Assembly (NCBI GenBank): GCA_025057115.1
Contig: JANWWZ010000014.1
Span: 1-64,000 of the forward strand
Origin: Bernardetiaceae bacterium
GTDB lineage: Bacteria > Bacteroidota > Bacteroidia > Cytophagales > Thermoflexibacteraceae
Direction: 5' to 3'
DNA length: 64,000 bases
Numbering within the stretch: the first letter of the stretch is position 1; every line of letters starts with the position of its first letter. Positions 1 to 64,000 of the stretch are shown here, one piece after another. The translations under genes were made by a program, and so were the position numbers. The notes under the pieces are model-generated. The model was not told where the DNA came from and made no database searches. It saw only the letters and a list, made by a program, of their open reading frames with translations.

Positions 1-522
1 ATTTACCAGTGTTTGATAGGTCAGTATGCAGAGTAGGAGATAGAGAAGCAGTTGGAACCAGTGCGCAGGGGCGGGGTCTTTTCCGAAAAGTTCACAGCCG
101 ATGGCAAAGCTGGCTACTGGGATAGGTCGATAAGCTTGAATAGCTACCGCTTGTGTTTCGTTGCCCGCCCATAAGGTAGTGGTAAAAATCTTGCCCAGGG
201 ATTCGATGCCACTTTGGACGAATGTGTTATTTACAATGGCTGGATAATCATCAAAAACGTAAGTGAGTTTTCCGACTTGGTGGTAGGCACCAAGGCAAGC
301 AACAGTAATTAGCAAGATAGCAACTCTGTGGTATAGTTTTGAGCGAGAGGGGGATTCATCAGCAGGGGGTTTTGAGGGCAGCACTTCGACTTGGGAAACT
401 GGTGGCTTTTGAACAGTTGGACCAGCAAGAGTTTTAGATTTATTTTTCTTTTTATGCTTGGCAAAGAGAACACAAGTAATAAGGTATTGACAAGGCACCT
501 GTATCGCTGAAAAGCTCCTCAT
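1..522 (-). CDS. GT-C type membrane glycosyltransferase, N-terminal part (runs off window start)
   Basis: The minus strand is open from an ATG at 522 to the window edge, 174 codons, with an in-frame stop four codons upstream of the ATG. After a basic, low-complexity N-terminus (HKKKNKSK, then a Pro/Ser-rich linker) comes a membrane segment at about residues 70-85 and then FDDYPAIVNNTFVQ and, further on, YRPIPVASFAIGCELFGK followed by a second hydrophobic helix. A short Asp-Asp loop after the first helix, followed by a YRP(L/I) motif, is the pattern of TMTC/Tmm-type and other GT-C glycosyltransferases that use lipid-linked sugars. The catalytic core and any TPR tail lie outside the window, so the substrate cannot be told. 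It diverges from the OmpA gene at 793. The extreme N-terminus is uncertain; translation may start later. Confidence 0.6.
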   Translation of the reverse strand, partial: MRSFSAIQVPCQYLITCVLFAKHKKKNKSKTLAGPTVQKPPVSQVEVLPSKPPADESPSRSKLYHRVAILLITVACLGAYHQVGKLTYVFDDYPAIVNNTFVQSGIESLGKIFTTTLWAGNETQAVAIQAYRPIPVASFAIGCELFGKDPAPAHWFQLLLYLLLCILTYQTLVN

Positions 523-709
523 CCTAAAAGCAACTTAATTTGAACAAGAAATTACTTTTTTCCACGCAAATCAAAATACATGACACGAAAAATGTATGTC
601 AGCAATGTTATATAATTGATCTTATGTTAAATAAAATGCGCGATAATGCCATGCCGTAATAAGTTGAGATAATGGGGTTGAATAGCCTTTTTCCATTACT
701 GATTCGAGC

Positions 710-725
710 AAATTAAGCTTAATTT
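710..725. promoter_or_regulatory. 16-bp perfect palindrome in the divergent spacer 523-792
   Basis: AAATTAAGCTTAATTT is a perfect dyad lying about 70 bp before the OmpA-family gene in the 270-bp AT-rich spacer between two divergent genes. It could be an operator, but AT-rich DNA yields such dyads by chance and no second copy was noticed. The rest of 523-792 shows no gene and no clear TAnnTTTG box. Confidence 0.25.
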
Positions 726-792
726 AAGGCGCGAAATTTGCCATTTCAACACACAAAATGCTTACAAAGCAAAAGACAAAACTTCTAGCATT

Positions 793-2043
793 ATGTTAAA
801 CAGAGCTGTGGCTGTAGTAATTCTCATGTCCATCATTCATGCTAAAGCTCAGGTGCGTCAAGTGAGGCTGGCTGGTTCTCAAAAGCCATTGCTAGCTTCT
901 GAACTTGCAGTCAGCCCTGACGGAAAGCAACTGATCTTTAAACGGATGGAAAAACAATGGGAAGCCCAACCGGTATTGTTTCAAGTCAATCTGCTCTCAG
1001 ACTCCACCTGCAGCGAGCCAGAGTTGCTACCTGCTTTTTCACAGAAAGACTCCAAAGGCAAATACCTATTCCGCGCTGGAACACCTTTTATTACCTACGA
1101 TGGCAAACAAATCTACTACGAATACGATCCAAAAAGCGACGAAGCTCCTTCTCGCGAAAAAGGCATTTGGGTATATGACATCACCGCCAATCAACACAAA
1201 CAAGTGATTCAAAACGAATATGCTTCCTCTCCTTCAATAAGCCCAGATAAGACTACTTTGTATTTTGAGAACAGCGGTAGGATTTTTCTTGCCAAAAAAG
1301 ACGCTAAAGGCAATTGGGGGAAGCCCACTCCTTTGCCTCCACCAGTAAATCCAGAAAATCCCGATGAAATGAATGTGTTTCCTAAAATTTTAGACGATGG
1401 AAAAACGCTTATTTTTTCCAGTAACAGGCAAGGCGGTGCTGGCGGCTGGGATCTGTATGCTACCACCTTGCAAGCCAATGGCAAATGGACTGTCCCTGTA
1501 AATTTAGACTCTCTCAACTCTGCTGCTGATGAAAGCTGGTGCAGCATTTCTCAAAATCGAGTGCTTTATTTTGTGCGCTGGCGTCGGCTGGGCGAGGGTA
1601 AGATCAACCATAGCGAAGTATTTTGCGTCCATTTGCCTGCTAAAATGGACTTTAGCGGTCTGAGCATTTATAACGGGGGCATTTACGACAACCTTACAGG
1701 CGAACCCCTGCAGCTAGGCGATCTTACCTTTGAAAGCAACTCAGCTGAACTAAACTCCGCTGCCTATGCCACGCTTGACCGATTAGCAAAACTCCTCATT
1801 AACAAACCTGCTATTAAAGTGGAAATTGGCGCCCATACCGATGACCGCGGCGATGAAGAATCTAACCTCCAACTTTCTCAAAAGAGAGCCGATAGCGTAG
1901 TGAGATATTTGCTCGACGCTGGGGTACCTTCTCGGCAAATGCGGGCAAAAGGCTATGGAGAAAGCGTGCCTAAAGTTCCCAATACCAGTGAATCTAACCG
2001 CAGGAAAAATCGGCGCGTTGAGTTTAAACTCCTTATTGAGTAA
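793..2043 (+). CDS. OmpA family protein with PD40 beta-propeller
   Basis: A 416-residue envelope protein. Residues 1-19 form a signal peptide ending in AKAQ. Residues about 40-280 contain PD40/WD40-like repeats (SPDGKQLIF, ISPDKTTLYF, LDDGKTLIFSSNRQGG). Residues about 305-415 are an OmpA-like peptidoglycan-binding domain: GDLTFESNSAELN opens it, followed by the HTDDRGDEESN segment, the LSQKRADSVVRYL helix and the closing NRRKNRRVEF. Such proteins sit in the periplasm or under the outer membrane and bind diaminopimelate of peptidoglycan; several Bacteroidota relatives are T9SS parts or moonlighting adhesins. Here there is no N-terminal TPR, so it is shorter than PorE. The gene is monocistronic and convergent with the M48 peptidase downstream. 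Confidence 0.9.
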   Translation: MLNRAVAVVILMSIIHAKAQVRQVRLAGSQKPLLASELAVSPDGKQLIFKRMEKQWEAQPVLFQVNLLSDSTCSEPELLPAFSQKDSKGKYLFRAGTPFITYDGKQIYYEYDPKSDEAPSREKGIWVYDITANQHKQVIQNEYASSPSISPDKTTLYFENSGRIFLAKKDAKGNWGKPTPLPPPVNPENPDEMNVFPKILDDGKTLIFSSNRQGGAGGWDLYATTLQANGKWTVPVNLDSLNSAADESWCSISQNRVLYFVRWRRLGEGKINHSEVFCVHLPAKMDFSGLSIYNGGIYDNLTGEPLQLGDLTFESNSAELNSAAYATLDRLAKLLINKPAIKVEIGAHTDDRGDEESNLQLSQKRADSVVRYLLDAGVPSRQMRAKGYGESVPKVPNTSESNRRKNRRVEFKLLIE

Positions 2044-2075
2044 CATTTGCATCAAAGGGAGAAAAAATGCTTGTT

Positions 2076-2096
2076 TATCAAGTAGATAACTTGATA
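2076..2096. terminator. Small hairpin between convergent genes
   Basis: TATCAAGT and ACTTGATA form a perfect 8-bp stem around a 5-nt loop in the 53-bp spacer between the convergent OmpA and M48 genes. There is no clear T-run on either side, so its role as a terminator is a guess from position. Confidence 0.35.
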
Positions 2097-2912
2097 CTAA
2101 GGACTTTGGCGGAAAGGGGATTTATTATAGAACTCCATCGCCTTAGGAATCAAGTTATTGAGTTGATGAATTCGAGTTTGGGTGGAAGGATGTGTTGAAA
2201 GAAATTCGGGAACCGCAGTACGGCTAGTAGCAGCCATGCGCTCCCAAAACTTAGGAGCTTCTCTTGGATCATAACCAGCATAAGCGGAAAACATGAGCCC
2301 TATCTCGTCAGCTTCGGATTCGTGTTTGCGACTAAAAGGCAGTAAAACGCCGAGCTGGGTACCTATTCCATAGGCTGCCATCCATGCAGCTTGTGTTTCA
2401 CGGGGTTTGTTGCTTAGGGCAATTGCCAGACCTACTTGCCCTACCGTAGCTAGCAAATTCTGACTCAAGCGTTCATCCCCATGCCCTGCAATTGCATGCG
2501 CAATTTCGTGCCCCATCACTACTGCAAGACCATTTTCGTCTTTGCAAATAGGTAAAATACCTGTATAAACAACTACCTTTCCGCCAGGCATGCACCATGC
2601 GTTGGCTTGTTCATTTTCTACCAGATTAAATTCCCATGAAAAGCCCTCGAGTCGGTCTGACATGTTCATTTCAGCCATGTATTTTTCCACGCCTTGCCGA
2701 ATGCGCTCCCCTACCCTACGCACAGTAGCTACCGCTTGTGCATTAGTCGAAAGCCGATTTTGCCGCAAGAATTGGCTGTATTGCGTAGCGCTCATGGCGA
2801 GTATTTCACTGTGTGGAATTAAACTCAATTGCCTTCTACCTGTAACAGGTACGGTTTGGCAGGCTGCCATGAGTATGAAAATCAGCAAAATAGCATGTGT
2901 CAAAAGTTTCAT
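2097..2912 (-). CDS. M48 family metallopeptidase, lipoprotein
   Basis: A 271-residue zinc peptidase. The N-terminus is a lipoprotein signal with Cys18 after LMAA, then TGRRQLSLIP, a segment typical of the M48/BepA-like lipoproteins of Bacteroidota. The zinc site is visible as HEIAH (residues 135-139) and HESEAD (about 197-202). Family members such as BepA and LoiP degrade or help fold outer-membrane proteins, so a periplasmic, membrane-anchored quality-control role is likely. It is the last gene of the minus-strand run from 7426, 48 bp after the ABC ATPase. A second M48 gene, without lipobox, lies at 59513. Confidence 0.9.
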   Translation of the reverse strand: MKLLTHAILLIFILMAACQTVPVTGRRQLSLIPHSEILAMSATQYSQFLRQNRLSTNAQAVATVRRVGERIRQGVEKYMAEMNMSDRLEGFSWEFNLVENEQANAWCMPGGKVVVYTGILPICKDENGLAVVMGHEIAHAIAGHGDERLSQNLLATVGQVGLAIALSNKPRETQAAWMAAYGIGTQLGVLLPFSRKHESEADEIGLMFSAYAGYDPREAPKFWERMAATSRTAVPEFLSTHPSTQTRIHQLNNLIPKAMEFYNKSPFRQSP

Positions 2913-2960
2913 AGGCGCTTTGTATTTGCAAATTCATCAAAACAATTTTCCGACCAGATT

Positions 2961-3983
2961 TCAAGGCAGACAGGCATATTGTAAAATATTAACTAAAACT
3001 GAGCTGTCTACACTAATATCGGGAACAAAACCTGTTCTTGCAGTAAGCTGCCATCCCTGCCCTACTATCAAATACTCCCAATAACTTCCAAAAAAGCGAA
3101 TTTTTTTTACCTTTCCTATGTTTTGACCCTCGTTTCTTGAAGCAGCTTGGACCAAAATGCTTTCTGGACGGATACAAATTTTACTTATTTTATGTTTATT
3201 GGTCAACTTGGCAAAATTTCCAATAGGTGTCTGCAAAGTGTTGCCAACTTCATTAACATGAAGTAAATTAGCCTTTCCCAGAAAAACAGCTACGTATTCG
3301 TTAGCAGGTTGGAAATAAAGCTCTTCAGGCTTGCCATATTGTTGCAGAAAGCCATTTTTTAGCACTGCAATTCGGTCCGCAGTGGCTAGAGTGTCGCGCG
3401 TATCGTGGGTTACAAATAGAGTAGTTATTTGTAGTTGTTCAAGTAAATCGAAGAGCTCGTCGCGCACTTGATCTTTGAGCAATTCGTCGAGGTTGCTAAA
3501 GGGTTCGTCAAGGAGTAGGAGTTCAGGTTGAGGAGCCAGCGCTCGGGCAATGGCTACGCGTTGCTGCTGACCGCCAGAAAGCTGATGCGGATAGCGCTTT
3601 TCATACCCTGAAAGACCTACCAACGCTAGTACTTCCGCTGAACGCTTGTTTTTTTCGGAAGCGCTTCCTTCAATCCCAAACTCAATATTTTCGCTTACTG
3701 TTAAGTGGGGGAAAAGAGCATAGTCCTGAAATACCATACCTACGCGGCGTTTTTCGGGTTTGACCCATTTCTCAGCTGAGGCTATTGCCTTACCACTAAT
3801 AGCAATGCTGCCTTTTTGAGGTATTTCCAGACCGGCAATGAGGCGCAACAAGGTTGTCTTTCCGCAACCGCTTTCGCCAATGACAGCTACTAACTCTCCT
3901 CGCTGTACTTCTAGGCTAAAATTGCATAGGGCCGGCTTTTCTGTACCAGAGTAAGTAAAACTCACTTGTTCAATCTGAAGCAC
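2961..3983 (-). CDS. ABC transporter ATP-binding protein (FbpC/PotA/CysA type, with TOBE domain)
   Basis: A 340-residue ATPase. Walker A is GESGCGKTT (36-44), the signature LSGGQQQ (135-141), Walker B LLLLDE (155-160) and the switch histidine sits in VTHD (about 191-194). From about residue 230 onward a TOBE-like domain follows, as in importers of iron(III), sulfate/molybdate or polyamines. It would energise import across the inner membrane. No permease or binding protein lies near: the gene overlaps the upstream GT2 gene by 14 bp and is followed by an M48 peptidase. The substrate therefore cannot be inferred from context. Confidence 0.9.
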   Translation of the reverse strand: MLQIEQVSFTYSGTEKPALCNFSLEVQRGELVAVIGESGCGKTTLLRLIAGLEIPQKGSIAISGKAIASAEKWVKPEKRRVGMVFQDYALFPHLTVSENIEFGIEGSASEKNKRSAEVLALVGLSGYEKRYPHQLSGGQQQRVAIARALAPQPELLLLDEPFSNLDELLKDQVRDELFDLLEQLQITTLFVTHDTRDTLATADRIAVLKNGFLQQYGKPEELYFQPANEYVAVFLGKANLLHVNEVGNTLQTPIGNFAKLTNKHKISKICIRPESILVQAASRNEGQNIGKVKKIRFFGSYWEYLIVGQGWQLTARTGFVPDISVDSSVLVNILQYACLP

Positions 3984-4965
3984 AGTTATCGCTAGAGTTG
4001 AAATTAATTCTCTCAGCTATTAGATAGTCGTTGCGATTGGGAGCAGAAAGCAAAACCATTTCGGCAAGAAATCCAGTTAAAAACAATTGGGTGCCGATGA
4101 TAGCCGCTGTAAGGGCTAAAAAAAACAAGGGTTGATCTACTACATCGCGTGGAGGAGGCATTCCTGGACGCGACTTGATAAATTTTTCAAGCACTAAATA
4201 AAAAGAAATTCCTCCACCTGTTAAAAAAGCTAGCAGACCGATGCCACCAAAGAAGTGCATGGGTCGTTTGCGAAATTTTCCAACAAATAAAATAGACATT
4301 AAATCTAAAAAACCATGTACAAAGCGCTCTGGTCCAAATTTTGTTGCGCCATACTTGCGCGGGCGATGTTCTACGACCTTCTCCCCTATTTTTTTAAAAC
4401 CTGCCCATTTGGCAATTAGTGGTATATAGCGATGCATTTCGCCATACACTTCTATGCTTTTGACCACTTCTTGGCGGTAAGCCTTTAGCCCGCAGTTAAA
4501 ATCATGCAAAGGAATACCTGATACCCAACGAGTTACAGCATTAAATAGCTTAGTAGGAATAGTTTTGCTTCTAGGATCATAGCGCTTTTTTTTCCAACCA
4601 GAGACTAAGTCGTATCCTTGGCGGGTGATCATTTGATATAAAGCTGGAATTTCGTCGGGACTGTCTTGCATATCGGCATCCATGGTAATAACTACCTTGC
4701 CTTCAGCAGCACGAAATCCCACGTGTAAAGCAGCTGACTTGCCATAGTTGCGCCTGAAGCGAATCCCTTTAATAGCTGGATTGCGAGCTCCTATTTGTTC
4801 AACGACTCTCCAGGTGTCATCTGAACTACCATCATCTACAATAATGACCTCATAAGCAAATTGATGTTGAGTTACTACGCGCTCAATCCACTGGCATAAC
4901 TCTGGAAGAGATTCGCACTCGTTATACGCAGGAATGACAATAGAAAGATGAAGTGGCTGATTCAT
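3970..4965 (-). CDS. Polyprenyl-phosphate glycosyltransferase, GT2 family (GtrB/ArnC/DPM1-like)
   Basis: A 331-residue inner-membrane enzyme expected to move a sugar from a nucleotide donor to undecaprenyl phosphate on the cytoplasmic face. Residues 1-230 are a GT-A fold with IIVDDGSSDD (41-50) and the metal-binding DADMQD (96-101), and NCGLKAYR further on. Two long hydrophobic segments follow at about 238-262 and 275-305, the GtrB/ArnC arrangement. Its start overlaps the stop of the preceding GT-C-like gene by 4 bp (ATGA), so the two are almost surely translated together: one makes the lipid-linked sugar, the other would use it after flipping. Confidence 0.9.
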   Translation of the reverse strand: MNQPLHLSIVIPAYNECESLPELCQWIERVVTQHQFAYEVIIVDDGSSDDTWRVVEQIGARNPAIKGIRFRRNYGKSAALHVGFRAAEGKVVITMDADMQDSPDEIPALYQMITRQGYDLVSGWKKKRYDPRSKTIPTKLFNAVTRWVSGIPLHDFNCGLKAYRQEVVKSIEVYGEMHRYIPLIAKWAGFKKIGEKVVEHRPRKYGATKFGPERFVHGFLDLMSILFVGKFRKRPMHFFGGIGLLAFLTGGGISFYLVLEKFIKSRPGMPPPRDVVDQPLFFLALTAAIIGTQLFLTGFLAEMVLLSAPNRNDYLIAERINFNSSDNCASD

Positions 4966-6518
4966 CGGTGATTTTTTCTATGATAGTGGCAAAAAAGCCA
5001 AGACTGATAGCGCTCCCATTCATCGGGATGAAACCACGATCGATGTTCATGTAAAAAAAGTCGTTCAATGTAAGGCATAATGACAATATCTTGGATGTTG
5101 TTTTTGTCCAGTTGGGCAAATTGTTCATTGTAATGGGCTACTGATGCGATGCGGCTTTGAGCCACTGGATCATACTCGTATGGAAAAGTAACAATTAACC
5201 GCGCTATGTTTGTTTTCCCATGTAAGGTTTTAAAAAGTGATTTTAGAGTCATCGGCCAGACATAATCTTGAACAGGATTGCTTACGATGACTAGCCAATC
5301 GTCTTTTCGGCTTCGGCTAATTACCGAGTGGATAATATTTTCAGTATGCCGACAAGTACTTACGTAATTTCTCAAACTTCGAAAAGCTTGCTCGGGATTG
5401 TCGGAGATTTTAGGCAACATTTCGGCACCTATGTAGAGAAGCAGCAGCAGGCCGTAATAGTTATACACTTTGGAATGAAATTGCAATTGATTGAAAATAA
5501 GCGCTATAGCGAAAGCTGGCGCAAAAAAAGCTGGAAAGAGATAGCGAAGCACCCATCCAGCGCGGGCATGCAAAACAACCTGAGGCAACAAAATTGCCGC
5601 AAAAAAGAGTAGTAAAATAACCGCAGTTTTACTTTTCAAAAAGCTGATGATTTTTTCGCGTTCGTTAAAAGCAACTAATAAAAATACCCCGCTAAAGAGG
5701 TACATGTAAAAAGAATTAGTAGCAAAAAAATCCAGCAAAGTGCGGACATATGTGTTAAGGGGAGTATCAATAGATACCCCTACTCCCCTAGCTTGACCGC
5801 CAAAGTAAACCAAAAGATAAATGAGTTCTGCAAAAAAGAGAATTGCTACGGGGATGGCAAAAGGCAACGCTTTGGTTACGAGCTGCTTCCAGCTCCAAGA
5901 AGGATTAATCATCTCAAGCTGCCAAATGTAAAATAATACAAACGCAGGAAGTAACAAAAGAAAGCTTTCTTTAGAAGCCATACTAGCTACGACGCTTAGC
6001 AACGCCATCCAAAGCCACCTAACATTGCGGTGAGCTGCAAGAGCAAGTAAGTAAAAAGTCGAAGAAGAAAAAAAAACGCCCGAAGGCTCGCTACACATGT
6101 TGTACCATATCCAAAACTGCGTTCCTAGCATGAGTATTGCTGGCAACGCCCAACTTGCGCGTTTAGTCCATCCCATTATTTGACCTGTGAGATACAACAG
6201 AAAAAATGAACTGGCTCCCAACAACATAAAGAAAAAGCGAATACCAAGCATGTTAGAGCCAAAAAACTTGGAAAAAAAAGCAAAAGTGGTAAAACCCACC
6301 AAGTTAGGGCTGGACCTATTTACAAAAAGATGTTTCAAAATTTCATAAAAATCTTGCCCAAAACTTTTACCGTTTTGATAGTAGAGATCAAGCCCAAAAA
6401 ACACATAAGGATCTAAATCTGGATGTAGGCCCGCTGTGAGCAACCCAGTGGCATAAAAAAATAACAACCATCCTAAAAAAACTATGACAAATATTTTAAA
6501 GTTGGTCTTCATTGTCAA
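4962..6518 (-). CDS. Multi-span membrane protein, probable GT-C glycosyltransferase
   Basis: A 518-residue protein with roughly ten hydrophobic segments and a soluble tail of about 130 residues. An acidic loop, LHPDLDPYVFFGLD, follows the first membrane helix, where GT-C enzymes such as ArnT and PMTs place their catalytic Asp. NRSSPNLVGF and the aromatic WIWYNMCSEPSG lie in later loops. I recognise the architecture rather than a specific family. The 4-bp overlaps with the PfkB kinase upstream and the GT2 gene downstream argue for one operon in which this protein transfers a lipid-linked sugar to a periplasmic acceptor (lipid, glycan or protein). Confidence 0.7.
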   Translation of the reverse strand: MTMKTNFKIFVIVFLGWLLFFYATGLLTAGLHPDLDPYVFFGLDLYYQNGKSFGQDFYEILKHLFVNRSSPNLVGFTTFAFFSKFFGSNMLGIRFFFMLLGASSFFLLYLTGQIMGWTKRASWALPAILMLGTQFWIWYNMCSEPSGVFFSSSTFYLLALAAHRNVRWLWMALLSVVASMASKESFLLLLPAFVLFYIWQLEMINPSWSWKQLVTKALPFAIPVAILFFAELIYLLVYFGGQARGVGVSIDTPLNTYVRTLLDFFATNSFYMYLFSGVFLLVAFNEREKIISFLKSKTAVILLLFFAAILLPQVVLHARAGWVLRYLFPAFFAPAFAIALIFNQLQFHSKVYNYYGLLLLLYIGAEMLPKISDNPEQAFRSLRNYVSTCRHTENIIHSVISRSRKDDWLVIVSNPVQDYVWPMTLKSLFKTLHGKTNIARLIVTFPYEYDPVAQSRIASVAHYNEQFAQLDKNNIQDIVIMPYIERLFLHEHRSWFHPDEWERYQSWLFCHYHRKNHR

Positions 6519-7426
6519 ACAATTCTTACCAGTTCGTGGAATTGAGCAGCTCGTTCTTCTATTTCACTGTAGGAAAGTCCCATAATGCGCTCTGGACCAA
6601 ATTTTTCCACACAAAAGGATGCCATCGCCGAGCCATAAATAACAGCGCGTTTCATGTTTTCAAAAGAAAAATCGCCTGTTCTGGCAAGGTAACCGGTAAA
6701 TCCACCTGCAAAGGAATCCCCTGCGCCGGTGGGGTCAAAAACTTCTTCTAAGGGCAAGGCTGGAGCAAAAAACACTTTATCTTGGCTAAAGAGCAAAGCA
6801 CCATGCTCCCCTTTTTTGATGATAACGTACTTGGGACCCATTTCCAAAAGACGGCGAGCAGCCAGGCGCAAAGAATATTCTCTTGTAAGCTGGCGAGCCT
6901 CTTCATCGTTAATGGAAAGCACGTCTACTAGACCAAGTACTTGCTTAAGTTCCTCAAAAGCAATGCTAATCCAAAGGTTCATCGTGTCCATTACAACTAG
7001 TTGAGGTCTATTTTTCAAACGGTGAATGACTGTAGCTTGGATAGAAGGCGTCAAATTGCCTAGCATGAGCACCTGACAATCTTGATAGCTTTCGGGAATT
7101 ACTGGGTCAAAATCTTCCAACACGTTTAATTCAGTAACTAAGGTGTCGCGAGTGTTCATGTCGTTGTGGTAGCGCCCTGCCCAGAAAAACGACTTTTTGT
7201 CTTGCCGCACTTGTAGCCCTTCTACATCAATGCCATGTTGGCGAAAGGTGTTTACATGTTCAGGAGTAAAATCATATCCTACTACAGCTACTAAATTGAC
7301 CTTAGGGGCAAAGTAAGAAGCTGCAAGAGTGATGTAGGTAGCCGAGCCGCCGATAACTTTTTCGGCTTTTCCGAAAGGCGTTTCTAAGGCATCAAAAGCT
7401 ACCGTGCCTACTGCAAGTAAACTCAT
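6515..7426 (-). CDS. PfkB family carbohydrate kinase
   Basis: A 303-residue ribokinase-fold kinase. The N-terminal GG motif is seen in KVIGGSATYI (about 23-32) and the C-terminal PfkB signature in DPTGAGDSFAGG (231-242) with the catalytic base Asp237. It phosphorylates a sugar or nucleoside; the sequence alone does not tell which. It is the first gene of the operon and overlaps the membrane GT-C-like gene by ATGA, so it may supply an activated sugar for the glycosylation genes, although close PfkB homologs of this kind also occur alone in Bacteroidota. Confidence 0.85.
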   Translation of the reverse strand: MSLLAVGTVAFDALETPFGKAEKVIGGSATYITLAASYFAPKVNLVAVVGYDFTPEHVNTFRQHGIDVEGLQVRQDKKSFFWAGRYHNDMNTRDTLVTELNVLEDFDPVIPESYQDCQVLMLGNLTPSIQATVIHRLKNRPQLVVMDTMNLWISIAFEELKQVLGLVDVLSINDEEARQLTREYSLRLAARRLLEMGPKYVIIKKGEHGALLFSQDKVFFAPALPLEEVFDPTGAGDSFAGGFTGYLARTGDFSFENMKRAVIYGSAMASFCVEKFGPERIMGLSYSEIEERAAQFHELVRIV

Positions 7427-7518
7427 AACAATACTGGTTGCACGGCGAAGTTAGCAAAAACCAAAACAATCTTTGCAAATAAGTATTTATGAACTAATGT
7501 CAATTTTTATTGATTTAC

Positions 7519-7550
7519 TTTGTCCCACAACCATTGCTTTATTACCTTTG
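7519..7550 (+). promoter_or_regulatory. Bacteroidota-type promoter of parE (TTTG-N20-TAnnTTTG)
   Basis: TTTG at 7519-7522 and TACCTTTG at 7543-7550 are separated by 20 nt, matching the -33/-7 consensus of the Bacteroidota primary sigma factor. The expected transcription start, near 7556, is about 30 nt before the ATG at 7587. The box lies inside the longer reading frame that begins at 7473, which argues against that upstream start. Confidence 0.65.
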
Positions 7551-7586
7551 CATGGGCAACCTCTCAAAACTGATTTTGCAAGTCCA

Positions 7587-9443
7587 ATGCATACTACCGC
7601 TTACACCGAAGAAAGTATTAAATCTTTAGATTGGAAGGAACACATCCGTCTCCGTCCCGGGATGTATATTGGCAAGTTAGGAGATGGTTCAGCCCCTGAT
7701 GATGGCATTTACGTGTTGGTCAAAGAAATTATCGACAATAGCATCGATGAACATTTAATGGGCTACGGCAAACAAATCGATCTTACTGTTACGGGTCAAC
7801 GAGTGGAGGTGCGCGACTATGGACGCGGAATCCCTCTGGGCAAAGTCATTGATTGTGTTAGCAAAATTAACACAGGCGGCAAATACGACAGTGGTGCATT
7901 TCAAAAATCAGTAGGACTCAATGGAGTAGGTACCAAAGCCGTCAATGCTCTTTCTACTTACTTTTGCGTAGAATCCTTCCGCGATGGAGAGGTCAAAAAA
8001 GCAGAGTTCTCCTGTGGCAAGTTAATCAAAGACCATCCCATCGCTAAAACGAATGAAAAAAATGGGACGCGGGTCATTTTTGAGCCTGATGCCCACATTT
8101 TCAAAAATTTTCACTTTATTGAAGAGTATCTGCAAGAGCAGGTGTGGAACTACGTTTTTCTCAACAGCAACCTCACAATTTACTACAACGGTCAGCCGTA
8201 TCGTTCCAAAAACGGCTTAGCGGACTTACTTGCCAGAAAAACCAGCCAAGAAGACTGTTACTATCCCATTATTCACCTCAAAGGCGAAGATATTGAAATT
8301 GCTATTACTCACACCAACCAGTATGGCGAAGAATATTATTCTTTTGTCAATGGTCAGCACACTACCCAAGGAGGCACGCATGTGGTTGCGTTTCGCGAAG
8401 CCATAGTAAAAACTCTGCGCGAGTTTTATAAAAAGCAGTTTGAGGCATCTGATATTCGGGCTTCTATGGTAGCGGCGATTGCTATTCGTGTTCAAGAGCC
8501 AGTGTTTGAGTCGCAAACTAAAACCAAACTGGGCAGCGAAAATATTGCTCCCGATGGCATTAGCATTCGCAAATTTGTCAATGATTTTGTCAGCAAGGCT
8601 TTAGATGACTATCTGCATAAAAATCCAGCTACTGCTGAGGCACTGCTCAAGCGCATTTTACAATCTGAGCGAGAGCGCAAAGAGATAGCAGGCATCAAAA
8701 AACTGGCTAATGAACGAGCTAAAAAAGCTAGCTTACACAACAAAAAACTTCGCGACTGCCGTTTGCATCTCAATGAAGGCAAAGACGAACGCCGTTTTGA
8801 AACTACTTTATTCATTACCGAAGGCGACTCTGCCAGTGGAAGCCTAACCAAAGCCCGAGATGTCCAAACCCAAGCCGTCTTTAGCTTGCGCGGCAAACCG
8901 CTTAACTGCTATGGACTTACCAAAAAAGTAGTATATGAAAACGAAGAGTTCAATTTACTGCAGCATGCCCTTAACATTGAAGAAGGGCTAGAAGGATTGC
9001 GCTACAATAGAATTGTGATTGCCACTGATGCTGATGTAGACGGAATGCACATTAGATTACTTTTGTTGACATTTTTCCTACAATTTTTTCCAGATCTAGT
9101 CAGACATGGGCATTTATACATCTTAGAAACTCCCCTTTTTCGCGTGCGCAACAAACAAAAAACAATCTATTGCTATTCTGAGGAAGAAAAGCAAGCTGCT
9201 ATTGCTCAGTTAGGCAGCAAACCTGAAATTACCCGTTTCAAGGGTCTGGGTGAAATTTCTCCTGAAGAGTTCAGCCGTTTTATCGGCGAGGATATGCGCC
9301 TTGAACCCGTAATTCTCAAGAAAGATACCCCTATCAACAAGCTACTTGCTTATTACATGGGAAAGAATACACCTGAGCGCCAACAGTTTATTATAGATAA
9401 CCTCCGCATGGAAATAGATGCGCCTCTGTTGCCAGAGGATTGA
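7587..9443 (+). CDS. parE: DNA topoisomerase IV subunit B
   Basis: A 618-residue type IIA topoisomerase ATPase subunit that, with ParC, decatenates chromosomes. [15 protein letters not shown] and the GHKL ATP site with EIIDNSIDE are N-terminal; the TOPRIM part carries EGDSASGS (about 411-418) and TDADVDGMH (about 479-487), and [11 protein letters not shown] follows. The N-terminal wording and length point to ParE rather than GyrB. I chose the ATG at 7587: the family begins a few residues before the DWKEHIR block, and a good promoter lies between 7473 and 7587. ParC is not adjacent. The reading frame could be extended to 7473, adding 38 residues of no family resemblance. Confidence 0.93.
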
Positions 9444-9531
9444 TCAAAAATGTAAGGATGAAAATTTACCTTGCCACGCGGTTTATTTTCGCGTGCTGTA
9501 TGTAAAAAATACTTGCTTTAAAAACAATTAT

Positions 9532-9744
9532 TTAGTAATAAGTCTCATCAGGCATGAATATTGCCAAAACGATGTACAATAAAATAGGAGCTCCGATACC
9601 AAATAAGGTGGCTAATACAAATCCGATCCGAATGAGCGCTGGGTCAATCCCGAAGTATTGCCCCAAACCACCACATACTCCTGTAAGTACCTTGTTGTGT
9701 GCAGATTTGGTAAGCGATTTCATAACCAATTCGAATTTGTTCAT
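9532..9744 (-). CDS. PspC domain protein
   Basis: A short membrane protein of about 70 residues. KVLTGVCGGLGQYFGIDP followed by a hydrophobic stretch (LIRIGFVLATLFGIGAPILL) and ending PDE is the PspC pattern, known from phage-shock/envelope-stress proteins and found as a stand-alone form in Bacteroidota. The reading frame allows starts at 9762, 9744 and 9723; family members begin just before the SLTKS block, so 9744 or 9723 is preferred. The next gene upstream on the same strand is also a small membrane protein, 40 bp away. Confidence 0.8.
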   Translation of the reverse strand: MNKFELVMKSLTKSAHNKVLTGVCGGLGQYFGIDPALIRIGFVLATLFGIGAPILLYIVLAIFMPDETYY

Positions 9745-9784
9745 TAATTTAATATACGGCAAGGGAGTCCCTTAAGTTGGATTG

Positions 9785-10006
9785 TTACACTAAAATTCGC
9801 CGTATCAAAATCACTATCATGCAGATGAGAAACATGATAATAGAAATGCGGTTGATGCCATGCATCATGCGAAGGTTGAAGTTGATATACTTACTGCCGC
9901 CATCTTTTTTGAAAACTCTCAAAAAGTATTCAAACAGGGGACCGAAAGAAAAGTAATCGGCAAGGGTGTTTTTGTTTCTTTTTGGCGATTCTGATGCTGA
10001 CGTCAT
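9785..10006 (-). CDS. Conserved small Bacteroidota membrane protein (DUF6728-like)
   Basis: 73 residues: a polar N-terminus, a YFLRVFKKD segment, then INFNLRMMHGINRISI and one membrane helix ending in RRILV. From memory the NLRMMHGINRIS block is typical of DUF6728, a family limited to Bacteroidota with no known role; I could not run a search. It may form a transcription unit with the PspC gene 40 bp downstream. Confidence 0.6.
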   Translation of the reverse strand: MTSASESPKRNKNTLADYFSFGPLFEYFLRVFKKDGGSKYINFNLRMMHGINRISIIMFLICMIVILIRRILV

Positions 10007-10160
10007 AAAATTTTTGATTTACCCTTTAACTACAAAATTAGAGTTGATGTTCGAAGATAATTTCATCCGTAACTAATACTGCTTAATTTTTGCCTCCACT
10101 TATAGATTGCCTCGCCGAAATGAGTGCAAGAAGTAACTTTACAGCTAAAATTTTTTCCAT

Positions 10161-11432
10161 ATGCGCAGGCGTGGCTTTATTCAAAAAACTTTTGCTACTG
10201 CAGCCAGCATCGTTATGTTGTCTAAAAAAACATGGGCGGCCTTAGAGCAACACATCAGCGCTTTTGACAAAGGCAATATAGAGCAGCTAGCAAGAGAGGA
10301 GTCATTTTGGTTGCCTATTCAACGGGCTTTTTCTCCTTCTGCTAATTTTATCAACTTAGAGAACGGTTATTTTAGTCCGATGCCGCTGGAAACTCAACAA
10401 GCATGGATAGATAATATACGACATATCAACCGATTGCATACTTTTTACATGCGCCGACATCAATTTGAAGATCGCGAACAGATTCGGCAGATGCTAGCAG
10501 ATTTTGCAGGGGTAAGTCCTGAAGAAGTTGCCTTGGTACGCAATACTACTGAAGCATTAGACAACCTCATTGCAGGTTTGCCCATGCAAAAAGGCGATGA
10601 ATTCATCATCACTAATCAGGATTACCCCAACATGGTTGAAGCAGTTCACATGCGTGCAAAAAAAGAAGGCATTATAGTAAAAACTATCGACCTGCCCCTT
10701 AATCCAAAAAGCGATGATGAAATTTTGCAAATTTTTGAAAGAGCTATCACCCCACGCACGCGGGCAATGTTAGTAACCCATGTAATTAATTTAACTGGAC
10801 AGGTGCTTCCTGTGCGCCAGTTGTGCCTTTTGGGCAAGGCGCGCAAGGTAGAAGTAATTGTCGATGGAGCGCATGCACTGGGTCAATTAAATTTTAAAAT
10901 TTCTCAGCTAGAATGCCATTACTACGGAGCCAGTTTACATAAATGGCTTTGTGCTCCTTTGGGCTCTGGATTTCTTTACATTAAAAAAGAAAAAATTGCT
11001 GACGTATGGCCCCTTTTTGGCGATGTTTCAACTGGAGTAGACAACATTCGAAAATTTGAGCGCATCGGTACGCAACCCTGTTCCAACCATTTGGCTATTG
11101 CAGAGGCTATTCGATTTCATCAATTGATAGGCAGCGCCCTCAAGGAAGAACGCCTCATTTATCTTCGCAACTACTGGGCAGAGCAGGTAAAAAATCTACC
11201 TCATATCGTGCTTAATATGCCCTTGGAGCGCAGCCGTTCTTCTGCTTTAGGCAATGTGGCAGTAAAAGGTCTCTCTCCTACTCAACTTGCGGACTACCTT
11301 TATGAAAAACACAAAATTTTTACCGTCCCCATCGATATTCCTGCCGTGCAAGGTGTGCGCATTACTCCCCATCTTTATACCACTCTTGCCGACTTAGACA
11401 AGCTAGTAGCAGCTCTAAAAACTCTTGGTTAA
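10161..11432 (+). CDS. Aminotransferase class V (isopenicillin-N epimerase-like), Tat-exported
   Basis: 423 residues. The N-terminus MRRRGFIQKTFATAAS fits a twin-arginine signal followed by a short hydrophobic core. The rest is a fold-type I PLP enzyme of class V: NTTEALDNLI near residue 130, VDGAHALGQ (Asp-Ala-His PLP contact) near 235, and the Schiff-base lysine in GASLHKWLCAPLGSG near 260. Relatives act as cysteine desulfurase-like or epimerase-like enzymes; export with a pre-bound PLP cofactor would explain the Tat signal. The precise reaction is unknown. It is followed closely by ychF, which has its own promoter box. Confidence 0.85.
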   Translation: MRRRGFIQKTFATAASIVMLSKKTWAALEQHISAFDKGNIEQLAREESFWLPIQRAFSPSANFINLENGYFSPMPLETQQAWIDNIRHINRLHTFYMRRHQFEDREQIRQMLADFAGVSPEEVALVRNTTEALDNLIAGLPMQKGDEFIITNQDYPNMVEAVHMRAKKEGIIVKTIDLPLNPKSDDEILQIFERAITPRTRAMLVTHVINLTGQVLPVRQLCLLGKARKVEVIVDGAHALGQLNFKISQLECHYYGASLHKWLCAPLGSGFLYIKKEKIADVWPLFGDVSTGVDNIRKFERIGTQPCSNHLAIAEAIRFHQLIGSALKEERLIYLRNYWAEQVKNLPHIVLNMPLERSRSSALGNVAVKGLSPTQLADYLYEKHKIFTVPIDIPAVQGVRITPHLYTTLADLDKLVAALKTLG

Positions 11433-11439
11433 ATTTACA

Positions 11440-11447
11440 TACCTTTG
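11440..11447 (+). promoter_or_regulatory. TAnnTTTG promoter box of ychF
   Basis: TACCTTTG lies 20 nt before the ychF ATG, just after the stop of the aminotransferase gene. No -33 TTTG is seen at the usual distance, so this is a -7 box only. Confidence 0.45.
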
Positions 11448-11467
11448 CGGCTCGAAAATTAAACGCA

Positions 11468-12568
11468 ATGGGACTCAAATGCGGCATTGTCGGTTTGCCT
11501 AACGTAGGCAAATCCACTCTTTTCAACGCACTTTCCAATGCTAAAGCAGAGGCAGCCAACTACCCCTTTTGTACTATTGAACCTAATGTAGGCATCGTAA
11601 CTGTTCCAGACGAACGCCTAGAAGCGCTTGCTGAAATTGTCAAACCGCAAAGAGTAGTGCCGGCAATTATTGAGTTTGTTGATATTGCTGGATTGGTAAA
11701 AGGAGCTAGCAAAGGCGAAGGATTAGGCAATCAGTTTTTATCGCATATTCGCCAAGTAGATGCTATTATTCACGTGGTGCGTTGCTTTGAAGACCAGAAC
11801 ATAGTACACGTATCGGGCAAGGTCGATCCGGTGGCAGACAAGGAAATTATAGATACCGAATTGCAATTGCGAGACTTGGAGTCAGTAGAAAAAAAAATTG
11901 CCAAAGTGCAACGTGCTGCAAAGTCAGGAGAGGCAAAAAGCAAAAAAGAGCTAGCGGCACTGGAAAAATTCAAGTCCATTTTAGAACAGGGCAAAAATAT
12001 TCGCCAAGCTCAAGCCGATGAAGAGGAATGGGAAGCGATTAAAGACTTATTTCTGCTGACCCAAAAGCCAGTTATTTATGCTGCTAATATCAAAGAAACT
12101 GACCTTGCTCGCGGAACAAATCAGCACGTAGAGCGGCTAAAAGAAGCCGTCAGACATGAGAATGCTCAAGTAATTGTCATTTGTGCTGCTCTTGAAGCAC
12201 AAATTGCAGCATTAGACGATCCTCATGAGCGGAAACTTTTCCTAAAGGAATATGGGCTAAAAAAATCGGGCTTAGACCAGCTCATTCGCGCCTCTTACGA
12301 CTTGCTCAACTTAATTACCTACTTTACAGCAGGAGAAAAAGAAGTGCGAGCATGGACCATCCATCGCGGTTGGAAAGCTCCCCAAGCTGCTGGCATCATT
12401 CATTCTGATTTTGAACGCGGATTTATCAAAGCAGAAGTCATAAAGCTGGCAGATTTTGTCAAATACCGCAGCGAAGCCGCTTGCCGCGAAGCGGGTAAAA
12501 TTGCCATCGAGGGCAAGGATTACATCGTGCAGGACGGAGATATCATGCACTTTCGCTTTAACGTGTGA
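11468..12568 (+). CDS. ychF: Redox-regulated, ribosome-associated ATPase/GTPase YchF (OLA1)
   Basis: 366 residues, the usual length. The P-loop is GLPNVGKS (8-15), the switch II region [16 protein letters not shown], and the NxxE base-specificity motif ANIKE replaces NKxD, which is why the family prefers ATP. A coiled-coil insert lies at about 125-200 and the C-terminal TGS/ubiquitin-like domain runs from about 280 to the end with [15 protein letters not shown]. The last 50 bases of the gene recur, diverged, at 12900-12952 beyond a tandem repeat (see that entry), an odd arrangement that suggests past recombination at this 3' end. Confidence 0.95.
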
Positions 12569-12619
12569 AAAACCCACTTGTGATTAAAAAAGAAAATACC
12601 CGCTGCTGGGCTGTTTTTC

Positions 12620-12899
12620 AAGACACAAAGTACATTGTTCGTGGAGACACGAACAATGGCGAGAAAGATTGTTCATGAAGACACGGACAATGGCGAAGAG
12701 TAAGCGTGGAGACACGGACAATGGCGAAGTACGTTGTTCGTGGGGACACGAACAATGGCGAGAAAGATTGTTCATGAAGACATGGACAATGGCGAAGAGT
12801 AAGCGTGGAGACACGGACAATGGCGAAGGATAAACGCGGAGATACCAACAATGGCGAGAAAGATCATTTGTTAAGACATGGACAATAGCGAAGGGGCAT
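12620..12899. repeat. Tandem array of about eight 31-34 bp hairpin units
   Basis: Units start with (G/A)AGACACGRACAATGGCGA and differ in their last 10-15 bases; starts are near 12643, 12677, 12708, 12742, 12776, 12807, 12838 and 12872. Three unit types alternate, giving a higher-order repeat of about 99 bp (units 1-3 versus 4-6). The unit junctions fold: 12633-12658 has an 11-bp perfect stem with a GAGA loop, 12732-12757 an 11-bp stem (one G-T) with a GGGA loop, and 12668-12691 and 12767-12790 10-bp stems with AAGA loops. It sits between ychF and a second copy of the ychF tail, so a transcript reading through ychF would contain it. Minus-strand reading frames across it are repeats, not genes. 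Confidence 0.9.
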
Positions 12900-12952
12900 T
12901 ACGTTGTGCAGGATGGAGATATCATGCACTTTTACTTTAACGTATGAAAAAC
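12900..12952 (+). pseudogene. Second, diverged copy of the ychF 3' end
   Basis: These 53 bases align without gaps to 12521-12573, the last 16 codons of ychF plus its stop and the following AAAAC, with 47 identities. All six differences are transitions. Read in the ychF frame the copy encodes [15 protein letters not shown] and a stop, so only two residues change (I to V, R to Y) and three of the substituted codons remain conservative or silent. No further upstream part of ychF is present. It is either a decayed tandem duplication or the leftover end of a replaced ychF allele. Confidence 0.8.
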
Positions 12953-12985
12953 TTGCAAAAAATTTCTTCTTCGAAAAGGGAAAAA

Positions 12986-13026
12986 CACACAACGGCAAAT
13001 GCATCGTTTCTTTTAGCCGTTGTGTG
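12986..13026. terminator. Bidirectional terminator between ychF region and oxoamine synthase
   Basis: CACACAACGGC (12986-12996) and GCCGTTGTGTG (13016-13026) form a perfect 11-bp stem around a 19-nt loop. ATTTTTA follows on the plus strand and a run of five A precedes the stem (T-run on the minus strand), so it can end transcription from both convergent genes. Confidence 0.75.
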
Positions 13027-13034
13027 ATTTTTAC

Positions 13035-14282
13035 TTAGGCTACTGCTGCAATTTGGCTTTTTGCGTAAACCCCACTGCGCAGCTTGTAAGAAACTTTGTC
13101 GAAAGCATCTAAGGTGCGCTCGACGTCTTCTAAAGTATGGGCAGCAGTTGGAATTAAACGCAGCATGATGACATCTTTAGGCACGACGGGATAAATCACC
13201 ACGGAGCAGAATATTTGGTAATTTTCGCGCAGGTCAATGATGAGATTGGCTGCCTCGTTAGTGCCGCCGCTGAGAAATACAGGAGTTACTGGCGATTCAC
13301 ATGCGCCGATTTTATAGCCGCGTTCTTTGAGTCCATTTTGAAGAGCGCGTACAATCTGCCAAAGTTTTTCTCTTAGTTCGGGCATGGTGCGCAGCATTTG
13401 CAGACGCTTCATGTTACCCACCACGATAGGCATGGGCAGGGTTTTGGCAAAAATTTGCGAGCGACAGTTGTAGCGCAGGTATTCTATTACATTCTCTGGA
13501 CCAGAGATAAATCCGCCGATGCTTGCCATAGCCTTAGCAAAGGTAGAAAAGTACAAGTCTACTTCTTCCATTACTCCGAGATGTTCAGCCGTACCAGCGC
13601 CAGTTTTGCCCATAGTACCAAATCCATGAGCATCATCTACCAACAAGCGGAATTGATACTTCTTCTTCAGCTCTACGATTTTGTCTAGCTTACCTAAATC
13701 CCCTAGCATGCCAAAGACTCCTTCAGTGATGACCAAAATAGCACCGCCTGTCTCTTGGGCCACTCGAGTGGCGCGCTGGAGTTGTTTTTCAAGGTTGGCA
13801 ATGTCGTTGTGAGGATACATAAAGCGCTTGCCCATATGCAACCGCAAGCCATCTATAATACAAGCATGGCACTCTGAGTCATACACGGCTACGTCATGGC
13901 GGCTGAGCAAGGCATCAATGACCGACATAATACCTTGATAGCCATAATTGAGCACCATCGTATCTTCTTTTCCCACAAACTCTGAAAGCTGATCTTCAAA
14001 CTGTTCTAAAATGGTGGAATTGCCCGACATCATGCGTGCGCCCATAGGATAGGCTAGCCCATACTGGCGAGTTGCTTCCGTGTCCACTTGGCGCACTTCG
14101 GGATGGTTGGCAAGCCCTAAGTAGTTGTTCAAGCTCCAGTTGAGAACTGGCTTGCCGCGAAAGGTCATATGGGGACCAATTTCGCCCTCCAGCTTGGGAA
14201 AAGTGAAGTAACCATGAGCTATATGAGAGTGCTGACCCAAAGGTCCTCGATTGGTTTTAAGTTTTTCAAATAAATCAACCAC
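13035..14282 (-). CDS. Alpha-oxoamine synthase (KBL/serine palmitoyltransferase-like PLP acyltransferase)
   Basis: 415 residues of the PLP-dependent family that condenses an acyl-CoA or acyl-ACP with an amino acid. Landmarks are SLNNYLGLANHP (50-61), CHACIIDG (138-145, with the PLP-stacking His139), DDAHGFG (216-222) and the Schiff-base Lys250 in STFAKAMASIGGF. Candidates are 2-amino-3-ketobutyrate CoA ligase, serine palmitoyltransferase for sphingolipids, or the cysteate acyltransferase of sulfonolipid (capnine) synthesis, a lipid type made by gliding Cytophagales. The absence of a neighbouring threonine dehydrogenase weakens the KBL reading. It is a single gene with its own promoter. Substrate uncertain. 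Confidence 0.85.
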   Translation of the reverse strand: MVDLFEKLKTNRGPLGQHSHIAHGYFTFPKLEGEIGPHMTFRGKPVLNWSLNNYLGLANHPEVRQVDTEATRQYGLAYPMGARMMSGNSTILEQFEDQLSEFVGKEDTMVLNYGYQGIMSVIDALLSRHDVAVYDSECHACIIDGLRLHMGKRFMYPHNDIANLEKQLQRATRVAQETGGAILVITEGVFGMLGDLGKLDKIVELKKKYQFRLLVDDAHGFGTMGKTGAGTAEHLGVMEEVDLYFSTFAKAMASIGGFISGPENVIEYLRYNCRSQIFAKTLPMPIVVGNMKRLQMLRTMPELREKLWQIVRALQNGLKERGYKIGACESPVTPVFLSGGTNEAANLIIDLRENYQIFCSVVIYPVVPKDVIMLRLIPTAAHTLEDVERTLDAFDKVSYKLRSGVYAKSQIAAVA

Positions 14283-14313
14283 GGCTCAAAAGTTTGAATT
14301 TTAACAAATCTGG

Positions 14314-14344
14314 CAAAGATACCTAAAAAAATGAGCCCTACAAC
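14314..14344 (-). promoter_or_regulatory. Promoter of the alpha-oxoamine synthase gene
   Basis: On the minus strand TATCTTTG (14321-14314) is preceded 19 nt upstream by GTTG (14344-14341), close to the Bacteroidota TTTG/TAnnTTTG pair; it lies 32 nt before the ATG at 14282. The remaining spacer up to 14477 holds nothing else that I recognise. Confidence 0.55.
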
Positions 14345-14477
14345 CCCATAGATTGCCTCCCCGTGCTGCATGAGCACCTGAGTTTGGAGCCATTTACAAA
14401 AAAGAAAGTACTGCTTTCATCAGCTCGATGATCGACTCATGCCTGTTATCTTACTTGGCTAAAGGAAAGCCTGTGGT

Positions 14478-15194
14478 TTAGCGCATAGGATGGCAGTAAA
14501 TGGCTTGCCGCTGGTTGGGATCTGGTGGCTTGGGACTGATGTAGGGAATGTTTAGACCCAGCCCGCGAAGAATAAAGAGGGCTGCTAATAACACTGCCAG
14601 GTAAGGGCGAAGGTCTTTTATGGCATTCCTTAGTTTAAGACTAATGAATTTTCTAGAAATGGCAGTGGTCATCATCATAGGAGCCGTACCTATTCCAAAG
14701 CCTAGCATGTGAAGCATTCCATTTGTCATGCTATCGGCAAGCATAGCAGTAGCTCCTGCCATGTATACAAATCCACACGGAAGCAAACCATTTAACATGC
14801 CAATGAATACGAAAACAGGCGGAGAGGGGCGGTCAAAGAGCCAGTCGAAACATCTTTTAATGGACTCAGTCAAATAAGTAAGTCCCAGCCAGCGGCTTAT
14901 TTTATAGCCCAAAGGAGAAGGAATAAAGTAAATAACGACGATGAGAATGCCTAACTCAAAAGCTAACCACTGTTGATAGCCCGAGTTAAAAAATGCTTCG
15001 CCGAAGTAGCCTAATAAAACGCCTATTAAAGTGTAGGTAATTACTCTTCCGGTGTTGTATAAGATTGCATCGCGCAACAAGGAAAGTCGGGTACTAATAT
15101 CTAGCGGAATAGAAAGAGCGATGGCACCGCACATACCTACACAGTGAAAGCTGCCTAGCAAACCCATCACCAATCCGCTCCAAATGCCAATCAT
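14478..15194 (-). CDS. Sulfite exporter TauE/SafE family protein (cbb3-oxidase-linked)
   Basis: 238 residues, six hydrophobic helices in two half-repeats. The start, MGLLGSFHCVGMCGAIAL, has the conserved CxxxC pair (as FHCVGMCG) typical of the DsbD_2/SafE-like proteins that end cco maturation clusters in Bacteroidota; a related segment, NGLLPCGFVYMAGA, opens the second half. The cysteines suggest metal or thiol handling, perhaps copper delivery to the oxidase. It follows fixH by 18 bp on the same strand. It is probably not a sulfite exporter despite the family name. Confidence 0.85.
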   Translation of the reverse strand: MIGIWSGLVMGLLGSFHCVGMCGAIALSIPLDISTRLSLLRDAILYNTGRVITYTLIGVLLGYFGEAFFNSGYQQWLAFELGILIVVIYFIPSPLGYKISRWLGLTYLTESIKRCFDWLFDRPSPPVFVFIGMLNGLLPCGFVYMAGATAMLADSMTNGMLHMLGFGIGTAPMMMTTAISRKFISLKLRNAIKDLRPYLAVLLAALFILRGLGLNIPYISPKPPDPNQRQAIYCHPMR

Positions 15195-15212
15195 AGTAGT
15201 TCAAATTTGGCT

Positions 15213-15653
15213 TTACTTAATGTAAAAAGCATAGTCTTTAAAATAAGCCTTTTGCCTGTCGGTGAGTTGCATCTTCGCATGCCAGTAACCTTTGGCTAAC
15301 TGGTTAATAGGAACCACTTGCTTACCTTGACTATCTGGCAAAAAGGGTATTTTGAAATCCAGACGTGCATCAGAAGGGCGATAGAAATAAATCTCGCCTT
15401 TTACTCGATCTTTCCACTCTTTAGGGCAGTAAAATACTAATTCGTTCTCCTGCTGTTGCATGCCCAGTAAAGTACCTGCTTGGCGAGCATGTTGCACTGC
15501 TGCTGCATGGGCATCAAAGTGTTGTTCTTGGCGGTAGTAATCTTTGCTCACCATGGGAATGTTAGCACGCATTGCCATAGTTACCATATAGCCTATCATC
15601 AGCCCGAAGCAGATGAATGCGACTATTACGCCATGTCCCCAATGGAATTTCAT
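15213..15653 (-). CDS. fixH: FixH/CcoH family protein
   Basis: 146 residues with one N-terminal membrane helix (about 6-28) and a periplasmic domain with YYRQEQHFD and PSDARLDF, as in the FixH family needed for assembly of cbb3-type cytochrome oxidase. It sits between ccoG (21 bp upstream) and the SafE-like gene (18 bp downstream), the usual Bacteroidota order. Confidence 0.88.
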   Translation of the reverse strand: MKFHWGHGVIVAFICFGLMIGYMVTMAMRANIPMVSKDYYRQEQHFDAHAAAVQHARQAGTLLGMQQQENELVFYCPKEWKDRVKGEIYFYRPSDARLDFKIPFLPDSQGKQVVPINQLAKGYWHAKMQLTDRQKAYFKDYAFYIK

Positions 15654-15674
15654 AAGCTAATTTGTTAAAGTGAG

Positions 15675-17129
15675 TTACTGTAAAGGTCCTGTAAAAGTAG
15701 CTTCAGCAGTAGCCAGTAGTTTGCCTTCTCTGTTGTAGACTCCTACCTTGATAGGCGTTTTCACACCTTTTAAAGGTTGTTTATCTAACTCGACAAAGAA
15801 AGCTCCATCCGCTAACCCTTCTGCTGCCACCGCAAGGCTATCGCCTACGATGCGAATCGAGGCATTGGCTGGCTCAATCACCTTAAGGCTTAAGGGCAAG
15901 TAGTGTAGCGTTTTGTTGATAATTTTAATATTGTACAGATTAGAAATGCGACCGCTTTCCGAAACTTGATACAAAGATCCTTGTGCACGCATGATGCGCA
16001 CTCCTATCATACCCCTTGTAAAGAGCAGCCCTCCGATAATGCCCAGCAGAATAAGCAACACTACTGTATAAGCAACCATGCGAGGGGTAACCTTTTTAGG
16101 TTTTTCGGCATCGGGGTAGCGCCCTTGTTCAATTTCGTTGCGAGAAGCGTAGCGAATCAGTCCTCGAGGCTTGCCTATTTTATCCATAATGTGGTCGCAG
16201 GCATCAATACAAGCAGTGCAGTTGATACATTCCAGTTGTGTGCCGTTGCGTATGTCAATGCCTGTAGGGCATACGTAAACGCACTGCATGCAGTCGATGC
16301 AGTCGCCTAGATGGCGTTTTTCTCCTTTGCGCAGTTTGCCGCGCGGTTCGCCCCGCACTTCGTCGTAAGTAATGACGATGGAGTTTTTATCTAACAATAC
16401 TCCTTGCAAGCGACCATAAGGGCATACTACCGTGCAGACTTGCTCGCGGAAATAGGCGAAAACTGTGTAAAAAACGCCGCTAAAAATCAGCATGGCAATA
16501 AAGCCCCCTATATGTTGTTCGATGGGGTCAGTTATAATCTGATAGAGCTTTTCAACGCCGATGATATAAGCAAGGAAAAAGTTGGTAATCAAGACGGAGA
16601 TGGCGTAAAAAACGGCGTACTTGGTTCCTTTTTTCAAAATTTTCTCCCAGCTTGTCCATGGCATTTTGTCCAGTGCTTTTTGCTGCATGTAGTCCCCCTC
16701 GATGGCGTACTCAATTTTGCGGAAAACCATTTCCATGAAAATGGTTTGAGGGCACACCCAGCCGCAAAACAGCCTGCCATATATCACCGTAAACAAGATG
16801 ATGAACACGATCCCTGTTAAGAAGGCAAGCACGAATAGATACATTTCTTGGGGCCAAAATACATTGCCGAAAATGACAAATTTGCGCTCTAGAATGTTAA
16901 TCAGCAGCAGAGGATATCCATTGACTTTGATAAAAGGCGCGCTAAAAAAGAACCCTAGCAACACCAATGCTACTGCTTGGCGATAGCGCGTAAACCTTCC
17001 CGAAGGCTTTTTGGGATATACCCACTTGCGTTTGCCTTTTTCATCTATGGTGCTCAAGCGGTCGCGAAAAGATTCATCGCGTTTTATGAGTTGTTCAATC
17101 TGAGATTCCATATCCTTGCTTTGATGCAA
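15675..17129 (-). CDS. ccoG: Cytochrome c oxidase accessory protein CcoG (FixG)
   Basis: 484 residues. About five membrane helices carry the motif GRLFCGWVCPQTIF and CTVVCPYGRLQG; a bacterioferredoxin-like segment follows with CIDCMQCVYVCP and CINCTACIDAC, ligands for two 4Fe-4S clusters; the C-terminal third is a periplasmic Ig-like FixG_C domain. CcoG reduces copper(II) for insertion into the CuB site of cbb3 oxidase. The structural genes ccoNOP are not present upstream: the next gene is the divergent pheT, so this maturation operon has been separated from the oxidase genes or the oxidase lies elsewhere. Confidence 0.95.
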   Translation of the reverse strand: MHQSKDMESQIEQLIKRDESFRDRLSTIDEKGKRKWVYPKKPSGRFTRYRQAVALVLLGFFFSAPFIKVNGYPLLLINILERKFVIFGNVFWPQEMYLFVLAFLTGIVFIILFTVIYGRLFCGWVCPQTIFMEMVFRKIEYAIEGDYMQQKALDKMPWTSWEKILKKGTKYAVFYAISVLITNFFLAYIIGVEKLYQIITDPIEQHIGGFIAMLIFSGVFYTVFAYFREQVCTVVCPYGRLQGVLLDKNSIVITYDEVRGEPRGKLRKGEKRHLGDCIDCMQCVYVCPTGIDIRNGTQLECINCTACIDACDHIMDKIGKPRGLIRYASRNEIEQGRYPDAEKPKKVTPRMVAYTVVLLILLGIIGGLLFTRGMIGVRIMRAQGSLYQVSESGRISNLYNIKIINKTLHYLPLSLKVIEPANASIRIVGDSLAVAAEGLADGAFFVELDKQPLKGVKTPIKVGVYNREGKLLATAEATFTGPLQ

Positions 17130-17186
17130 AAATGAACTCTGCTTGGCTAAAAAAAGGTGATATAGGTCATCTATGGGTTTTTTGCC

Positions 17187-17194
17187 TAATTTTG
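17187..17194 (+). promoter_or_regulatory. TAnnTTTG promoter box of pheT
   Basis: TAATTTTG lies 22 nt before the pheT ATG in the 87-bp spacer to the divergent ccoG. No convincing -33 element is seen. Confidence 0.45.
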
Positions 17195-17216
17195 CCAGCG
17201 CTGCAAATCAGTTTGT

Positions 17217-19646
17217 ATGAAAATTTCTTACCAGTGGCTCAAGGATTTCATTGATCTTCCCTACTCACCTGATGAAGTTGCCCACATGCTCACTTTGGCA
17301 GGGCTAGAAGTGGAATCCATTCATCGGGTAGAAACTGTCAAAGGAGGGCTTGCAGGTGTTGTGATTGGTCAGGTATTGACTTGCCAAAAACATCCTAATG
17401 CCGATAAGTTAAGCCTTACTACAGTGGACATAGGCGGCAGCGTGGTACCTATTGTATGCGGTGCGCCCAATGTAGCCGCAGGGCAAAAAGTGCTAGTAGC
17501 TACAGTAGGCACTACCCTCTACCCTACCAGCGGTGAACCTCTCACTATCAAGAAAGCTAAGATTCGCGGTCAAGTTTCTGAGGGCATGATTTGCGCCGAA
17601 GACGAGCTAGGCCTTGGACCCTCCCACGAAGGAATTATGGTCCTAGAAACTGATTTGCCGCCAGGCACTCCTGCTGCAGAATTTTTTCAACTACAGACAG
17701 ATTTCGTTTTTGAAATAGGACTGACCCCTAATCATGCCGATGCTGCTTCTCACTATGGCATTGCACGCGAGCTACATGCCTTAACGGGATTGCCTATTTG
17801 CTTTCCTGACCTACTTGAACTCTCACCTAAGGAAGCACCCACACTTATTCAAGTAATTGTAGAAGATCCACAAGGGTGCCCGCGCTACAGCGGCGTAGTC
17901 ATTCGCGGGGTAGAAGTGAAAGAATCTCCCCTATGGCTTCAACAACGCTTAAAGAGCGTGGGGCTCAATCCCATCAACAACGTAGTAGATGTAACCAATT
18001 ACGTACTTCACGAACTAGGGCAGCCATTGCACGCCTTCGACTTAGACAAAATTGCAGACTCCACTGTGCGCGTAAAAACTTTACCTGAAGGAACCCCGTT
18101 CCGCACTTTGGACGGAGTAGAAAGAACTCTTGCAGCCCAGGACCTAGTCATTTGCGATGGCAACAGCACTCCTTTGTGCATAGCAGGGGTTTTTGGAGGC
18201 AAGGAATCGGGCATTACTTCAAGCACAAAGGCTATTTTTTTAGAAAGTGCCTATTTTAACCCAGCTTACGTGCGCGCTACTTCTCTGCGCCATGGGTTGA
18301 AAACTGACGCTGCTTATCGCTTTGAGCGCGGCACGGATCCTAACATGACTATTAAAGCCTTGCAACGCGCTGCGGCTTTAATTCTCCAAACTGCTGGGGG
18401 AGAGATAGCTTCTCACGTTATTGATATCTATCCCCAGCCCATTCCACACCGGCAGTTCAGCATTTCTTACAAAAATATCGACAGGCTCATTGGCAAAAAA
18501 TTAGACCGATCTCTCATTAGGCAAATTCTGCAGCGGCTTGAAATCAATATCCTACAAGCAACTGATGAGGCCATGGTAGTTTCCGTACCCCCTTACCGAG
18601 TGGATATTTACCGCGATGCAGATATTGTAGAAGAAATTTTGCGCATCTACGGCTATGACAAGATAGAGCTACAACCTTGTCTCAAAGCCGATTACCTAGC
18701 TGAGCACTCCTTTCCTGACAAATTCCGTTTTCGGATGGAGCTCACCAAAATGCTGGCAGGCAGCGGTTTTCAAGAAATTGTCTGCAATTCCCTTACAAAG
18801 CCTACTTACGCCCAAGCTATGGGTGTTCCTCCAGAAGAAAATGTGCTCATTCTCAATCCTTTAGGAGTGGAGCTAAGTGCATTGCGGCGCACGTTGCTTT
18901 TTTCTGGTTTGGAAGTGATTGCCTACAACATTCACCGCCGACAAAAAGACCTCAAATTGTTTGAGTTTGGGAAAATTTATTATCGCCACCCTTCAGGAGA
19001 GCAAACAGCTGGCTACGTAGAACAAGAATTGCTCTCTTTGTTTGCTACAGGCAATCAAAGGACAGAAAGCTGGCTATACCCTGATCAAAAAGCCGATTTC
19101 TTTTATCTAAAAGGTGCTTTGCAAAAAATATTGCAAAAATTTGGTGCTGCTGATAGGGTAGCTGTAAAAGAAATTGATGAAGATCCGCTTCTTGCCTATG
19201 GACTTGCCGTATTGCTTCAAGGGCGCGAAATAGCTCGTCTAGGGGCTGTCAAGTGGCAACACCTCAAACTTGTTGACCTAAAGCAAGCAGTTTTCTATGG
19301 GCAAGTGGATTGGACTTATCTGGTGGAAAAATACCAGCCTGTGGTTTACAAAGAAATACCCAAATTTCCAGAAGTGCGCAGGGACTTATCCCTCGTGTTA
19401 GATTGCTCTGTCACGTTTGACCAAATTCGGGACCTTGTCCAGCAAACTGAACACCGATTGATAAAATCAATTAACGTGTTTGACGTATTTGTTTCAGAGA
19501 GTTTGGGAAGCAATAAAAAAGCCTATGCCATCAGCTTTATTCTACAAGATTCAGAACAAACCCTTACCGACCAAGTCATTGATAAAACAATGGATAAGCT
19601 CATGGAGGCTTTTCAACGCGAGCTAGGAGCCGTGATTAGAAAGTAA
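17217..19646 (+). CDS. pheT: Phenylalanine--tRNA ligase beta subunit
   Basis: 809 residues, full bacterial length. An EMAP-like tRNA-binding domain lies at about 40-150 (HPNADKLSLTTVD), the B3/B4 editing domain at about 210-390 (NPINNVVDVTNYVLHELGQP), the B5 domain at about 405-475 (YRVDIYRDADIVEEILRIYG just after it), a catalytic-like core domain to about 700, and the ferredoxin-fold anticodon-binding domain at the end (FPEVRRDLSLVLD). It pairs with PheS, which is not in the window. It probably leads an operon with the two membrane-protein genes downstream (gaps of 46 and 9 bp). Confidence 0.97.
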   Translation: MKISYQWLKDFIDLPYSPDEVAHMLTLAGLEVESIHRVETVKGGLAGVVIGQVLTCQKHPNADKLSLTTVDIGGSVVPIVCGAPNVAAGQKVLVATVGTTLYPTSGEPLTIKKAKIRGQVSEGMICAEDELGLGPSHEGIMVLETDLPPGTPAAEFFQLQTDFVFEIGLTPNHADAASHYGIARELHALTGLPICFPDLLELSPKEAPTLIQVIVEDPQGCPRYSGVVIRGVEVKESPLWLQQRLKSVGLNPINNVVDVTNYVLHELGQPLHAFDLDKIADSTVRVKTLPEGTPFRTLDGVERTLAAQDLVICDGNSTPLCIAGVFGGKESGITSSTKAIFLESAYFNPAYVRATSLRHGLKTDAAYRFERGTDPNMTIKALQRAAALILQTAGGEIASHVIDIYPQPIPHRQFSISYKNIDRLIGKKLDRSLIRQILQRLEINILQATDEAMVVSVPPYRVDIYRDADIVEEILRIYGYDKIELQPCLKADYLAEHSFPDKFRFRMELTKMLAGSGFQEIVCNSLTKPTYAQAMGVPPEENVLILNPLGVELSALRRTLLFSGLEVIAYNIHRRQKDLKLFEFGKIYYRHPSGEQTAGYVEQELLSLFATGNQRTESWLYPDQKADFFYLKGALQKILQKFGAADRVAVKEIDEDPLLAYGLAVLLQGREIARLGAVKWQHLKLVDLKQAVFYGQVDWTYLVEKYQPVVYKEIPKFPEVRRDLSLVLDCSVTFDQIRDLVQQTEHRLIKSINVFDVFVSESLGSNKKAYAISFILQDSEQTLTDQVIDKTMDKLMEAFQRELGAVIRK

Positions 19647-19692
19647 TAGTTGCTCTCATGCCTAAACTTTATTAGCAAAACACAGCACGGCT

Positions 19693-20214
19693 ATGGATAT
19701 TTTAATAGAAATTGTGAGAATTGTACTGCCTGCCAGCTTAGTCCTTTACGGAATGTATTTAACTGCACGGACCTTTCTTCACAAAGACTTTGAAAGGCGC
19801 CTACTGGAGCTAAAAATCAAGCATACAGATATTACTTTGCCTTTGCGTTTGCAGGCTTATGAACGCATGACGCTATTTTTAGAGCGTATTTCAGCGCCTC
19901 AATTGCTCACGCGCCTCAATCAAGGGGAGTTAAAAGCCGTCGAACTGCATGCACTTTTACTGCAAGAAATCCGCAATGAGTTTTCATATAATCTTTCTCA
20001 ACAAGTGTATATGAGCGATCAAGTATGGGAAAAAATTCGCTCAGCGGTGGACAACATGGTAGCCCTTATCAATGACTCGGCTTCTGAAGTACCCCCTGAT
20101 GCTCCTGCTCTACAACTTGCCAAAGCCATTATTGGCAACATCATCGAACAAGACAACGACATTACCAGCGAAGCCCTAAAATTGCTAAAGGCAGAAGTGC
20201 GCAATCTTTTGTAA
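19693..20214 (+). CDS. Conserved Bacteroidota membrane-anchored protein (DUF7935-like)
   Basis: 173 residues: one N-terminal membrane helix (about 7-28, IVLPASLVLYGMYLTAR) and a cytoplasmic, mostly helical domain with LRLQAYERMTLFLERI and a long acidic/Leu-rich tail. Proteins with the LQAYERM(T/A)LFLERI segment are common in Bacteroidota and have no assigned role. It starts 46 bp after pheT and ends 9 bp before the DUF2339 gene, so it is likely co-expressed with both. Confidence 0.7.
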   Translation: MDILIEIVRIVLPASLVLYGMYLTARTFLHKDFERRLLELKIKHTDITLPLRLQAYERMTLFLERISAPQLLTRLNQGELKAVELHALLLQEIRNEFSYNLSQQVYMSDQVWEKIRSAVDNMVALINDSASEVPPDAPALQLAKAIIGNIIEQDNDITSEALKLLKAEVRNLL

Positions 20215-20223
20215 CTTAGCACG

Positions 20224-22836
20224 ATGCCAGAGACACCCCAACACGAGCCACCTCATCAGGACTCCCATGTCCAAGATAACTCCTCTGCAGGCTCTACTAC
20301 TCCTCTTAAAGAGGAGTTAGATAAATTTATAGCTGAAATTTTGGCTAATCGCGAGGCTATCTATCAAGGCAAAGGCAATTACGCTCCTGTACCAGAAGAA
20401 GACGAAGAATATCGCCTGTTGCGCCAGAAAGGGCTTCAAGAAGCCACGCGCAACTACGATATTAGCCACTATCCTTTTTACGTTCCCCCACAAGAACGAG
20501 AAAACCAAGAGAAACAACAAAGAGAAGAACAACCAACCATAGATTGGAAGAAAATAGAGCAAAAAGTTTACTTGAAAGCCTTTCTAGAGCCTGATGAAGA
20601 TGAGCTAGAAGAGCAGATCCGAGCAGTGTCGGGACGGAAACTATCTTATGAGCAAACGCGTCGAATTATTCTGGAAAGGATCGCCAAAAGCAAAAGCGAT
20701 TTTGAGCAGTTTATTTATGAAGATATTTTCAGCAAAGTTGCTGCTTTGATTTTCAGCCTCGGCGTAGCGATGCTTATCCGCTACGGGATTTCTGAAGGCA
20801 TATTGCCAGAATGGGCGCGTGTAAGTATAGGGGTGCTGGTAGCAGGCATTCTGTTTGTCATTGCCAAGCGTTTAGAATACCGCAACCAAACTTTTAGCCT
20901 ACTGTTTGCCACTTCTGCCTTTTGCATTTTGTATTACACCAATTACTTAGCCTTCAAAACATATGGTTTTCTTAGTCAGCCCGCAGCGTTTCTGCTCATG
21001 CTTAGCATTGTAGGGCTAGCCCTTTGGCTCTCCCTTCACTATAACAGGCTATATTTTGCTGTGCTGGCTTTGCTGGGGGCTTATCTGACCCCCTTTGCCA
21101 TAGCAGGCGAAAAAGTAAACTACGACTATTTTTTTGCTTACTTATGGCTTATTAGTGCAACTACTATTGCCATTGCCTACTTTAAAAACTGGATTTTGCT
21201 CAATTACTTGACGTTTATCACTACAATAGCTCTTTTTTCTGGGTGGATGTGGCGCATGAATCTAGCCAGTTTAGCAGCTTTGCAAACGGGATTATTTTTT
21301 AGCACAATTTTTTACCTTACCTATTTCATCATGCACTTACTGCACAGTTTGCGCCCTCTAAAAAGCCCTACAGAAGTGCCCATGAGTGAAAGGGATTTGT
21401 TCTTTTTCAATGCTAATGCGATATTTTTTGCCTTTGTGGTATACCGGCTGCTGAGTGCTCACTTTCTCGTACAAGAGTACTTCGGCTGGTGGCTAATGGC
21501 GCTTGGGCTGCTTAACGGTGCTTTCGGTGGTTGGCTTTATTACAAAGCCCATGCTGACTATCACATTAGGAAGTACATGCAATTGATTTTCTTGGTAAGT
21601 GCTAACCTTGCTATTATTTTTTTATGCCAAACGCGCAATGCACTTCATTTAGCATGGCTATCAGAGTGCTTTTTGTTGATGTTAATAGGACGCTACTGGA
21701 AAGCATCTATTTTCCGAGATGTGTTCGTAATTGTACTGGCAGCCTCTTTCATTGCTTTGCTGACTATCTGGTATGCCACTTACGTTATCCGAAGTAACCA
21801 ACCATTTTTGTTTAATGATGCTGTTTTTGCCACTTCAGCCACCATCGTTGCCTATGTAGCTTGTTTGATATTGGTGCGCCAGCAAGCCCAACACACCCGT
21901 GAAAAGCTCATGTTTATTACCTATGATGCCAATACACTGCAAGTGTTGTTAGCAGCAAGCAGTGTGGCGCTGTTTTATTTATCAGGCAATATAGAGCTTA
22001 CGTATCATCGGTTTTCCCATCCTTCTCTTGAGCGTTTGGTCATTGGCATTTACAACACAGTATTTGCCATTTTGCTATGGATAGCTGTCCTCCAAATAAA
22101 GAACAAGCGCTTTCAGTTTATTGCCAATTATGTTTTAATGGCTGCCGTCATTTCTTACATCGTTTTTGCGCATTCTCATACAGTGCAGTTGCGCAACGAG
22201 TTTTTAAGTGGAATTAGCAAGCCTTTTTGGTTTTTTACCCACTACATCAACCTGACTCTCGATTTGCTGGCAATTTACCTGATTTTGTCTTACGAGTATG
22301 GAATTTTTAACCCTGCTGCAGAAGAGGACCAGCAGAATGACCAGGAAGAAAATGCATCCCCCTTGAGAATTAATTACCTAGTATGGCTTGCCTGCAGTGC
22401 CTTAGTGTTTCACCTAACTGCTGAGCTAGATCATCTTTACATTATTTTCAATTACGTGCCAGGCACTTCGGTTCAGGAAAGCGTTTCCAATTCCTTAAAA
22501 CAAACCCGAGTTTTCTTTTATCCTATTCTTTGGTCGCTAATTGCTTTTGCGTGGATGCTACTGGGCATTAGATGGCGCATTAAAGATTTGCGAATTATCG
22601 CTTCCATATTGCTGGGTGTGATGCTTATTAAACTGCTAGCATACGATATATGGTATCTTTCTCGATTTGCGCAAATTCTATTGCTTCTTATCATCGGCGC
22701 ACTATTGTTATTGGTTTCTTATCTCAATACTCAACTGAGGCGCTTACTGATAGAGGGCACTATCAATATTGAGGAAATTTACCGCAAACTGACTGGAAAA
22801 AGCACAGATAACTCACCGCCCCCCTTACAGCAATAG
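20224..22836 (+). CDS. DUF2339 multi-span membrane protein
   Basis: 870 residues. An acidic, glutamine-rich cytoplasmic N-terminus of about 165 residues (KIEQKVYLKAFLEPDEDELEEQ) precedes more than twenty hydrophobic segments that fill the rest. IYEDIFSKVAALIFSLGVAMLIRYGI opens the membrane part and matches the DUF2339 pattern of large bacterial integral membrane proteins with unknown function. The C-terminal SRFAQILLLLIIGALLLLVSYL is also typical. Its close coupling to the preceding small membrane protein suggests they act together. Confidence 0.85.
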   Translation: MPETPQHEPPHQDSHVQDNSSAGSTTPLKEELDKFIAEILANREAIYQGKGNYAPVPEEDEEYRLLRQKGLQEATRNYDISHYPFYVPPQERENQEKQQREEQPTIDWKKIEQKVYLKAFLEPDEDELEEQIRAVSGRKLSYEQTRRIILERIAKSKSDFEQFIYEDIFSKVAALIFSLGVAMLIRYGISEGILPEWARVSIGVLVAGILFVIAKRLEYRNQTFSLLFATSAFCILYYTNYLAFKTYGFLSQPAAFLLMLSIVGLALWLSLHYNRLYFAVLALLGAYLTPFAIAGEKVNYDYFFAYLWLISATTIAIAYFKNWILLNYLTFITTIALFSGWMWRMNLASLAALQTGLFFSTIFYLTYFIMHLLHSLRPLKSPTEVPMSERDLFFFNANAIFFAFVVYRLLSAHFLVQEYFGWWLMALGLLNGAFGGWLYYKAHADYHIRKYMQLIFLVSANLAIIFLCQTRNALHLAWLSECFLLMLIGRYWKASIFRDVFVIVLAASFIALLTIWYATYVIRSNQPFLFNDAVFATSATIVAYVACLILVRQQAQHTREKLMFITYDANTLQVLLAASSVALFYLSGNIELTYHRFSHPSLERLVIGIYNTVFAILLWIAVLQIKNKRFQFIANYVLMAAVISYIVFAHSHTVQLRNEFLSGISKPFWFFTHYINLTLDLLAIYLILSYEYGIFNPAAEEDQQNDQEENASPLRINYLVWLACSALVFHLTAELDHLYIIFNYVPGTSVQESVSNSLKQTRVFFYPILWSLIAFAWMLLGIRWRIKDLRIIASILLGVMLIKLLAYDIWYLSRFAQILLLLIIGALLLLVSYLNTQLRRLLIEGTINIEEIYRKLTGKSTDNSPPPLQQ

Positions 22837-23027
22837 CATTTGGCAAAAAAGTTAAATGGTTGCAAGTTTATCTATTTGCTTTGCCAGTAAAGTAGTTGTT
22901 TAGGTTTTGTGATTTTTGCACAGTAAAATAATTGGCTTGTCAAGGCACATTGAATTTTGGGCACCTTTTAGTAAAGTTGTGTGATAATTTATCTAATTAA
23001 CTATTGCCATAACAACAATTTTGAGCA

Positions 23028-24644
23028 ATGACCTACGATCCCATCACTCTTTCTATTCTTTGGTCGCGTTTGCTAGCCATTGTGGATGAGGCTGGCACTA
23101 CCCTGCAGCGCACTGCTTTTTCTACTGTTACTCGAGAAAGCAACGATTTTGCAGTAGTACTTATGGACCGCTATGGGCAATCCGTTGCCCAGTCGAGCAT
23201 TAGCGTTCCTTCGTTTTTAGGCGTGTTACCCATGCTTACAAAGGCATTGTTGAAAGACTATTTTCCCCCCGATGCTTGGCAAGAAGGCGATGTCGTCATG
23301 ACTAATGATCCTTGGCTTTGTGCTGGACATAAACCCGACATTGGCATTGTTTCACCCATTTTCCGAAAAGGCAAGCTCATCGGCTTCATAGGCACTATTG
23401 CGCACTCTCCTGACATGGGAGGCAGTCTTTGGGGTGCTGGTGCACGCGATCTTTACGAAGAAGGACTCATGGTTCCTCCTACTAAACTTTATCAAGCTGG
23501 CAAGCCCAACCAAACGCTATTCCAATTGATAGAAGCCAACGTAAGAGCCCCCAGACAGACAATAGGCGATATACGCGCTCAAGTGGCAGCCAACGATCAA
23601 GGCATTCGCTCCTTGCAAAAGCTATTAGATGAAATGCACATGGACGATATAGAAGACCTAGCTGCGCAAATCATCGCTGCTACGGAAAAAGCAATGCGCC
23701 AAGCTATTGCCCAAGCCCCCGACGGAGTTTACCGCTATAGCTACGATGCCGATGGCGATGGAATAAATGAACCTGTGCACATCGAATGCACCCTCACTAT
23801 CAAAGGCGAAGAAATTACAGTGGACTACACGGGTACTTCAGGAGCGCATTCCTTAGGCATTAATGCCGTGTTAAACTACACTTATGCTTATACAGCCTAC
23901 CCCATCAAGTGCGTATTTAGCCCAGAGGTGCCCAACAACGAAGGTGCTTTCCGACCTATCAAAGTAACTGCTCCTAAAGGTTGTTTGCTCAATGCACAAA
24001 AACCTTCTCCCTTAGGAGCACGCAACATTACGGGCAATATTCTCTACGCTCCTGTGTTTGGAGCCTTGGCGCAGGCAGTTCCTCACCAAGTCCAAGCCGA
24101 TTGCGGAGCCGCTTGCTGGATTGTAGTCCTCAATGGGCAACATACTGACCGCAAAAAACCCGAGCCTACTTTTGTAGAATACTTTTTCCTCAACGGCGGT
24201 TATGGAGCCAGACCCACTGCCGACGGGCTGCCTACCTTGAGCTTTCCAACTAATGTAGCCAATGTACCCATAGAAGTACTGGAAAACGACGCTCCTATAC
24301 TGGTAACAGAAAAATCGCTTATTTCAGGTTCAGGAGGAGCAGGACAGTACCGCGGTGGATTAGGACAGCGCTTTAGTTTCAAAATGATTGGTAAAGAACC
24401 CATTAATATTTCCATTTTAACTGAAAAAATTCGCACAGAAGCCCATGGACTTTGTGGCGGCAAAAATGGCAGAAAGGGGGCTATCCGCATCGTGCCAGAG
24501 CGCTGGATTCCCCCCAAAGGACTTGCAAAACTCTACCCAGGAGATGAACTCATTTTAGAGCTGCCAGGAGGAGGAGGTTTCGGCGACCCTGCCCTAAGAG
24601 ACCCCAAAGCAATTGAGCGCGACAAGCAGCTAGGCTATGTATAA
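23028..24644 (+). CDS. Hydantoinase B/oxoprolinase family protein
   Basis: 538 residues covering the whole HyuB domain: MTYDPITLSILWSRLLAI at the start, TNDPWLCAGHKPDIG near residue 95 and PGGGGFGDP at the end. HyuB subunits work with HyuA in ATP-dependent opening of hydantoin or 5-oxoproline rings, or in acetone carboxylases. No hyuA lies within the window near it, so the partner must be elsewhere or the enzyme acts alone. It stands apart from its neighbours by 190 bp upstream and a convergent gene downstream. Confidence 0.88.
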   Translation: MTYDPITLSILWSRLLAIVDEAGTTLQRTAFSTVTRESNDFAVVLMDRYGQSVAQSSISVPSFLGVLPMLTKALLKDYFPPDAWQEGDVVMTNDPWLCAGHKPDIGIVSPIFRKGKLIGFIGTIAHSPDMGGSLWGAGARDLYEEGLMVPPTKLYQAGKPNQTLFQLIEANVRAPRQTIGDIRAQVAANDQGIRSLQKLLDEMHMDDIEDLAAQIIAATEKAMRQAIAQAPDGVYRYSYDADGDGINEPVHIECTLTIKGEEITVDYTGTSGAHSLGINAVLNYTYAYTAYPIKCVFSPEVPNNEGAFRPIKVTAPKGCLLNAQKPSPLGARNITGNILYAPVFGALAQAVPHQVQADCGAACWIVVLNGQHTDRKKPEPTFVEYFFLNGGYGARPTADGLPTLSFPTNVANVPIEVLENDAPILVTEKSLISGSGGAGQYRGGLGQRFSFKMIGKEPINISILTEKIRTEAHGLCGGKNGRKGAIRIVPERWIPPKGLAKLYPGDELILELPGGGGFGDPALRDPKAIERDKQLGYV

Positions 24645-24807
24645 AAAAATTAAATTTATTTAACATGATTCGTCCACTGAGCTTGATTTTACATGCGTCA
24701 ACATAACAAATTATTGATTGAATTAACAAAGCGAGCTATATCAACTTGCAGTGATGTCCAAGCCTTTGCAAGTGCGCTTGTTTTTGGTACTTTGTCAAGC
24801 CAACGGA

Positions 24808-25809
24808 CTAAATGCGAAGGACATTGACAGTAAACAGTACATCTAACGCCAGTAGTAAAATAGCCATTAGGAGAAAATAGTAGTAGTTATTTGCAGCCAC
24901 GTCGAGCTGTTTTTTGTCCATTAGCTCACCTTCTATTTGGTTAATCGTTTCAAGGAGTCGGTTGGTTTCCACCTTATCCGCATTGATTTCAAAATACCTT
25001 CCCCCGGTGCGTTCAGCTATCTGTTCCATAAGTGTTCGATTCAAGCGCGTGATGACTTCCCTTCCAGAAGCATCGCGTTTAAAGCTCTTTTGGCGAAAGG
25101 GTATCCGACTTCCTTCTTCTGTGCCAACGCCCAAAGTAAAAATGCGAATTTCACTTTGCTCAAATTTCTTAATCATTTTATCTGTTTCCTCTCCAAAATC
25201 CTCTCCATCGCTTACAAGAAGGAGTAACTTAGCTTGGGGAGCTTTTTTTTGTACTTCGGTCGTATCGGTCAATTTTCGGTAGGCTAAGGCTAAAGGTTGA
25301 GCAAAATCAGTCCCTGTAGTGGGCAGCAAGGAAGTTTTGAGGGATTCAATCCAGGTCAGCAAGGCACTGCGATCATAAGTGAGGGGACATTGAATAAAGG
25401 CTTCTGTTGAAAATATAATCAACCCTACGCGATCATGGTTGAGATTTTCTACCAGTTTTTTTAACTCAAATTTGGCTTTTGCAAGGCGAGAAGGTGGTAC
25501 ATCGGTAGCATCCATGGAAAGGGACAGGTCAATAGCTATGTAAATATCCTTTCCTACGGATTTTATTTCTCTTTTTATCAATTCTCCAAAAGCAGGTCCC
25601 AGCAGGGCAACAATAAGCAAGCTGAAATATGCGCTTCGCAACGCAAACTTGATCCACAAGCCTTTGGCAGACACTTGTAGCAGTTTTGCCAGACGATAAA
25701 TGCGGAAAATATAAGCCCCGTACAGCAGCACAAAAACTGCTATAAAGATGGCATGGCTGATGCTAAAGGGATAAAACCACTGCATGACTGTGAGAAAGTT
25801 AGCTAACAA
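24808..25809 (-). CDS. VWA domain protein, BatA-like
   Basis: 333 residues: two membrane helices at about 17-40 and 56-75, a periplasmic or cytoplasmic von Willebrand A domain (about 88-290) and a C-terminal helix. The MIDAS metal site is complete: DLSLS at 94-98, the threonine in LPTTGTDF and the aspartate in VSDGEDF. BatA/BatB proteins belong to the Bat (Bacteroides aerotolerance) set with a MoxR ATPase and a DUF58 protein; none of these is next to it here. It overlaps the preceding methyltransferase gene by 7 bp. Confidence 0.85.
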   Translation of the reverse strand: MLANFLTVMQWFYPFSISHAIFIAVFVLLYGAYIFRIYRLAKLLQVSAKGLWIKFALRSAYFSLLIVALLGPAFGELIKREIKSVGKDIYIAIDLSLSMDATDVPPSRLAKAKFELKKLVENLNHDRVGLIIFSTEAFIQCPLTYDRSALLTWIESLKTSLLPTTGTDFAQPLALAYRKLTDTTEVQKKAPQAKLLLLVSDGEDFGEETDKMIKKFEQSEIRIFTLGVGTEEGSRIPFRQKSFKRDASGREVITRLNRTLMEQIAERTGGRYFEINADKVETNRLLETINQIEGELMDKKQLDVAANNYYYFLLMAILLLALDVLFTVNVLRI

Positions 25810-26711
25810 CTAGCAAAGCGGCAAAAGATACCTAAAGGCAATCGCCTTCCTGCCCGATCGGGGATGTAGAGCTCACCAATTTCCATGTGAGCTACTTGAC
25901 CAAAAATCGTGTTGACGAGATTTTCGACAATCAAAGGGGAAAAGCCCATAGAATAGAGGTTGATGATGCAAAAATGATGGTCAGGGTCGAGCAATTGAGC
26001 ACAATTTTTCAACAGGGGATTAAGGTGTTCTTCCAAGACCCATTTTTCTCCTTGGGGTCCGCGTCCATAAGCAGGAGGGTCTAAAATTAATCCTTGATAG
26101 CGATGCTGCCGCCGCACTTGGCGAGCTACAAACTTAGGGGCATCATCCACAATCCAACGGATGCCATCTAGCTGAGAGGCTTCCATGCTTTCGCGCGCCC
26201 AACTAATGACCTGTTTGACGGAATCTACGTGAGTTACCTCCGCTCCTGCATGGCGTGCTACCAAAGAAGCAATGCCTGTATAAGCAAATAAATTTAACAC
26301 TTTAGGTGATTTTACAGGCATTTGATTAATTTTTTCTGTAATATAATCCCAATTAACGGCTTGTTCGGGAAAAATGCCTACGTGCTTGAAAGAAGAAAGA
26401 GAAATTTTGAGTTTGAGTTGCAAATTTTTTCGCTGATAAGTCATCCACCACTTTTCGGGTTGGTCGGGGCGAGCATGCCATTTACCTCTTTCGTGTTCGG
26501 AAAAAGCATGATGGTTGTGGCGCCGAAACCATGCCCCTGCCATTTGTTGCCATTCTTCTTGAGCCAGTGCTTTGTCCCAAATTGCCTGTGGTTCAGGGCG
26601 AGCTACTATGTGTTTGCCAAATCGCTCTAGTTTTTCAAATCCACCGCTGTCTATTAACTCGTAATCAGGCCAGGGCACAGGAGTCAGTGCTTGGATGGGA
26701 AGCATGTTCAT
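25803..26711 (-). CDS. Class I SAM-dependent methyltransferase (RlmI/RlmK-like, 23S rRNA)
   Basis: 302 residues. The SAM site is VLNLFAYTGIASL (138-150) with the acidic HVDSVKQ after strand beta2, and the catalytic-side motif is LDPPAYGRGP (210-219), as in the rRNA cytosine/guanine methyltransferases of the RlmI and RlmK/L group. The N-terminal third is a short beta-rich domain rather than a PUA domain. Bacteroidota carry this shorter form. The modified base cannot be told from sequence. Confidence 0.82.
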   Translation of the reverse strand: MNMLPIQALTPVPWPDYELIDSGGFEKLERFGKHIVARPEPQAIWDKALAQEEWQQMAGAWFRRHNHHAFSEHERGKWHARPDQPEKWWMTYQRKNLQLKLKISLSSFKHVGIFPEQAVNWDYITEKINQMPVKSPKVLNLFAYTGIASLVARHAGAEVTHVDSVKQVISWARESMEASQLDGIRWIVDDAPKFVARQVRRQHRYQGLILDPPAYGRGPQGEKWVLEEHLNPLLKNCAQLLDPDHHFCIINLYSMGFSPLIVENLVNTIFGQVAHMEIGELYIPDRAGRRLPLGIFCRFASC

Positions 26712-26727
26712 TTTCGTCTAATGATGG

Positions 26728-26735
26728 CAAAACTA
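26728..26735 (-). promoter_or_regulatory. TAnnTTTG box of the methyltransferase gene
   Basis: On the minus strand TAGTTTTG ends 16 nt before the ATG at 26711. It touches the 3' end of the next gene upstream on the same strand; no -33 element is clear. Confidence 0.35.
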
Positions 26736-27116
26736 CTACGGAGTTACTATTGCCACTTCACTTACTCGGTGGAGCGCGTCGAAACGGATTTGTACATAGC
26801 GTCCCTTTTTAGCCATTTGTTTTTGGCATTGTTTGCCTTTTTCTATGTAATAATAGTAAAATTTCATGCCACGCTCTGCAATTTCTATGGCATCGGCTTT
26901 GCCCAACAACTTGCGCACTTGCATTTCGCCAAAGGCATGTTCAAGCAGATAGGGTTTAACAATATTTATAAAACCTTCCAGCTGTTTTTGCCGTAAATTG
27001 CTACATCCCATAGCATCGCTGCGCCAAGTGGAAAAGTCAAATCCCTTAGGTACCTCAGGCGCACCACAGCTAAAAATAATTAACCACAACGAGAAAAAAG
27101 TTGCTGTTTTTTTCAT
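26736..27116 (-). CDS. Small lipoprotein, BamE/SmpA-like fold possible
   Basis: 126 residues. MKKTATFFSLWLIIFSCGAPE is a lipoprotein signal with Cys17 or nearby. The mature part has two helices ending in FGEMQVRKLLGKADAIE and then beta-strand stretches YYYYIEKGKQC and VQIRFDALHRVSEVAIV. A helix-turn with a GKP/GKAD-like turn followed by strands is the layout of SmpA/BamE-type proteins, but similarity is weak and I would not assign a role. It diverges from the DUF4178 gene with only 43 bp between. Confidence 0.65.
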   Translation of the reverse strand: MKKTATFFSLWLIIFSCGAPEVPKGFDFSTWRSDAMGCSNLRQKQLEGFINIVKPYLLEHAFGEMQVRKLLGKADAIEIAERGMKFYYYYIEKGKQCQKQMAKKGRYVQIRFDALHRVSEVAIVTP

Positions 27117-27159
27117 ATTAGTTTATAACTTAGCAACAAAACTTACAAAGTAGAGCACT

Positions 27160-27699
27160 ATGTTTAGCTTCTTCAAGAAAAAAGACCCACAACCCCCTAA
27201 GCCGCATTACGACCCCACCAATATAAAAGTAACAGATCTGCGGATAGGTTTTGTTTTCGATTACGATATGAAAACCTGGGAAGTAATAGATGAATTTGAG
27301 TACGACTGGGGAGATCAATTATTTACCTATGAGTATAAAATCACCAGTGGTACTGAAACGCTTTACATGCGCGTAGAAGAAAGAGATAAATTGTATTGTA
27401 TTTTTACACAAAAATTACCCTTTGGAAAGTTAGGGCAAGCAGCGCAGTTTTTCAAGGAACGGCAAACAGGACCGAGTACTATTGATTTTGAGGGTACTAC
27501 CTTTTACTTAGACCGCGAAAAGCCCGGCTTTTTCAGAAGTACGCAAGATGAGGATTCTATCGAAGTAATTCAATGGGATTACTTGGACGACACTGGCAAG
27601 TACATCCTAGTAATCCACCAATGGGATGAGCAGGATTTTGAACTTTCAGTCGGGGTAGTGGAACCCGTTTCTGTGGTGAGCAACATCTTGCCACGTTAA
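27160..27699 (+). CDS. DUF4178 domain protein
   Basis: 179 residues, soluble, acidic, no signal peptide. After a basic N-terminus (FFKKKDPQPPKP) the central beta-rich part KTWEVIDEFEYDWGD ... EYKITSGTETLYMRVEE matches the DUF4178 pattern, where the domain binds an unknown ligand. Such genes commonly neighbour lipoprotein or polyamine genes in Bacteroidota. Here it is followed after 44 bp by a lipoprotein on the same strand, probably one operon. Confidence 0.75.
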   Translation: MFSFFKKKDPQPPKPHYDPTNIKVTDLRIGFVFDYDMKTWEVIDEFEYDWGDQLFTYEYKITSGTETLYMRVEERDKLYCIFTQKLPFGKLGQAAQFFKERQTGPSTIDFEGTTFYLDREKPGFFRSTQDEDSIEVIQWDYLDDTGKYILVIHQWDEQDFELSVGVVEPVSVVSNILPR

Positions 27700-27743
27700 A
27701 CTTAATTCTACAAATAAATGTTTTATATAAAACACAACTCAAG

Positions 27744-28514
27744 ATGCTAAAACGCATTTTATTCCTTTTACCTCTTGCCCTAGGGCTATTGGCTTGCAGC
27801 AGTGATAGTGAGCGAAAATTTGTCAAAACGCCACTAGACGAGCTGATTCGCAACTTAGATAGTGAAAAAAATTTCACTATCATTCTCTACGACATGGACA
27901 TAGAGGATAAAATTGGCAGCGATGTATATAAACACCGCTATAAAATCATTACGATGAAAGATAGCCTGCCTCAGGAGCAGATTACCGACTGGCTAGAAGT
28001 ACCCGAAAGTTTCTTTTTAGAGCACCAAAATAACATGGGCATGGAAATAGCCAGCAAGGTAAATGGCAAACTGAGCAAGGCGGTTGCTCCTCCAGGCTAC
28101 TCGCAATTTGTAGGCAATCCACAATACGGGCAATGGCGTACTGCCTCTGACGGAAGTTCTTTTTGGGAATTTTACGGCAAATACGCCATGATTAGCAACG
28201 TATTGGGGCTGGTAGGAAGCATGATTAACCGCAATAGCTATGAGGATTACTACTACAACTACCGCGGCACGCGACCTTATTACGGTTCTCTACCAGATGG
28301 CAGACCAGCCTATGGCACTTACTCTCCTCACGGAGAACGCGCCAACCCCGACTTCTACAGGCGCATAGGAAGTGCTAATGCCTTCAAAGAAAAAGTCAAT
28401 AGCCGTGTGATGCGTAGCGCACCTTCGGGTAGAACTAGCATAGGCAGTAGTAGCCAAAAATGGGGAAGCTCAAAACCTTCTAGTGGAGGCATCCGCATTC
28501 GCAGGAGAAGATAG
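27744..28514 (+). CDS. Lipoprotein of unknown function, Arg/Ser-rich C-terminus
   Basis: 256 residues with a clear lipoprotein signal (LALGLLACSSDSE, Cys18). The mature part begins LDELIRNLDSEKNFTIILYDMDIED and includes an aromatic segment rich in Gly and Tyr (YEDYYYNYRGTRPYYG) and a low-complexity basic tail ending IRIRRRR. I do not recognise the family beyond its likely co-expression with the DUF4178 gene 44 bp upstream. The basic tail could bind the envelope or an anionic polymer; this is a guess. Confidence 0.8.
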   Translation: MLKRILFLLPLALGLLACSSDSERKFVKTPLDELIRNLDSEKNFTIILYDMDIEDKIGSDVYKHRYKIITMKDSLPQEQITDWLEVPESFFLEHQNNMGMEIASKVNGKLSKAVAPPGYSQFVGNPQYGQWRTASDGSSFWEFYGKYAMISNVLGLVGSMINRNSYEDYYYNYRGTRPYYGSLPDGRPAYGTYSPHGERANPDFYRRIGSANAFKEKVNSRVMRSAPSGRTSIGSSSQKWGSSKPSSGGIRIRRRR

Positions 28515-28904
28515 AAACTGACTCATAAGACAAAACAAAAAACTAGAAAATCTTACAGTGTAATTAAAATTTTCATTTTGCATTTTACCGATTTTTTATA
28601 CGCTGAGTTGTCCTAAAACAAGAAGGCACTTTTTTTTAATCTACCCTACAAGTTCTTCAACTCCCCTAAATTTAAACCCATTGCTAGCCAGGAGAAACCC
28701 AATTTCCTCCTTGCTACAATGGGAATTTTGTATGTAATTAATTAAATATGTTTAACTGTTATTGCGTAGGATTTTTTACCAGTAACTACAACTTTCTCAG
28801 CGTCGAGGTAAGTAAAAAATGAATAGAGAATTTTGTTCTGACGTTATTTGTTTTCCTTAAAGAAAAAATTTGCCTTCATTTGAGAGATAACCTAAAAGAG
28901 ACCT
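28515..28904. other. AT-rich intergenic region with a long hairpin
   Basis: 390 bp without a gene. It contains the imperfect hairpin described at 28677-28723 and an otherwise AT-rich sequence that should hold the promoter of the large T9SS protein. I did not find a clean TAnnTTTG box. Confidence 0.6.
28677..28723. terminator. Long imperfect hairpin, possible terminator or RNA element
   Basis: CCCATTG, TAGC and AGGAG on the left pair in order with CTCCT, GCTA and CAATGGG on the right, 16 bp in total with one bulged C, one mismatch and a 12-nt loop. AATTTTG follows. It lies 163 bp after the preceding lipoprotein gene, far for a simple terminator. Confidence 0.45.
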
Positions 28905-31900
28905 ATGAAGAAAATTCTTACTACTATCTGTTTGTGGGTAATAAGCACGGCAATTTTTGCTCAAATAGACAAAGTCTTTTAGTTTGCCGCCCCCGATCTG
29001 AGCGCAAGTCATAAGGATGAGCCCATCCACATTCGAATTACCGCTTTTCAGAATCCCGCTCAGGTAACTATTGACATGCCTGCGGACCCTTCTTTCATGC
29101 CCATAGTGCTCAACGTAGCGGCAAATTCCACCTTATCTTATAACCTAACCTCTTTCAAATCTCAAATAGAAACTGCCTTTGATCCAGGAGGTTCTCCTGC
29201 GCCTACGGATAACTCTGGTATCCGCATTGTTTCTACAGAGCGAGTAGCAGTCTATTACGAGGCTGCCCCTAGCCTTAACGTAGATATTTTTTCATTAAAA
29301 GGTAAAAATGCTTTGGGCACAAAGTTTTACGTACCCTTAATACGAGGCGTATGGAACTTACAAGGACTTAACACGCAGGCCCATGCCGGTTTTATCGTCG
29401 TGGCTACTGAAGATAATACAACAGTTACCATTACCCCTACTACTTCTTTAGAAGGAGGAAGGACGGCTGGAGTTCCATACACGGTAACCCTTGATAAAGG
29501 TCAAACTTACGCTGGTACTATTAAAGGTCCTACCAGTGGCACGGGAGCGATGAACAATATACCTGCGGGTACTCTTATTACCTCCAACAAGGCTATTGCT
29601 GTTACCATGTTCCACGACTCTATGCGCACTTCTGCAGGAGGATGTTACGACCTGGCGGGAGACCAATTAGTGCCAGTGGATTTGCTAGGAACTAAGTACG
29701 TCGTAGTGCGCACTTTCTTAGGTTTTGACAGTAACAATAACTATACTTCTAGCAACCCTGAACGGGTAGTGATCATGGCAGTGGAAGCTGGTACCACTGT
29801 TACTGTGGAAAATACAACTACTACTACTTTCACTCTGTCATCGCCAGGCAATTATCAGGTAATAAGTCTGAGCGATGGGCAACCGCGCACCTCTATTCAG
29901 TCTAACAAACCTATTTACGTTGTTCACTTAGGCGGCTTTGGTTGTGAAACAGGGGCAGCTATTTTGCCACCCATCGAATGTACAGGCTCCAAAAGAGTGC
30001 AGTTTGTCAGAGCAAGTAATGAGTTTTTGGGGTTGATTCTCGTTACTAAAAATGGCTTTCAAAGTCATTTTAGCTTGAATGGCAATCCCGTTGATACTGA
30101 TATTCCTGCAAGCAGTTTTCACCCCGTGCCAGGCTTAACTGACTATGTAGCAGCTAGAATAGACAATATTCCTACCTCCACAATTCCTAGCGGTGGCATA
30201 GGTACTGTAACTAATACGCAAGGATTGTTTCATTTAGCGGTTATTCATGGGGGAGAGACTACAGGTACGCGATACGGCTATTTTTCCAATTTCAATATGG
30301 TTAATTTAGGTCCAGATATTAACGTAGCATTTGGTTCTAACATTACTCTAGATGCTGGACCTGATGGCATCAGCTACAAATGGCGCAAGGTACCTGACCC
30401 CACTATCTTAGCTACTACTCAACAATATACTATCTCGGTTAATTCGCGTGGAACCTACTGGGTAGAAGTGGATATAGGAGGTTGTGTGTACAAAGACACT
30501 ATTTGTATTGGTACATTCGAATACGTTTGGGAAGGCAATGATAACGACGACGTATATGACCAAGACAACTGGAGCAAGCCTTGTGGAGTAAATACGTTAC
30601 CCACTTGTAACGATGACATAATTATCCCTTCTCTTGCGCTAAGAAAAGGCAATTATTGGCCTAACTTCACTGGCATCTATAACATGCGGGATATCCATAT
30701 TTATCCCAGTGGGGTTATCAATATTGCAGCAAATGCTACCTTGAATATTTGCCGACATTTTTGGCATGAAGGACAAATAAATGCTCACAACACAAGCACA
30801 ATCGTCTTCAAAGGCAACCAAACTTCGCAAAATTACTTGCGCAACAATAGCACTGCCTCAGGAGAATTTCCCAACGTAGTTCTCAATAATACTACTACTC
30901 CCGCGGGAACTATTCAAGATGCTTATTTGCGCATTTTAGATGGAACCAACTTCGGCAATCTCATAGTCAAAGATGGTTGTACGTTCACTTTTCAAAATGG
31001 GTATGTAATTACCGAAGGTGCGCGCGAGCTGGTGATTAAAAACCGCCATCCCAATGCAATCACAGGATTTAATGCCAATCGTTTTGTAGCGGGACGCCTG
31101 AGAAGATACATTAATCCAACGGGCACCTATCACTTTCCAGTGGGATTGGTCAAAACGCAAATTACTAATGTGCAAAACAATTTACCTGGCACCTTACAAA
31201 ACATGGAGGCCAATGACTGGCAAACAGCTTCTTACTCAGCAGGCATAGGCACTACTAAAGTGCTCAACTTCAATGAAAACGTAGGTGGTGATCCCATAAA
31301 TGAGTTTATTCTCTTACCCAATAGTGTTCGTCTTTTAGGAGCAAGTCCGCGCACAGTAGAATTTTGGGCAAGACCTAGAACAAATACTAATCTTTATCAG
31401 GCGGGTGGATTTTTTACCTTAGGACAAGTTCAAACAAGTAATGATTTCGGAATGGTAGTGCGAACAGATCAAAACAGATTATATGTGCGGTTGGGGGGAG
31501 CTGCTGACTTTGATTTTGTTCCCACTGTATCGATGCTTAACACATGGCGGCATTATGCTATTACTTATGACACGGACAAAGTGCGAGTTTACGTAGATGG
31601 CAACTTAGTCAAGGAAGAGCCGCGCATTCTCAACACTACTGTGCCAGGTGCTATTCCCAACGTCAATATGATCGCTCGGTGGAATAACTCTTACTTCAAT
31701 GGGCAAATCGATGAAGTGCGCATCTGGAGCGTTGCTCGCACACAGGCACAAATTAATCAGTACCGCAATCAACTTCTAGACCGTTGCAATTTACCTCCTG
31801 GGCTAATAGCTTATTACGATTTTGAGGAAGGCAGTGATAATACAGTGTACCACAAAACACAAACTTGCACTAATCAAAAAATTTATGAGCTCGCAAGAAT

Positions 31901-32840
31901 TGAGTTTACTCAACCTGCTGGAGTAGACAATCTACTGGCTTACTTTAATGAGTTTACTACAGTGCCTTCATTTTCTGGCAATGACTGCAGTACTATCTGG
32001 GGCTGCCAACTACTTAATCACGGCTATTGGACCATTAACGCCTATGATGCCAACAACAACCAGCTTACGACCTCTGGCGCTTACAACATGACCTTGTACA
32101 ATACTAACTACACTAATTTTGCAGATTGCGATAACAATTCTCTAACTCCTTCGCGAACTACTATTGTTCGGCGCTCCAATAGTAGCAATCCATGGCAACT
32201 ACCTGCAGGCAGCCACTGTATCGATTTCTTGCCTACTCAAACTGCTCGCGGAAACATGACAGGCTTTTCCGATTTTGGCATTGCACAAGGTGATGGCATA
32301 TTGCCAGCAGAACTAGTAGAGTTTACTGCCCGCCGAGCTAATTGGCAAGTAATAGTCCACTGGAAAACTGCCTCAGAAATCAATTTCAATCATTTTGTTT
32401 TAGAGAAAAGCTACAATGGAGAAGAATTTTTCACCATTGCCCAATTGCCAAGCAAAGGAGTCAGTGGGGGTGTGTACAGCCATGTGGATGGAGAGCCGCG
32501 TCGAATCAATTACTATCGCCTTAAAATGATTGACATAGATGGTTCTTATCAATACTCCAAAATGATTGCCGTTTCGCTTGATGATTGGCAACCTGCTCTT
32601 CGAGTATATCCCAATCCAGCACAAGCAAGCGGAGGGTTCTTTATCAACGAGTCTGCCGAGAAAATTAACCGCGTTGCAGTATATAACCTTCTGGGTCAAG
32701 TAATTTACGAAGGAAAGCCCAAACTCCACCCCACTTTAAGCGACGCGTATGTAGAAGCTTCTCTTTCTGCTGGTACTTACGCAGTTGCTTTACAACTCAT
32801 CTCGGGTGAAACGGTAACTTTAAGATTAACGGTCAAGTAA
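28905..32840 (+). CDS. T9SS-exported surface protein with IgGFc-binding-like and LamG domains, interrupted by an in-frame TAG
   Basis: The intact reading frame begins at 29076 (1254 residues), but the same frame extends upstream to an ATG at 28905 that encodes a textbook signal peptide (MKKILTTICLWVISTAIFAQ), broken by TAG at 28980. Without the stop the protein would be 1311 residues: signal; IgGFc-binding-type N-terminal region (about 60-440, with ERVAVYYEAAPS and HAGFIVVATEDNTTVTITP); a LamG/concanavalin-like domain (about 800-960, with WRHYAITYDTDKVRVYVDG and FNGQIDEVRIW); and a C-terminal type A T9SS sorting domain (VYPNPAQASGG ... LSAGTYAVAL). Export needs the signal peptide, so as read the gene would be non-functional unless the TAG is suppressed, a phase-variable state, or a sequence error. 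Confidence 0.85.
28980..28982 (+). other. Premature amber codon after the signal peptide
   Basis: Codon 26 of the frame starting at 28905 is TAG, in the context KVF-TAG-FAAPDLS. Homologous starts of this protein type usually carry an aromatic residue here (FWF), so a TGG-to-TAG change is the simplest explanation. TAG also ends the gene at 28514 and that at 22836, so the codon is a normal stop in this genome. Confidence 0.85.
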
Positions 32841-32859
32841 TTTGCGGCAAACTTTAAAG

Positions 32860-32900
32860 AAGACATGCGCAGTAATTGCTGTGCATGTCTTTTTGTTTTT
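32860..32900 (+). terminator. Rho-independent terminator after the T9SS surface protein
   Basis: AAGACATGCGCAG (32860-32872) pairs with CTGTGCATGTCTT (32879-32891), 13 bp with one G-U, around a 6-nt loop, followed by TTTTGTTTTTG. It lies 20 nt after the stop codon and is the strongest terminator in the window. Confidence 0.88.
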
Positions 32901-33000
32901 GCTGGAGAACAAAGCAAACTTGCGCATTTTTGCATTAGCATCCTGAAGGGATTTTATGTAAAACTTTGTGCATTTTTCAGTTAAAAAATTTCCTTAGGTC

Positions 33001-33912
33001 ATGCGCATTGTATTCATGGGCACACCAGAGTTTGCCGTCCCTTCTTTAGAGATTTTGCTCCAACATGGCTATTGTATTGCTGCTGTGGTTACTGCTGTTG
33101 ATAAGCCAGCAGGGCGCGGGCTCAAACTGCAACCTTGTGCCGTTAAAATAGCAGCTCAGCAAAGAGGATTGCCCATTTTACAACCCGAAAAACTCAAAAG
33201 CCCCGACTTTTTGGAGCAGTTGCAGCGCTTGCAAGCCGATCTACAAGTGGTAGTTGCCTTTCGCATGCTGCCAGAAGCAGTTTGGGCAATGCCGCCCCTG
33301 GGCACCTTCAACCTTCATGCTTCGCTTTTGCCTCAATATCGCGGGGCAGCTCCTATTCATTGGGCAATTATCAACGGAGAAACTCAAACAGGTGTTACGA
33401 CGTTTTTTATTAATCATCAAATAGATACAGGCGAGATCATTTTTCAAGAAAAAGAACCTATTTACCGCCACGACACTGCTGGAACTCTTTGCCAAAGGCT
33501 TATGCACAAAGGCGCTTCCTTAGTGCTAAAAACAGTGCAAGCCATTGAAAAAGGACAAGTAAAAACCATCCCTCAAGCTCAAGTGGAAGAAGGAGTGCTC
33601 AAACTTGCTCCTAAAATTTTTCGACACCACTGCCAAATTGATTTTCAACAATCTGCAGAAAGCATTTTTAACCTTGTTCGCGGACTTAACCCTCAGCCAG
33701 GAGCTTGGGCGGAGATCAATGGAAAGACTTACAAAATTTACAGCGTTATTCCTTTTGCTGATAAAGTTTACCAAGCAGGGCATTGGCACACTGATGGAAA
33801 AAACTTTTTACACATCGGCGCTGCAGATGGCTACATCGCCGTAGAAGAGCTGCAACCAGAAGGCAAAAAGCGCATGAATATCAAGGAGTTTTTGCGCGGC
33901 AATTCCCCTTAA
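33001..33912 (+). CDS. fmt: Methionyl-tRNA formyltransferase
   Basis: 303 residues. It formylates initiator Met-tRNA with 10-formyl-THF. The N-terminal domain has MGTPEFAVPSLE (6-17), the catalytic trio Asn104-His106 in NLHASLLPQYRG and Asp in HQIDTGEI (about 142); the C-terminal OB-fold domain begins about residue 208 (FNLVRGLNPQPGAWAE). It stands alone between the two damaged exported-protein genes; no def gene is adjacent. Confidence 0.95.
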   Translation: MRIVFMGTPEFAVPSLEILLQHGYCIAAVVTAVDKPAGRGLKLQPCAVKIAAQQRGLPILQPEKLKSPDFLEQLQRLQADLQVVVAFRMLPEAVWAMPPLGTFNLHASLLPQYRGAAPIHWAIINGETQTGVTTFFINHQIDTGEIIFQEKEPIYRHDTAGTLCQRLMHKGASLVLKTVQAIEKGQVKTIPQAQVEEGVLKLAPKIFRHHCQIDFQQSAESIFNLVRGLNPQPGAWAEINGKTYKIYSVIPFADKVYQAGHWHTDGKNFLHIGAADGYIAVEELQPEGKKRMNIKEFLRGNSP

Positions 33913-34001
33913 AATCACAAACGCACACGCAGAAACTTTGCAGAATTGTTAATCTTTTATGCCTTAAGGGCAATTTCTTTACAATTCATGCATCTTTCCT
34001 A

Positions 34002-34755
34002 CTATTGGCGGGTTACTTTGAGATTGGTAAAGTTGTGTTGCCGCACACAACCATTTTCAAATTCAACCATCACTCTTAGGTCAAAGGTATATTCTTCCTT
34101 GCAGTTAGCTTGATATAGGGGAGGCAAATAGAACATAGCTTGCCAGACTTTATCTACCATTCCACTGGCAGAGAAGTTAAACCCATTAGGGTACATCAAT
34201 TTGGCAGTATTCATATTGAGAATTTGGTAAGTATCAGGTGTTTTTTGGAAATGAACATCTGTAAAAGGTATCAGTATCCAATCCATGACTTTGTCAGGCT
34301 GACCGGGACATTGAATGATCCTTTTAACATTTGACGTTTCATAAGTGATGGATTTGACTTTATCATTGCCTGGTCCTGTTTGCATACCAGTAAAAAAACT
34401 TAGTGCTTCATCTTGAGAAGACTTTAAAGCCTGCTTCAAGATGGAAACCATAGTTTGGTTAAACGAAAGAACTTGGTTACACGTAGGTGGCGCGCAGGGG
34501 CTAAGACCGAAGTTGCTTATGGCTCGGCATACCTCCAGGTTTTGATTATTGGTAAAACCTAAGCGCAAGGCAACGCTAGAAGCTACTGTGTTCTCTTCAT
34601 AAGTAAGGGTTACTGAGGCTTGATTGTTTTGCAAGGGCAATTGACTCACGTTGATAGTGCCATTGCCAGCAGCAGCAATAGTAACAGCATTAAGTGTAGC
34701 TGAACCAATCGAACTCAATAGTGAATAATAGTGCACATAAATATTTGGCTTTCAT
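34002..34755 (-). CDS. Exported protein of unknown function with a frameshift in its signal peptide
   Basis: The main frame (34736 down to 34002, GTG start, 244 residues) begins abruptly with LLSSIGSATLNAVTI and has no usable signal peptide. In another frame, 19 nt upstream, an ATG at 34755 encodes MKAKYLCALLFTI, a perfect signal start, then runs into a stop at 34692. Removing one base in the stretch 34716-34751 joins them as MKAKYLCALLFTI-SSIGSATLNA. So the gene appears to carry a one-base insertion. The mature part is beta-rich with VTLTYEENTVAS, four cysteines and a closing ENGCVRQHNFTNLKV; I do not recognise the family. The true product, if any, is uncertain. Confidence 0.7.
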
Positions 34756-34816
34756 GGCGTTAGATGTTAGTTATTTAAGGGCTATTTCCATGCCAAAGTG
34801 ATAAAATTATTTTGCT

Positions 34817-36163
34817 TTATTCTACTGGTTGAATTTTTTCGCGGAAGCGGATGCCTAGTTGAGCCAGTTCTTCCAAAACAGGCTGATAAATTTGAGGGGA
34901 AGTGGGAATTTGCACGCCAGTGAGTTGAATTCGCCCTTGCAAAATGAGCTTAGTAGCAATGCCAAGAGGGTATCCTACCGTTTTTGCCATAGCCGTATGG
35001 TGTTCATCCCCATAGACAACAAGGTCAGAAATTAACTCGAGGTTGTTTTCCGCATTGTGGTATTCAAACTTGTGTTGTAGAATGACCATGTCGCGATCGC
35101 CTTCTTCTAGTTTCCATTTTTGCTCAAGCAAGTGCTGTAGGATTTGGGCAGGAGTTGCATGGGGCAAGCCTATTTTTTCATGACTAAATAAACCCAGCCA
35201 GCGAATCTTGTCAATTAATTCTGACTTGGGCGCTACATTCATCAACTTGGCAAGTTTTTCTTCTACTAATAGCGAACGACTATACTGCAAAAACATGTTT
35301 GTGAACTCTCTGTAAGTAATTTTTTCAGAATTGTCGATAATAATTTCGTCGTCGGTCATTCCAAGTTGTACAAAGGTATCCCATGCAGCACAGAAGCCTT
35401 TCTTGCGCAGCGTTCCCCGAATTAAGGTAGGGATGTGAGGCAATCCATACAACTGGCGGTAAATGATGGAATCGCGGTTAGGATAACCTTCGTATTCGCC
35501 TAATCCTTCTATGTGGACATCCTCCGTATGCCCAAAGAGGCGGTGATAAGGAACGTATTTGGGCTGTCCGTTGATGACATATTTAGCCGTTCCCTTGCCT
35601 GCAAGCACTACGTTGCGCGGATTCCAAGTAAATTTATAATGCCATGGATTATTGTCGTACAAAGGAGCTATTAATCCCCCCGCATAAGAACGCAAAGCAG
35701 TAATAATGGCTTCTTCCTTATTGAGCCGTTCAATGGTTTGCATGATGGACATGTGGTCGATCCCTGGATCAAAACCCATTTCGTTGAGCAATAGAACGCC
35801 TCTTCGCTTTGCCTCATCGTGAAACGCTTGCATTTCCGTTGATACATAAGAAGCAGTGAGCAAGGATTTTCCCGCTTCAAGGCAGGCTTTGGCTATATTG
35901 ATATGCATAGCAGGGGGAAGCAGCGAAATGGCAATATCGGCCTCTTGAACTACTTGCCTACACTGTTGTAGGTCATTTCCGTCGATGGAAACAGCAGTGC
36001 TGTGAGTCTCTTGACCGCCATAGGCAAAAATTTTTGACTGAGCAATTTCTTTGTTAAAATCTGCTACAGTGAGATGAAAAGATTCTTTGTGGCAAAGTTG
36101 TATCAAATAATCTATCAGGGCATCTGCAGAGCGACCCGCCCCTAACAAAAGTATTCTTTTCAT
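34817..36163 (-). CDS. Saccharopine dehydrogenase family protein
   Basis: 448 residues from the ATG at 36163. The NAD(P)-binding Rossmann motif LLLGAGRSADALIDYL is at the very start; the C-terminal domain has GFDPGIDHMSIMQT and YEGYPNRDSIIYR, as in glutamate-forming saccharopine reductases (LYS9/LKR type). It would make or break saccharopine in lysine metabolism. I rejected the longer frame to 36319, whose extra residues look non-coding; a TATCTTTG box at 36201-36208 supports the chosen start. Lysine genes are not adjacent. Confidence 0.88.
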   Translation of the reverse strand: MKRILLLGAGRSADALIDYLIQLCHKESFHLTVADFNKEIAQSKIFAYGGQETHSTAVSIDGNDLQQCRQVVQEADIAISLLPPAMHINIAKACLEAGKSLLTASYVSTEMQAFHDEAKRRGVLLLNEMGFDPGIDHMSIMQTIERLNKEEAIITALRSYAGGLIAPLYDNNPWHYKFTWNPRNVVLAGKGTAKYVINGQPKYVPYHRLFGHTEDVHIEGLGEYEGYPNRDSIIYRQLYGLPHIPTLIRGTLRKKGFCAAWDTFVQLGMTDDEIIIDNSEKITYREFTNMFLQYSRSLLVEEKLAKLMNVAPKSELIDKIRWLGLFSHEKIGLPHATPAQILQHLLEQKWKLEEGDRDMVILQHKFEYHNAENNLELISDLVVYGDEHHTAMAKTVGYPLGIATKLILQGRIQLTGVQIPTSPQIYQPVLEELAQLGIRFREKIQPVE

Positions 36164-36200
36164 GGCTTTGGAAAAGGCAAGAAGTGCAAAAAGTTTTGGA

Positions 36201-36208
36201 CAAAGATA
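36201..36208 (-). promoter_or_regulatory. TAnnTTTG box of the saccharopine dehydrogenase-like gene
   Basis: On the minus strand TATCTTTG lies 37 nt before the ATG at 36163 and inside the rejected longer reading frame, which helps decide the start. The rest of 36164-36452 shows no gene. Confidence 0.5.
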
Positions 36209-36452
36209 GACCTTCTCCTTGAGAGTCCCTGCCAGAAATGAACAAGAACTTGAAAAGAGCTTGCCAGCGTAAAGCAAAATCTTTCTCTGAAAAAATTTGC
36301 ATGTGGGCAAGATGCTCAAAATAAGCTTGCCACTTGCATGCAGAAAGAGACTTGAAAAGCAAAAAGAACTTCCTTCCTTTGGTTCGGAGGCGTTGTGCAG
36401 TAATTTTAAACGCTAATTTTTCTTACTTTTTAGCGATAAAAGGCTAAACAAC

Positions 36453-37772
36453 TTAATCCAAGAGGCGCACCAAGTAGTAATTTTTTTTACCTTTTTGCAC
36501 TATTAAATAGCGATTTTGCAAAAGCGAAAAATTATTTAGCTGGCTGGTTTCAGTAACCTTCATTTTGTTGATGCTCACTCCTCCTCCTTGCAGCATTTTG
36601 CGCGCTTCGCTTTTGGAGGGAAAAATTCGGTAGTCAGTAACAATGGATAAGAAATCTACAATGCCATTTTGCAACGCCTGCCGAGGAATTGCTATTTGCG
36701 GAACTCCTTCAAAAACAGCCAGTAGGGTTGCCTCATCTATTCGGTTAATTTCTTCGGTAGGGTGGTTGCCAAATAAAATAGCAGAGGCTTGTACTGCTTT
36801 TTGATAGGCTTCTCTGCCGTGTACCCTGATGGTAACATCTTCCGCGAGAGCTTTTTGCAGAATGCGCAAGTGAGGCGCGGCTGCATGTTCAGCCTCGAGG
36901 GCTTGGATTTTTTCCTTGTCAAAAAGAGTGAAAACGCGAACTAGTCGCGGCGCATCTTGGTCAGTTGTGTTAAGCCAAAATTGGTAAAATTGGTAAGGCG
37001 ACGTTAAACGAGGATCTAGCCATATATTACCGCTTTCAGACTTGCCAAACTTAGTTCCATCGGACTTAGTCAGCAAAGGAGTGGTGAGGGCAAACACTTC
37101 TTCAGAGAAATTGTCCTCTAAAGGAGCAAGTCCGCGTTCTACTGCTAACTTGCGCCGAATGAGTTCCGTTCCCGTAGTGATGTTGCCCCACTGGTCAGCC
37201 CCTCCCATTTGGAGCCTTACGTTGTGATGCTTAAACAAATAGTAGAAGTCATACCCTTGCAACAACTGATAAGAAAACTCAGTGAAGCTAATGCCTGATT
37301 CTAACCGCTTCTTCACGGACTCCTTGGCGATCATGTAATTTACCGTGATGTGCTTGCCTACTTGGCGCAAAAACTCCAGCAAAGAAAGGTCTTTGAGCCA
37401 TGTGTAATTATTAATCATTTCGGCTTTGTTCTCTCCCGAGTCAAAGTCTAAGAAACGACGCAATTGGTCAGCAATTGCTTGCTGATTGCGCTCTATGGTA
37501 GCTTTGTCCAGCATCTGCCTTTCTACTGACTTGCCTGAAGGGTCGCCTATCATGCCTGTGGCTCCTCCTATGAGAACATAGGGCTTGTGCCCAGACCGTT
37601 GAAAATGGACCAATAGCATGATAGTAGCTAAATTGCCTACGTGTAGGGAGGTGGCAGTAGGGTCAAAGCCGATGTAGCCCCTTACTGGTTGATGGGTGTT
37701 TAAAAACTCTTCTATGCCAGGGGTGTAATCCTGCAACATGCCGCGCCAGCGGAGTTCTTCTATAAAGTTCAT
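36453..37772 (-). CDS. tyrS: Tyrosine--tRNA ligase
   Basis: 439 residues, class I synthetase of the bacterial TyrRS type. The HIGH-like motif is HVGN (44-47) after GFDPTATSL, the tyrosine/ATP pocket includes [14 protein letters not shown] and [13 protein letters not shown], the KMSKS-like loop is KFGKSE (about 242-247), and the C-terminal S4 RNA-binding domain spans about 365-430 ([17 protein letters not shown]). All landmarks are intact. Confidence 0.96.
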
Positions 37773-37813
37773 TGCAATCTATCACTACAAATACGAGCTC
37801 ACTTCTTCTCCCG

Positions 37814-37821
37814 CAAATATA
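37814..37821 (-). promoter_or_regulatory. TAnnTTTG box of tyrS
   Basis: On the minus strand TATATTTG lies 41 nt before the tyrS ATG; no -33 TTTG at the proper distance. Confidence 0.4.
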
Positions 37822-37883
37822 TTAAACTAACTGCCCAGCTATGTAAACCAAAATTCAAACCTGTTTAAAGGTAAAGCCACTAA

Positions 37884-38091
37884 ACGGGTTTGCTTACTGT
37901 TTTTGCCAACGAAAAAGCTATAAAACCTGCTCACGCGGCAATTCATCAGCCTACCACTGAAGAATTTACCAGCCAGTATTGCAAGTTCCTCGCCAAGCAG
38001 TTAGTAGATGGCACTTAAGAGCTTGAGAAGTCAAAAGTTTACAGGTGGCAAACGGCATTGGTCCAAAGACTGTTGGAAGAGTTTCAAATCG
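37884..38091 (+). pseudogene. Possible relic of an unknown gene
   Basis: The 319-bp gap 37773-38091 has a plus-strand frame with protein-like composition: 44 codons including KPAHAAIHQPTTEEFTSQY, then TAA at 38016, then 39 codons in the same frame with an amphipathic helix (SKVYRWQTALVQRLLEEFQ) that runs into the alkB 3' end. No start codon or homolog is recognised. It may be chance; I flag it because the frame keeps its character across the stop. Confidence 0.3.
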
Positions 38092-39177
38092 CTACGAGGC
38101 AATTGCGTGTTTCCATTGGTCTAATTTTTTGTCCATAACAGCAAACCAAAGCGGAGGCACAAGTGCTAGCAGGATCATCGCCGGATAACCCGCAGGCAAT
38201 TGCGGACTCTCTGCCACGTGATCTAATACCTGATAACGCTTGTGAGCATAAACGTGATGGTCAGAATGGCGTTGTAGTTGGAAGAGAAAAAAGTTGCTGA
38301 CAAGTTGGCTAGCATTCCACGAATGCATGGCATTGACTCTTTCATAGCGACCAGGAGCAATTTCATTCCGTACAAGACCGTAGTGCTCCACGTAATTGAC
38401 CAGTTCTAACAAAGTGAAAGCCAATACGCTTTGAAGGAAGAAAAATCCTAACACCCTCCAGAAAGCAGGTTCTTTGCTAATTAGTGTAATAACTAGCGCA
38501 GCAAGTACCCCCAACACTATTGGTAATGCGGTGTACCATATCATCATATTGTGATGGGAGAAAAAAGGCAGTCCTTTTTTGCGCAGCCTTTCGGTTTCGA
38601 TGCGCCAAGCGCTTAGGTAACCTTTTGATACGGAACGCCACCAAAAGGCATAAAAACTTTCGCCTCGACGGGCAGTAGCAGGGTCGGAAGGTGTGCCTAC
38701 GCGCACATGATGTCCTTTGTTGTGCTCAATGTAAAAGTGCATGTAGCATACCGTCATGAGCAACAATTGAGCGTAAAAACGCTCTATCGCCGGCTTTTTA
38801 TGCCCTAATTCATGAGCCACTGTAATGCCAATGCCTCCCGTTACCAGCGGTACTCCTAGACAAAATCCTATCAACTCGGCAGTAGTAAAGGGGTAAACGG
38901 CTATTTGCCACATTGCCCAAAACAAAAAGCCCAGTTGAAAGTAGGTCCATAGAAAAGTAATAAAGCGGTAGTAGTAGTCTTCTGCTACTACTTTGACTTG
39001 GCTTTCAGGAACATTTTCTTGGTTTAACCCCAGCCAATAGTCCAGCAGGGGAATGATCAAGAACACAAATGCGGCAGTGGCGTAATTCCACCAGCCACCA
39101 GCGTAGAATCCCGCAATGACTAGTGCAGGGATGATAAACGCAGAGAAAAAGCCAATTTTTTTAACCATTGTCTTCAT
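38092..39177 (-). CDS. alkB: Alkane 1-monooxygenase
   Basis: 361 residues with six predicted membrane helices. The four histidine clusters of the diiron site are all present: HELGHK (122-127), EHNKGHH (151-157), NYVEHYG (261-267) and LQRHSDHH (301-308), and TPSDPATARRGESFY and the closing KRYQVLDH match AlkB closely, so this is a true alkane hydroxylase rather than a generic fatty acid desaturase. It needs rubredoxin and its reductase, neither of which is near. It follows a Tat-signal Gfo/Idh/MocA oxidoreductase gene with 2 bp between, a pairing I do not know. Confidence 0.92.
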   Translation of the reverse strand: MKTMVKKIGFFSAFIIPALVIAGFYAGGWWNYATAAFVFLIIPLLDYWLGLNQENVPESQVKVVAEDYYYRFITFLWTYFQLGFLFWAMWQIAVYPFTTAELIGFCLGVPLVTGGIGITVAHELGHKKPAIERFYAQLLLMTVCYMHFYIEHNKGHHVRVGTPSDPATARRGESFYAFWWRSVSKGYLSAWRIETERLRKKGLPFFSHHNMMIWYTALPIVLGVLAALVITLISKEPAFWRVLGFFFLQSVLAFTLLELVNYVEHYGLVRNEIAPGRYERVNAMHSWNASQLVSNFFLFQLQRHSDHHVYAHKRYQVLDHVAESPQLPAGYPAMILLALVPPLWFAVMDKKLDQWKHAIAS

Positions 39178-39179
39178 AT

Positions 39180-40538
39180 TTACAATGCTTTTGTTTTTCC
39201 AGGAATGGCAATAGGATAAAAACCCTCTGCATCAGGCAGGCTTTTGGGAAGAGCATCCCATGCCAGGCGCTCGGGCATTAGATTGAGATTAGAGTGAAGG
39301 GCTTCTTGCCAAGTAACAACTTGACCAGAATAAGTAGCCATGCGCCCCATAATGGCTGTTAAGGTACTTTTGGCGCCAAATTCTGCATCTTGGAAACGAA
39401 AATCACCTTTTGCAACCGCTTCAAATAGCAAGTCAATCTCCAGTTGATAGGGATTAGGTTCGTTGCCTTTTCGTTGATAGTTCCAAATTGTTTTGCCCTT
39501 TAAGTCAGTAATTACTCTTCCGTCGTGGGTAGTGGCCCGTCCTTTAGTGCCGATGAGTGTTTCAGAAACGCGGCTCATGGTGCCAGGCATATGGCGACAT
39601 TGACTATTGAGAATCGTACCATCGGCATACTCAAATTCTACGTAATGGTGGTCAAAAATTTCGCCAAATTGTTTTCCTGTTCGCACTTGGCGCCCTCCCA
39701 TACCCTGAGCGCGAATAGGATAGGCATTTTTAGCCCAATTAAATACATCGATGTTGTGAATGTGCTGCTCTACGATGTGGTCCCCGCAAAGCCAGTTAAA
39801 GTAATACCAGTTGCGCATTTGGTATTCCATCTCGGTCCAATGGGGTTGGCGCTCTACTACCCAGACTCCATCGCTATGCCAATACACTTGCCCAGCGATA
39901 ATTTCTCCTATTTGTCCTCCTTGAAGGCGCTTAATAAGTTCTTGATAACTTACATCGTAGCGGCGTTGCAAGCCTACTACTACATTGAGCTTTTTCTGTT
40001 TGGCTAATTCCGCCGCTTGCAGTACTTGCCGTACACCTGGAGCATCAGTGGCTACGGGCTTTTCCATAAATACGTGCTTGCCAGCTTTGATACACGCTTC
40101 AAAGTGTTGAGGACGAAAGCCAGGAGGAGTAGCAAGCAAGACCACATCAGCCAGCTCAATAGCCTTTTGGTAGGCGTCAAAACCTACAAAACGGCGTTCT
40201 GGCGGCACCTCCACTTTGTGAGCTACGCTTACCTCTACCCCGCTCCAATCTTTAAACTTATTGGCTGTCAAGGCTTTGTAAGATTCTTCTATTCGATCAG
40301 CGAAAGCATCTGCCATCGCTACCAGCTTGGTGCGGGGCTTAACAGAGAGGGCTTGCGCCGCCGCTCCCGTTCCCCTACTGCCGCAGCCTACTAGTGCCAC
40401 TTTGATGGTATCGTCTTGGTAGCGCGCATATGCTCCAAAAGGCATTCCTACCACTGCAACGCCTGCCGAAACGATAGCAGAGGTTTTAATAAACGAACGA
40501 CGGTCTATCAACTCATCTTCTTTCTGGGTGGTTTCCAT
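39180..40538 (-). CDS. Gfo/Idh/MocA family oxidoreductase, Tat-exported
   Basis: 452 residues from the ATG at 40538; the longer frame to 40646 adds 36 residues with no signal. A twin-arginine motif DRRSFIKTS is followed by a hydrophobic core and an AYA cleavage region. The Rossmann part has VALVGCGSRGTGAAAQAL, then EKPVATD, the typical sugar-dehydrogenase lysine motif, and HNIDVFNW in the substrate domain. Such periplasmic members act on sugars or are glycosidase-like (GH109). The link to alkB downstream is unexplained. Confidence 0.88.
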   Translation of the reverse strand: METTQKEDELIDRRSFIKTSAIVSAGVAVVGMPFGAYARYQDDTIKVALVGCGSRGTGAAAQALSVKPRTKLVAMADAFADRIEESYKALTANKFKDWSGVEVSVAHKVEVPPERRFVGFDAYQKAIELADVVLLATPPGFRPQHFEACIKAGKHVFMEKPVATDAPGVRQVLQAAELAKQKKLNVVVGLQRRYDVSYQELIKRLQGGQIGEIIAGQVYWHSDGVWVVERQPHWTEMEYQMRNWYYFNWLCGDHIVEQHIHNIDVFNWAKNAYPIRAQGMGGRQVRTGKQFGEIFDHHYVEFEYADGTILNSQCRHMPGTMSRVSETLIGTKGRATTHDGRVITDLKGKTIWNYQRKGNEPNPYQLEIDLLFEAVAKGDFRFQDAEFGAKSTLTAIMGRMATYSGQVVTWQEALHSNLNLMPERLAWDALPKSLPDAEGFYPIAIPGKTKAL

Positions 40539-40564
40539 TTTCTGCAAGTAAATGATATGGTAAA

Positions 40565-40572
40565 CAAATTTA
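40565..40572 (-). promoter_or_regulatory. TAnnTTTG box of the oxidoreductase-alkB operon
   Basis: On the minus strand TAAATTTG lies 26 nt before the chosen ATG at 40538, again inside the rejected longer frame. Confidence 0.45.
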
Positions 40573-40628
40573 CAATTTTTGTTAATGTTATCCTTTTGGT
40601 TTACAGCAAATTCTAAGAAAAAGCTGCC

Positions 40629-40636
40629 TAACTTTG
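40629..40636 (+). promoter_or_regulatory. TAnnTTTG box of the methyltransferase gene
   Basis: TAACTTTG lies 28 nt before the ATG at 40665 in the divergent spacer. No -33 match. Confidence 0.45.
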
Positions 40637-40664
40637 CCTGCTGCAAGCAATAGATGCAAAAACT

Positions 40665-41438
40665 ATGTTCAAAACTTCTGAAGTAACCTCCTACGAAATT
40701 CCCAGCGATAACGTACTCAACAACCGCTTATTTTTTGCCTACAAAAAGGCTGCAGAGCTGGTGCAAGGCAATTTGCTGGAAATAGGCTGCGGTACAGGCA
40801 AAGGCTTAACCGTTTTTGCAGAGCGATGCAAACACTACACTGCAGTGGATAAAAATAAAAAACTTCTCCAACACCTGGCGGGTTTGTATCCCCGTTTTAC
40901 TTTCATCAATTGCTTGGTACCCCCTTTGAAAGGTCTGGCAGACAATAGTTTTGATACAGTAGTAGGTCTCCAAGTCATTGAACACATCAAAGACGATCAT
41001 TACTTTCTGCAAGAAGTTCGCCGCGTACTCAAGCCCAATGGCAAGGCTATTTTTACTACTCCTAACGTCAACTTTACCCTTTCGCGCAATCCATGGCATG
41101 TGAGAGAATACACTCCCGAACAACTCAGAACACTACTAGAAGAACATTTTCCTGGCAAAGTACAATTGATGGGCATCAAAGGCAGCCAAGCAGTAATGAA
41201 ATACCACGAGCAAAACCGCATTTCAGTGCAGCGGATCATGCGATGGGATGTCTTTGACCTACAACATCGGTTGCCGCGCAAATTACTCCAAATACCTTAT
41301 GAGATACTCAATCGCATCAATCGCAACCGACTCATGCAACAAGATAGCGAACTGGTGAGCAATATTACCCTACAAGATTTTTCACTCCACTACGACCTAA
41401 ACCAGTGTTTGGATTTGTTTGCTATCGTAAGCAAGTAA
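40665..41438 (+). CDS. Class I SAM-dependent methyltransferase
   Basis: 257 residues, methyltransferase 11/25 type. SAM motif I is LLEIGCGTGKG (about 36-46), the acidic motif II AVDKNKKLL, and the post-IV block LQVIEHIKDDHYFLQEVRRVLKPNG is typical of small-molecule or quinone-type methyltransferases. The C-terminal 90 residues (after NPWHVREYTPEQL) look like the glycan- or lipid-linked methyltransferases of Bacteroidota. Acceptor unknown. Confidence 0.85.
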   Translation: MFKTSEVTSYEIPSDNVLNNRLFFAYKKAAELVQGNLLEIGCGTGKGLTVFAERCKHYTAVDKNKKLLQHLAGLYPRFTFINCLVPPLKGLADNSFDTVVGLQVIEHIKDDHYFLQEVRRVLKPNGKAIFTTPNVNFTLSRNPWHVREYTPEQLRTLLEEHFPGKVQLMGIKGSQAVMKYHEQNRISVQRIMRWDVFDLQHRLPRKLLQIPYEILNRINRNRLMQQDSELVSNITLQDFSLHYDLNQCLDLFAIVSK

Positions 41439-41470
41439 ACAACCTTTAAAGGAATTGTATGAAAAGAAAA

Positions 41471-41502
41471 ACACCTGACAAGCATGTTACTTGGTCAGGT
41501 GT
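41471..41502. terminator. Hairpin terminator between convergent genes
   Basis: ACACCTGAC (41471-41479) and GTCAGGTGT (41494-41502) make a perfect 9-bp stem around a 14-nt loop in the 103-bp gap between the methyltransferase and the TonB receptor. A-rich sequence precedes the stem, giving a T-run for the minus-strand transcript. Confidence 0.7.
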
Positions 41503-41541
41503 GTATTGGTTTCAAGTCAATAAAGTCGAACAAGGAAGCTT

Positions 41542-44500
41542 TTAGTTGAGGAACTCGTCAAAGGTAACTTGTAGGTAGTAAATAGCTCCCACAGAAGGAT
41601 TACCCCATGCTTGCGTAAAACTGCGATTGAGCAAGTTGCTGCCACCCAATTTGATAATTGACTTAATAGAAGGTACTTTCAGACTTACCTGGGCATCCAA
41701 AGTGCTGTAGGCAGGTACTATGCTTTGTCCTGCTGCTCTAATATTGGGACCTACAAAAGAACTTTGCCAAACAAATTCATCCTGCCAGCGGTAATTGACG
41801 CTAAAGCTCACGTTCTTAATCCAATTGCGGTTGGAAAGGGACAGATTGTAGCGATAGCGCGGCGTGTTGAAGAAAGTTTCAAAGCCTGCAGGGAGTTTAT
41901 TTGTGTTAAGCAAGTCATTATAAGACACATTGCCGCCTACGGTAAACCCTTTAGGCAATGCGTAATCAATACCTATTCCCCATCCATGACTGGTAAGTAC
42001 TTCTTCACTATTGATAGGGAAGCTATATACATTGCGCGTATTGGCACTGAGCAAAGTGAGGGGAGGAGCGCCAGCAGGTAGCGGATCGCGAGATTGCACT
42101 ACTATCATACCGCCGTCGAAGTTCAAAAGGGCGCTGCGGTAATAGTAGGCATCTATAGAAAGTTTGTTCTTAATCAAACTCTTGTAGCCTATCTCAAAGG
42201 AACGAATGCGCTCTGGTTTCCATTCGCGGAACTGGAACACTTGCAACAGTTGTCTTGCTTGGGGTTCTGGAACGCCGCGCTGCAAAGCCGCTCCGTATTC
42301 TTGTACGGACCGCAATGTATAGACGGGGTTGTTGATCATGTTATACCGCTCGCGGAACAAGGGCAAGCCACCCAGCAAACGCGCCTGAGGAGTAAGCAAA
42401 TCGATGTACTGGTTTTGCGTAGTAGGAATGCGGAAACCTGTTTGATAAGAAGCTCGGAAGTTGTGGTCTTTTGCCACTGTTAGCACAGCAGAAGCGCGCG
42501 GGTTTACTTGCCCTTTGAAGTTTTGGTTTTTATCATATCGCACAGAACCTGTTAGCTTTAAACGGTCTTCGAAGAGTTTTTTAGAAGCCTGGACAAATCC
42601 ACCAAACTCGTTGATGTTGAACTCACTGCCGTCATCTCGGCGGGCAAATAGCGTACCTTCCGAGTTAAGGGCATAAACCCGATAGTTAGCCCCTAGAATG
42701 ATTTCAGCAAATTTGATTTGATTGGACAAGTTGTACATGCCTTCAAAGTGATACAGGCTAGTTCTGTCTTTAAACTTGGCTCCTACTTCGCCTCTGCTCA
42801 AGTTGCCAGGGATTGGTCGGCTGCGGACTGCTTCTGAAGCGCGGTCAAATTCAGCACTGCCAGGAAGAAAGCGACCTTGATCGGCAATGGCGCGCGCTTG
42901 CTGGTGGAAAGTAGCAAAACCAGCTTGGGCAGCGGCAGCAGCAGCAGCTACAGCAGCGCTTTGGGAGAGTCCTTGTCCTAAAGCACCTGCAAAAGCGGTA
43001 GCGTAAGTAGTCAGCGCCCGCTCTGCAAAAGCGCCAAAGTATTGCGGAAACCACGTAGTGCTAGGCTTCCATGCTTCGTTGATGCCATTTGCTAATGTTC
43101 CAATTGCATATGACTGGCCAGAGTTTTCCTGCGTAGTATAGGCGCGCAAGTAGAAATTAGAACCGCGCAGTTCCGCTTTGTACTGCGATAGAATGAAATT
43201 GCTCAGCGAATAGCGGTCAGCGCCTGTGTAAACAGTGGTACCTGTTCCTACATTTGCCTGCAAAATAGCTTCTATTTTTTCATTAAGGCGATAGTGCACG
43301 GCGCTGTTAAACTTAATGCTTTTGGTGGTGTAGTCTGCTAAATCGCGCTCGTTGTAGCCTGTACGAGAGACAAATACGTTGGGAATAATAGCTTGAAAAA
43401 TCTGCTGGGCAGTTTGTCCAGTCAGTTGGGTAAGGGAAGCTCCTCCAATTCCGGGCAGTCCTGTGGGGTAGCGGAAAGAGGCAATAGCTCCTAAAAAGGC
43501 AGAAGTACCCCCAGCTCCCGTTCCTGGTTGTCCATTGGCAAACAGGGATGTAAACATGTTTACGCTATTTTCATCCCCATAGACATTTACCCCATTATAA
43601 CCAGGATTATTGGTGCGATTGCCTGTTTGCGCGGTAAATCCATTGAGCAGACTTTGGTCGCGTATGTCTGTAGCTTGCCAGTCATTGGCTTGCAAAAAGC
43701 CGACATTAATTTTGAAAGCTACCTTGTCATTAAAGGACTTCGCATAGCGAATCGCTGCATCGATCATTCCCGTAGCTCCTAGAGGATCATCTACTGTACC
43801 AGGCTTGCGGCGGTTTTTTTCATTCATCAATCCTGCCCGTACGTATGCACTTGCGCCTTGATATTGAAAAGGACTTTTTGAGTTCATCAGCAAAATGCCA
43901 TTAATTGCGTTAGGTCCATAGAGAGCAGAGGCGGCCCCTGGAAGTAGCTCTAAGGTTTCTAGGTCTAACTCCGAAATACCCACAATGTTACCTACGGGAA
44001 AGTTGAGTCCTGGAGCTTGGTTATCCATGCCGTCGATCAGTTGCACCACGCGCACATTTCCATTTGCGTTAAAACCGCGGGTGTTGAAAGAGCGGAAAGT
44101 GAGGCTTTGAGTGCTCATCTCCACCCCTTTCAAATTTTGCAAGGCATCGTAAAAATTCGCAGCAGGCGTTTCGCGGATTTGTTTAATGTCCATCCTTTCT
44201 ACGGTAACGGGAGATTTCAGCACGCTTTCTTCCACTCTAGAAGCGGATACTACCACCTCTTGACCTATAATAGTTTGTTCTTCCAGTGCAATTTCCAAAT
44301 TCATTCCTTCAGAAGTAACTTCTACCTCTTTGCTTTGATAGCCTACAATAGATATTTGCAGGGTAAAAGGCGGGGCAGAGTTCACTTTTAAGGTAAAATT
44401 GCCTTTGTTGTCGGTAATTGTACCCACTACGCGGTCTTTTACTTTGATATTAACCCCTGCAAGGGCTTCTTTTGTAACCGCATCAGTTACTTTGCCGCTT

Positions 44501-44589
44501 ACAGTAGTTTGGGCAATAGCCTGAAGAGCTAGTAGCAGGGAGCCTAGCACGCAAAAGAGCTGTCTAGAGAGTGTTGTTATCATTTTCAT
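41542..44589 (-). CDS. TonB-dependent receptor with carboxypeptidase-like domain
   Basis: About 1015 residues from the ATG at 44589. A signal peptide (LLLALQAIAQ) is followed by a carboxypeptidase-D-like beta sandwich (TTVSGKVTDAVTKEALAGVNI), a plug domain (SPVTVERMDIKQIRETPAANF ... ALYGPNAINGILLM) and a 22-strand barrel that ends in an aromatic. It should import a ligand through the outer membrane. No SusD-like partner is adjacent, and the form with FRSFNTRGFNANGN resembles siderophore/vitamin or general receptors more than SusC. One extracellular loop holds an alanine run, AAVAAAAAAAQAG. Confidence 0.9.
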   Translation of the reverse strand: MKMITTLSRQLFCVLGSLLLALQAIAQTTVSGKVTDAVTKEALAGVNIKVKDRVVGTITDNKGNFTLKVNSAPPFTLQISIVGYQSKEVEVTSEGMNLEIALEEQTIIGQEVVVSASRVEESVLKSPVTVERMDIKQIRETPAANFYDALQNLKGVEMSTQSLTFRSFNTRGFNANGNVRVVQLIDGMDNQAPGLNFPVGNIVGISELDLETLELLPGAASALYGPNAINGILLMNSKSPFQYQGASAYVRAGLMNEKNRRKPGTVDDPLGATGMIDAAIRYAKSFNDKVAFKINVGFLQANDWQATDIRDQSLLNGFTAQTGNRTNNPGYNGVNVYGDENSVNMFTSLFANGQPGTGAGGTSAFLGAIASFRYPTGLPGIGGASLTQLTGQTAQQIFQAIIPNVFVSRTGYNERDLADYTTKSIKFNSAVHYRLNEKIEAILQANVGTGTTVYTGADRYSLSNFILSQYKAELRGSNFYLRAYTTQENSGQSYAIGTLANGINEAWKPSTTWFPQYFGAFAERALTTYATAFAGALGQGLSQSAAVAAAAAAAQAGFATFHQQARAIADQGRFLPGSAEFDRASEAVRSRPIPGNLSRGEVGAKFKDRTSLYHFEGMYNLSNQIKFAEIILGANYRVYALNSEGTLFARRDDGSEFNINEFGGFVQASKKLFEDRLKLTGSVRYDKNQNFKGQVNPRASAVLTVAKDHNFRASYQTGFRIPTTQNQYIDLLTPQARLLGGLPLFRERYNMINNPVYTLRSVQEYGAALQRGVPEPQARQLLQVFQFREWKPERIRSFEIGYKSLIKNKLSIDAYYYRSALLNFDGGMIVVQSRDPLPAGAPPLTLLSANTRNVYSFPINSEEVLTSHGWGIGIDYALPKGFTVGGNVSYNDLLNTNKLPAGFETFFNTPRYRYNLSLSNRNWIKNVSFSVNYRWQDEFVWQSSFVGPNIRAAGQSIVPAYSTLDAQVSLKVPSIKSIIKLGGSNLLNRSFTQAWGNPSVGAIYYLQVTFDEFLN

Positions 44590-44665
44590 GAGCGTTTGAG
44601 TGAATAGGTTGCGTCTCAATTTTAGCAGAATTTAGCTAAACTAACAAAATACTAGTAAATTTCGC

Positions 44666-47662
44666 ATGATGCCCATGGCAGCATTTCTTGAACAAGTCGC
44701 TTCCAACTTACTGAGCAAGCTAACAAGTAAAGATCAATGGGAAGAATTTGCTTCGTGGCGATTGGTACTTCCCACGCGGCGCGCATGCCTTTACATGAAA
44801 TACTACCTTGCCAACATAGCGCCTCATACCTTTCTTGCCCCTGAAATCATTGCTGCAGATGATTTTATTGCCCGCATCGTAGGGCTTACTATTGCCGACG
44901 AGGTAGCTCTACTGTTTGATTTGTATGAAAGCTACCGCCTTTTCGACCCTGACCCTAAACACAACCTAGACCGATTTGCCCCGCTAGGTAGTGCTATTTT
45001 GAAAGATTTTGATTTGATTGACAAAAACATGGTAAACGCTGCCGAACTTTTTGACTACGTAGAGGAAGCCAAAGCCATTGAACGCTGGGCAGAGGAATTA
45101 GGTCAGGAGGCAGCAGTTATCCAAGCAAGCATCGGAGCCAACAGTGGCCTAAGTGCTTACTATCAATTTTGGAAGTACCTCAAACACACTTATTTCCACT
45201 TTCGCAATAAACTCTTGCAAAAAAGAGCTGCTTATTTGGGGATGGCTTACCGCCTCCTAGCTGAAAACACGGCTCGCATCGCCCAACAACAGGGCTTTAC
45301 GAAAATTTTTTTCATCGGCTTCAATCAGTTTTCTGCCTCAGAGTTGCAAATTTTCAAAGGATTTCACCAGTTAGGCATTGCTGAGTTTTTTTGGGATACT
45401 GACCAGTTCTACATCACCAAGCAGCCGAGCCACGAAGCAGGTTTCTTTTTGCGCCAATTGCAAAAGCAAGGTTTGATTCCTCTGGATTACACCTGGGGCA
45501 ATTCCCTCTGCACTGAAAAAAAGAAAATAGAAGCCATTGCAGTTAGCAACAAAGTTACCCAAGCAAAGCTAGCCGGCCAGTTGCTCAGCCATGCCATCAC
45601 AGAGCGAATCCATCAAAGCAAATCCGTTGCGGAAGGCATTTCCCAATTTAAAAAGTCCGTCAATGTGGTGGGCATTTTACTGCCTGATGAAAGCATGCTC
45701 ATCCCTTTGCTTTACTCTTTGCCCACAGTAAAGATAGACAGCACCGAACTGCCTGCTAAAGAATATCTCAACCTCACCATGGGGCTTTCTATCGAGAAAA
45801 CGCCTCTTTTTACTCTTGTTGATAATCTTTTCAACATGCAGGCAAATTTTTCAACCGACGAACATGGTCAAAAGCTGGTATACTTTCGCGATATCCTCAA
45901 AATCTTGCGACACCCTTACTTGCAGTACTCCACTCGTTACGCCCAAGATTACGACAAGATACAAGAACACATCATTTACATTCAAAAGGAAAATCTGGTG
46001 TACGTGCCTTTGGAAACTTTGCAAGAATGGGGCAAAGAAACCAGTTTCTACCACGTGGTATTTCGCCACTGGAACAATAGCGCTGACCAAGCCTTGCAAG
46101 CTCTTTTCGACCTTTGCAAAATCCTTTCAGAACTCTTCGACGACCAACACAATGTCCTGGAAAATGAATTTCTGCTGCAATTTTTCATGCTGCTCAAGCG
46201 CATAGAAAGCGTGCTGGGTCAGTACAGGTACCAAATCAATGTGCGCACCTTGCAGCAGTTTCTCTATGAGACCATTCATACCACTCTTGTGCCTTTTACT
46301 GGCGAGCCGCTTAGCCCTTTGCAAATCATGGGAATGCTCGAAAGCCGTACCCTAGACTTTGAACGCCTCATTATCCTTTCATGCAACGAAGGCATCATGC
46401 CCAAAGGAAAGCAATACGGTTCAGTTATTCCGATGGATATACGCAAGCGCTTCGGCATTCCTACTCATACGGAAAACGATGCTACTTATGCCTATACGTT
46501 CTATCGCTTGTTGCATCGTGCTCGAGATATCACCTTAATCTACGTAGATGCTGTAGGAGGGCAAGGTATCAACACTGCTGAAAAAAGCCGTTACATTACT
46601 CAAATAGAAGCTGAACTTGCTCCCTTGCCTAATATTACTTTTCATCACTACCGATTACAACTTCGCTTGCCTGAGAAACATCAACCCTTAGTGCAGGTAG
46701 AGAAAACTCCAGAAACTTTAGCCATGACGCGCCAATATCTTTCTCAAGGCATCACTCCTTCGGCTATTAACCTTTACATTGAAAATCCCCTAGCATTTTT
46801 CCAGCGCTATGTATTAGGTCTGGAAGAAGCGCAAGAAATAGAAGAAGAGATAATGGATCACACCTTTGGCGCTATCGTGCACCGAGTCCTTGAACAATTC
46901 TTAAAACGACATGAAAGGAAACTCCTTACAGCAGAAGAGATCGCCAGCATAACAGCAGAATATCCGCTCATAGAAAAACTTTTAGAAGAATCCATCGTAG
47001 CCATTAAAGGCGGCATTGTTACCCACAAAGGCAAAAATTACTTGCTTAAACGCATTGCCAGCTGGCTCATTCAACGCTTTTTAGAAGGCGAACAAGCAAA
47101 AGCACCTCTTTACCTGCTGGCGCAAGAAACCCTTATGACCGCTTCCTTGAGCATTAAAATTGCCGATCACCAACCTCCGGTAGAGGTCCTTCTAAAAGGA
47201 AAAGCCGATAGAATTGACATTTGCGACCATCAACTGCGCATTGTAGACTACAAAACTGGTGCCTTGGGTTATCAAAGCCTGACAGCTCCGAGTTTGATTC
47301 ACTCACCTTTAGACCCCGACAAGGGCAAAATTGTGCAGCTAATGTTATACAAATATCTCTTTGTCCGCCTGATGCAGACCCCAGAGGGCAAGAGAAAAAT
47401 GAATGAGGCTATTGAGTATGTAGAAAATTTCAACATAGTTTCTGGTTTTTACTTCTTCCGATACCTTACCGAAGGGTTTCAGGCTTACAGCCTTGGAGAT
47501 GAGCCCAAAAATGCCGTTGAGTTCATTCAATATGTAGAAGAATTTTTGCGCCAACTCATTGGCGAAATGCTAGACCCTGCCGTGCCCTTTGCTCCGCGTT
47601 CCTTGATTGGCGTTCCTGACCAAGCGCTTGAAGTTAATCAAGAAACGGAAGCAGAAGATTAA
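44666..47662 (+). CDS. PD-(D/E)XK nuclease, AddB-like
   Basis: 998 residues. The N-terminal part resembles the inactivated helicase of AddB: RLVLPTRRACLYMKYYL stands where a Walker A would be, without the GKT. LESRTLDFERLIILSCNEGIMP near residue 555-580 is the usual SF1-like motif of this subunit. The C-terminal RecB-type nuclease site is seen as GKADRIDI ... LRIVDYKTG (about 847-865). It should act with an AddA helicase-nuclease in double-strand break resection; addA is not in the window. Fe-S cysteines of the classical AddB are not evident. Confidence 0.85.
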   Translation: MMPMAAFLEQVASNLLSKLTSKDQWEEFASWRLVLPTRRACLYMKYYLANIAPHTFLAPEIIAADDFIARIVGLTIADEVALLFDLYESYRLFDPDPKHNLDRFAPLGSAILKDFDLIDKNMVNAAELFDYVEEAKAIERWAEELGQEAAVIQASIGANSGLSAYYQFWKYLKHTYFHFRNKLLQKRAAYLGMAYRLLAENTARIAQQQGFTKIFFIGFNQFSASELQIFKGFHQLGIAEFFWDTDQFYITKQPSHEAGFFLRQLQKQGLIPLDYTWGNSLCTEKKKIEAIAVSNKVTQAKLAGQLLSHAITERIHQSKSVAEGISQFKKSVNVVGILLPDESMLIPLLYSLPTVKIDSTELPAKEYLNLTMGLSIEKTPLFTLVDNLFNMQANFSTDEHGQKLVYFRDILKILRHPYLQYSTRYAQDYDKIQEHIIYIQKENLVYVPLETLQEWGKETSFYHVVFRHWNNSADQALQALFDLCKILSELFDDQHNVLENEFLLQFFMLLKRIESVLGQYRYQINVRTLQQFLYETIHTTLVPFTGEPLSPLQIMGMLESRTLDFERLIILSCNEGIMPKGKQYGSVIPMDIRKRFGIPTHTENDATYAYTFYRLLHRARDITLIYVDAVGGQGINTAEKSRYITQIEAELAPLPNITFHHYRLQLRLPEKHQPLVQVEKTPETLAMTRQYLSQGITPSAINLYIENPLAFFQRYVLGLEEAQEIEEEIMDHTFGAIVHRVLEQFLKRHERKLLTAEEIASITAEYPLIEKLLEESIVAIKGGIVTHKGKNYLLKRIASWLIQRFLEGEQAKAPLYLLAQETLMTASLSIKIADHQPPVEVLLKGKADRIDICDHQLRIVDYKTGALGYQSLTAPSLIHSPLDPDKGKIVQLMLYKYLFVRLMQTPEGKRKMNEAIEYVENFNIVSGFYFFRYLTEGFQAYSLGDEPKNAVEFIQYVEEFLRQLIGEMLDPAVPFAPRSLIGVPDQALEVNQETEAED

Positions 47663-47931
47663 GCCCAATGCACTTTGATATAGCCAAACTTTTAAAAGTA
47701 ATAGCAACAGCTAACACCCAAGTGATAAAAACCTAGATTCAAGGCAAGCTTTAAGAAAGTTGGATAAAAAAAGAGGAATCAGCTAGTGTTAGGAACTCAA
47801 CCTGCCAGCCGCATATGGTGGTGATGAAAGAACTCTCCTCTCCGCTGTTGCGTTGACCAAATTGGCTTTCGTGAACATGAATTTAGTTAGAAAAGCCGCG
47901 GAGATCTAACTAGTCAGTAAAATCTTTGGAA

Positions 47932-48780
47932 TCAGACACTTACTGCATGGTGTCTGTATTTTACCTCTACTGCATGAAGTTCTAAAATAGGCTTGAGAAA
48001 CTCCTCTAGGTCATCCACGCACATTTGGCTGGCGGCATCGCAAAGAGCTTTCTGAGGTTGAGGGTGTGTTTCTATGAATACGCCATCTACGCCGGCAGCC
48101 ACTCCAGCACGCGCAAGAACGGGAATGAATTCCCTTGCCCCGCCTCGAGCATCCGCACTAGGAATGCCGTATTTGCGAATGGAGTGCGTAATATCAAACA
48201 CTACGGGAAAACCCGTTTGGTTGAGGTGATAAAAACTGCGCGGATCGACAATTAAGTCATTATAACCAAAGGTATAGCCGCGTTCAGTGAGGATGATTTG
48301 ATCATTTCCGCTATCGATGCACTTTTGAGCGGGCTTCATCATGTTTTCTGGTGCCAAAAACTGCCCGTGTTTGATGTTAATTACTTTGCCCGTTTTAGCG
48401 GCTGCCACTACTAAAGTGGTTTGCATGCACAAATAAGCGGGAATTTGAATCACATCTAGCACTTCTGCTGCAGGGGCGCACTGCTGGGGATAGTGTACAT
48501 CGGAAAGAATGGGAAAGCCAAACTCTCGCTTGATTTTCTGCAACATTTTTAAACCTTCCTCTAAGCCTGGTCCCATGTAATACTCCAAACTGCTGCGGTT
48601 GTCCTTCATGAAAGAAGACTTGAAAATGACGGGAACTTGCAGCCTTTCAGAAATTTGGCGCAATTTTTCTGCTGTGCGCATCATTGTGCTTTCATCTTCA
48701 ATGACGCAAGGTCCAGAGATGAGAAACAACTCCGGTGCCCCACAGGCGATCTCCCCTACTTTTACAATTTTTTTCTTCAT
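47932..48780 (-). CDS. kdsA: 3-deoxy-8-phosphooctulonate synthase
   Basis: 282 residues from the ATG at 48780. It condenses PEP and arabinose 5-phosphate to KDO 8-phosphate for lipid A-core. LISGPCVIEDESTMMRTAE at the start, FKSSFMKDNRSS, DVHYPQQ and GVFIETHPQPQKALCD are the KdsA landmarks. The longer frame to 48804 is unlikely because a TAGCTTTG promoter box overlaps it. A C-terminal extension is short. The gap 47663-47931 before it, between convergent genes, holds nothing I recognise. Confidence 0.95.
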   Translation of the reverse strand: MKKKIVKVGEIACGAPELFLISGPCVIEDESTMMRTAEKLRQISERLQVPVIFKSSFMKDNRSSLEYYMGPGLEEGLKMLQKIKREFGFPILSDVHYPQQCAPAAEVLDVIQIPAYLCMQTTLVVAAAKTGKVINIKHGQFLAPENMMKPAQKCIDSGNDQIILTERGYTFGYNDLIVDPRSFYHLNQTGFPVVFDITHSIRKYGIPSADARGGAREFIPVLARAGVAAGVDGVFIETHPQPQKALCDAASQMCVDDLEEFLKPILELHAVEVKYRHHAVSV

Positions 48781-48801
48781 TGCCAAGCACAAAAATCTTT
48801 G

Positions 48802-48809
48802 CAAAGCTA
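48802..48809 (-). promoter_or_regulatory. TAnnTTTG box of kdsA
   Basis: On the minus strand TAGCTTTG lies 21 nt before the ATG at 48780 and overlaps the alternative start at 48804, which it argues against. Confidence 0.5.
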
Positions 48810-48871
48810 CGCATTAAGGTTGATTAACATTGCTTAAAGACGCATTAACGCATGCTTTGATAGCGGTCCTG

Positions 48872-48879
48872 TACCTTTG
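48872..48879 (+). promoter_or_regulatory. TAnnTTTG box of the TonB-type barrel gene
   Basis: TACCTTTG lies 26 nt before the ATG at 48906, back to back with the kdsA box 62 bp away. Confidence 0.45.
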
Positions 48880-48905
48880 CACAACATCGCTAAATTGCCA
48901 ACTCC

Positions 48906-51728
48906 ATGAAAAGAATTGCTCTTGCGCTTTGTTTTTGCTGCTGTAGCTTAGCGGCATGGGCACAAACAACTTTAAGAGGCAAGGTCGTGGATAGTACCCA
49001 AACTACCCTGCCTATCGCTACTGTGATGCTTCTTCACGCCAAAGATTCAGCCCTTGCTACCTTTGGGCGAACTGACGCCAACGGCGATTTTGTGTTGCGC
49101 AATGTGGCTAATGGAAATTATATTTTGAAAATTACTTATACAGGCTATCAAAACTATTTACAGCCTATTACAACCTCTGGCGGCTTGCAGGACTTAGGCA
49201 CCATCGTTCTACAACCCAAAACTCGCCAACTGAGCGAAGTAGTCATTAAGGGAGAACGCGACCCAGTCAAGATTAAAAAAGATACCATAGAATTTAATGC
49301 TAGCTCCTTTGAAACCAACAGACCCAATGCGGTAGTAGAAGACTTGCTAAAGCGCTTGCCTGGAGTACAAGTAGAAAAAGATGGCAGCATTAAAGTACAA
49401 GGAGAAAACGTGCAGCGCGTTACGGTCAATGGCAAAAACTTTTTCGGGCAAGACGCTAAGCTAGCCACGCGTAACTTACCCGCCAAAGCCATAGAAAAAA
49501 TACAGATCTTTGACCGCCTTTCCGACCAAGCCCAATTTTCGGGGATAGATGACGGCACGCGTGAAAAAACTATCAATCTAGAGTTAAAAGAGGAATTTAG
49601 CAATGGCAGTTTTGGCAATTTCGCCGCTGGAGCGGGAATAGACTCCCAAGAAGAGTTCCGCTACGAGACCAAAGCTAGTTACAACCGCTTCACTAAAACT
49701 ACTCAACTTTCATTTTTAGGCATGGGAAATAACATTAATCAACAAGGGTTTTCCCCTGCCGAATATTTTAACTTCATGGGCAGAAGTAGTGGAGGGATGA
49801 TCTTTCGCGGCGGAGGAATGGCAAACCAAAGCAACTTGCGAGGGGTTCCCGTCAATTTTGGTGGAAGACCTAATGGCATTATGACCAACTGGGCAGGAGG
49901 CATTAACTTTAACCATACTTTTAACGCCAAAACTGAAGTGAATGGCAGCTACTTTTTCAGCGATCTAGTCCATCGCCTCGAGCAACAAACCACTCAAATA
50001 AACTTTTTGCCCAATGGTAACTTTAGCAATTACCAAGACAGTCGGCAAAATAACCAAACCACTTCCCATCGGCTCAATGCAACGCTGAACCACAAAATCG
50101 ACTCTGCCAACACTCTGCGCTACAATTTGGTATTTAGCCTCAATAACAATCGCTTCCGCACCTTGAGCGATAACCAAACCCTCAACGCTGCAGGAGTCCT
50201 GCAAAATGAAGGCGTTCGAGACAATGCTACCACGGGTGCTGGTATGACCTGGAATAATGAACTCCTCTTTAGACATCGCTTCGCCAAGCACGGGCGGACT
50301 CTCTCAGCTACTCTTGTCTTTAATACCACTAGCAACCAGAGCGATGGACAATTACAAGCAACCAACCGCTTTTTTAATCCGCAAACTGGTCAACTTGCTC
50401 GCGCAGAGAACATCAACCAAGTCAATAGCCGCAATACCATCACCAATGCATATGGAGGCAACCTGAGCTATACAGAACCCATCGGCAAGCGGAAGTACTT
50501 AGAACTCAATTACAATGTGCGCAACACTGTCAATAAATCCGACCAGAAAGTATTTGACCTCAACAATGGGGAGCGGCTCGTAAATCAAAATTTGACCAAT
50601 GAATTTGAGAACTACTTTCTCTACCAGCGCTGGGGAGCTAACTTCCGATACGTGAAACAACAACTCAATTTAACAGTAGGATTAAATTACCAAAATTCTG
50701 ATTTGCAGGGCAATGTAGTCAATCGAGGCATGAGTATTCGCAAAAATTTTAGCAATTTATTGCCCTCTGCTCGCTTGCGCATCGATTTTAGCAGTTCTAA
50801 ACGATTGAATCTGGACTATGACACCGATATCAACCCTCCAAGCATTACTCAACTGCAACCCTTGATAGACAACACAGACCCACTTAATATTTACGTAGGC
50901 AATCCCGACTTGCGCCCTGAGTACAACCACCGCTTCCGCGCTAACTATTTCATGTTTGACCAATTTACTTCTATCAATTTCTTCGGCGGCATCAATGCTA
51001 CCTACACCACTAATAAAATTGTAAATGGGCAGTCTATCGACCAAAGATTTGTGCGCACTACCCAGCCAGTCAACGTGGCAGACTTCATCAATGCTTCCGC
51101 TAACATAAACTTTGGTTTTCCTGTTCGCCCTCTCAAAAGCCGCCTTAACCTGAGCACAAGAGGCACTGGCAGCCGTTCCATTAACCTTTTAAATAACGAG
51201 CTAACTTATGCATATGGACAAAATTTAGTAGCAGATGTGCGCTATGAATTCAGACCCAGCGATAGATTCGACTTTGCGCTCACTGCTAACCTGAACAAAC
51301 AACGCACTACCTTTGACCGCCCTACTTCTGTCAATCAAAACAATCAGCAAAACTTCCTTAATCAAACCTATGGCGCAGAAATGAACTTAGTGCTACCGCT
51401 GGACTTTCGCCTCAACATAGACTATGACTACTTCTTGTTTACTAGCCAAACCACAGGTTTTCGGCAAGAACTGCCCCTGCTAAATGCCTCTCTCTCTAAG
51501 TTATTTTTAAAAGGAGCAGGAGAGTTGAAACTGGGAGTAAACAACTTTCTCGACCAAAGTTTAGGAGTAAGCCAGCAGGCAGATGTAAACTTCTTGCAGC
51601 AAACAGTAGTGAACAACTTAGGGCGTTTCTTTATGGTTTCTTTTATCTACTCACTCAACAAAGCACTTAACCCAACCAACAATTTTCAACCTGGCAGAGG
51701 AGGCATGATGCGCATGATGATAAACTAA
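48906..51728 (+). CDS. Outer-membrane beta-barrel protein with carboxypeptidase-like N-terminus (OMP_b-brl_3 type)
   Basis: 940 residues: signal peptide (LAAWAQ), a carboxypeptidase regulatory-like domain (about 20-105, TLRGKVVDSTQTTLPIA), a plug-like domain (VVEDLLKRLPGVQVEKDGS; NGKNFFGQDAKLATRNLP) and a long barrel rich in Asn and aromatic residues. The chain ends in a Gly/Met-rich tail, GRGGMMRMMIN, instead of the usual terminal aromatic; this tail is common in this subfamily. TonB-dependence and cargo are unknown. It has no SusD-like neighbour. Confidence 0.88.
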   Translation: MKRIALALCFCCCSLAAWAQTTLRGKVVDSTQTTLPIATVMLLHAKDSALATFGRTDANGDFVLRNVANGNYILKITYTGYQNYLQPITTSGGLQDLGTIVLQPKTRQLSEVVIKGERDPVKIKKDTIEFNASSFETNRPNAVVEDLLKRLPGVQVEKDGSIKVQGENVQRVTVNGKNFFGQDAKLATRNLPAKAIEKIQIFDRLSDQAQFSGIDDGTREKTINLELKEEFSNGSFGNFAAGAGIDSQEEFRYETKASYNRFTKTTQLSFLGMGNNINQQGFSPAEYFNFMGRSSGGMIFRGGGMANQSNLRGVPVNFGGRPNGIMTNWAGGINFNHTFNAKTEVNGSYFFSDLVHRLEQQTTQINFLPNGNFSNYQDSRQNNQTTSHRLNATLNHKIDSANTLRYNLVFSLNNNRFRTLSDNQTLNAAGVLQNEGVRDNATTGAGMTWNNELLFRHRFAKHGRTLSATLVFNTTSNQSDGQLQATNRFFNPQTGQLARAENINQVNSRNTITNAYGGNLSYTEPIGKRKYLELNYNVRNTVNKSDQKVFDLNNGERLVNQNLTNEFENYFLYQRWGANFRYVKQQLNLTVGLNYQNSDLQGNVVNRGMSIRKNFSNLLPSARLRIDFSSSKRLNLDYDTDINPPSITQLQPLIDNTDPLNIYVGNPDLRPEYNHRFRANYFMFDQFTSINFFGGINATYTTNKIVNGQSIDQRFVRTTQPVNVADFINASANINFGFPVRPLKSRLNLSTRGTGSRSINLLNNELTYAYGQNLVADVRYEFRPSDRFDFALTANLNKQRTTFDRPTSVNQNNQQNFLNQTYGAEMNLVLPLDFRLNIDYDYFLFTSQTTGFRQELPLLNASLSKLFLKGAGELKLGVNNFLDQSLGVSQQADVNFLQQTVVNNLGRFFMVSFIYSLNKALNPTNNFQPGRGGMMRMMIN

Positions 51729-51829
51729 AAATTAAATTGCCGAAAAAATTGTCAAAAACAGGATTCTATAACAAACACTCTTTACATTGCCCATCAACTT
51801 CTTGCTAGCAAGTTCGCATGAGGGGGTTT

Positions 51830-51855
51830 CCGCCAGTAATGGAAAATACTGGCGG
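51830..51855. terminator. Hairpin terminator between convergent genes
   Basis: CCGCCAGTA (51830-51838) and TACTGGCGG (51847-51855) form a perfect 9-bp stem with an 8-nt loop, followed by GGTTTGTTTTC. It lies between the TonB-type barrel gene and fabG, which converge. Confidence 0.75.
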
Positions 51856-51924
51856 GGTTTGTTTTCTAAAGATGGGTCTAATGGATCTGTGCGGTTAAAA
51901 GCCTCTACGGGCATGGCCTTGGCT

Positions 51925-52671
51925 TTAGGTTAGCATGCCTCCATCTACTTGGATCACTTGCCCAGTAATATAGCTTGAAAGGTCAGAGGCGAGAAATACA
52001 GCGCAATCGGCTACTTCTTGAGGAGCTCCTCCTCGTCTGAGGGGAATGGATTCTTTCCAACTTTCTACCTGTTGAGGGTCCAGTTTAGCGGTCATTTCTG
52101 TTTCAATGAAGCCAGGAGCAATGGCATTACAGCGTATATTGCGCGATCCTAACTCAAGGGCTACCGATTTGGTAAAACCGATGATGCCAGCTTTTGATGC
52201 CGCGTAATTAGCCTGTCCAGCGTTGCCTTTAATGCCTACCACCGAAGTGATGTTGATAATAGAACCTGCTCGTTGTTTGATGAAGTATTTAACAGCAGCT
52301 TTGGTGAGGTTAAAAACAGACTTGAGATTGGTATTGATTACCTGATCCCATTGTTGTTCGCTCATGCGCATTAAAAGTGCATCACGGGTAATACCAGCAT
52401 TGTTTACCAGTACGTCTATGGTGCCAAAGTGAGCAATGAATGCGCCTATGAGCTCTTCAGCAGCTTGATAGCTTGCAGCATCAGAGCGAAAACCCATCGC
52501 CTTGATGCCTATAGATTGCAATTCCTCTTGCAAGGAAATGCCTAACTCTTGGCTAGAAAGGTACGTGAAGCCTACATTAGCCCCCTGCTGAGCAAATCTA
52601 AGTGCAATTGCCCGCCCAATGCCTTTTGATGCCCCTGTAATAAGAGCGTTTTTACCTTCAAGTAAGCCCAT
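51925..52671 (-). CDS. fabG: 3-oxoacyl-ACP reductase
   Basis: 248 residues, a classical SDR of type II fatty acid synthesis that reduces 3-oxoacyl-ACP with NADPH. The cofactor motif is TGASKGIG (about 13-20), NNAG is at about 89-92, the catalytic set is Ser in INITSVVG with YAASK, and APGFIETEMT and QVIQVDGGM close the chain. All catalytic residues are intact, unlike the SDR at 62332. A TATATTTG box lies upstream on the minus strand. Confidence 0.93.
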   Translation of the reverse strand: MGLLEGKNALITGASKGIGRAIALRFAQQGANVGFTYLSSQELGISLQEELQSIGIKAMGFRSDAASYQAAEELIGAFIAHFGTIDVLVNNAGITRDALLMRMSEQQWDQVINTNLKSVFNLTKAAVKYFIKQRAGSIINITSVVGIKGNAGQANYAASKAGIIGFTKSVALELGSRNIRCNAIAPGFIETEMTAKLDPQQVESWKESIPLRRGGAPQEVADCAVFLASDLSSYITGQVIQVDGGMLT

Positions 52672-52720
52672 ATAAGTCTGTGTTGAATTTTTTCCCGTAC
52701 TTGCTTTTTCTCTTCGGCGG

Positions 52721-52728
52721 CAAATATA
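52721..52728 (-). promoter_or_regulatory. TAnnTTTG box of fabG
   Basis: On the minus strand TATATTTG lies 49 nt before the fabG ATG. The spacer 52672-52889 also contains a plus-strand frame of 69 codons ending directly at the next gene's ATG, which I do not accept as a gene. Confidence 0.4.
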
Positions 52729-52889
52729 TCAGTTTGCATTTGACAAGGTTGCTAGCCATTTGCAACAATGCCCAAAAATTGCCCTTGAGCATTTCCAAGC
52801 GATTCATTTGGCATTACAACAAAGGTTTTGAAGTTGAAAAGATCCGTCCAGATGTGTTTCTTTGCCAGTACCAAAGATGCACTTGCTAG

Positions 52890-53627
52890 ATGCGGCGCTG
52901 GGCGTGGTGTTTTGTTTTCACAGGCTTGTGGCAAACAGCATTAGGGCAAGAAATACCTGCCAATTGCCTGCAATTAATTGTGGTGGAGTCCGCCAGTTGG
53001 ACTGCTGTTCAAGGGAAACTGCAGCGCTATGAGCGAACTGACACCAAGAGCAAATGGAAAAAAGTAGGTACCCCTATCAAAGTAGTGATAGGCAAATCAG
53101 GTATGGGTTGGGATAGACAGCAAGTCTCCAAGCTGCGCGATATGCAAGCTCCTTTCAAACGCGAAGGCGATGGAAAAGCTCCTGCAGGGCTTTTCCCTTT
53201 ACTTTGTGCTTACGGCTATCAGTTGCCGCAAAAACAGTGGAAAATCCCCTACATCCAAGTAAATGAAAAAACCCTGTGCATAGACGACCCTCAATCGCGA
53301 TACTACAACCAAATCATTTGCCTCGACACCATTGCCCATTCGGATTGGAAAAGCTATGAAAATATGCTCCGTCAAGATGATCTCTATCGGCTTGGTATTG
53401 TAATAGGCTACAACACGGCGGCTATTTCAGGAAATGGGTCGTGTATTTTTATGCATCTTAGGGAAGGCTCCACTGGGCAAGCTAGAGGAACCGCTGGCTG
53501 CACAGCCATGCTCTACCAAGATTTGCTGCAAATTATCAACTGGCTTGATGCGGCTAAAAAACCCATGCTACTGCAATTGCCCACCTGTGAACTATCCCCG
53601 CGAAGGAAAGCAATCGGGTTGCCTTAA
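52890..53627 (+). CDS. L,D-transpeptidase (YkuD) family protein
   Basis: 245 residues with a signal peptide (WQTALGQ). The mature protein has the YkuD landmarks: KVVIGKSGMGWD near residue 65, GKAPAGLFPL near 95 and the catalytic block CIFMHLREGSTGQARGTAGCTAM, where His and the nucleophilic Cys are present. The usual Arg after Cys (GCIR) is replaced by Thr-Ala, as in the YafK/L,D-carboxypeptidase-like subgroup. It should remodel or cross-link peptidoglycan in the periplasm. Confidence 0.85.
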   Translation: MRRWAWCFVFTGLWQTALGQEIPANCLQLIVVESASWTAVQGKLQRYERTDTKSKWKKVGTPIKVVIGKSGMGWDRQQVSKLRDMQAPFKREGDGKAPAGLFPLLCAYGYQLPQKQWKIPYIQVNEKTLCIDDPQSRYYNQIICLDTIAHSDWKSYENMLRQDDLYRLGIVIGYNTAAISGNGSCIFMHLREGSTGQARGTAGCTAMLYQDLLQIINWLDAAKKPMLLQLPTCELSPRRKAIGLP

Positions 53628-53930
53628 ACTTTCCCTGTAAGGCTATTTATTGCAAGGTGAATACTTACTTGTACCTTGTGTCTCCAAGTTAAAGCTCCCT
53701 TTACAGCGACCCTATCCGTTTTGAATCTTTCTTGAACAAAAGAATGGTACACTGCCTTGCTTATTAGTAACTTTCAAAGGATGTAAAATTTTCAATGCAA
53801 CCCATCAAGAAGAAACAATTCTTTAAACATTCTGCCGAACGCTTTGTTTTAGAAGCAAAAACATCCGATAAACTTACATCAAACTTTCATTAACTCACAG
53901 GGCTATCAAAAAGATAGCCGAATAGGTGCT
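53628..53930. other. Intergenic region upstream of the MerR-B12 regulator
   Basis: 303 bp without a gene. GGCTATC-aaaaa-GATAGCC lies about 15 nt before the regulator's start, a 7-bp perfect inverted repeat that may be a hairpin in the leader or an operator. No clear TAnnTTTG box. Confidence 0.4.
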
Positions 53931-54833
53931 ATGGCGATGAACGGAAGTGGATACTCTATCAAAGACTTGGAAAACCTGACTGGTATCAAGGCGCATACCA
54001 TCAGAATGTGGGAACAACGATACGGCATTTTAAAGCCAGAACGCACAGATAGCAATATTAGGCTCTACAGTTCTGCAGAACTGAAGATGATGCTCAATAT
54101 CGCTCTGCTAAACAGTCAAGGGATTAAGATTTCCAAAATTGCTCAAATGAGCCATGAGGAGATTCGCACCAAGGTCATGGAGACCATCAACAAACCAGGC
54201 AATTTTGAAAATCAGATCAACGCCCTCACTCTTTCCATGATAGACCTAGACGAGGCACAATTTGAAAAAATCATGGCTACTAATATCCTGCAGTATGGCT
54301 TTGAAAAGACCATGATCAATATCATTTACCCCTTTTTGATAAAAATCGGCATTCTTTGGACGACAGACACTATCAACCCTGCTCAGGAACACTTCATTAC
54401 TAATTTAATTCGCCAAAAAATTATCGTTGCCATCGATGGGCAGTTTCCTCCTGCGCGCAATCAAAAAAAGTTCATGTTATTTTTACCCGAAGGGGAGCTA
54501 CATGAAATTAGCTTGTTGTTTGGTTACTATATCATCAAGTCGCGTGGACACAAGGTGATTTATTTAGGGCAAAGCACCCCTATGGATGACCTAGCTCAGA
54601 TCTACGATGTACACAAACCTGAGTTTTTGCTCACTGTAATCACTACAGTGCCTCCCGAAGATAGCGTACAATCTTATGTAGATACTTTGTGCAAAAAATT
54701 TCCTTCCTCGCGAATTTTGCTCAGCGGCTACCAAGTAGTGGGGCAAGACCTTCGTCTGGCAGAAAATGCCACTGTTATTAACCAAATGCGCGATCTAATT
54801 GAATTGGTAGAAGATCTCAAGTACGAGTCTTAA
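53931..54833 (+). CDS. MerR-family transcriptional regulator with cobalamin-binding domain (LitR/CarH-like)
   Basis: 300 residues. Residues 7-75 are a MerR winged helix (YSIKDLENLTGIKAHTIRMW, then RYGILKPERT). The middle has the CarH four-helix cap signature Trp143-x9-Glu153-His154 (LWTTDTINPAQEH), and residues 181-300 a B12-binding Rossmann domain with Glu189-x-His191-x-x-Ser194, where CarH has Gly at the last place. Such proteins use adenosylcobalamin as a light sensor or B12 sensor and repress carotenoid or stress genes. No carotenoid genes lie near. Autoregulation is possible through the inverted repeat just upstream. Confidence 0.9.
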   Translation: MAMNGSGYSIKDLENLTGIKAHTIRMWEQRYGILKPERTDSNIRLYSSAELKMMLNIALLNSQGIKISKIAQMSHEEIRTKVMETINKPGNFENQINALTLSMIDLDEAQFEKIMATNILQYGFEKTMINIIYPFLIKIGILWTTDTINPAQEHFITNLIRQKIIVAIDGQFPPARNQKKFMLFLPEGELHEISLLFGYYIIKSRGHKVIYLGQSTPMDDLAQIYDVHKPEFLLTVITTVPPEDSVQSYVDTLCKKFPSSRILLSGYQVVGQDLRLAENATVINQMRDLIELVEDLKYES

Positions 54834-54984
54834 TTTGCCAAGTGTTCTGGTGAAAAGGTTGAAAACCTAGCTAAGTAAGCCCCTAACGACGCCTTCCTTC
54901 CATGAAGAGCTACAACAGTGGCTTGCAAAAAAGGCAAGCAAGTTCGTCTGTTCGAGTGGGGCAAAAGTTTTACTTTATAGCAAC

Positions 54985-55329
54985 CTAGTCTTCTGATGGC
55001 ATAATTCTTTCAAGAAAAAAGTTGAAAATAGCCAGAATAATGCTGAAAACAATTGCCATGAGCCAACCTGATACATTAAAGCTACTCATAAGAGCATCTG
55101 CAAGCAATATGATGGCTCCATTGACTACTAGGGCAAAAAGCCCGAAAGTTAAAAGAGTAATTGGCAGAGCTAAAAGGTGAAGTATAGGCGCAACAAAGGC
55201 ATTGAGCACAGCTAAAATAAGAGCCACGATAATGCCCGTTTCTATGGAAGCTACCAAGACACCAGGTAAAAACTTGGCTATCAGGTATATAAATACCCCA
55301 TTGAGCACAATGCGAATGATTGTTTTCAT
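54985..55329 (-). CDS. Phage holin family (PF04020-type) membrane protein
   Basis: 114 residues, four membrane helices, mostly hydrophobic: FLPGVLVASIETGIIVALILAVLNAFVAPIL and then LPITLLTFGLFALVVNGAIIL match the conserved core of this family. Despite its name it is a common chromosomal protein of Bacteroidota and is not evidence of a prophage; no other phage gene is near. It is convergent with the MerR-B12 regulator and ends 151 bp after it. Confidence 0.85.
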   Translation of the reverse strand: MKTIIRIVLNGVFIYLIAKFLPGVLVASIETGIIVALILAVLNAFVAPILHLLALPITLLTFGLFALVVNGAIILLADALMSSFNVSGWLMAIVFSIILAIFNFFLERIMPSED

Positions 55330-55362
55330 AAAGCTATCAATTTTGTTACACTCAGGTGCAAT

Positions 55363-57393
55363 TTATGGTTTGACTATTTTGATGGTAGTTCGTCGGTTGG
55401 CTTGATGTTCTGCCTCTGTTTTTGCACGAGGAATTTTAGGTTCAGTTTCGCCATATCCTTTGGCAACAATATTTTGGCGCGGGATGCCTTTAGAAACAAT
55501 GTATTCCACCGCTGAAGCGGCTCGCCTTTGAGATAGGCGCATGTTGTACGCATCGCTGCCCCGCGAATCGGTATGCGAACCCAGTTCCAAAACTGTATTG
55601 GGGTACTGCTCAAAGTAGTCCTTGAGAAATTCCACGAATTCGTCCAGAATAGCTGCTGCTTGGGGGGTAATTCTGGCACTGTCGTATTCGTACAAAATCT
55701 CAATTTCGGGCACATCGGAGGGTTTTAAGGGACGTTTGGGATTTTTTTGCTCGCGCTGGCTGATGAGAATGTCTCGGCGCAGCATTAAATCCACATCAAA
55801 GTAAATTTTATTGTGGCGCAAGGGCAAAGTTTTGGGGTTTACTCCTTTGCCATGAGTGTCCAGTTGTTCGTTATCAGAAAGATATTCAGGTTTCTGCCCT
55901 GTGATCTGGTAAATCTGGTCAATTTCTATAGGTTTTTCAAAGGCGTACTTGCCTTGGTCGTCGGTGCGAATAGAATCGATGAGATTGCCTTGCCCGTCTT
56001 TCAAAATAACTAAGGTTTGAGGTAAAATTGCTGGCGAGGCGTTGAGGTCATTTTTTCCGTACACAGTTCCGCGCAAGTAGTAGGCTACGGTTTTCATGTC
56101 TGCCGAGTCATTCTGGAACATGAAGATATCGTCATCGCCTTTGGCATTGTCTCCCACGCGGTTGCTGGTAAAATATCCACTGTTTTTAGAGCGGAAGACA
56201 ATGCCAAAATCATCATAAGGGCTATTGATGGGCGTGCCGACGTTTTTTATTTGCAGCTGTTTAATAGGGCGTTTAAGGCTGTCATAACCTACAATGACCG
56301 TGTCTTGTACAAAAATATCTAGCCCTCCTAAACCAGCATGTCCGTTAGAGGCAAAAAATAGCCTTCCATCTGGAGCAATGTAGGGAAACATTTCATCGCC
56401 AGGAGTATTGACTACTTTTCCTAGATTGCGCGGTCGAGTCCATGTACCATTGTCATTAAGTCGGCTAAAGTAGATGTCAATGCCGCCTTGGCTATTGTCC
56501 TTGCGATTAGAAGCAAAGTAAAGCGTTTTGCCATCGAGGCTTAAGGCGGGAGTAGAGTCCCACGTAAGCGAGTCGCTCACTCGGTCTAAGAATTCAGGAG
56601 GGGACCATAGTCCATCTATAAATCGGCTGATGAACAAGTTTACTTCGCGGAAGGGTTCTTTTTTTTGCCCGCTATTGCCTCGTGCAAAAATCATAAACCG
56701 ATGGTTGGGGTCAAAGGCAATGCCGCCCTCGTTGTGTCCATCCAAGTTGAATTCGGCTCCTAAAAAAGGACGCACTTGACCGGCACAAGTGAGAGTATCA
56801 GAGAAAGCAAACTCATAAAAGTCTGTAAATCCCCCTCCTGTGGTTTCAAAAATTTTCTCTCCTCGCCGCGAGCTGGCAAAAATCAGATTGCCTTGATAAA
56901 AAGTAGGTCCGTATTCAGCAGCAGGAGTATTGATCGCCTCGCAATTGGAAATGGTAGTGAAGGTTTCCATTTTCAAAATCTGCTCTACTTGAGCTAGGTT
57001 TTGTACTTCTAACTTTGCGCGGCGAACTAATTCAGGATTGCGACCCATTTTAACGTATTTCTCCAACGCTGCTTTTGCATCGCTATACATTTGGTTGTAC
57101 TTAAGCGACATGCCTAAGTAAAACGACAAGGTATCGTTGCCATAGCCGCCGTTGACTGCTGCTTGGTAGTAAGGCAAAGACTGGCGCAAGCGATTAGAGA
57201 GCCGATAACACTCCCCTATCAGAAAATTAATTTCTGCTCCATTAGTTGGCTTGCTCTCTAGTACCTTTTTGTACAGTTGCGCTGCTGTTTCGTATTCTGC
57301 CCTTGCAAATTTCAGTTCTGCTTTCTTAAGGGTAGAAGTGCAGGAAAGCGTTGAGCCTGCCAAAATAATAATTACAAAAGCATTTTTTCTCAT
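55363..57393 (-). CDS. OmpA/PD40/TPR lipoprotein (PorE-like)
   Basis: About 676 residues from the ATG at 57393. A lipoprotein-like signal (FVIIILAGSTLSC) leads to TPR-like repeats (about 25-130), PD40 beta-propeller repeats (about 140-400: YGPTFYQGNLIFASSRRG, ALSLDGKTLYFASNRK, IAPDGRLFFASNG), a carboxypeptidase-like domain (about 440-525) and an OmpA domain (about 570-675: VLELGSHTDSRGS, RRAASAVEYIV). This is the PorE architecture, a T9SS component linked to peptidoglycan; a sorting-domain protein lies in the same window. PorE and its paralogs cannot be told apart without a tree. Confidence 0.88.
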   Translation of the reverse strand: MRKNAFVIIILAGSTLSCTSTLKKAELKFARAEYETAAQLYKKVLESKPTNGAEINFLIGECYRLSNRLRQSLPYYQAAVNGGYGNDTLSFYLGMSLKYNQMYSDAKAALEKYVKMGRNPELVRRAKLEVQNLAQVEQILKMETFTTISNCEAINTPAAEYGPTFYQGNLIFASSRRGEKIFETTGGGFTDFYEFAFSDTLTCAGQVRPFLGAEFNLDGHNEGGIAFDPNHRFMIFARGNSGQKKEPFREVNLFISRFIDGLWSPPEFLDRVSDSLTWDSTPALSLDGKTLYFASNRKDNSQGGIDIYFSRLNDNGTWTRPRNLGKVVNTPGDEMFPYIAPDGRLFFASNGHAGLGGLDIFVQDTVIVGYDSLKRPIKQLQIKNVGTPINSPYDDFGIVFRSKNSGYFTSNRVGDNAKGDDDIFMFQNDSADMKTVAYYLRGTVYGKNDLNASPAILPQTLVILKDGQGNLIDSIRTDDQGKYAFEKPIEIDQIYQITGQKPEYLSDNEQLDTHGKGVNPKTLPLRHNKIYFDVDLMLRRDILISQREQKNPKRPLKPSDVPEIEILYEYDSARITPQAAAILDEFVEFLKDYFEQYPNTVLELGSHTDSRGSDAYNMRLSQRRAASAVEYIVSKGIPRQNIVAKGYGETEPKIPRAKTEAEHQANRRTTIKIVKP

Positions 57394-57423
57394 AGCATTC
57401 AAGGTTAGGCAACTGGCAGAGAA

Positions 57424-58086
57424 TCAAGAACTCATTACCAGAGTTACCATTTCCACCAGCTTGGTAATTGTCTTTTCAATAGCTTGAAATACTTGTACAA
57501 TGCTTTGGTTTGCCAAATATCCTGCCGTAGTGATGATATTATTTAAATCGTCTTCCAGAAAATCGTCTGCATCGGTTTGAGCAATTATGATTCCCTTAGC
57601 ACTTGCCTGCAAAGCCCAGTTTATTATAGGGTGCTCGCTGGGGTAGGCAGCAAGGTGACCTAGCGTAATTTTGGGTTGTATTTCAACGGCTTGTAAGGCT
57701 TCGGCTACCCAAATAACGGCTGTGGAGGTGGCGGCTATCGGCTTGCCTGCTTCTGCTACTGCTCTAATGACTTGGGCAACGCCATCGGGAGGATTGTAAT
57801 TCATCGTGTAGTTGCCGGGTATTACAAGCCCATCAAATCGCTCCATCTGAAACTGGCTAAGGGAGTAGATGTTACCCCTTGCAATACGAGCAGATTCTAT
57901 TAGTAAGTTGCGTTTTTCGGATAATTTTTCCCGTGTGATGGGGTTGTATATTTCAGCATAAATATCAGGGGCAAAACATTGATAATCTACGCCGAGCCGC
58001 TCCAGCATCAGCAAACAAAACACTGCCTCGTGAATACCTGAACCGTCGTAATTCCCACAGCCCGAAAGGATGACACCAATTTTCAT
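57424..58086 (-). CDS. ElbB-like DJ-1/PfpI family protein with Ser at the usual nucleophile position
   Basis: 220 residues from the ATG at 58086. IGVILSGCGNYDGSGIHEAV is the ElbB start and NLLIESARIARG matches too. In E. coli ElbB the nucleophile elbow reads PLGFMCIAP and the loop PGGFGAAKNLS; here they read PIAATSTAVIW and PGNYTMNYNPP. So the reactive Cys is replaced by Ser (or Thr) and the loop is changed. The family's glyoxalase activity would not be expected in the same form. It lies 30 bp upstream of the PorE-like gene on the same strand. Confidence 0.82.
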   Translation of the reverse strand: MKIGVILSGCGNYDGSGIHEAVFCLLMLERLGVDYQCFAPDIYAEIYNPITREKLSEKRNLLIESARIARGNIYSLSQFQMERFDGLVIPGNYTMNYNPPDGVAQVIRAVAEAGKPIAATSTAVIWVAEALQAVEIQPKITLGHLAAYPSEHPIINWALQASAKGIIIAQTDADDFLEDDLNNIITTAGYLANQSIVQVFQAIEKTITKLVEMVTLVMSS

Positions 58087-58216
58087 ACGTTTTACACATT
58101 GCTCATGCAATTTTAAGCATTTTATTTTTCAACTTACGCCCATTAAAGCTACTTCTTATCGAATAGTTCAACCTTGTGCCATAGGCGGAGTGCTTTAGAA
58201 TTGCCCAAAAACAGCC

Positions 58217-58224
58217 TACTTTTG
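58217..58224 (+). promoter_or_regulatory. TAnnTTTG box of bioA
   Basis: TACTTTTG lies 14 nt before the bioA ATG, so the leader would be very short. No -33 TTTG at the expected distance. Confidence 0.4.
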
Positions 58225-58238
58225 GGAAAAAAGACTCG

Positions 58239-59516
58239 ATGACAAGGGCAAATTCATTAATTGAAGCGGATTTGCAATGCGTTTGGCATCCTTTTACTCC
58301 TTTACAGGGGTTGCGTCCCCCTTTAGAGGTCATTGGAGGGGAAGGAGCCTGGATTTACACCGCTGAAGGAAACAAAATTTTGGATTTAATTTCCTCTTGG
58401 TGGGTAAACTTACACGGCCACAATCATCCTTACATTGCTGCTGCTATTGCTCGACAAGCACACAACCTTGCCCATGTCATTTTTGCAGGATTTACTCACC
58501 AGCCTGCTGTGTTGCTTGCCCAGCGACTGTTAGAAATTTTACCGCCTAATATGGCTAAAATTTTTTACTCAGACAACGGCAGCACTGCTACAGAAGTAGC
58601 CATGAAAATGGCTTTTCAATATTTTTATAACAGGGGTGAAAAAAAGCCAAAAATTATTGCCATCGATGGAGCCTATCACGGCGATACCTTTGGTGCTATG
58701 TCAGCAGGAGACAGAGGTCCCTTTAATGCTCCCTTTGAACCTTATTTATTTGAAGTAGAATTTATTCCCTTTCCAGAAAAGCACAACGAAGAAGTAGTTT
58801 TTCAGCAATTTGCCGATTTAGTCAACAGCGGACAAGTAGGGGCATTCATCTTTGAACCACTTGTGCAGGGTGCTTCAGGCATGCGCATGTATAGTGCCGA
58901 GATACTAGATAAAATGATCGCTTATGCAAAAGCTCATCAGGTCATTTGCATTGCCGATGAGGTCATGACGGGATTCGGCAGAACAGGTAAGCTTTTTGCC
59001 AGTCATTACCTGCATCACTATCCCGATATTATTTGTCTTTCCAAAGGCATTACAGGCGGATTTTTACCCTTGGGCGTTACTGCTTGCACCAAGGAAATTC
59101 AAGAGGCTTACCGCAGTCCTGAGTTAATGAAAACATTTTTTCACGGTCATTCCTATACTGCCAATCCCATTGCCTGCGCAGCAGCTAATGCTAGCTTGGA
59201 CTTACTTCTCAACCTTTCTTGTCAGCAAGCTATTCAACGCATTGGTCAAGCTCATGAGCAATTTGCTGACCATTTGCGCAAAGGCAGCTATCAAATTCGC
59301 CAAGTGCGTCAGTTGGGAACTATTTTAGCCATAGAAATAGACCGCACTGGAGAGACTTCCTATTTTCATGAGGCTCGCAACGCTTTGTACTACCATTTTC
59401 TAGACAAAGGATTGCTTATTCGCCCACTGGGAAATGTGGTCTATCTTTTGCCACCTTATTGCATCAGCAACCAAGAACTGCAACTTGCCTACGAAGCAAT
59501 TTTAGAAATTGTATGA
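58239..59516 (+). CDS. bioA: Adenosylmethionine-8-amino-7-oxononanoate transaminase
   Basis: 425 residues, class III aminotransferase of biotin synthesis (SAM as amino donor to KAPA). VWHPFTPLQG at the start is diagnostic for BioA. SSWWVNLHGH near residue 50, the PLP-site SDNGSTATEVAMKMA, DGAYHGDTFG, ADEVMTGFGRTGK and the Schiff-base Lys269 in LSKGITGG are all intact. No bioB, bioD or bioF is adjacent. It overlaps the next gene by 4 bp. Confidence 0.95.
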   Translation: MTRANSLIEADLQCVWHPFTPLQGLRPPLEVIGGEGAWIYTAEGNKILDLISSWWVNLHGHNHPYIAAAIARQAHNLAHVIFAGFTHQPAVLLAQRLLEILPPNMAKIFYSDNGSTATEVAMKMAFQYFYNRGEKKPKIIAIDGAYHGDTFGAMSAGDRGPFNAPFEPYLFEVEFIPFPEKHNEEVVFQQFADLVNSGQVGAFIFEPLVQGASGMRMYSAEILDKMIAYAKAHQVICIADEVMTGFGRTGKLFASHYLHHYPDIICLSKGITGGFLPLGVTACTKEIQEAYRSPELMKTFFHGHSYTANPIACAAANASLDLLLNLSCQQAIQRIGQAHEQFADHLRKGSYQIRQVRQLGTILAIEIDRTGETSYFHEARNALYYHFLDKGLLIRPLGNVVYLLPPYCISNQELQLAYEAILEIV

Positions 59517-60310
59517 AAAAGGTGAAAAAATGCTTGTTCACCCTCTGTGGTGGATTAGTGCTCATTAATTTGCCAATCCGTTTTGCACAAGCACAAATTA
59601 ATTTGTTTTCCATCCAAGACGAGATCAAACTTGGGCAGCAAGTAGCTCGGCAAGTAGAGTCCGACCCCAAAAACCGCATCTTGGATGAAAAACAATATCC
59701 CGAAGCCTACCGTCATTTGCGGCGCATCACAAACACTATCTTGAATTCCGGGCAGGTGCGCTACCGCAACGAGTTTCCTTGGCAAGTAAAAATTATTCAC
59801 AATGATAGCATTTTGAATGCCTTTTGCGCACCAGGGGGTTTTATTTACGTTTACACGGGCATCATTAAGTTTTTGGACACTGAAGACCAGTTTGCAGGGG
59901 TGCTTGCTCACGAAATAGCCCACGCCGATCGCCGACATGCCACCACAAATCTGACGCGCATGTACGGCATTGCTGCCCTTACTGAAATCATTTTAGGCAA
60001 AAATCCCAACCGATTAGTGCAAATTGCGCAGGGACTGCTAGGGCTGCAGTTCAGTCGCAACCACGAACGCGATGCCGATAACCAGTCCGTACTCTATCTA
60101 TGCCATACTCACTACGCTCCCAATGGAGCAGCTGGTTTCTTTGAAAAAATGCTGCAACGGCGCTCAGCGGAGCCTCCAGCCTTTCTGAGCACCCATCCAG
60201 CTTCCTCTGATAGAATACGCGACATCAACGCTGCTGCCAGCACTATGAACTGTCCTTCCAAGCAGGGAGATAAGAACTATCAAGCTTTTAAAGCCAGCTT
60301 GCCCAGGTAA
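59513..60310 (+). CDS. M48 family metallopeptidase, secreted
   Basis: 265 residues, start at the ATG overlapping the bioA stop (ATGA); a longer frame to 59459 has no signal peptide. Signal peptide to about residue 27 (RFAQAQ), then SIQDEIKLGQQVARQ, the zinc motif HEIAH (133-137) and NHERDADNQS near 200, and STHPASSDRI near the end, as in M48 periplasmic proteases of the BepA type. It lacks a lipobox and is therefore probably soluble in the periplasm. Its translational coupling with bioA is unusual. Confidence 0.9.
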   Translation: MKKVKKCLFTLCGGLVLINLPIRFAQAQINLFSIQDEIKLGQQVARQVESDPKNRILDEKQYPEAYRHLRRITNTILNSGQVRYRNEFPWQVKIIHNDSILNAFCAPGGFIYVYTGIIKFLDTEDQFAGVLAHEIAHADRRHATTNLTRMYGIAALTEIILGKNPNRLVQIAQGLLGLQFSRNHERDADNQSVLYLCHTHYAPNGAAGFFEKMLQRRSAEPPAFLSTHPASSDRIRDINAAASTMNCPSKQGDKNYQAFKASLPR

Positions 60311-60410
60311 AGCTAAGCCTAGCTAGCAGATTATTTTTTTCCAGCCAAGTAGTTACTTAGCCCTCGAAAAAATTTGATAGCGTTTTTATCACCTTAATAG
60401 CATCATCCTT

Positions 60411-62249
60411 ATGTGTGGAATTGTCGCCTACATTGGTCCTAAACAGGCATATCCAATTTTGTTGAAAGGGCTCAAAAGGCTCGAGTATCGCGGTTATGAC
60501 AGCGCTGGCATTGCCCTTATCGATAACGGGCAGTTGAAGGTTTACAAGCGCAAAGGTCGAGTGGCAGAGCTAGAAGAACAACTCACAGGCATGCCGCTGA
60601 GCTCTACTATCGGCATTGGGCATACGCGTTGGGCTACTCACGGAGAACCTAGCGACCGCAATGCGCATCCTCACCTTTCCCAAAGTGGCAAACTTGCCAT
60701 GATCCACAATGGCATCATTGAAAACTATGCCCAGTTGAAGCAAGAACTACTCACGCAAGGTTATCACTTCCGCAGCGATACTGATACAGAAGTGTTGCTC
60801 AACTTCATTGAAAATATTCGCCATCACAATCAATGTTCTCTTGAAGAAGCAGTGCGCATTGCCCTGCGGCGCGTAGTAGGTGCTTATGTCATCGTGTTGC
60901 TGGATGCTGACAATCCCCATACGTTAATTGCAGCTCGAAAGGGAAGTCCTTTGGTCATTGGCATTGGAAAGGGAGAGCACTTACTTGCTTCAGACGCCTC
61001 CCCTATTTTGGAACATACCAAAGAAGTAGTGTACGTCAATGATTACCAAATTGCCATTGTTGGTGCGGATGAATTAGTGCTGAAAAACCTGGGCAACGAA
61101 CGCCAAACACCATTTATTACTCGGCTGGATATGGATCTGGCTGCCATCGAAAAAGGAGGCTTTGAGCATTTCATGCTAAAGGAAATCTTTGAGCAGCCCA
61201 CTACGGTCCTAGATTGCATGCGCGGACGATTGGACGCCTATCAAGGTCGAATCACGCTCAGTGGCGTAGAACAACACTTAGAAATACTTACTAAGGCTCA
61301 GCGCATTATTATTATTGCCTGTGGAACCAGTTGGCACGCTGGGCTAGTGGGAGAGTACCTCCTCGAAACGCTTTGTCGGTTGCCAGTGGAGGTAGAATAT
61401 GCCTCAGAATTCCGTTACCGCCATCCTGTAATCAATCCCCGCGATGTCATTTTAGCCATCAGCCAAAGCGGCGAAACAGCAGATACACTAGTAGCTATCG
61501 AAAAAGCAAAAGAAAGTGGGGCTTTCATTTATGGGATTGTCAACGTAGTAGGTAGCTCCATTGCAAGGCTCTCTCATACAGGGACTTATACCCACGCCGG
61601 TCCAGAGATTGGCGTGGCTTCTACCAAGGCTTTCACTGCTCAGCTTACTGTTATTGCCCTTTTTGCCCTTAGGTTGGCTCTTGCCAGAGGCACTATTTCC
61701 AAAGAGCGCTTTTTGAGTCTTTGCAATGATTTAGCTGCCCTTCCCGATAAAATCCGACATGTTTTAGACCACGGTCCTGCTATTGCAAAGCTAGCCCAGC
61801 ACTACCAACACGCTACCAACTTCCTTTACTTGGGACGAGGATATAACTTTCCCATTGCGTTAGAAGGGGCGCTCAAACTCAAGGAAATCAGCTATATCCA
61901 TGCGGAAGGATACCCAGCAGGAGAAATGAAGCACGGTCCCATCGCTTTGGTAGATGAACACTTGCCAGTAGTGTTTATTGCAACTAAAGATGCTTTGCAC
62001 GAAAAAATCATTAGCAACATTCAAGAAGTGCGGGCGCGCAAAGGCAGGGTGATAGCTGTACTAACAGAAGGAGACCACTTCACAGCGCAGTTTTGTGAAG
62101 CCTGTATGTTTGTCCCAGAAATTGAGCCGTTGCTTTCTCCCATTATAAACGTAGTGCCGCTACAACTACTAGCTTACTACATCGGGGTTGCCAAAGGACT
62201 TGACGTAGATAAACCCCGCAACCTTGCCAAGTCAGTAACAGTTGAGTAA
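60411..62249 (+). CDS. glmS: Glutamine--fructose-6-phosphate aminotransferase (isomerizing)
   Basis: 612 residues. Makes glucosamine 6-phosphate for peptidoglycan and LPS. The glutaminase begins directly with the nucleophile (MCGIVAYIG, Cys2 after Met removal), has RGYDSAGIA and GHTRWATHG; two SIS isomerase domains follow (ACGTSWHAG, ISQSGETADT, GVASTKAF), then EGALKLKEISYIHAEGY and the C-terminal DKPRNLAKSVTVE. Complete and typical. Confidence 0.97.
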   Translation: MCGIVAYIGPKQAYPILLKGLKRLEYRGYDSAGIALIDNGQLKVYKRKGRVAELEEQLTGMPLSSTIGIGHTRWATHGEPSDRNAHPHLSQSGKLAMIHNGIIENYAQLKQELLTQGYHFRSDTDTEVLLNFIENIRHHNQCSLEEAVRIALRRVVGAYVIVLLDADNPHTLIAARKGSPLVIGIGKGEHLLASDASPILEHTKEVVYVNDYQIAIVGADELVLKNLGNERQTPFITRLDMDLAAIEKGGFEHFMLKEIFEQPTTVLDCMRGRLDAYQGRITLSGVEQHLEILTKAQRIIIIACGTSWHAGLVGEYLLETLCRLPVEVEYASEFRYRHPVINPRDVILAISQSGETADTLVAIEKAKESGAFIYGIVNVVGSSIARLSHTGTYTHAGPEIGVASTKAFTAQLTVIALFALRLALARGTISKERFLSLCNDLAALPDKIRHVLDHGPAIAKLAQHYQHATNFLYLGRGYNFPIALEGALKLKEISYIHAEGYPAGEMKHGPIALVDEHLPVVFIATKDALHEKIISNIQEVRARKGRVIAVLTEGDHFTAQFCEACMFVPEIEPLLSPIINVVPLQLLAYYIGVAKGLDVDKPRNLAKSVTVE

Positions 62250-62331
62250 ATGGGTTTGTCTGTGGCACCCTTGCCTGTAGTTACGTTGCAAAAATTGCCT
62301 ATCTTGCAGCTCAGAGTTCACTGAGGGAACT

Positions 62332-63042
62332 ATGCTTGATTTCAAGAATAAAAACATTCTCATTGTAGGGGCAAGCTCGGGAATAGGCTATGCAATGGCG
62401 CATCGGCTCATTGAGGCGGGAGCTAATGTATATTCCGCTTCTCGCAATCAACCTTTGGGGCTGCAACTTGCTGGTCATAGGTTTTACGACGTGCTCGATC
62501 CTAATACTCAGCTGGAAAACCTCCCGCCTCATTTAGATGGGCTGGCTTACTGCCCTGGAAGCATTACCCTAAAACCTTTTAATCGCTTGACGCTAGAAGA
62601 TTTTCGCAAGGACTTTGAAATCAACGTCATAGGAGCAGTGCGGGTCCTTCAAACTGCGCTGCCCTTTTTGAAAAAAGCTCCCGAAGGAGCTGCCATTGTG
62701 CTTTTTAGCACAGTAGCAGTAGCTATAGGCATGGGTTTTCACGCTAGCATTGCAGCTGCTAAAGGAGCAGTAGAAGGGCTTGCTCGCGCCCTAGCTGCTG
62801 AACTGGCACCGGCTAAAATCCGCGTAAACGTAGTAGCTCCCTCTTTGACTAAAACTCCCTTGGCACAAAGCCTAGTAGCCACTCCAGAGAAAGAAGAAGC
62901 CTCCGCTAAGCGCCATCCAATAGGACGGATCGGGCAACCTCGAGACGTAGCTGATACTGCTATTTTCTTGCTCTCCCCTCAAGCAAGTTGGATCACAGGG
63001 CAAATTATTGGAGTAGATGGCGGCATGGGTAAACTAAAATAA
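62332..63042 (+). CDS. Atypical SDR-family oxidoreductase lacking the catalytic tyrosine
   Basis: 236 residues. The dinucleotide motif VGASSGIG (about 12-19) is normal, and KIRVNVVAPSLT and the VDGGMG end are classical. At the active site, however, the YxxxK is replaced: MGFHASIAAAKGAVEG has Lys144 but Ile140 where Tyr is expected. Ser126 (FSTVAV) is present. Proteins with this HASxAAAKG block recur in Bacteroidota from memory, so this is a subfamily feature rather than decay. Reaction unknown; it may be a reductase with a different proton donor or a binding protein. Confidence 0.85.
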   Translation: MLDFKNKNILIVGASSGIGYAMAHRLIEAGANVYSASRNQPLGLQLAGHRFYDVLDPNTQLENLPPHLDGLAYCPGSITLKPFNRLTLEDFRKDFEINVIGAVRVLQTALPFLKKAPEGAAIVLFSTVAVAIGMGFHASIAAAKGAVEGLARALAAELAPAKIRVNVVAPSLTKTPLAQSLVATPEKEEASAKRHPIGRIGQPRDVADTAIFLLSPQASWITGQIIGVDGGMGKLK

Positions 63043-63099
63043 TGGGCAACAGAAGCATCATGGTCTATGGGCACTGCCTGCAAAGGGACCTCAGACCCA

Positions 63100-63131
63100 T
63101 TGCTACAACCAGCCAAGTTTTTGTAGCTTTG
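63100..63131 (+). promoter_or_regulatory. Bacteroidota-type promoter of the PASTA gene
   Basis: TTG at 63100-63102 and TAGCTTTG at 63124-63131, 21 nt apart, resemble the -33/-7 pair. The ATG begins 4 nt after the box, so a transcript starting about 6 nt after the box would be leaderless or nearly so. The match may also be by chance. Confidence 0.4.
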
Positions 63132-63135
63132 CAAC

Positions 63136-63966
63136 ATGTGGAAAAACTTTTTGACCATTTCAAGAATACAGCTCAAATTAAGGGAAAACACGCCGCTGGC
63201 ACTAGCCCTTAACATAGGTCTATCGTTTTTGATAGGAATGATGGTATTGCTGGGATTTTTCTACATTTATCTTCCCATTGCTACCCATCACGGTGAAAGC
63301 ATTACCGTACCAGACCTAGAAGGGATGACCCTGCAACAAGCAGCTGATTTTTTAAAGGAACGAGAACTGCGCTATATCGTTACTGATTCTAGCTACAATC
63401 CCAAACTGCCACCGCTCACCATCATTGCTCAAGACCCACCGAAGAACTCAAAAGTAAAGGTCAATCGCCGCATTCATTTGGTGATCAATGCCACCCAACC
63501 TCCAATGGAGCAACTGCCCAACATTATAGACAACTCCCTCAAACAAGCCGACCAAATCCTAGAAAGTTATGGTTTCAAAATAGGGGAAGTGCGCTACGTG
63601 CCTGATATAGCTGCCAATGCTGTTTTGCGCGTGTTTTACAACGGCAAGCTAATTACCAAAGAGCAAATAGAGCGCGGCTTTTTGCTTCCTAAAGGTTCCA
63701 AAATAGACTTAGAAGTGGGCGATGGACTAGGCAATACTACTTTTGACTTGCCCAACTTGGTGGGAAAACCTTTTGCCGAAGTGCAGTTTCTTTTGCGCGG
63801 CATGGGGCTGGACATAGGAAATGTTATCTACGAAGCCGCCAATGGTAGAGAGCTGGGTATTGTCATTAGACAGAAGCCTGCTTATGAACCTGGCAAAAAG
63901 GTAAAAACAGGAGAAATAATTGACCTGTGGGTTACTGGCGTTGAACCCTCTGATATTGAAAATTGA
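63136..63966 (+). CDS. PASTA domain membrane protein without kinase domain
   Basis: 276 residues. One membrane helix at about 26-48 (LNIGLSFLIGMMVLLGFFYIY) follows a short basic cytoplasmic tail with no kinase. Three PASTA repeats lie outside: about 55-120 (VPDLEGMTLQQAADFLKERE), 125-200 and 207-270 (LPNLVGKPFAEVQFLLRGMG), each ending with a Thr/Val-rich strand. PASTA domains bind uncross-linked peptidoglycan; in Firmicutes they are fused to PBPs or PknB-type kinases, so this protein may be a sensor or tether. This stand-alone form is common in Bacteroidota. Confidence 0.88.
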   Translation: MWKNFLTISRIQLKLRENTPLALALNIGLSFLIGMMVLLGFFYIYLPIATHHGESITVPDLEGMTLQQAADFLKERELRYIVTDSSYNPKLPPLTIIAQDPPKNSKVKVNRRIHLVINATQPPMEQLPNIIDNSLKQADQILESYGFKIGEVRYVPDIAANAVLRVFYNGKLITKEQIERGFLLPKGSKIDLEVGDGLGNTTFDLPNLVGKPFAEVQFLLRGMGLDIGNVIYEAANGRELGIVIRQKPAYEPGKKVKTGEIIDLWVTGVEPSDIEN

Positions 63967-64000
63967 CATGAAAGCACTTTTACTCAACTAATTTCTTGGT

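Follow-up and report, generated by a model that had tools for sequence, protein, structure and literature searches.

Bacterial genes interrupted by a nonsense mutation carry one stop in a frame that is open elsewhere, have intact homologues, and show the stop one transition away from the codon that is usual at that position. A published screening of genetic codes (PMC8629427) notes that the in-frame stops of pseudogenes mostly derive from codons like UGG through one transition each, and that they can resemble a genetic code in which a stop is read as Trp. Proteins of the Cytophagales and their relatives that combine the domain PF17517 with a type IX secretion system (T9SS) tail share the order PF17517, LamG-type domain, and T9SS domain, and carry a motif of the FW(F)AAP type after the leader. 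Where UAG is reassigned or suppressed, TAG stands within coding frames, an example being code 15 in crAss-like phages. A gene at positions 28905 to 32840 of the window (the whole 64,000-nucleotide stretch of DNA that was analyzed; the interrupted gene and its parts lie on the + strand) resembled the nonsense-interrupted genes in all of the features named above and differed from them in nothing essential, with a loss of function that is presumed. Its TAG fits the published pseudogene pattern, standing one transition from the Trp codon. The domain order and the motif after the leader were those of the PF17517 proteins with T9SS tails, but the window copy differed from them in having the TAG between leader and body.

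The frame started with MKKILTTICLWVISTAIFAQIDKVF and ended at a TAA at 32838 to 32840, with the TAG as codon 26. The 5' end of the gene (28905 to 28979) encoded a leader resembling a signal peptide, MKKILTTICLWVISTAIFAQ followed by IDKVF, which aligned with the N termini of relatives; the call was made by eye from KK, a hydrophobic stretch, and A-F-A before Q. Downstream of the TAG (28980 to 28982), the remainder of the frame (28983 to 32840) comprised 1,285 codons plus the TAA, with no second stop. Three regions of this remainder matched known domains. An IgGFc_binding domain (PF17517) at 29307 to 30167 covered residues 109 to 395 after the stop (145.8 bits against a cut-off of 25.6; E = 2.2e-42), and a Laminin_G_3/concanavalin-like domain (PF13385) at 31314 to 31757 covered residues 778 to 925 (E = 1.3e-22). 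At 32604 to 32807, residues 1208 to 1275 matched a T9SS type A sorting domain, narrowly in both databases (PF18962, 27.5 bits with a cut-off of 27; TIGR04183, 25.2 bits with a cut-off of 23). The original prediction of a signal peptide, an in-frame TAG, and 1,285 further open codons through IgGFc-binding-like, LamG, and T9SS sorting regions was therefore borne out in each of these parts. Binding of IgG Fc by the protein is putative and is suggested by the family name of PF17517.

T9SS cargo carries its signal peptide on the same polypeptide as the body, and this was not the case for the window gene, in which the TAG separates the two. A plain ORF caller placed the start of the gene at the first ATG after the stop (29076), 31 codons past the TAG, giving an ORF of 1,254 amino acids (29076 to 32840) that lacks a signal peptide and could be a restart product. 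Directly 3' of the gene, a terminator-like hairpin with 17 pairs and a T tail was found (32857 to 32894, +). Terminator-like sites numbered 5 against the 4.8 expected in shuffled sequences, so the argument for this hairpin comes from its stem length only.

The sequences on the two sides of the TAG belong to one gene and are not a chance arrangement, because an intact paralogue used as a query (residues 10 to 1315) aligned across both, from 28905 to 32837, with the single TAG inside; the frame was thus open and homologous on either side. The motif interrupted by the TAG is of the AQIDKEFWFAAP type. The comparison took in 48 homologous loci, of which 47 extended over the TAG position; Trp was found in 46, and the remaining one is the window with its stop. 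In at least three pairs of loci, the N termini were identical, probably because one genome is present in two collections, so that the independent loci number fewer than 47. A first listing of the motif permitted, by design, only W or a stop at this position, and the 47-locus count was made free of that constraint. The window gene lies on an 83.9-kb contig (C5) of a genome of 2,995,891 bases in 86 contigs (G000). The intact paralogue lies on contig C85 of the same genome, was 58% identical to the window copy over its length, and had leader and body on one polypeptide, as judged by eye. The original prediction was made by a reader unaware of this second copy.

We consider it probable (about 0.76) that a gene for a T9SS-exported surface protein, present here in two copies, has recently suffered a nonsense mutation in the window copy. 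One stop in 1,311 codons, the intact paralogue, and the conservation of Trp at the affected position in relatives were counted in favor of this reading, as were the ordinary use of TAG as a stop in this genome, the lack of a second stop, and the departures of the window copy from residues fixed in four relatives, all described below. The original prediction had offered a recent lesion, an error, or a programmed switch; the single stop, the paralogue, and the Trp residue strengthened the first, error stays as a rival, and the switch lost ground in that no device for it was found. After such a mutation, translation from 28905 would be expected to end after 25 codons, and for that reason no exported protein would come from the window copy. 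At most, a leaderless fragment might be made from the ATG at 29076, and it would be barred from the Sec/T9SS route; the protein itself could be supplied by the intact C85 copy. We infer that the TAG exists in the cells and eliminates the product, and that the loss is tolerable owing to the C85 copy.

Two of the observations that were counted against a recent nonsense mutation in a duplicated gene are described here. The first concerns the positions of the two copies. Five genes upstream of the window gene (24808 to 28514) were also found by tblastn beside the single homologue in three genomes of sister species in the same genus (G001, G002, and G003), each of which has one full-length copy. 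It is the window copy, not the C85 copy, that occupies this common neighborhood, so that the syntenic copy is broken and the intact one stands elsewhere, while the simple expectation that a spare copy decays predicts otherwise. The downstream order differed from that in the sister species, where fmt (33001 to 33912 in the window) is on other contigs, and the genes flanking the C85 copy had no match in the sister stretches examined (16 to 18 kb each). The sister-species copies were 63 to 66% identical to the C85 copy and 54 to 58% identical to the window copy, a difference that was counted in favor of the nonsense mutation. The C85 copy is thus the closer of the two to the sister genes in sequence, and the window copy holds the conserved locus (24808 to 32840); gene conversion or replacement could be the cause of this mismatch. 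A tree left the branching order of the window copy, the C85 copy, and the sister genes undecided, with a longer branch for the window copy (0.50 versus 0.28). The sequence TANNTTTG, which we take to be a promoter box motif, was compared upstream of the copies: the C85 copy had it at a distance of 258 bases and the G001 copy at 27 bases, and it was absent upstream of the window gene and of the copies in G002, G003, and a further genome of the family, G010.

The second observation is an early TAG in G010. The only full-length homologue found in this genome, which is also the only homologue in the family outside the window's genus, is itself interrupted in frame by a TAG, at codon 22 of 1,299 (contig C7; L091, L122:11253-11255, − strand), and no spare copy was found that would explain it. 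Relatives carry Gln at this position, which lies at the leader cleavage site. The gene was present in 5 of the 13 genomes of the family that were searched, in 6 copies, 2 of which (window and G010) contained an in-frame TAG. Across the order, 51 of 390 genomes had matches, and among the 66 matches listed, a stop inside the match occurred in the window and G010 only. When matches longer than 1,000 residues were considered (n = 21), 2 of 6 were interrupted within the family versus 0 of 15 outside it (Fisher test, P = 0.07). Ten of these 15 were inspected as loci and had no stop between leader and motif; because several matches start after the leader, leader stops could have been missed in some of them. 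If stops were evenly spread, the chance that a second one would fall within the first 26 to 35 codons is 2.0 to 2.7%. When a large exported protein is lost, an early stop may simply do less harm than any other route.

Further interrupted genes were sought in samples of both genomes. In the sample from the window genome, a leader-like peptide ending at a 5' stop was found for 7 of 325 frames, of which only the window gene was kept by eye; the six others were judged, also by eye, to be sequence lying 5' of a gene with an ordinary start. In the G010 sample, there were 4 such cases among 282 frames, and 2 were kept by eye, the homologue described above and a gene for a BsuBI/PstI-type restriction endonuclease. 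The latter (contig C69; L235:10511, − strand) has an in-frame TAG near its start, with matches to PF17728 on either side, the first part scoring below the cut-off. Two other scans for interrupted genes were insensitive, one missing the window gene through a too-strict coding threshold and the other, a ranking by codon usage, omitting it from the 14 shown, so their negative results mean little. In genome G161 (C198:1475-2927), a homologue was found in two adjoining pieces with 13 bases between them, a pattern that a frameshift might produce.

The selective history of the window copy was compared with that of the C85 copy. Relative-rate tests, also counted against the favored reading, did not point to a higher rate of change in the window copy (window/C85 changes of 129/116 with G010, 101/97 with G013, and 98/107 with G032 as the third sequence). 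Departures from residues fixed in four relatives of the family were more numerous in the window copy (99 of 525, versus 68 of 525 in the C85 copy; Fisher test, P = 0.011), and for residues fixed in all 14 other sequences, the corresponding values were 15 and 10 of 205 (P = 0.41). Because these results are mixed, no long relaxation is claimed, and it is doubtful that constraint on the window copy was relaxed before the TAG arose. Stop-making changes account for 440 of the 11,565 possible point changes in the frame, or 3.15% after transition weighting. With a fixed transition bias assumed and insertions and deletions ignored, the lack of a second stop is compatible with an upper limit of about 95 neutral substitutions (2.5% per site) after the end of constraint.

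A TAG would also appear in the assembled gene through an error of sequencing or assembly, or if the consensus of a mixed population had taken up a minority allele, since a single base decides and the genome is a draft. This explanation is rather unlikely. The gene lies at 29 to 33 kb of its contig, remote from the ends. It was also the sole case of a leader, a stop, and a coding continuation, as judged by eye, among the 339 frames of a 464-kb sample of the genome, which indicates that single-base errors that make stops are uncommon in this assembly. A mix-up of the two copies is unlikely because the C85 copy differs at 42% of residues.

The TAG might instead be decoded, with some ribosomes inserting Trp or another residue, so that a low level of full-length protein would be exported, by accident or by design. 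The frame beyond the stop is fully open, Trp would restore the residue conserved in the family, and in another genome of the family, G010, this gene is likewise interrupted early by TAG. The decoding apparatus argued against this. Release factor RF1 was present in the window genome (prfA, 515.8 bits against a cut-off of 423.25), and TAG terminated 70 of the 339 longest open frames in the 464-kb sample, the window included, and 8 of 44 genes picked by hand from the ORF list of the window. No CUA anticodon was found among 34 tRNAs named by ARAGORN in that genome; the search yielded 37 matches, 34 of them above the cut-off, and the set is incomplete, since tRNA-Ile was not recovered and scoring extended to 150 of the 164 first-look candidates. 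A scan for anticodon-loop patterns of the CUA type carried no signal, because the reversed control gave more matches (30) than the true sequence (23). Two tRNA-like candidates with a CUA loop, on C13 and C7, were identified with Rfam and ARAGORN as tRNA-Arg(UCU) and tRNA-Glu, respectively. G010 likewise had RF1, used TAG to terminate 71 of 291 sampled frames, and showed no CUA anticodon among the tRNAs named by ARAGORN, with 3 of 42 Rfam matches left unnamed. Genomes with reassigned UAG do not use TAG as a stop and lack RF1, and the window genome, while sharing with them a TAG within a coding frame, differed in both respects. UAG as a sense codon was rejected on the presence of RF1, the terminal use of TAG, and the lack of a CUA anticodon among the recovered tRNAs, and the suggestion that this TAG is read as Trp gained no positive support.

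Occasional readthrough at the site itself is very improbable. RNA folds around the TAG were unremarkable, being no better than those of shuffled sequences (z = 0.38 and 0.03), and the TAGs of the window and G010 occupy different codons (26 and 22) at positions where relatives have Trp and Gln, respectively, so that there is no shared recoding site. A broader form of this idea, in which the family keeps early ambers, at differing codons near the leader cleavage site, so that UAG throttles a costly export and rare readthrough supplies the full-length protein to a few cells or as a few molecules, with the window and G010 as independent examples, is likewise highly unlikely.

In G010, two tRNA-like genes (L188:70-188 on contig C115 and L190:89-207 on contig C47) scored above the Rfam cut-off, and neither was named as a tRNA by ARAGORN. 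In the Rfam alignment, they have long anticodon-arm stretches of 57 and 59 bases, of which about 27 bases are common to both; allowing up to 3 mismatches, this sequence was found at no other site in G010 and was absent from G000, G002, and G006. The prfB gene of the window genome (contig C14; L150, about 2516-2511, − strand) carries AGGAGG...CTTTGAC, presumably the usual programmed frameshift site.

Phase-variable contingency loci resemble the window gene in encoding surface proteins and in being interrupted early, as the G010 gene also is, and the TAG could in principle be one state of an on/off switch reversed by point mutation. The chance of this is slight. Such loci differ from the window gene in having a slippage tract, an invertible segment, or another device, and none was found at the TAG: between 28500 and 29400, only two short direct-repeat pairs and an A+T-rich palindrome (28731 to 28748), well upstream, were detected. 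A substitution seldom reverts by a simple back-mutation. Those portions of the phase-variation literature that were available concern repeats, homopolymers, inversion, or methylation. The proposal of a surface protein with an on/off state was therefore not supported.

A leaderless protein translated from the ATG at 29076 and put to some intracellular use is barely credible. The ORF of 1,254 amino acids does begin there, and diguanylate cyclase genes of Shigella with nonsense mutations yield active protein from later starts (PMC11327459). The window product would lack the leader yet retain the T9SS tail and domains of extracellular type, which makes a cytoplasmic use improbable. Editing of A to I in the mRNA can be set aside almost entirely: TadA editing of mRNA is real in bacteria (PMC12255301), and inosine at the middle base of codon 26 would restore the family's conserved Trp, but that editing requires TACG, most often as YTACGAA, within a stem-loop, whereas the window site reads TTTTAGTTTG, has no TACG, and places its A in a pair of the weak predicted fold (z = 0.38) and not in a loop.

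The structure predicted for the first 540 residues after the TAG had a mean pLDDT of 86.9. Fold matches listed from the PDB were Ig-like only and had low TM-scores; several were to grappling hook protein A of Aureispira, and the PF17517 part was barely covered. In a second fold comparison, the listed alignments lay mostly at model residues 439 to 513 (best Z, 7.9), and a sequence search of the PDB gave one match, 4dqa_A, to the LamG-type region. Limited literature searches found nothing on IgGFc-binding proteins and type IX secretion in Bacteroidetes or on the window gene, and nothing relevant on pseudogene readthrough in Salmonella. Among database sequences, SACF01000043.1 (L131), titled as an alphaproteobacterial metagenome-assembled genome, encodes a close relative of proteins titled Bacteroidales and is possibly from a mislabeled bin.

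If the window copy is, as we favor, a recently interrupted member of a pair, the gene now called at 29076 without a leader should be marked as interrupted in the annotation. The locus also cautions against inferring recoding from an in-frame TAG that replaces a conserved Trp. Should the early ambers of the window and G010 genes, both in one family, be more than a coincidence, they would point to a cheap silencing of large exported proteins before the secretion machinery is engaged.
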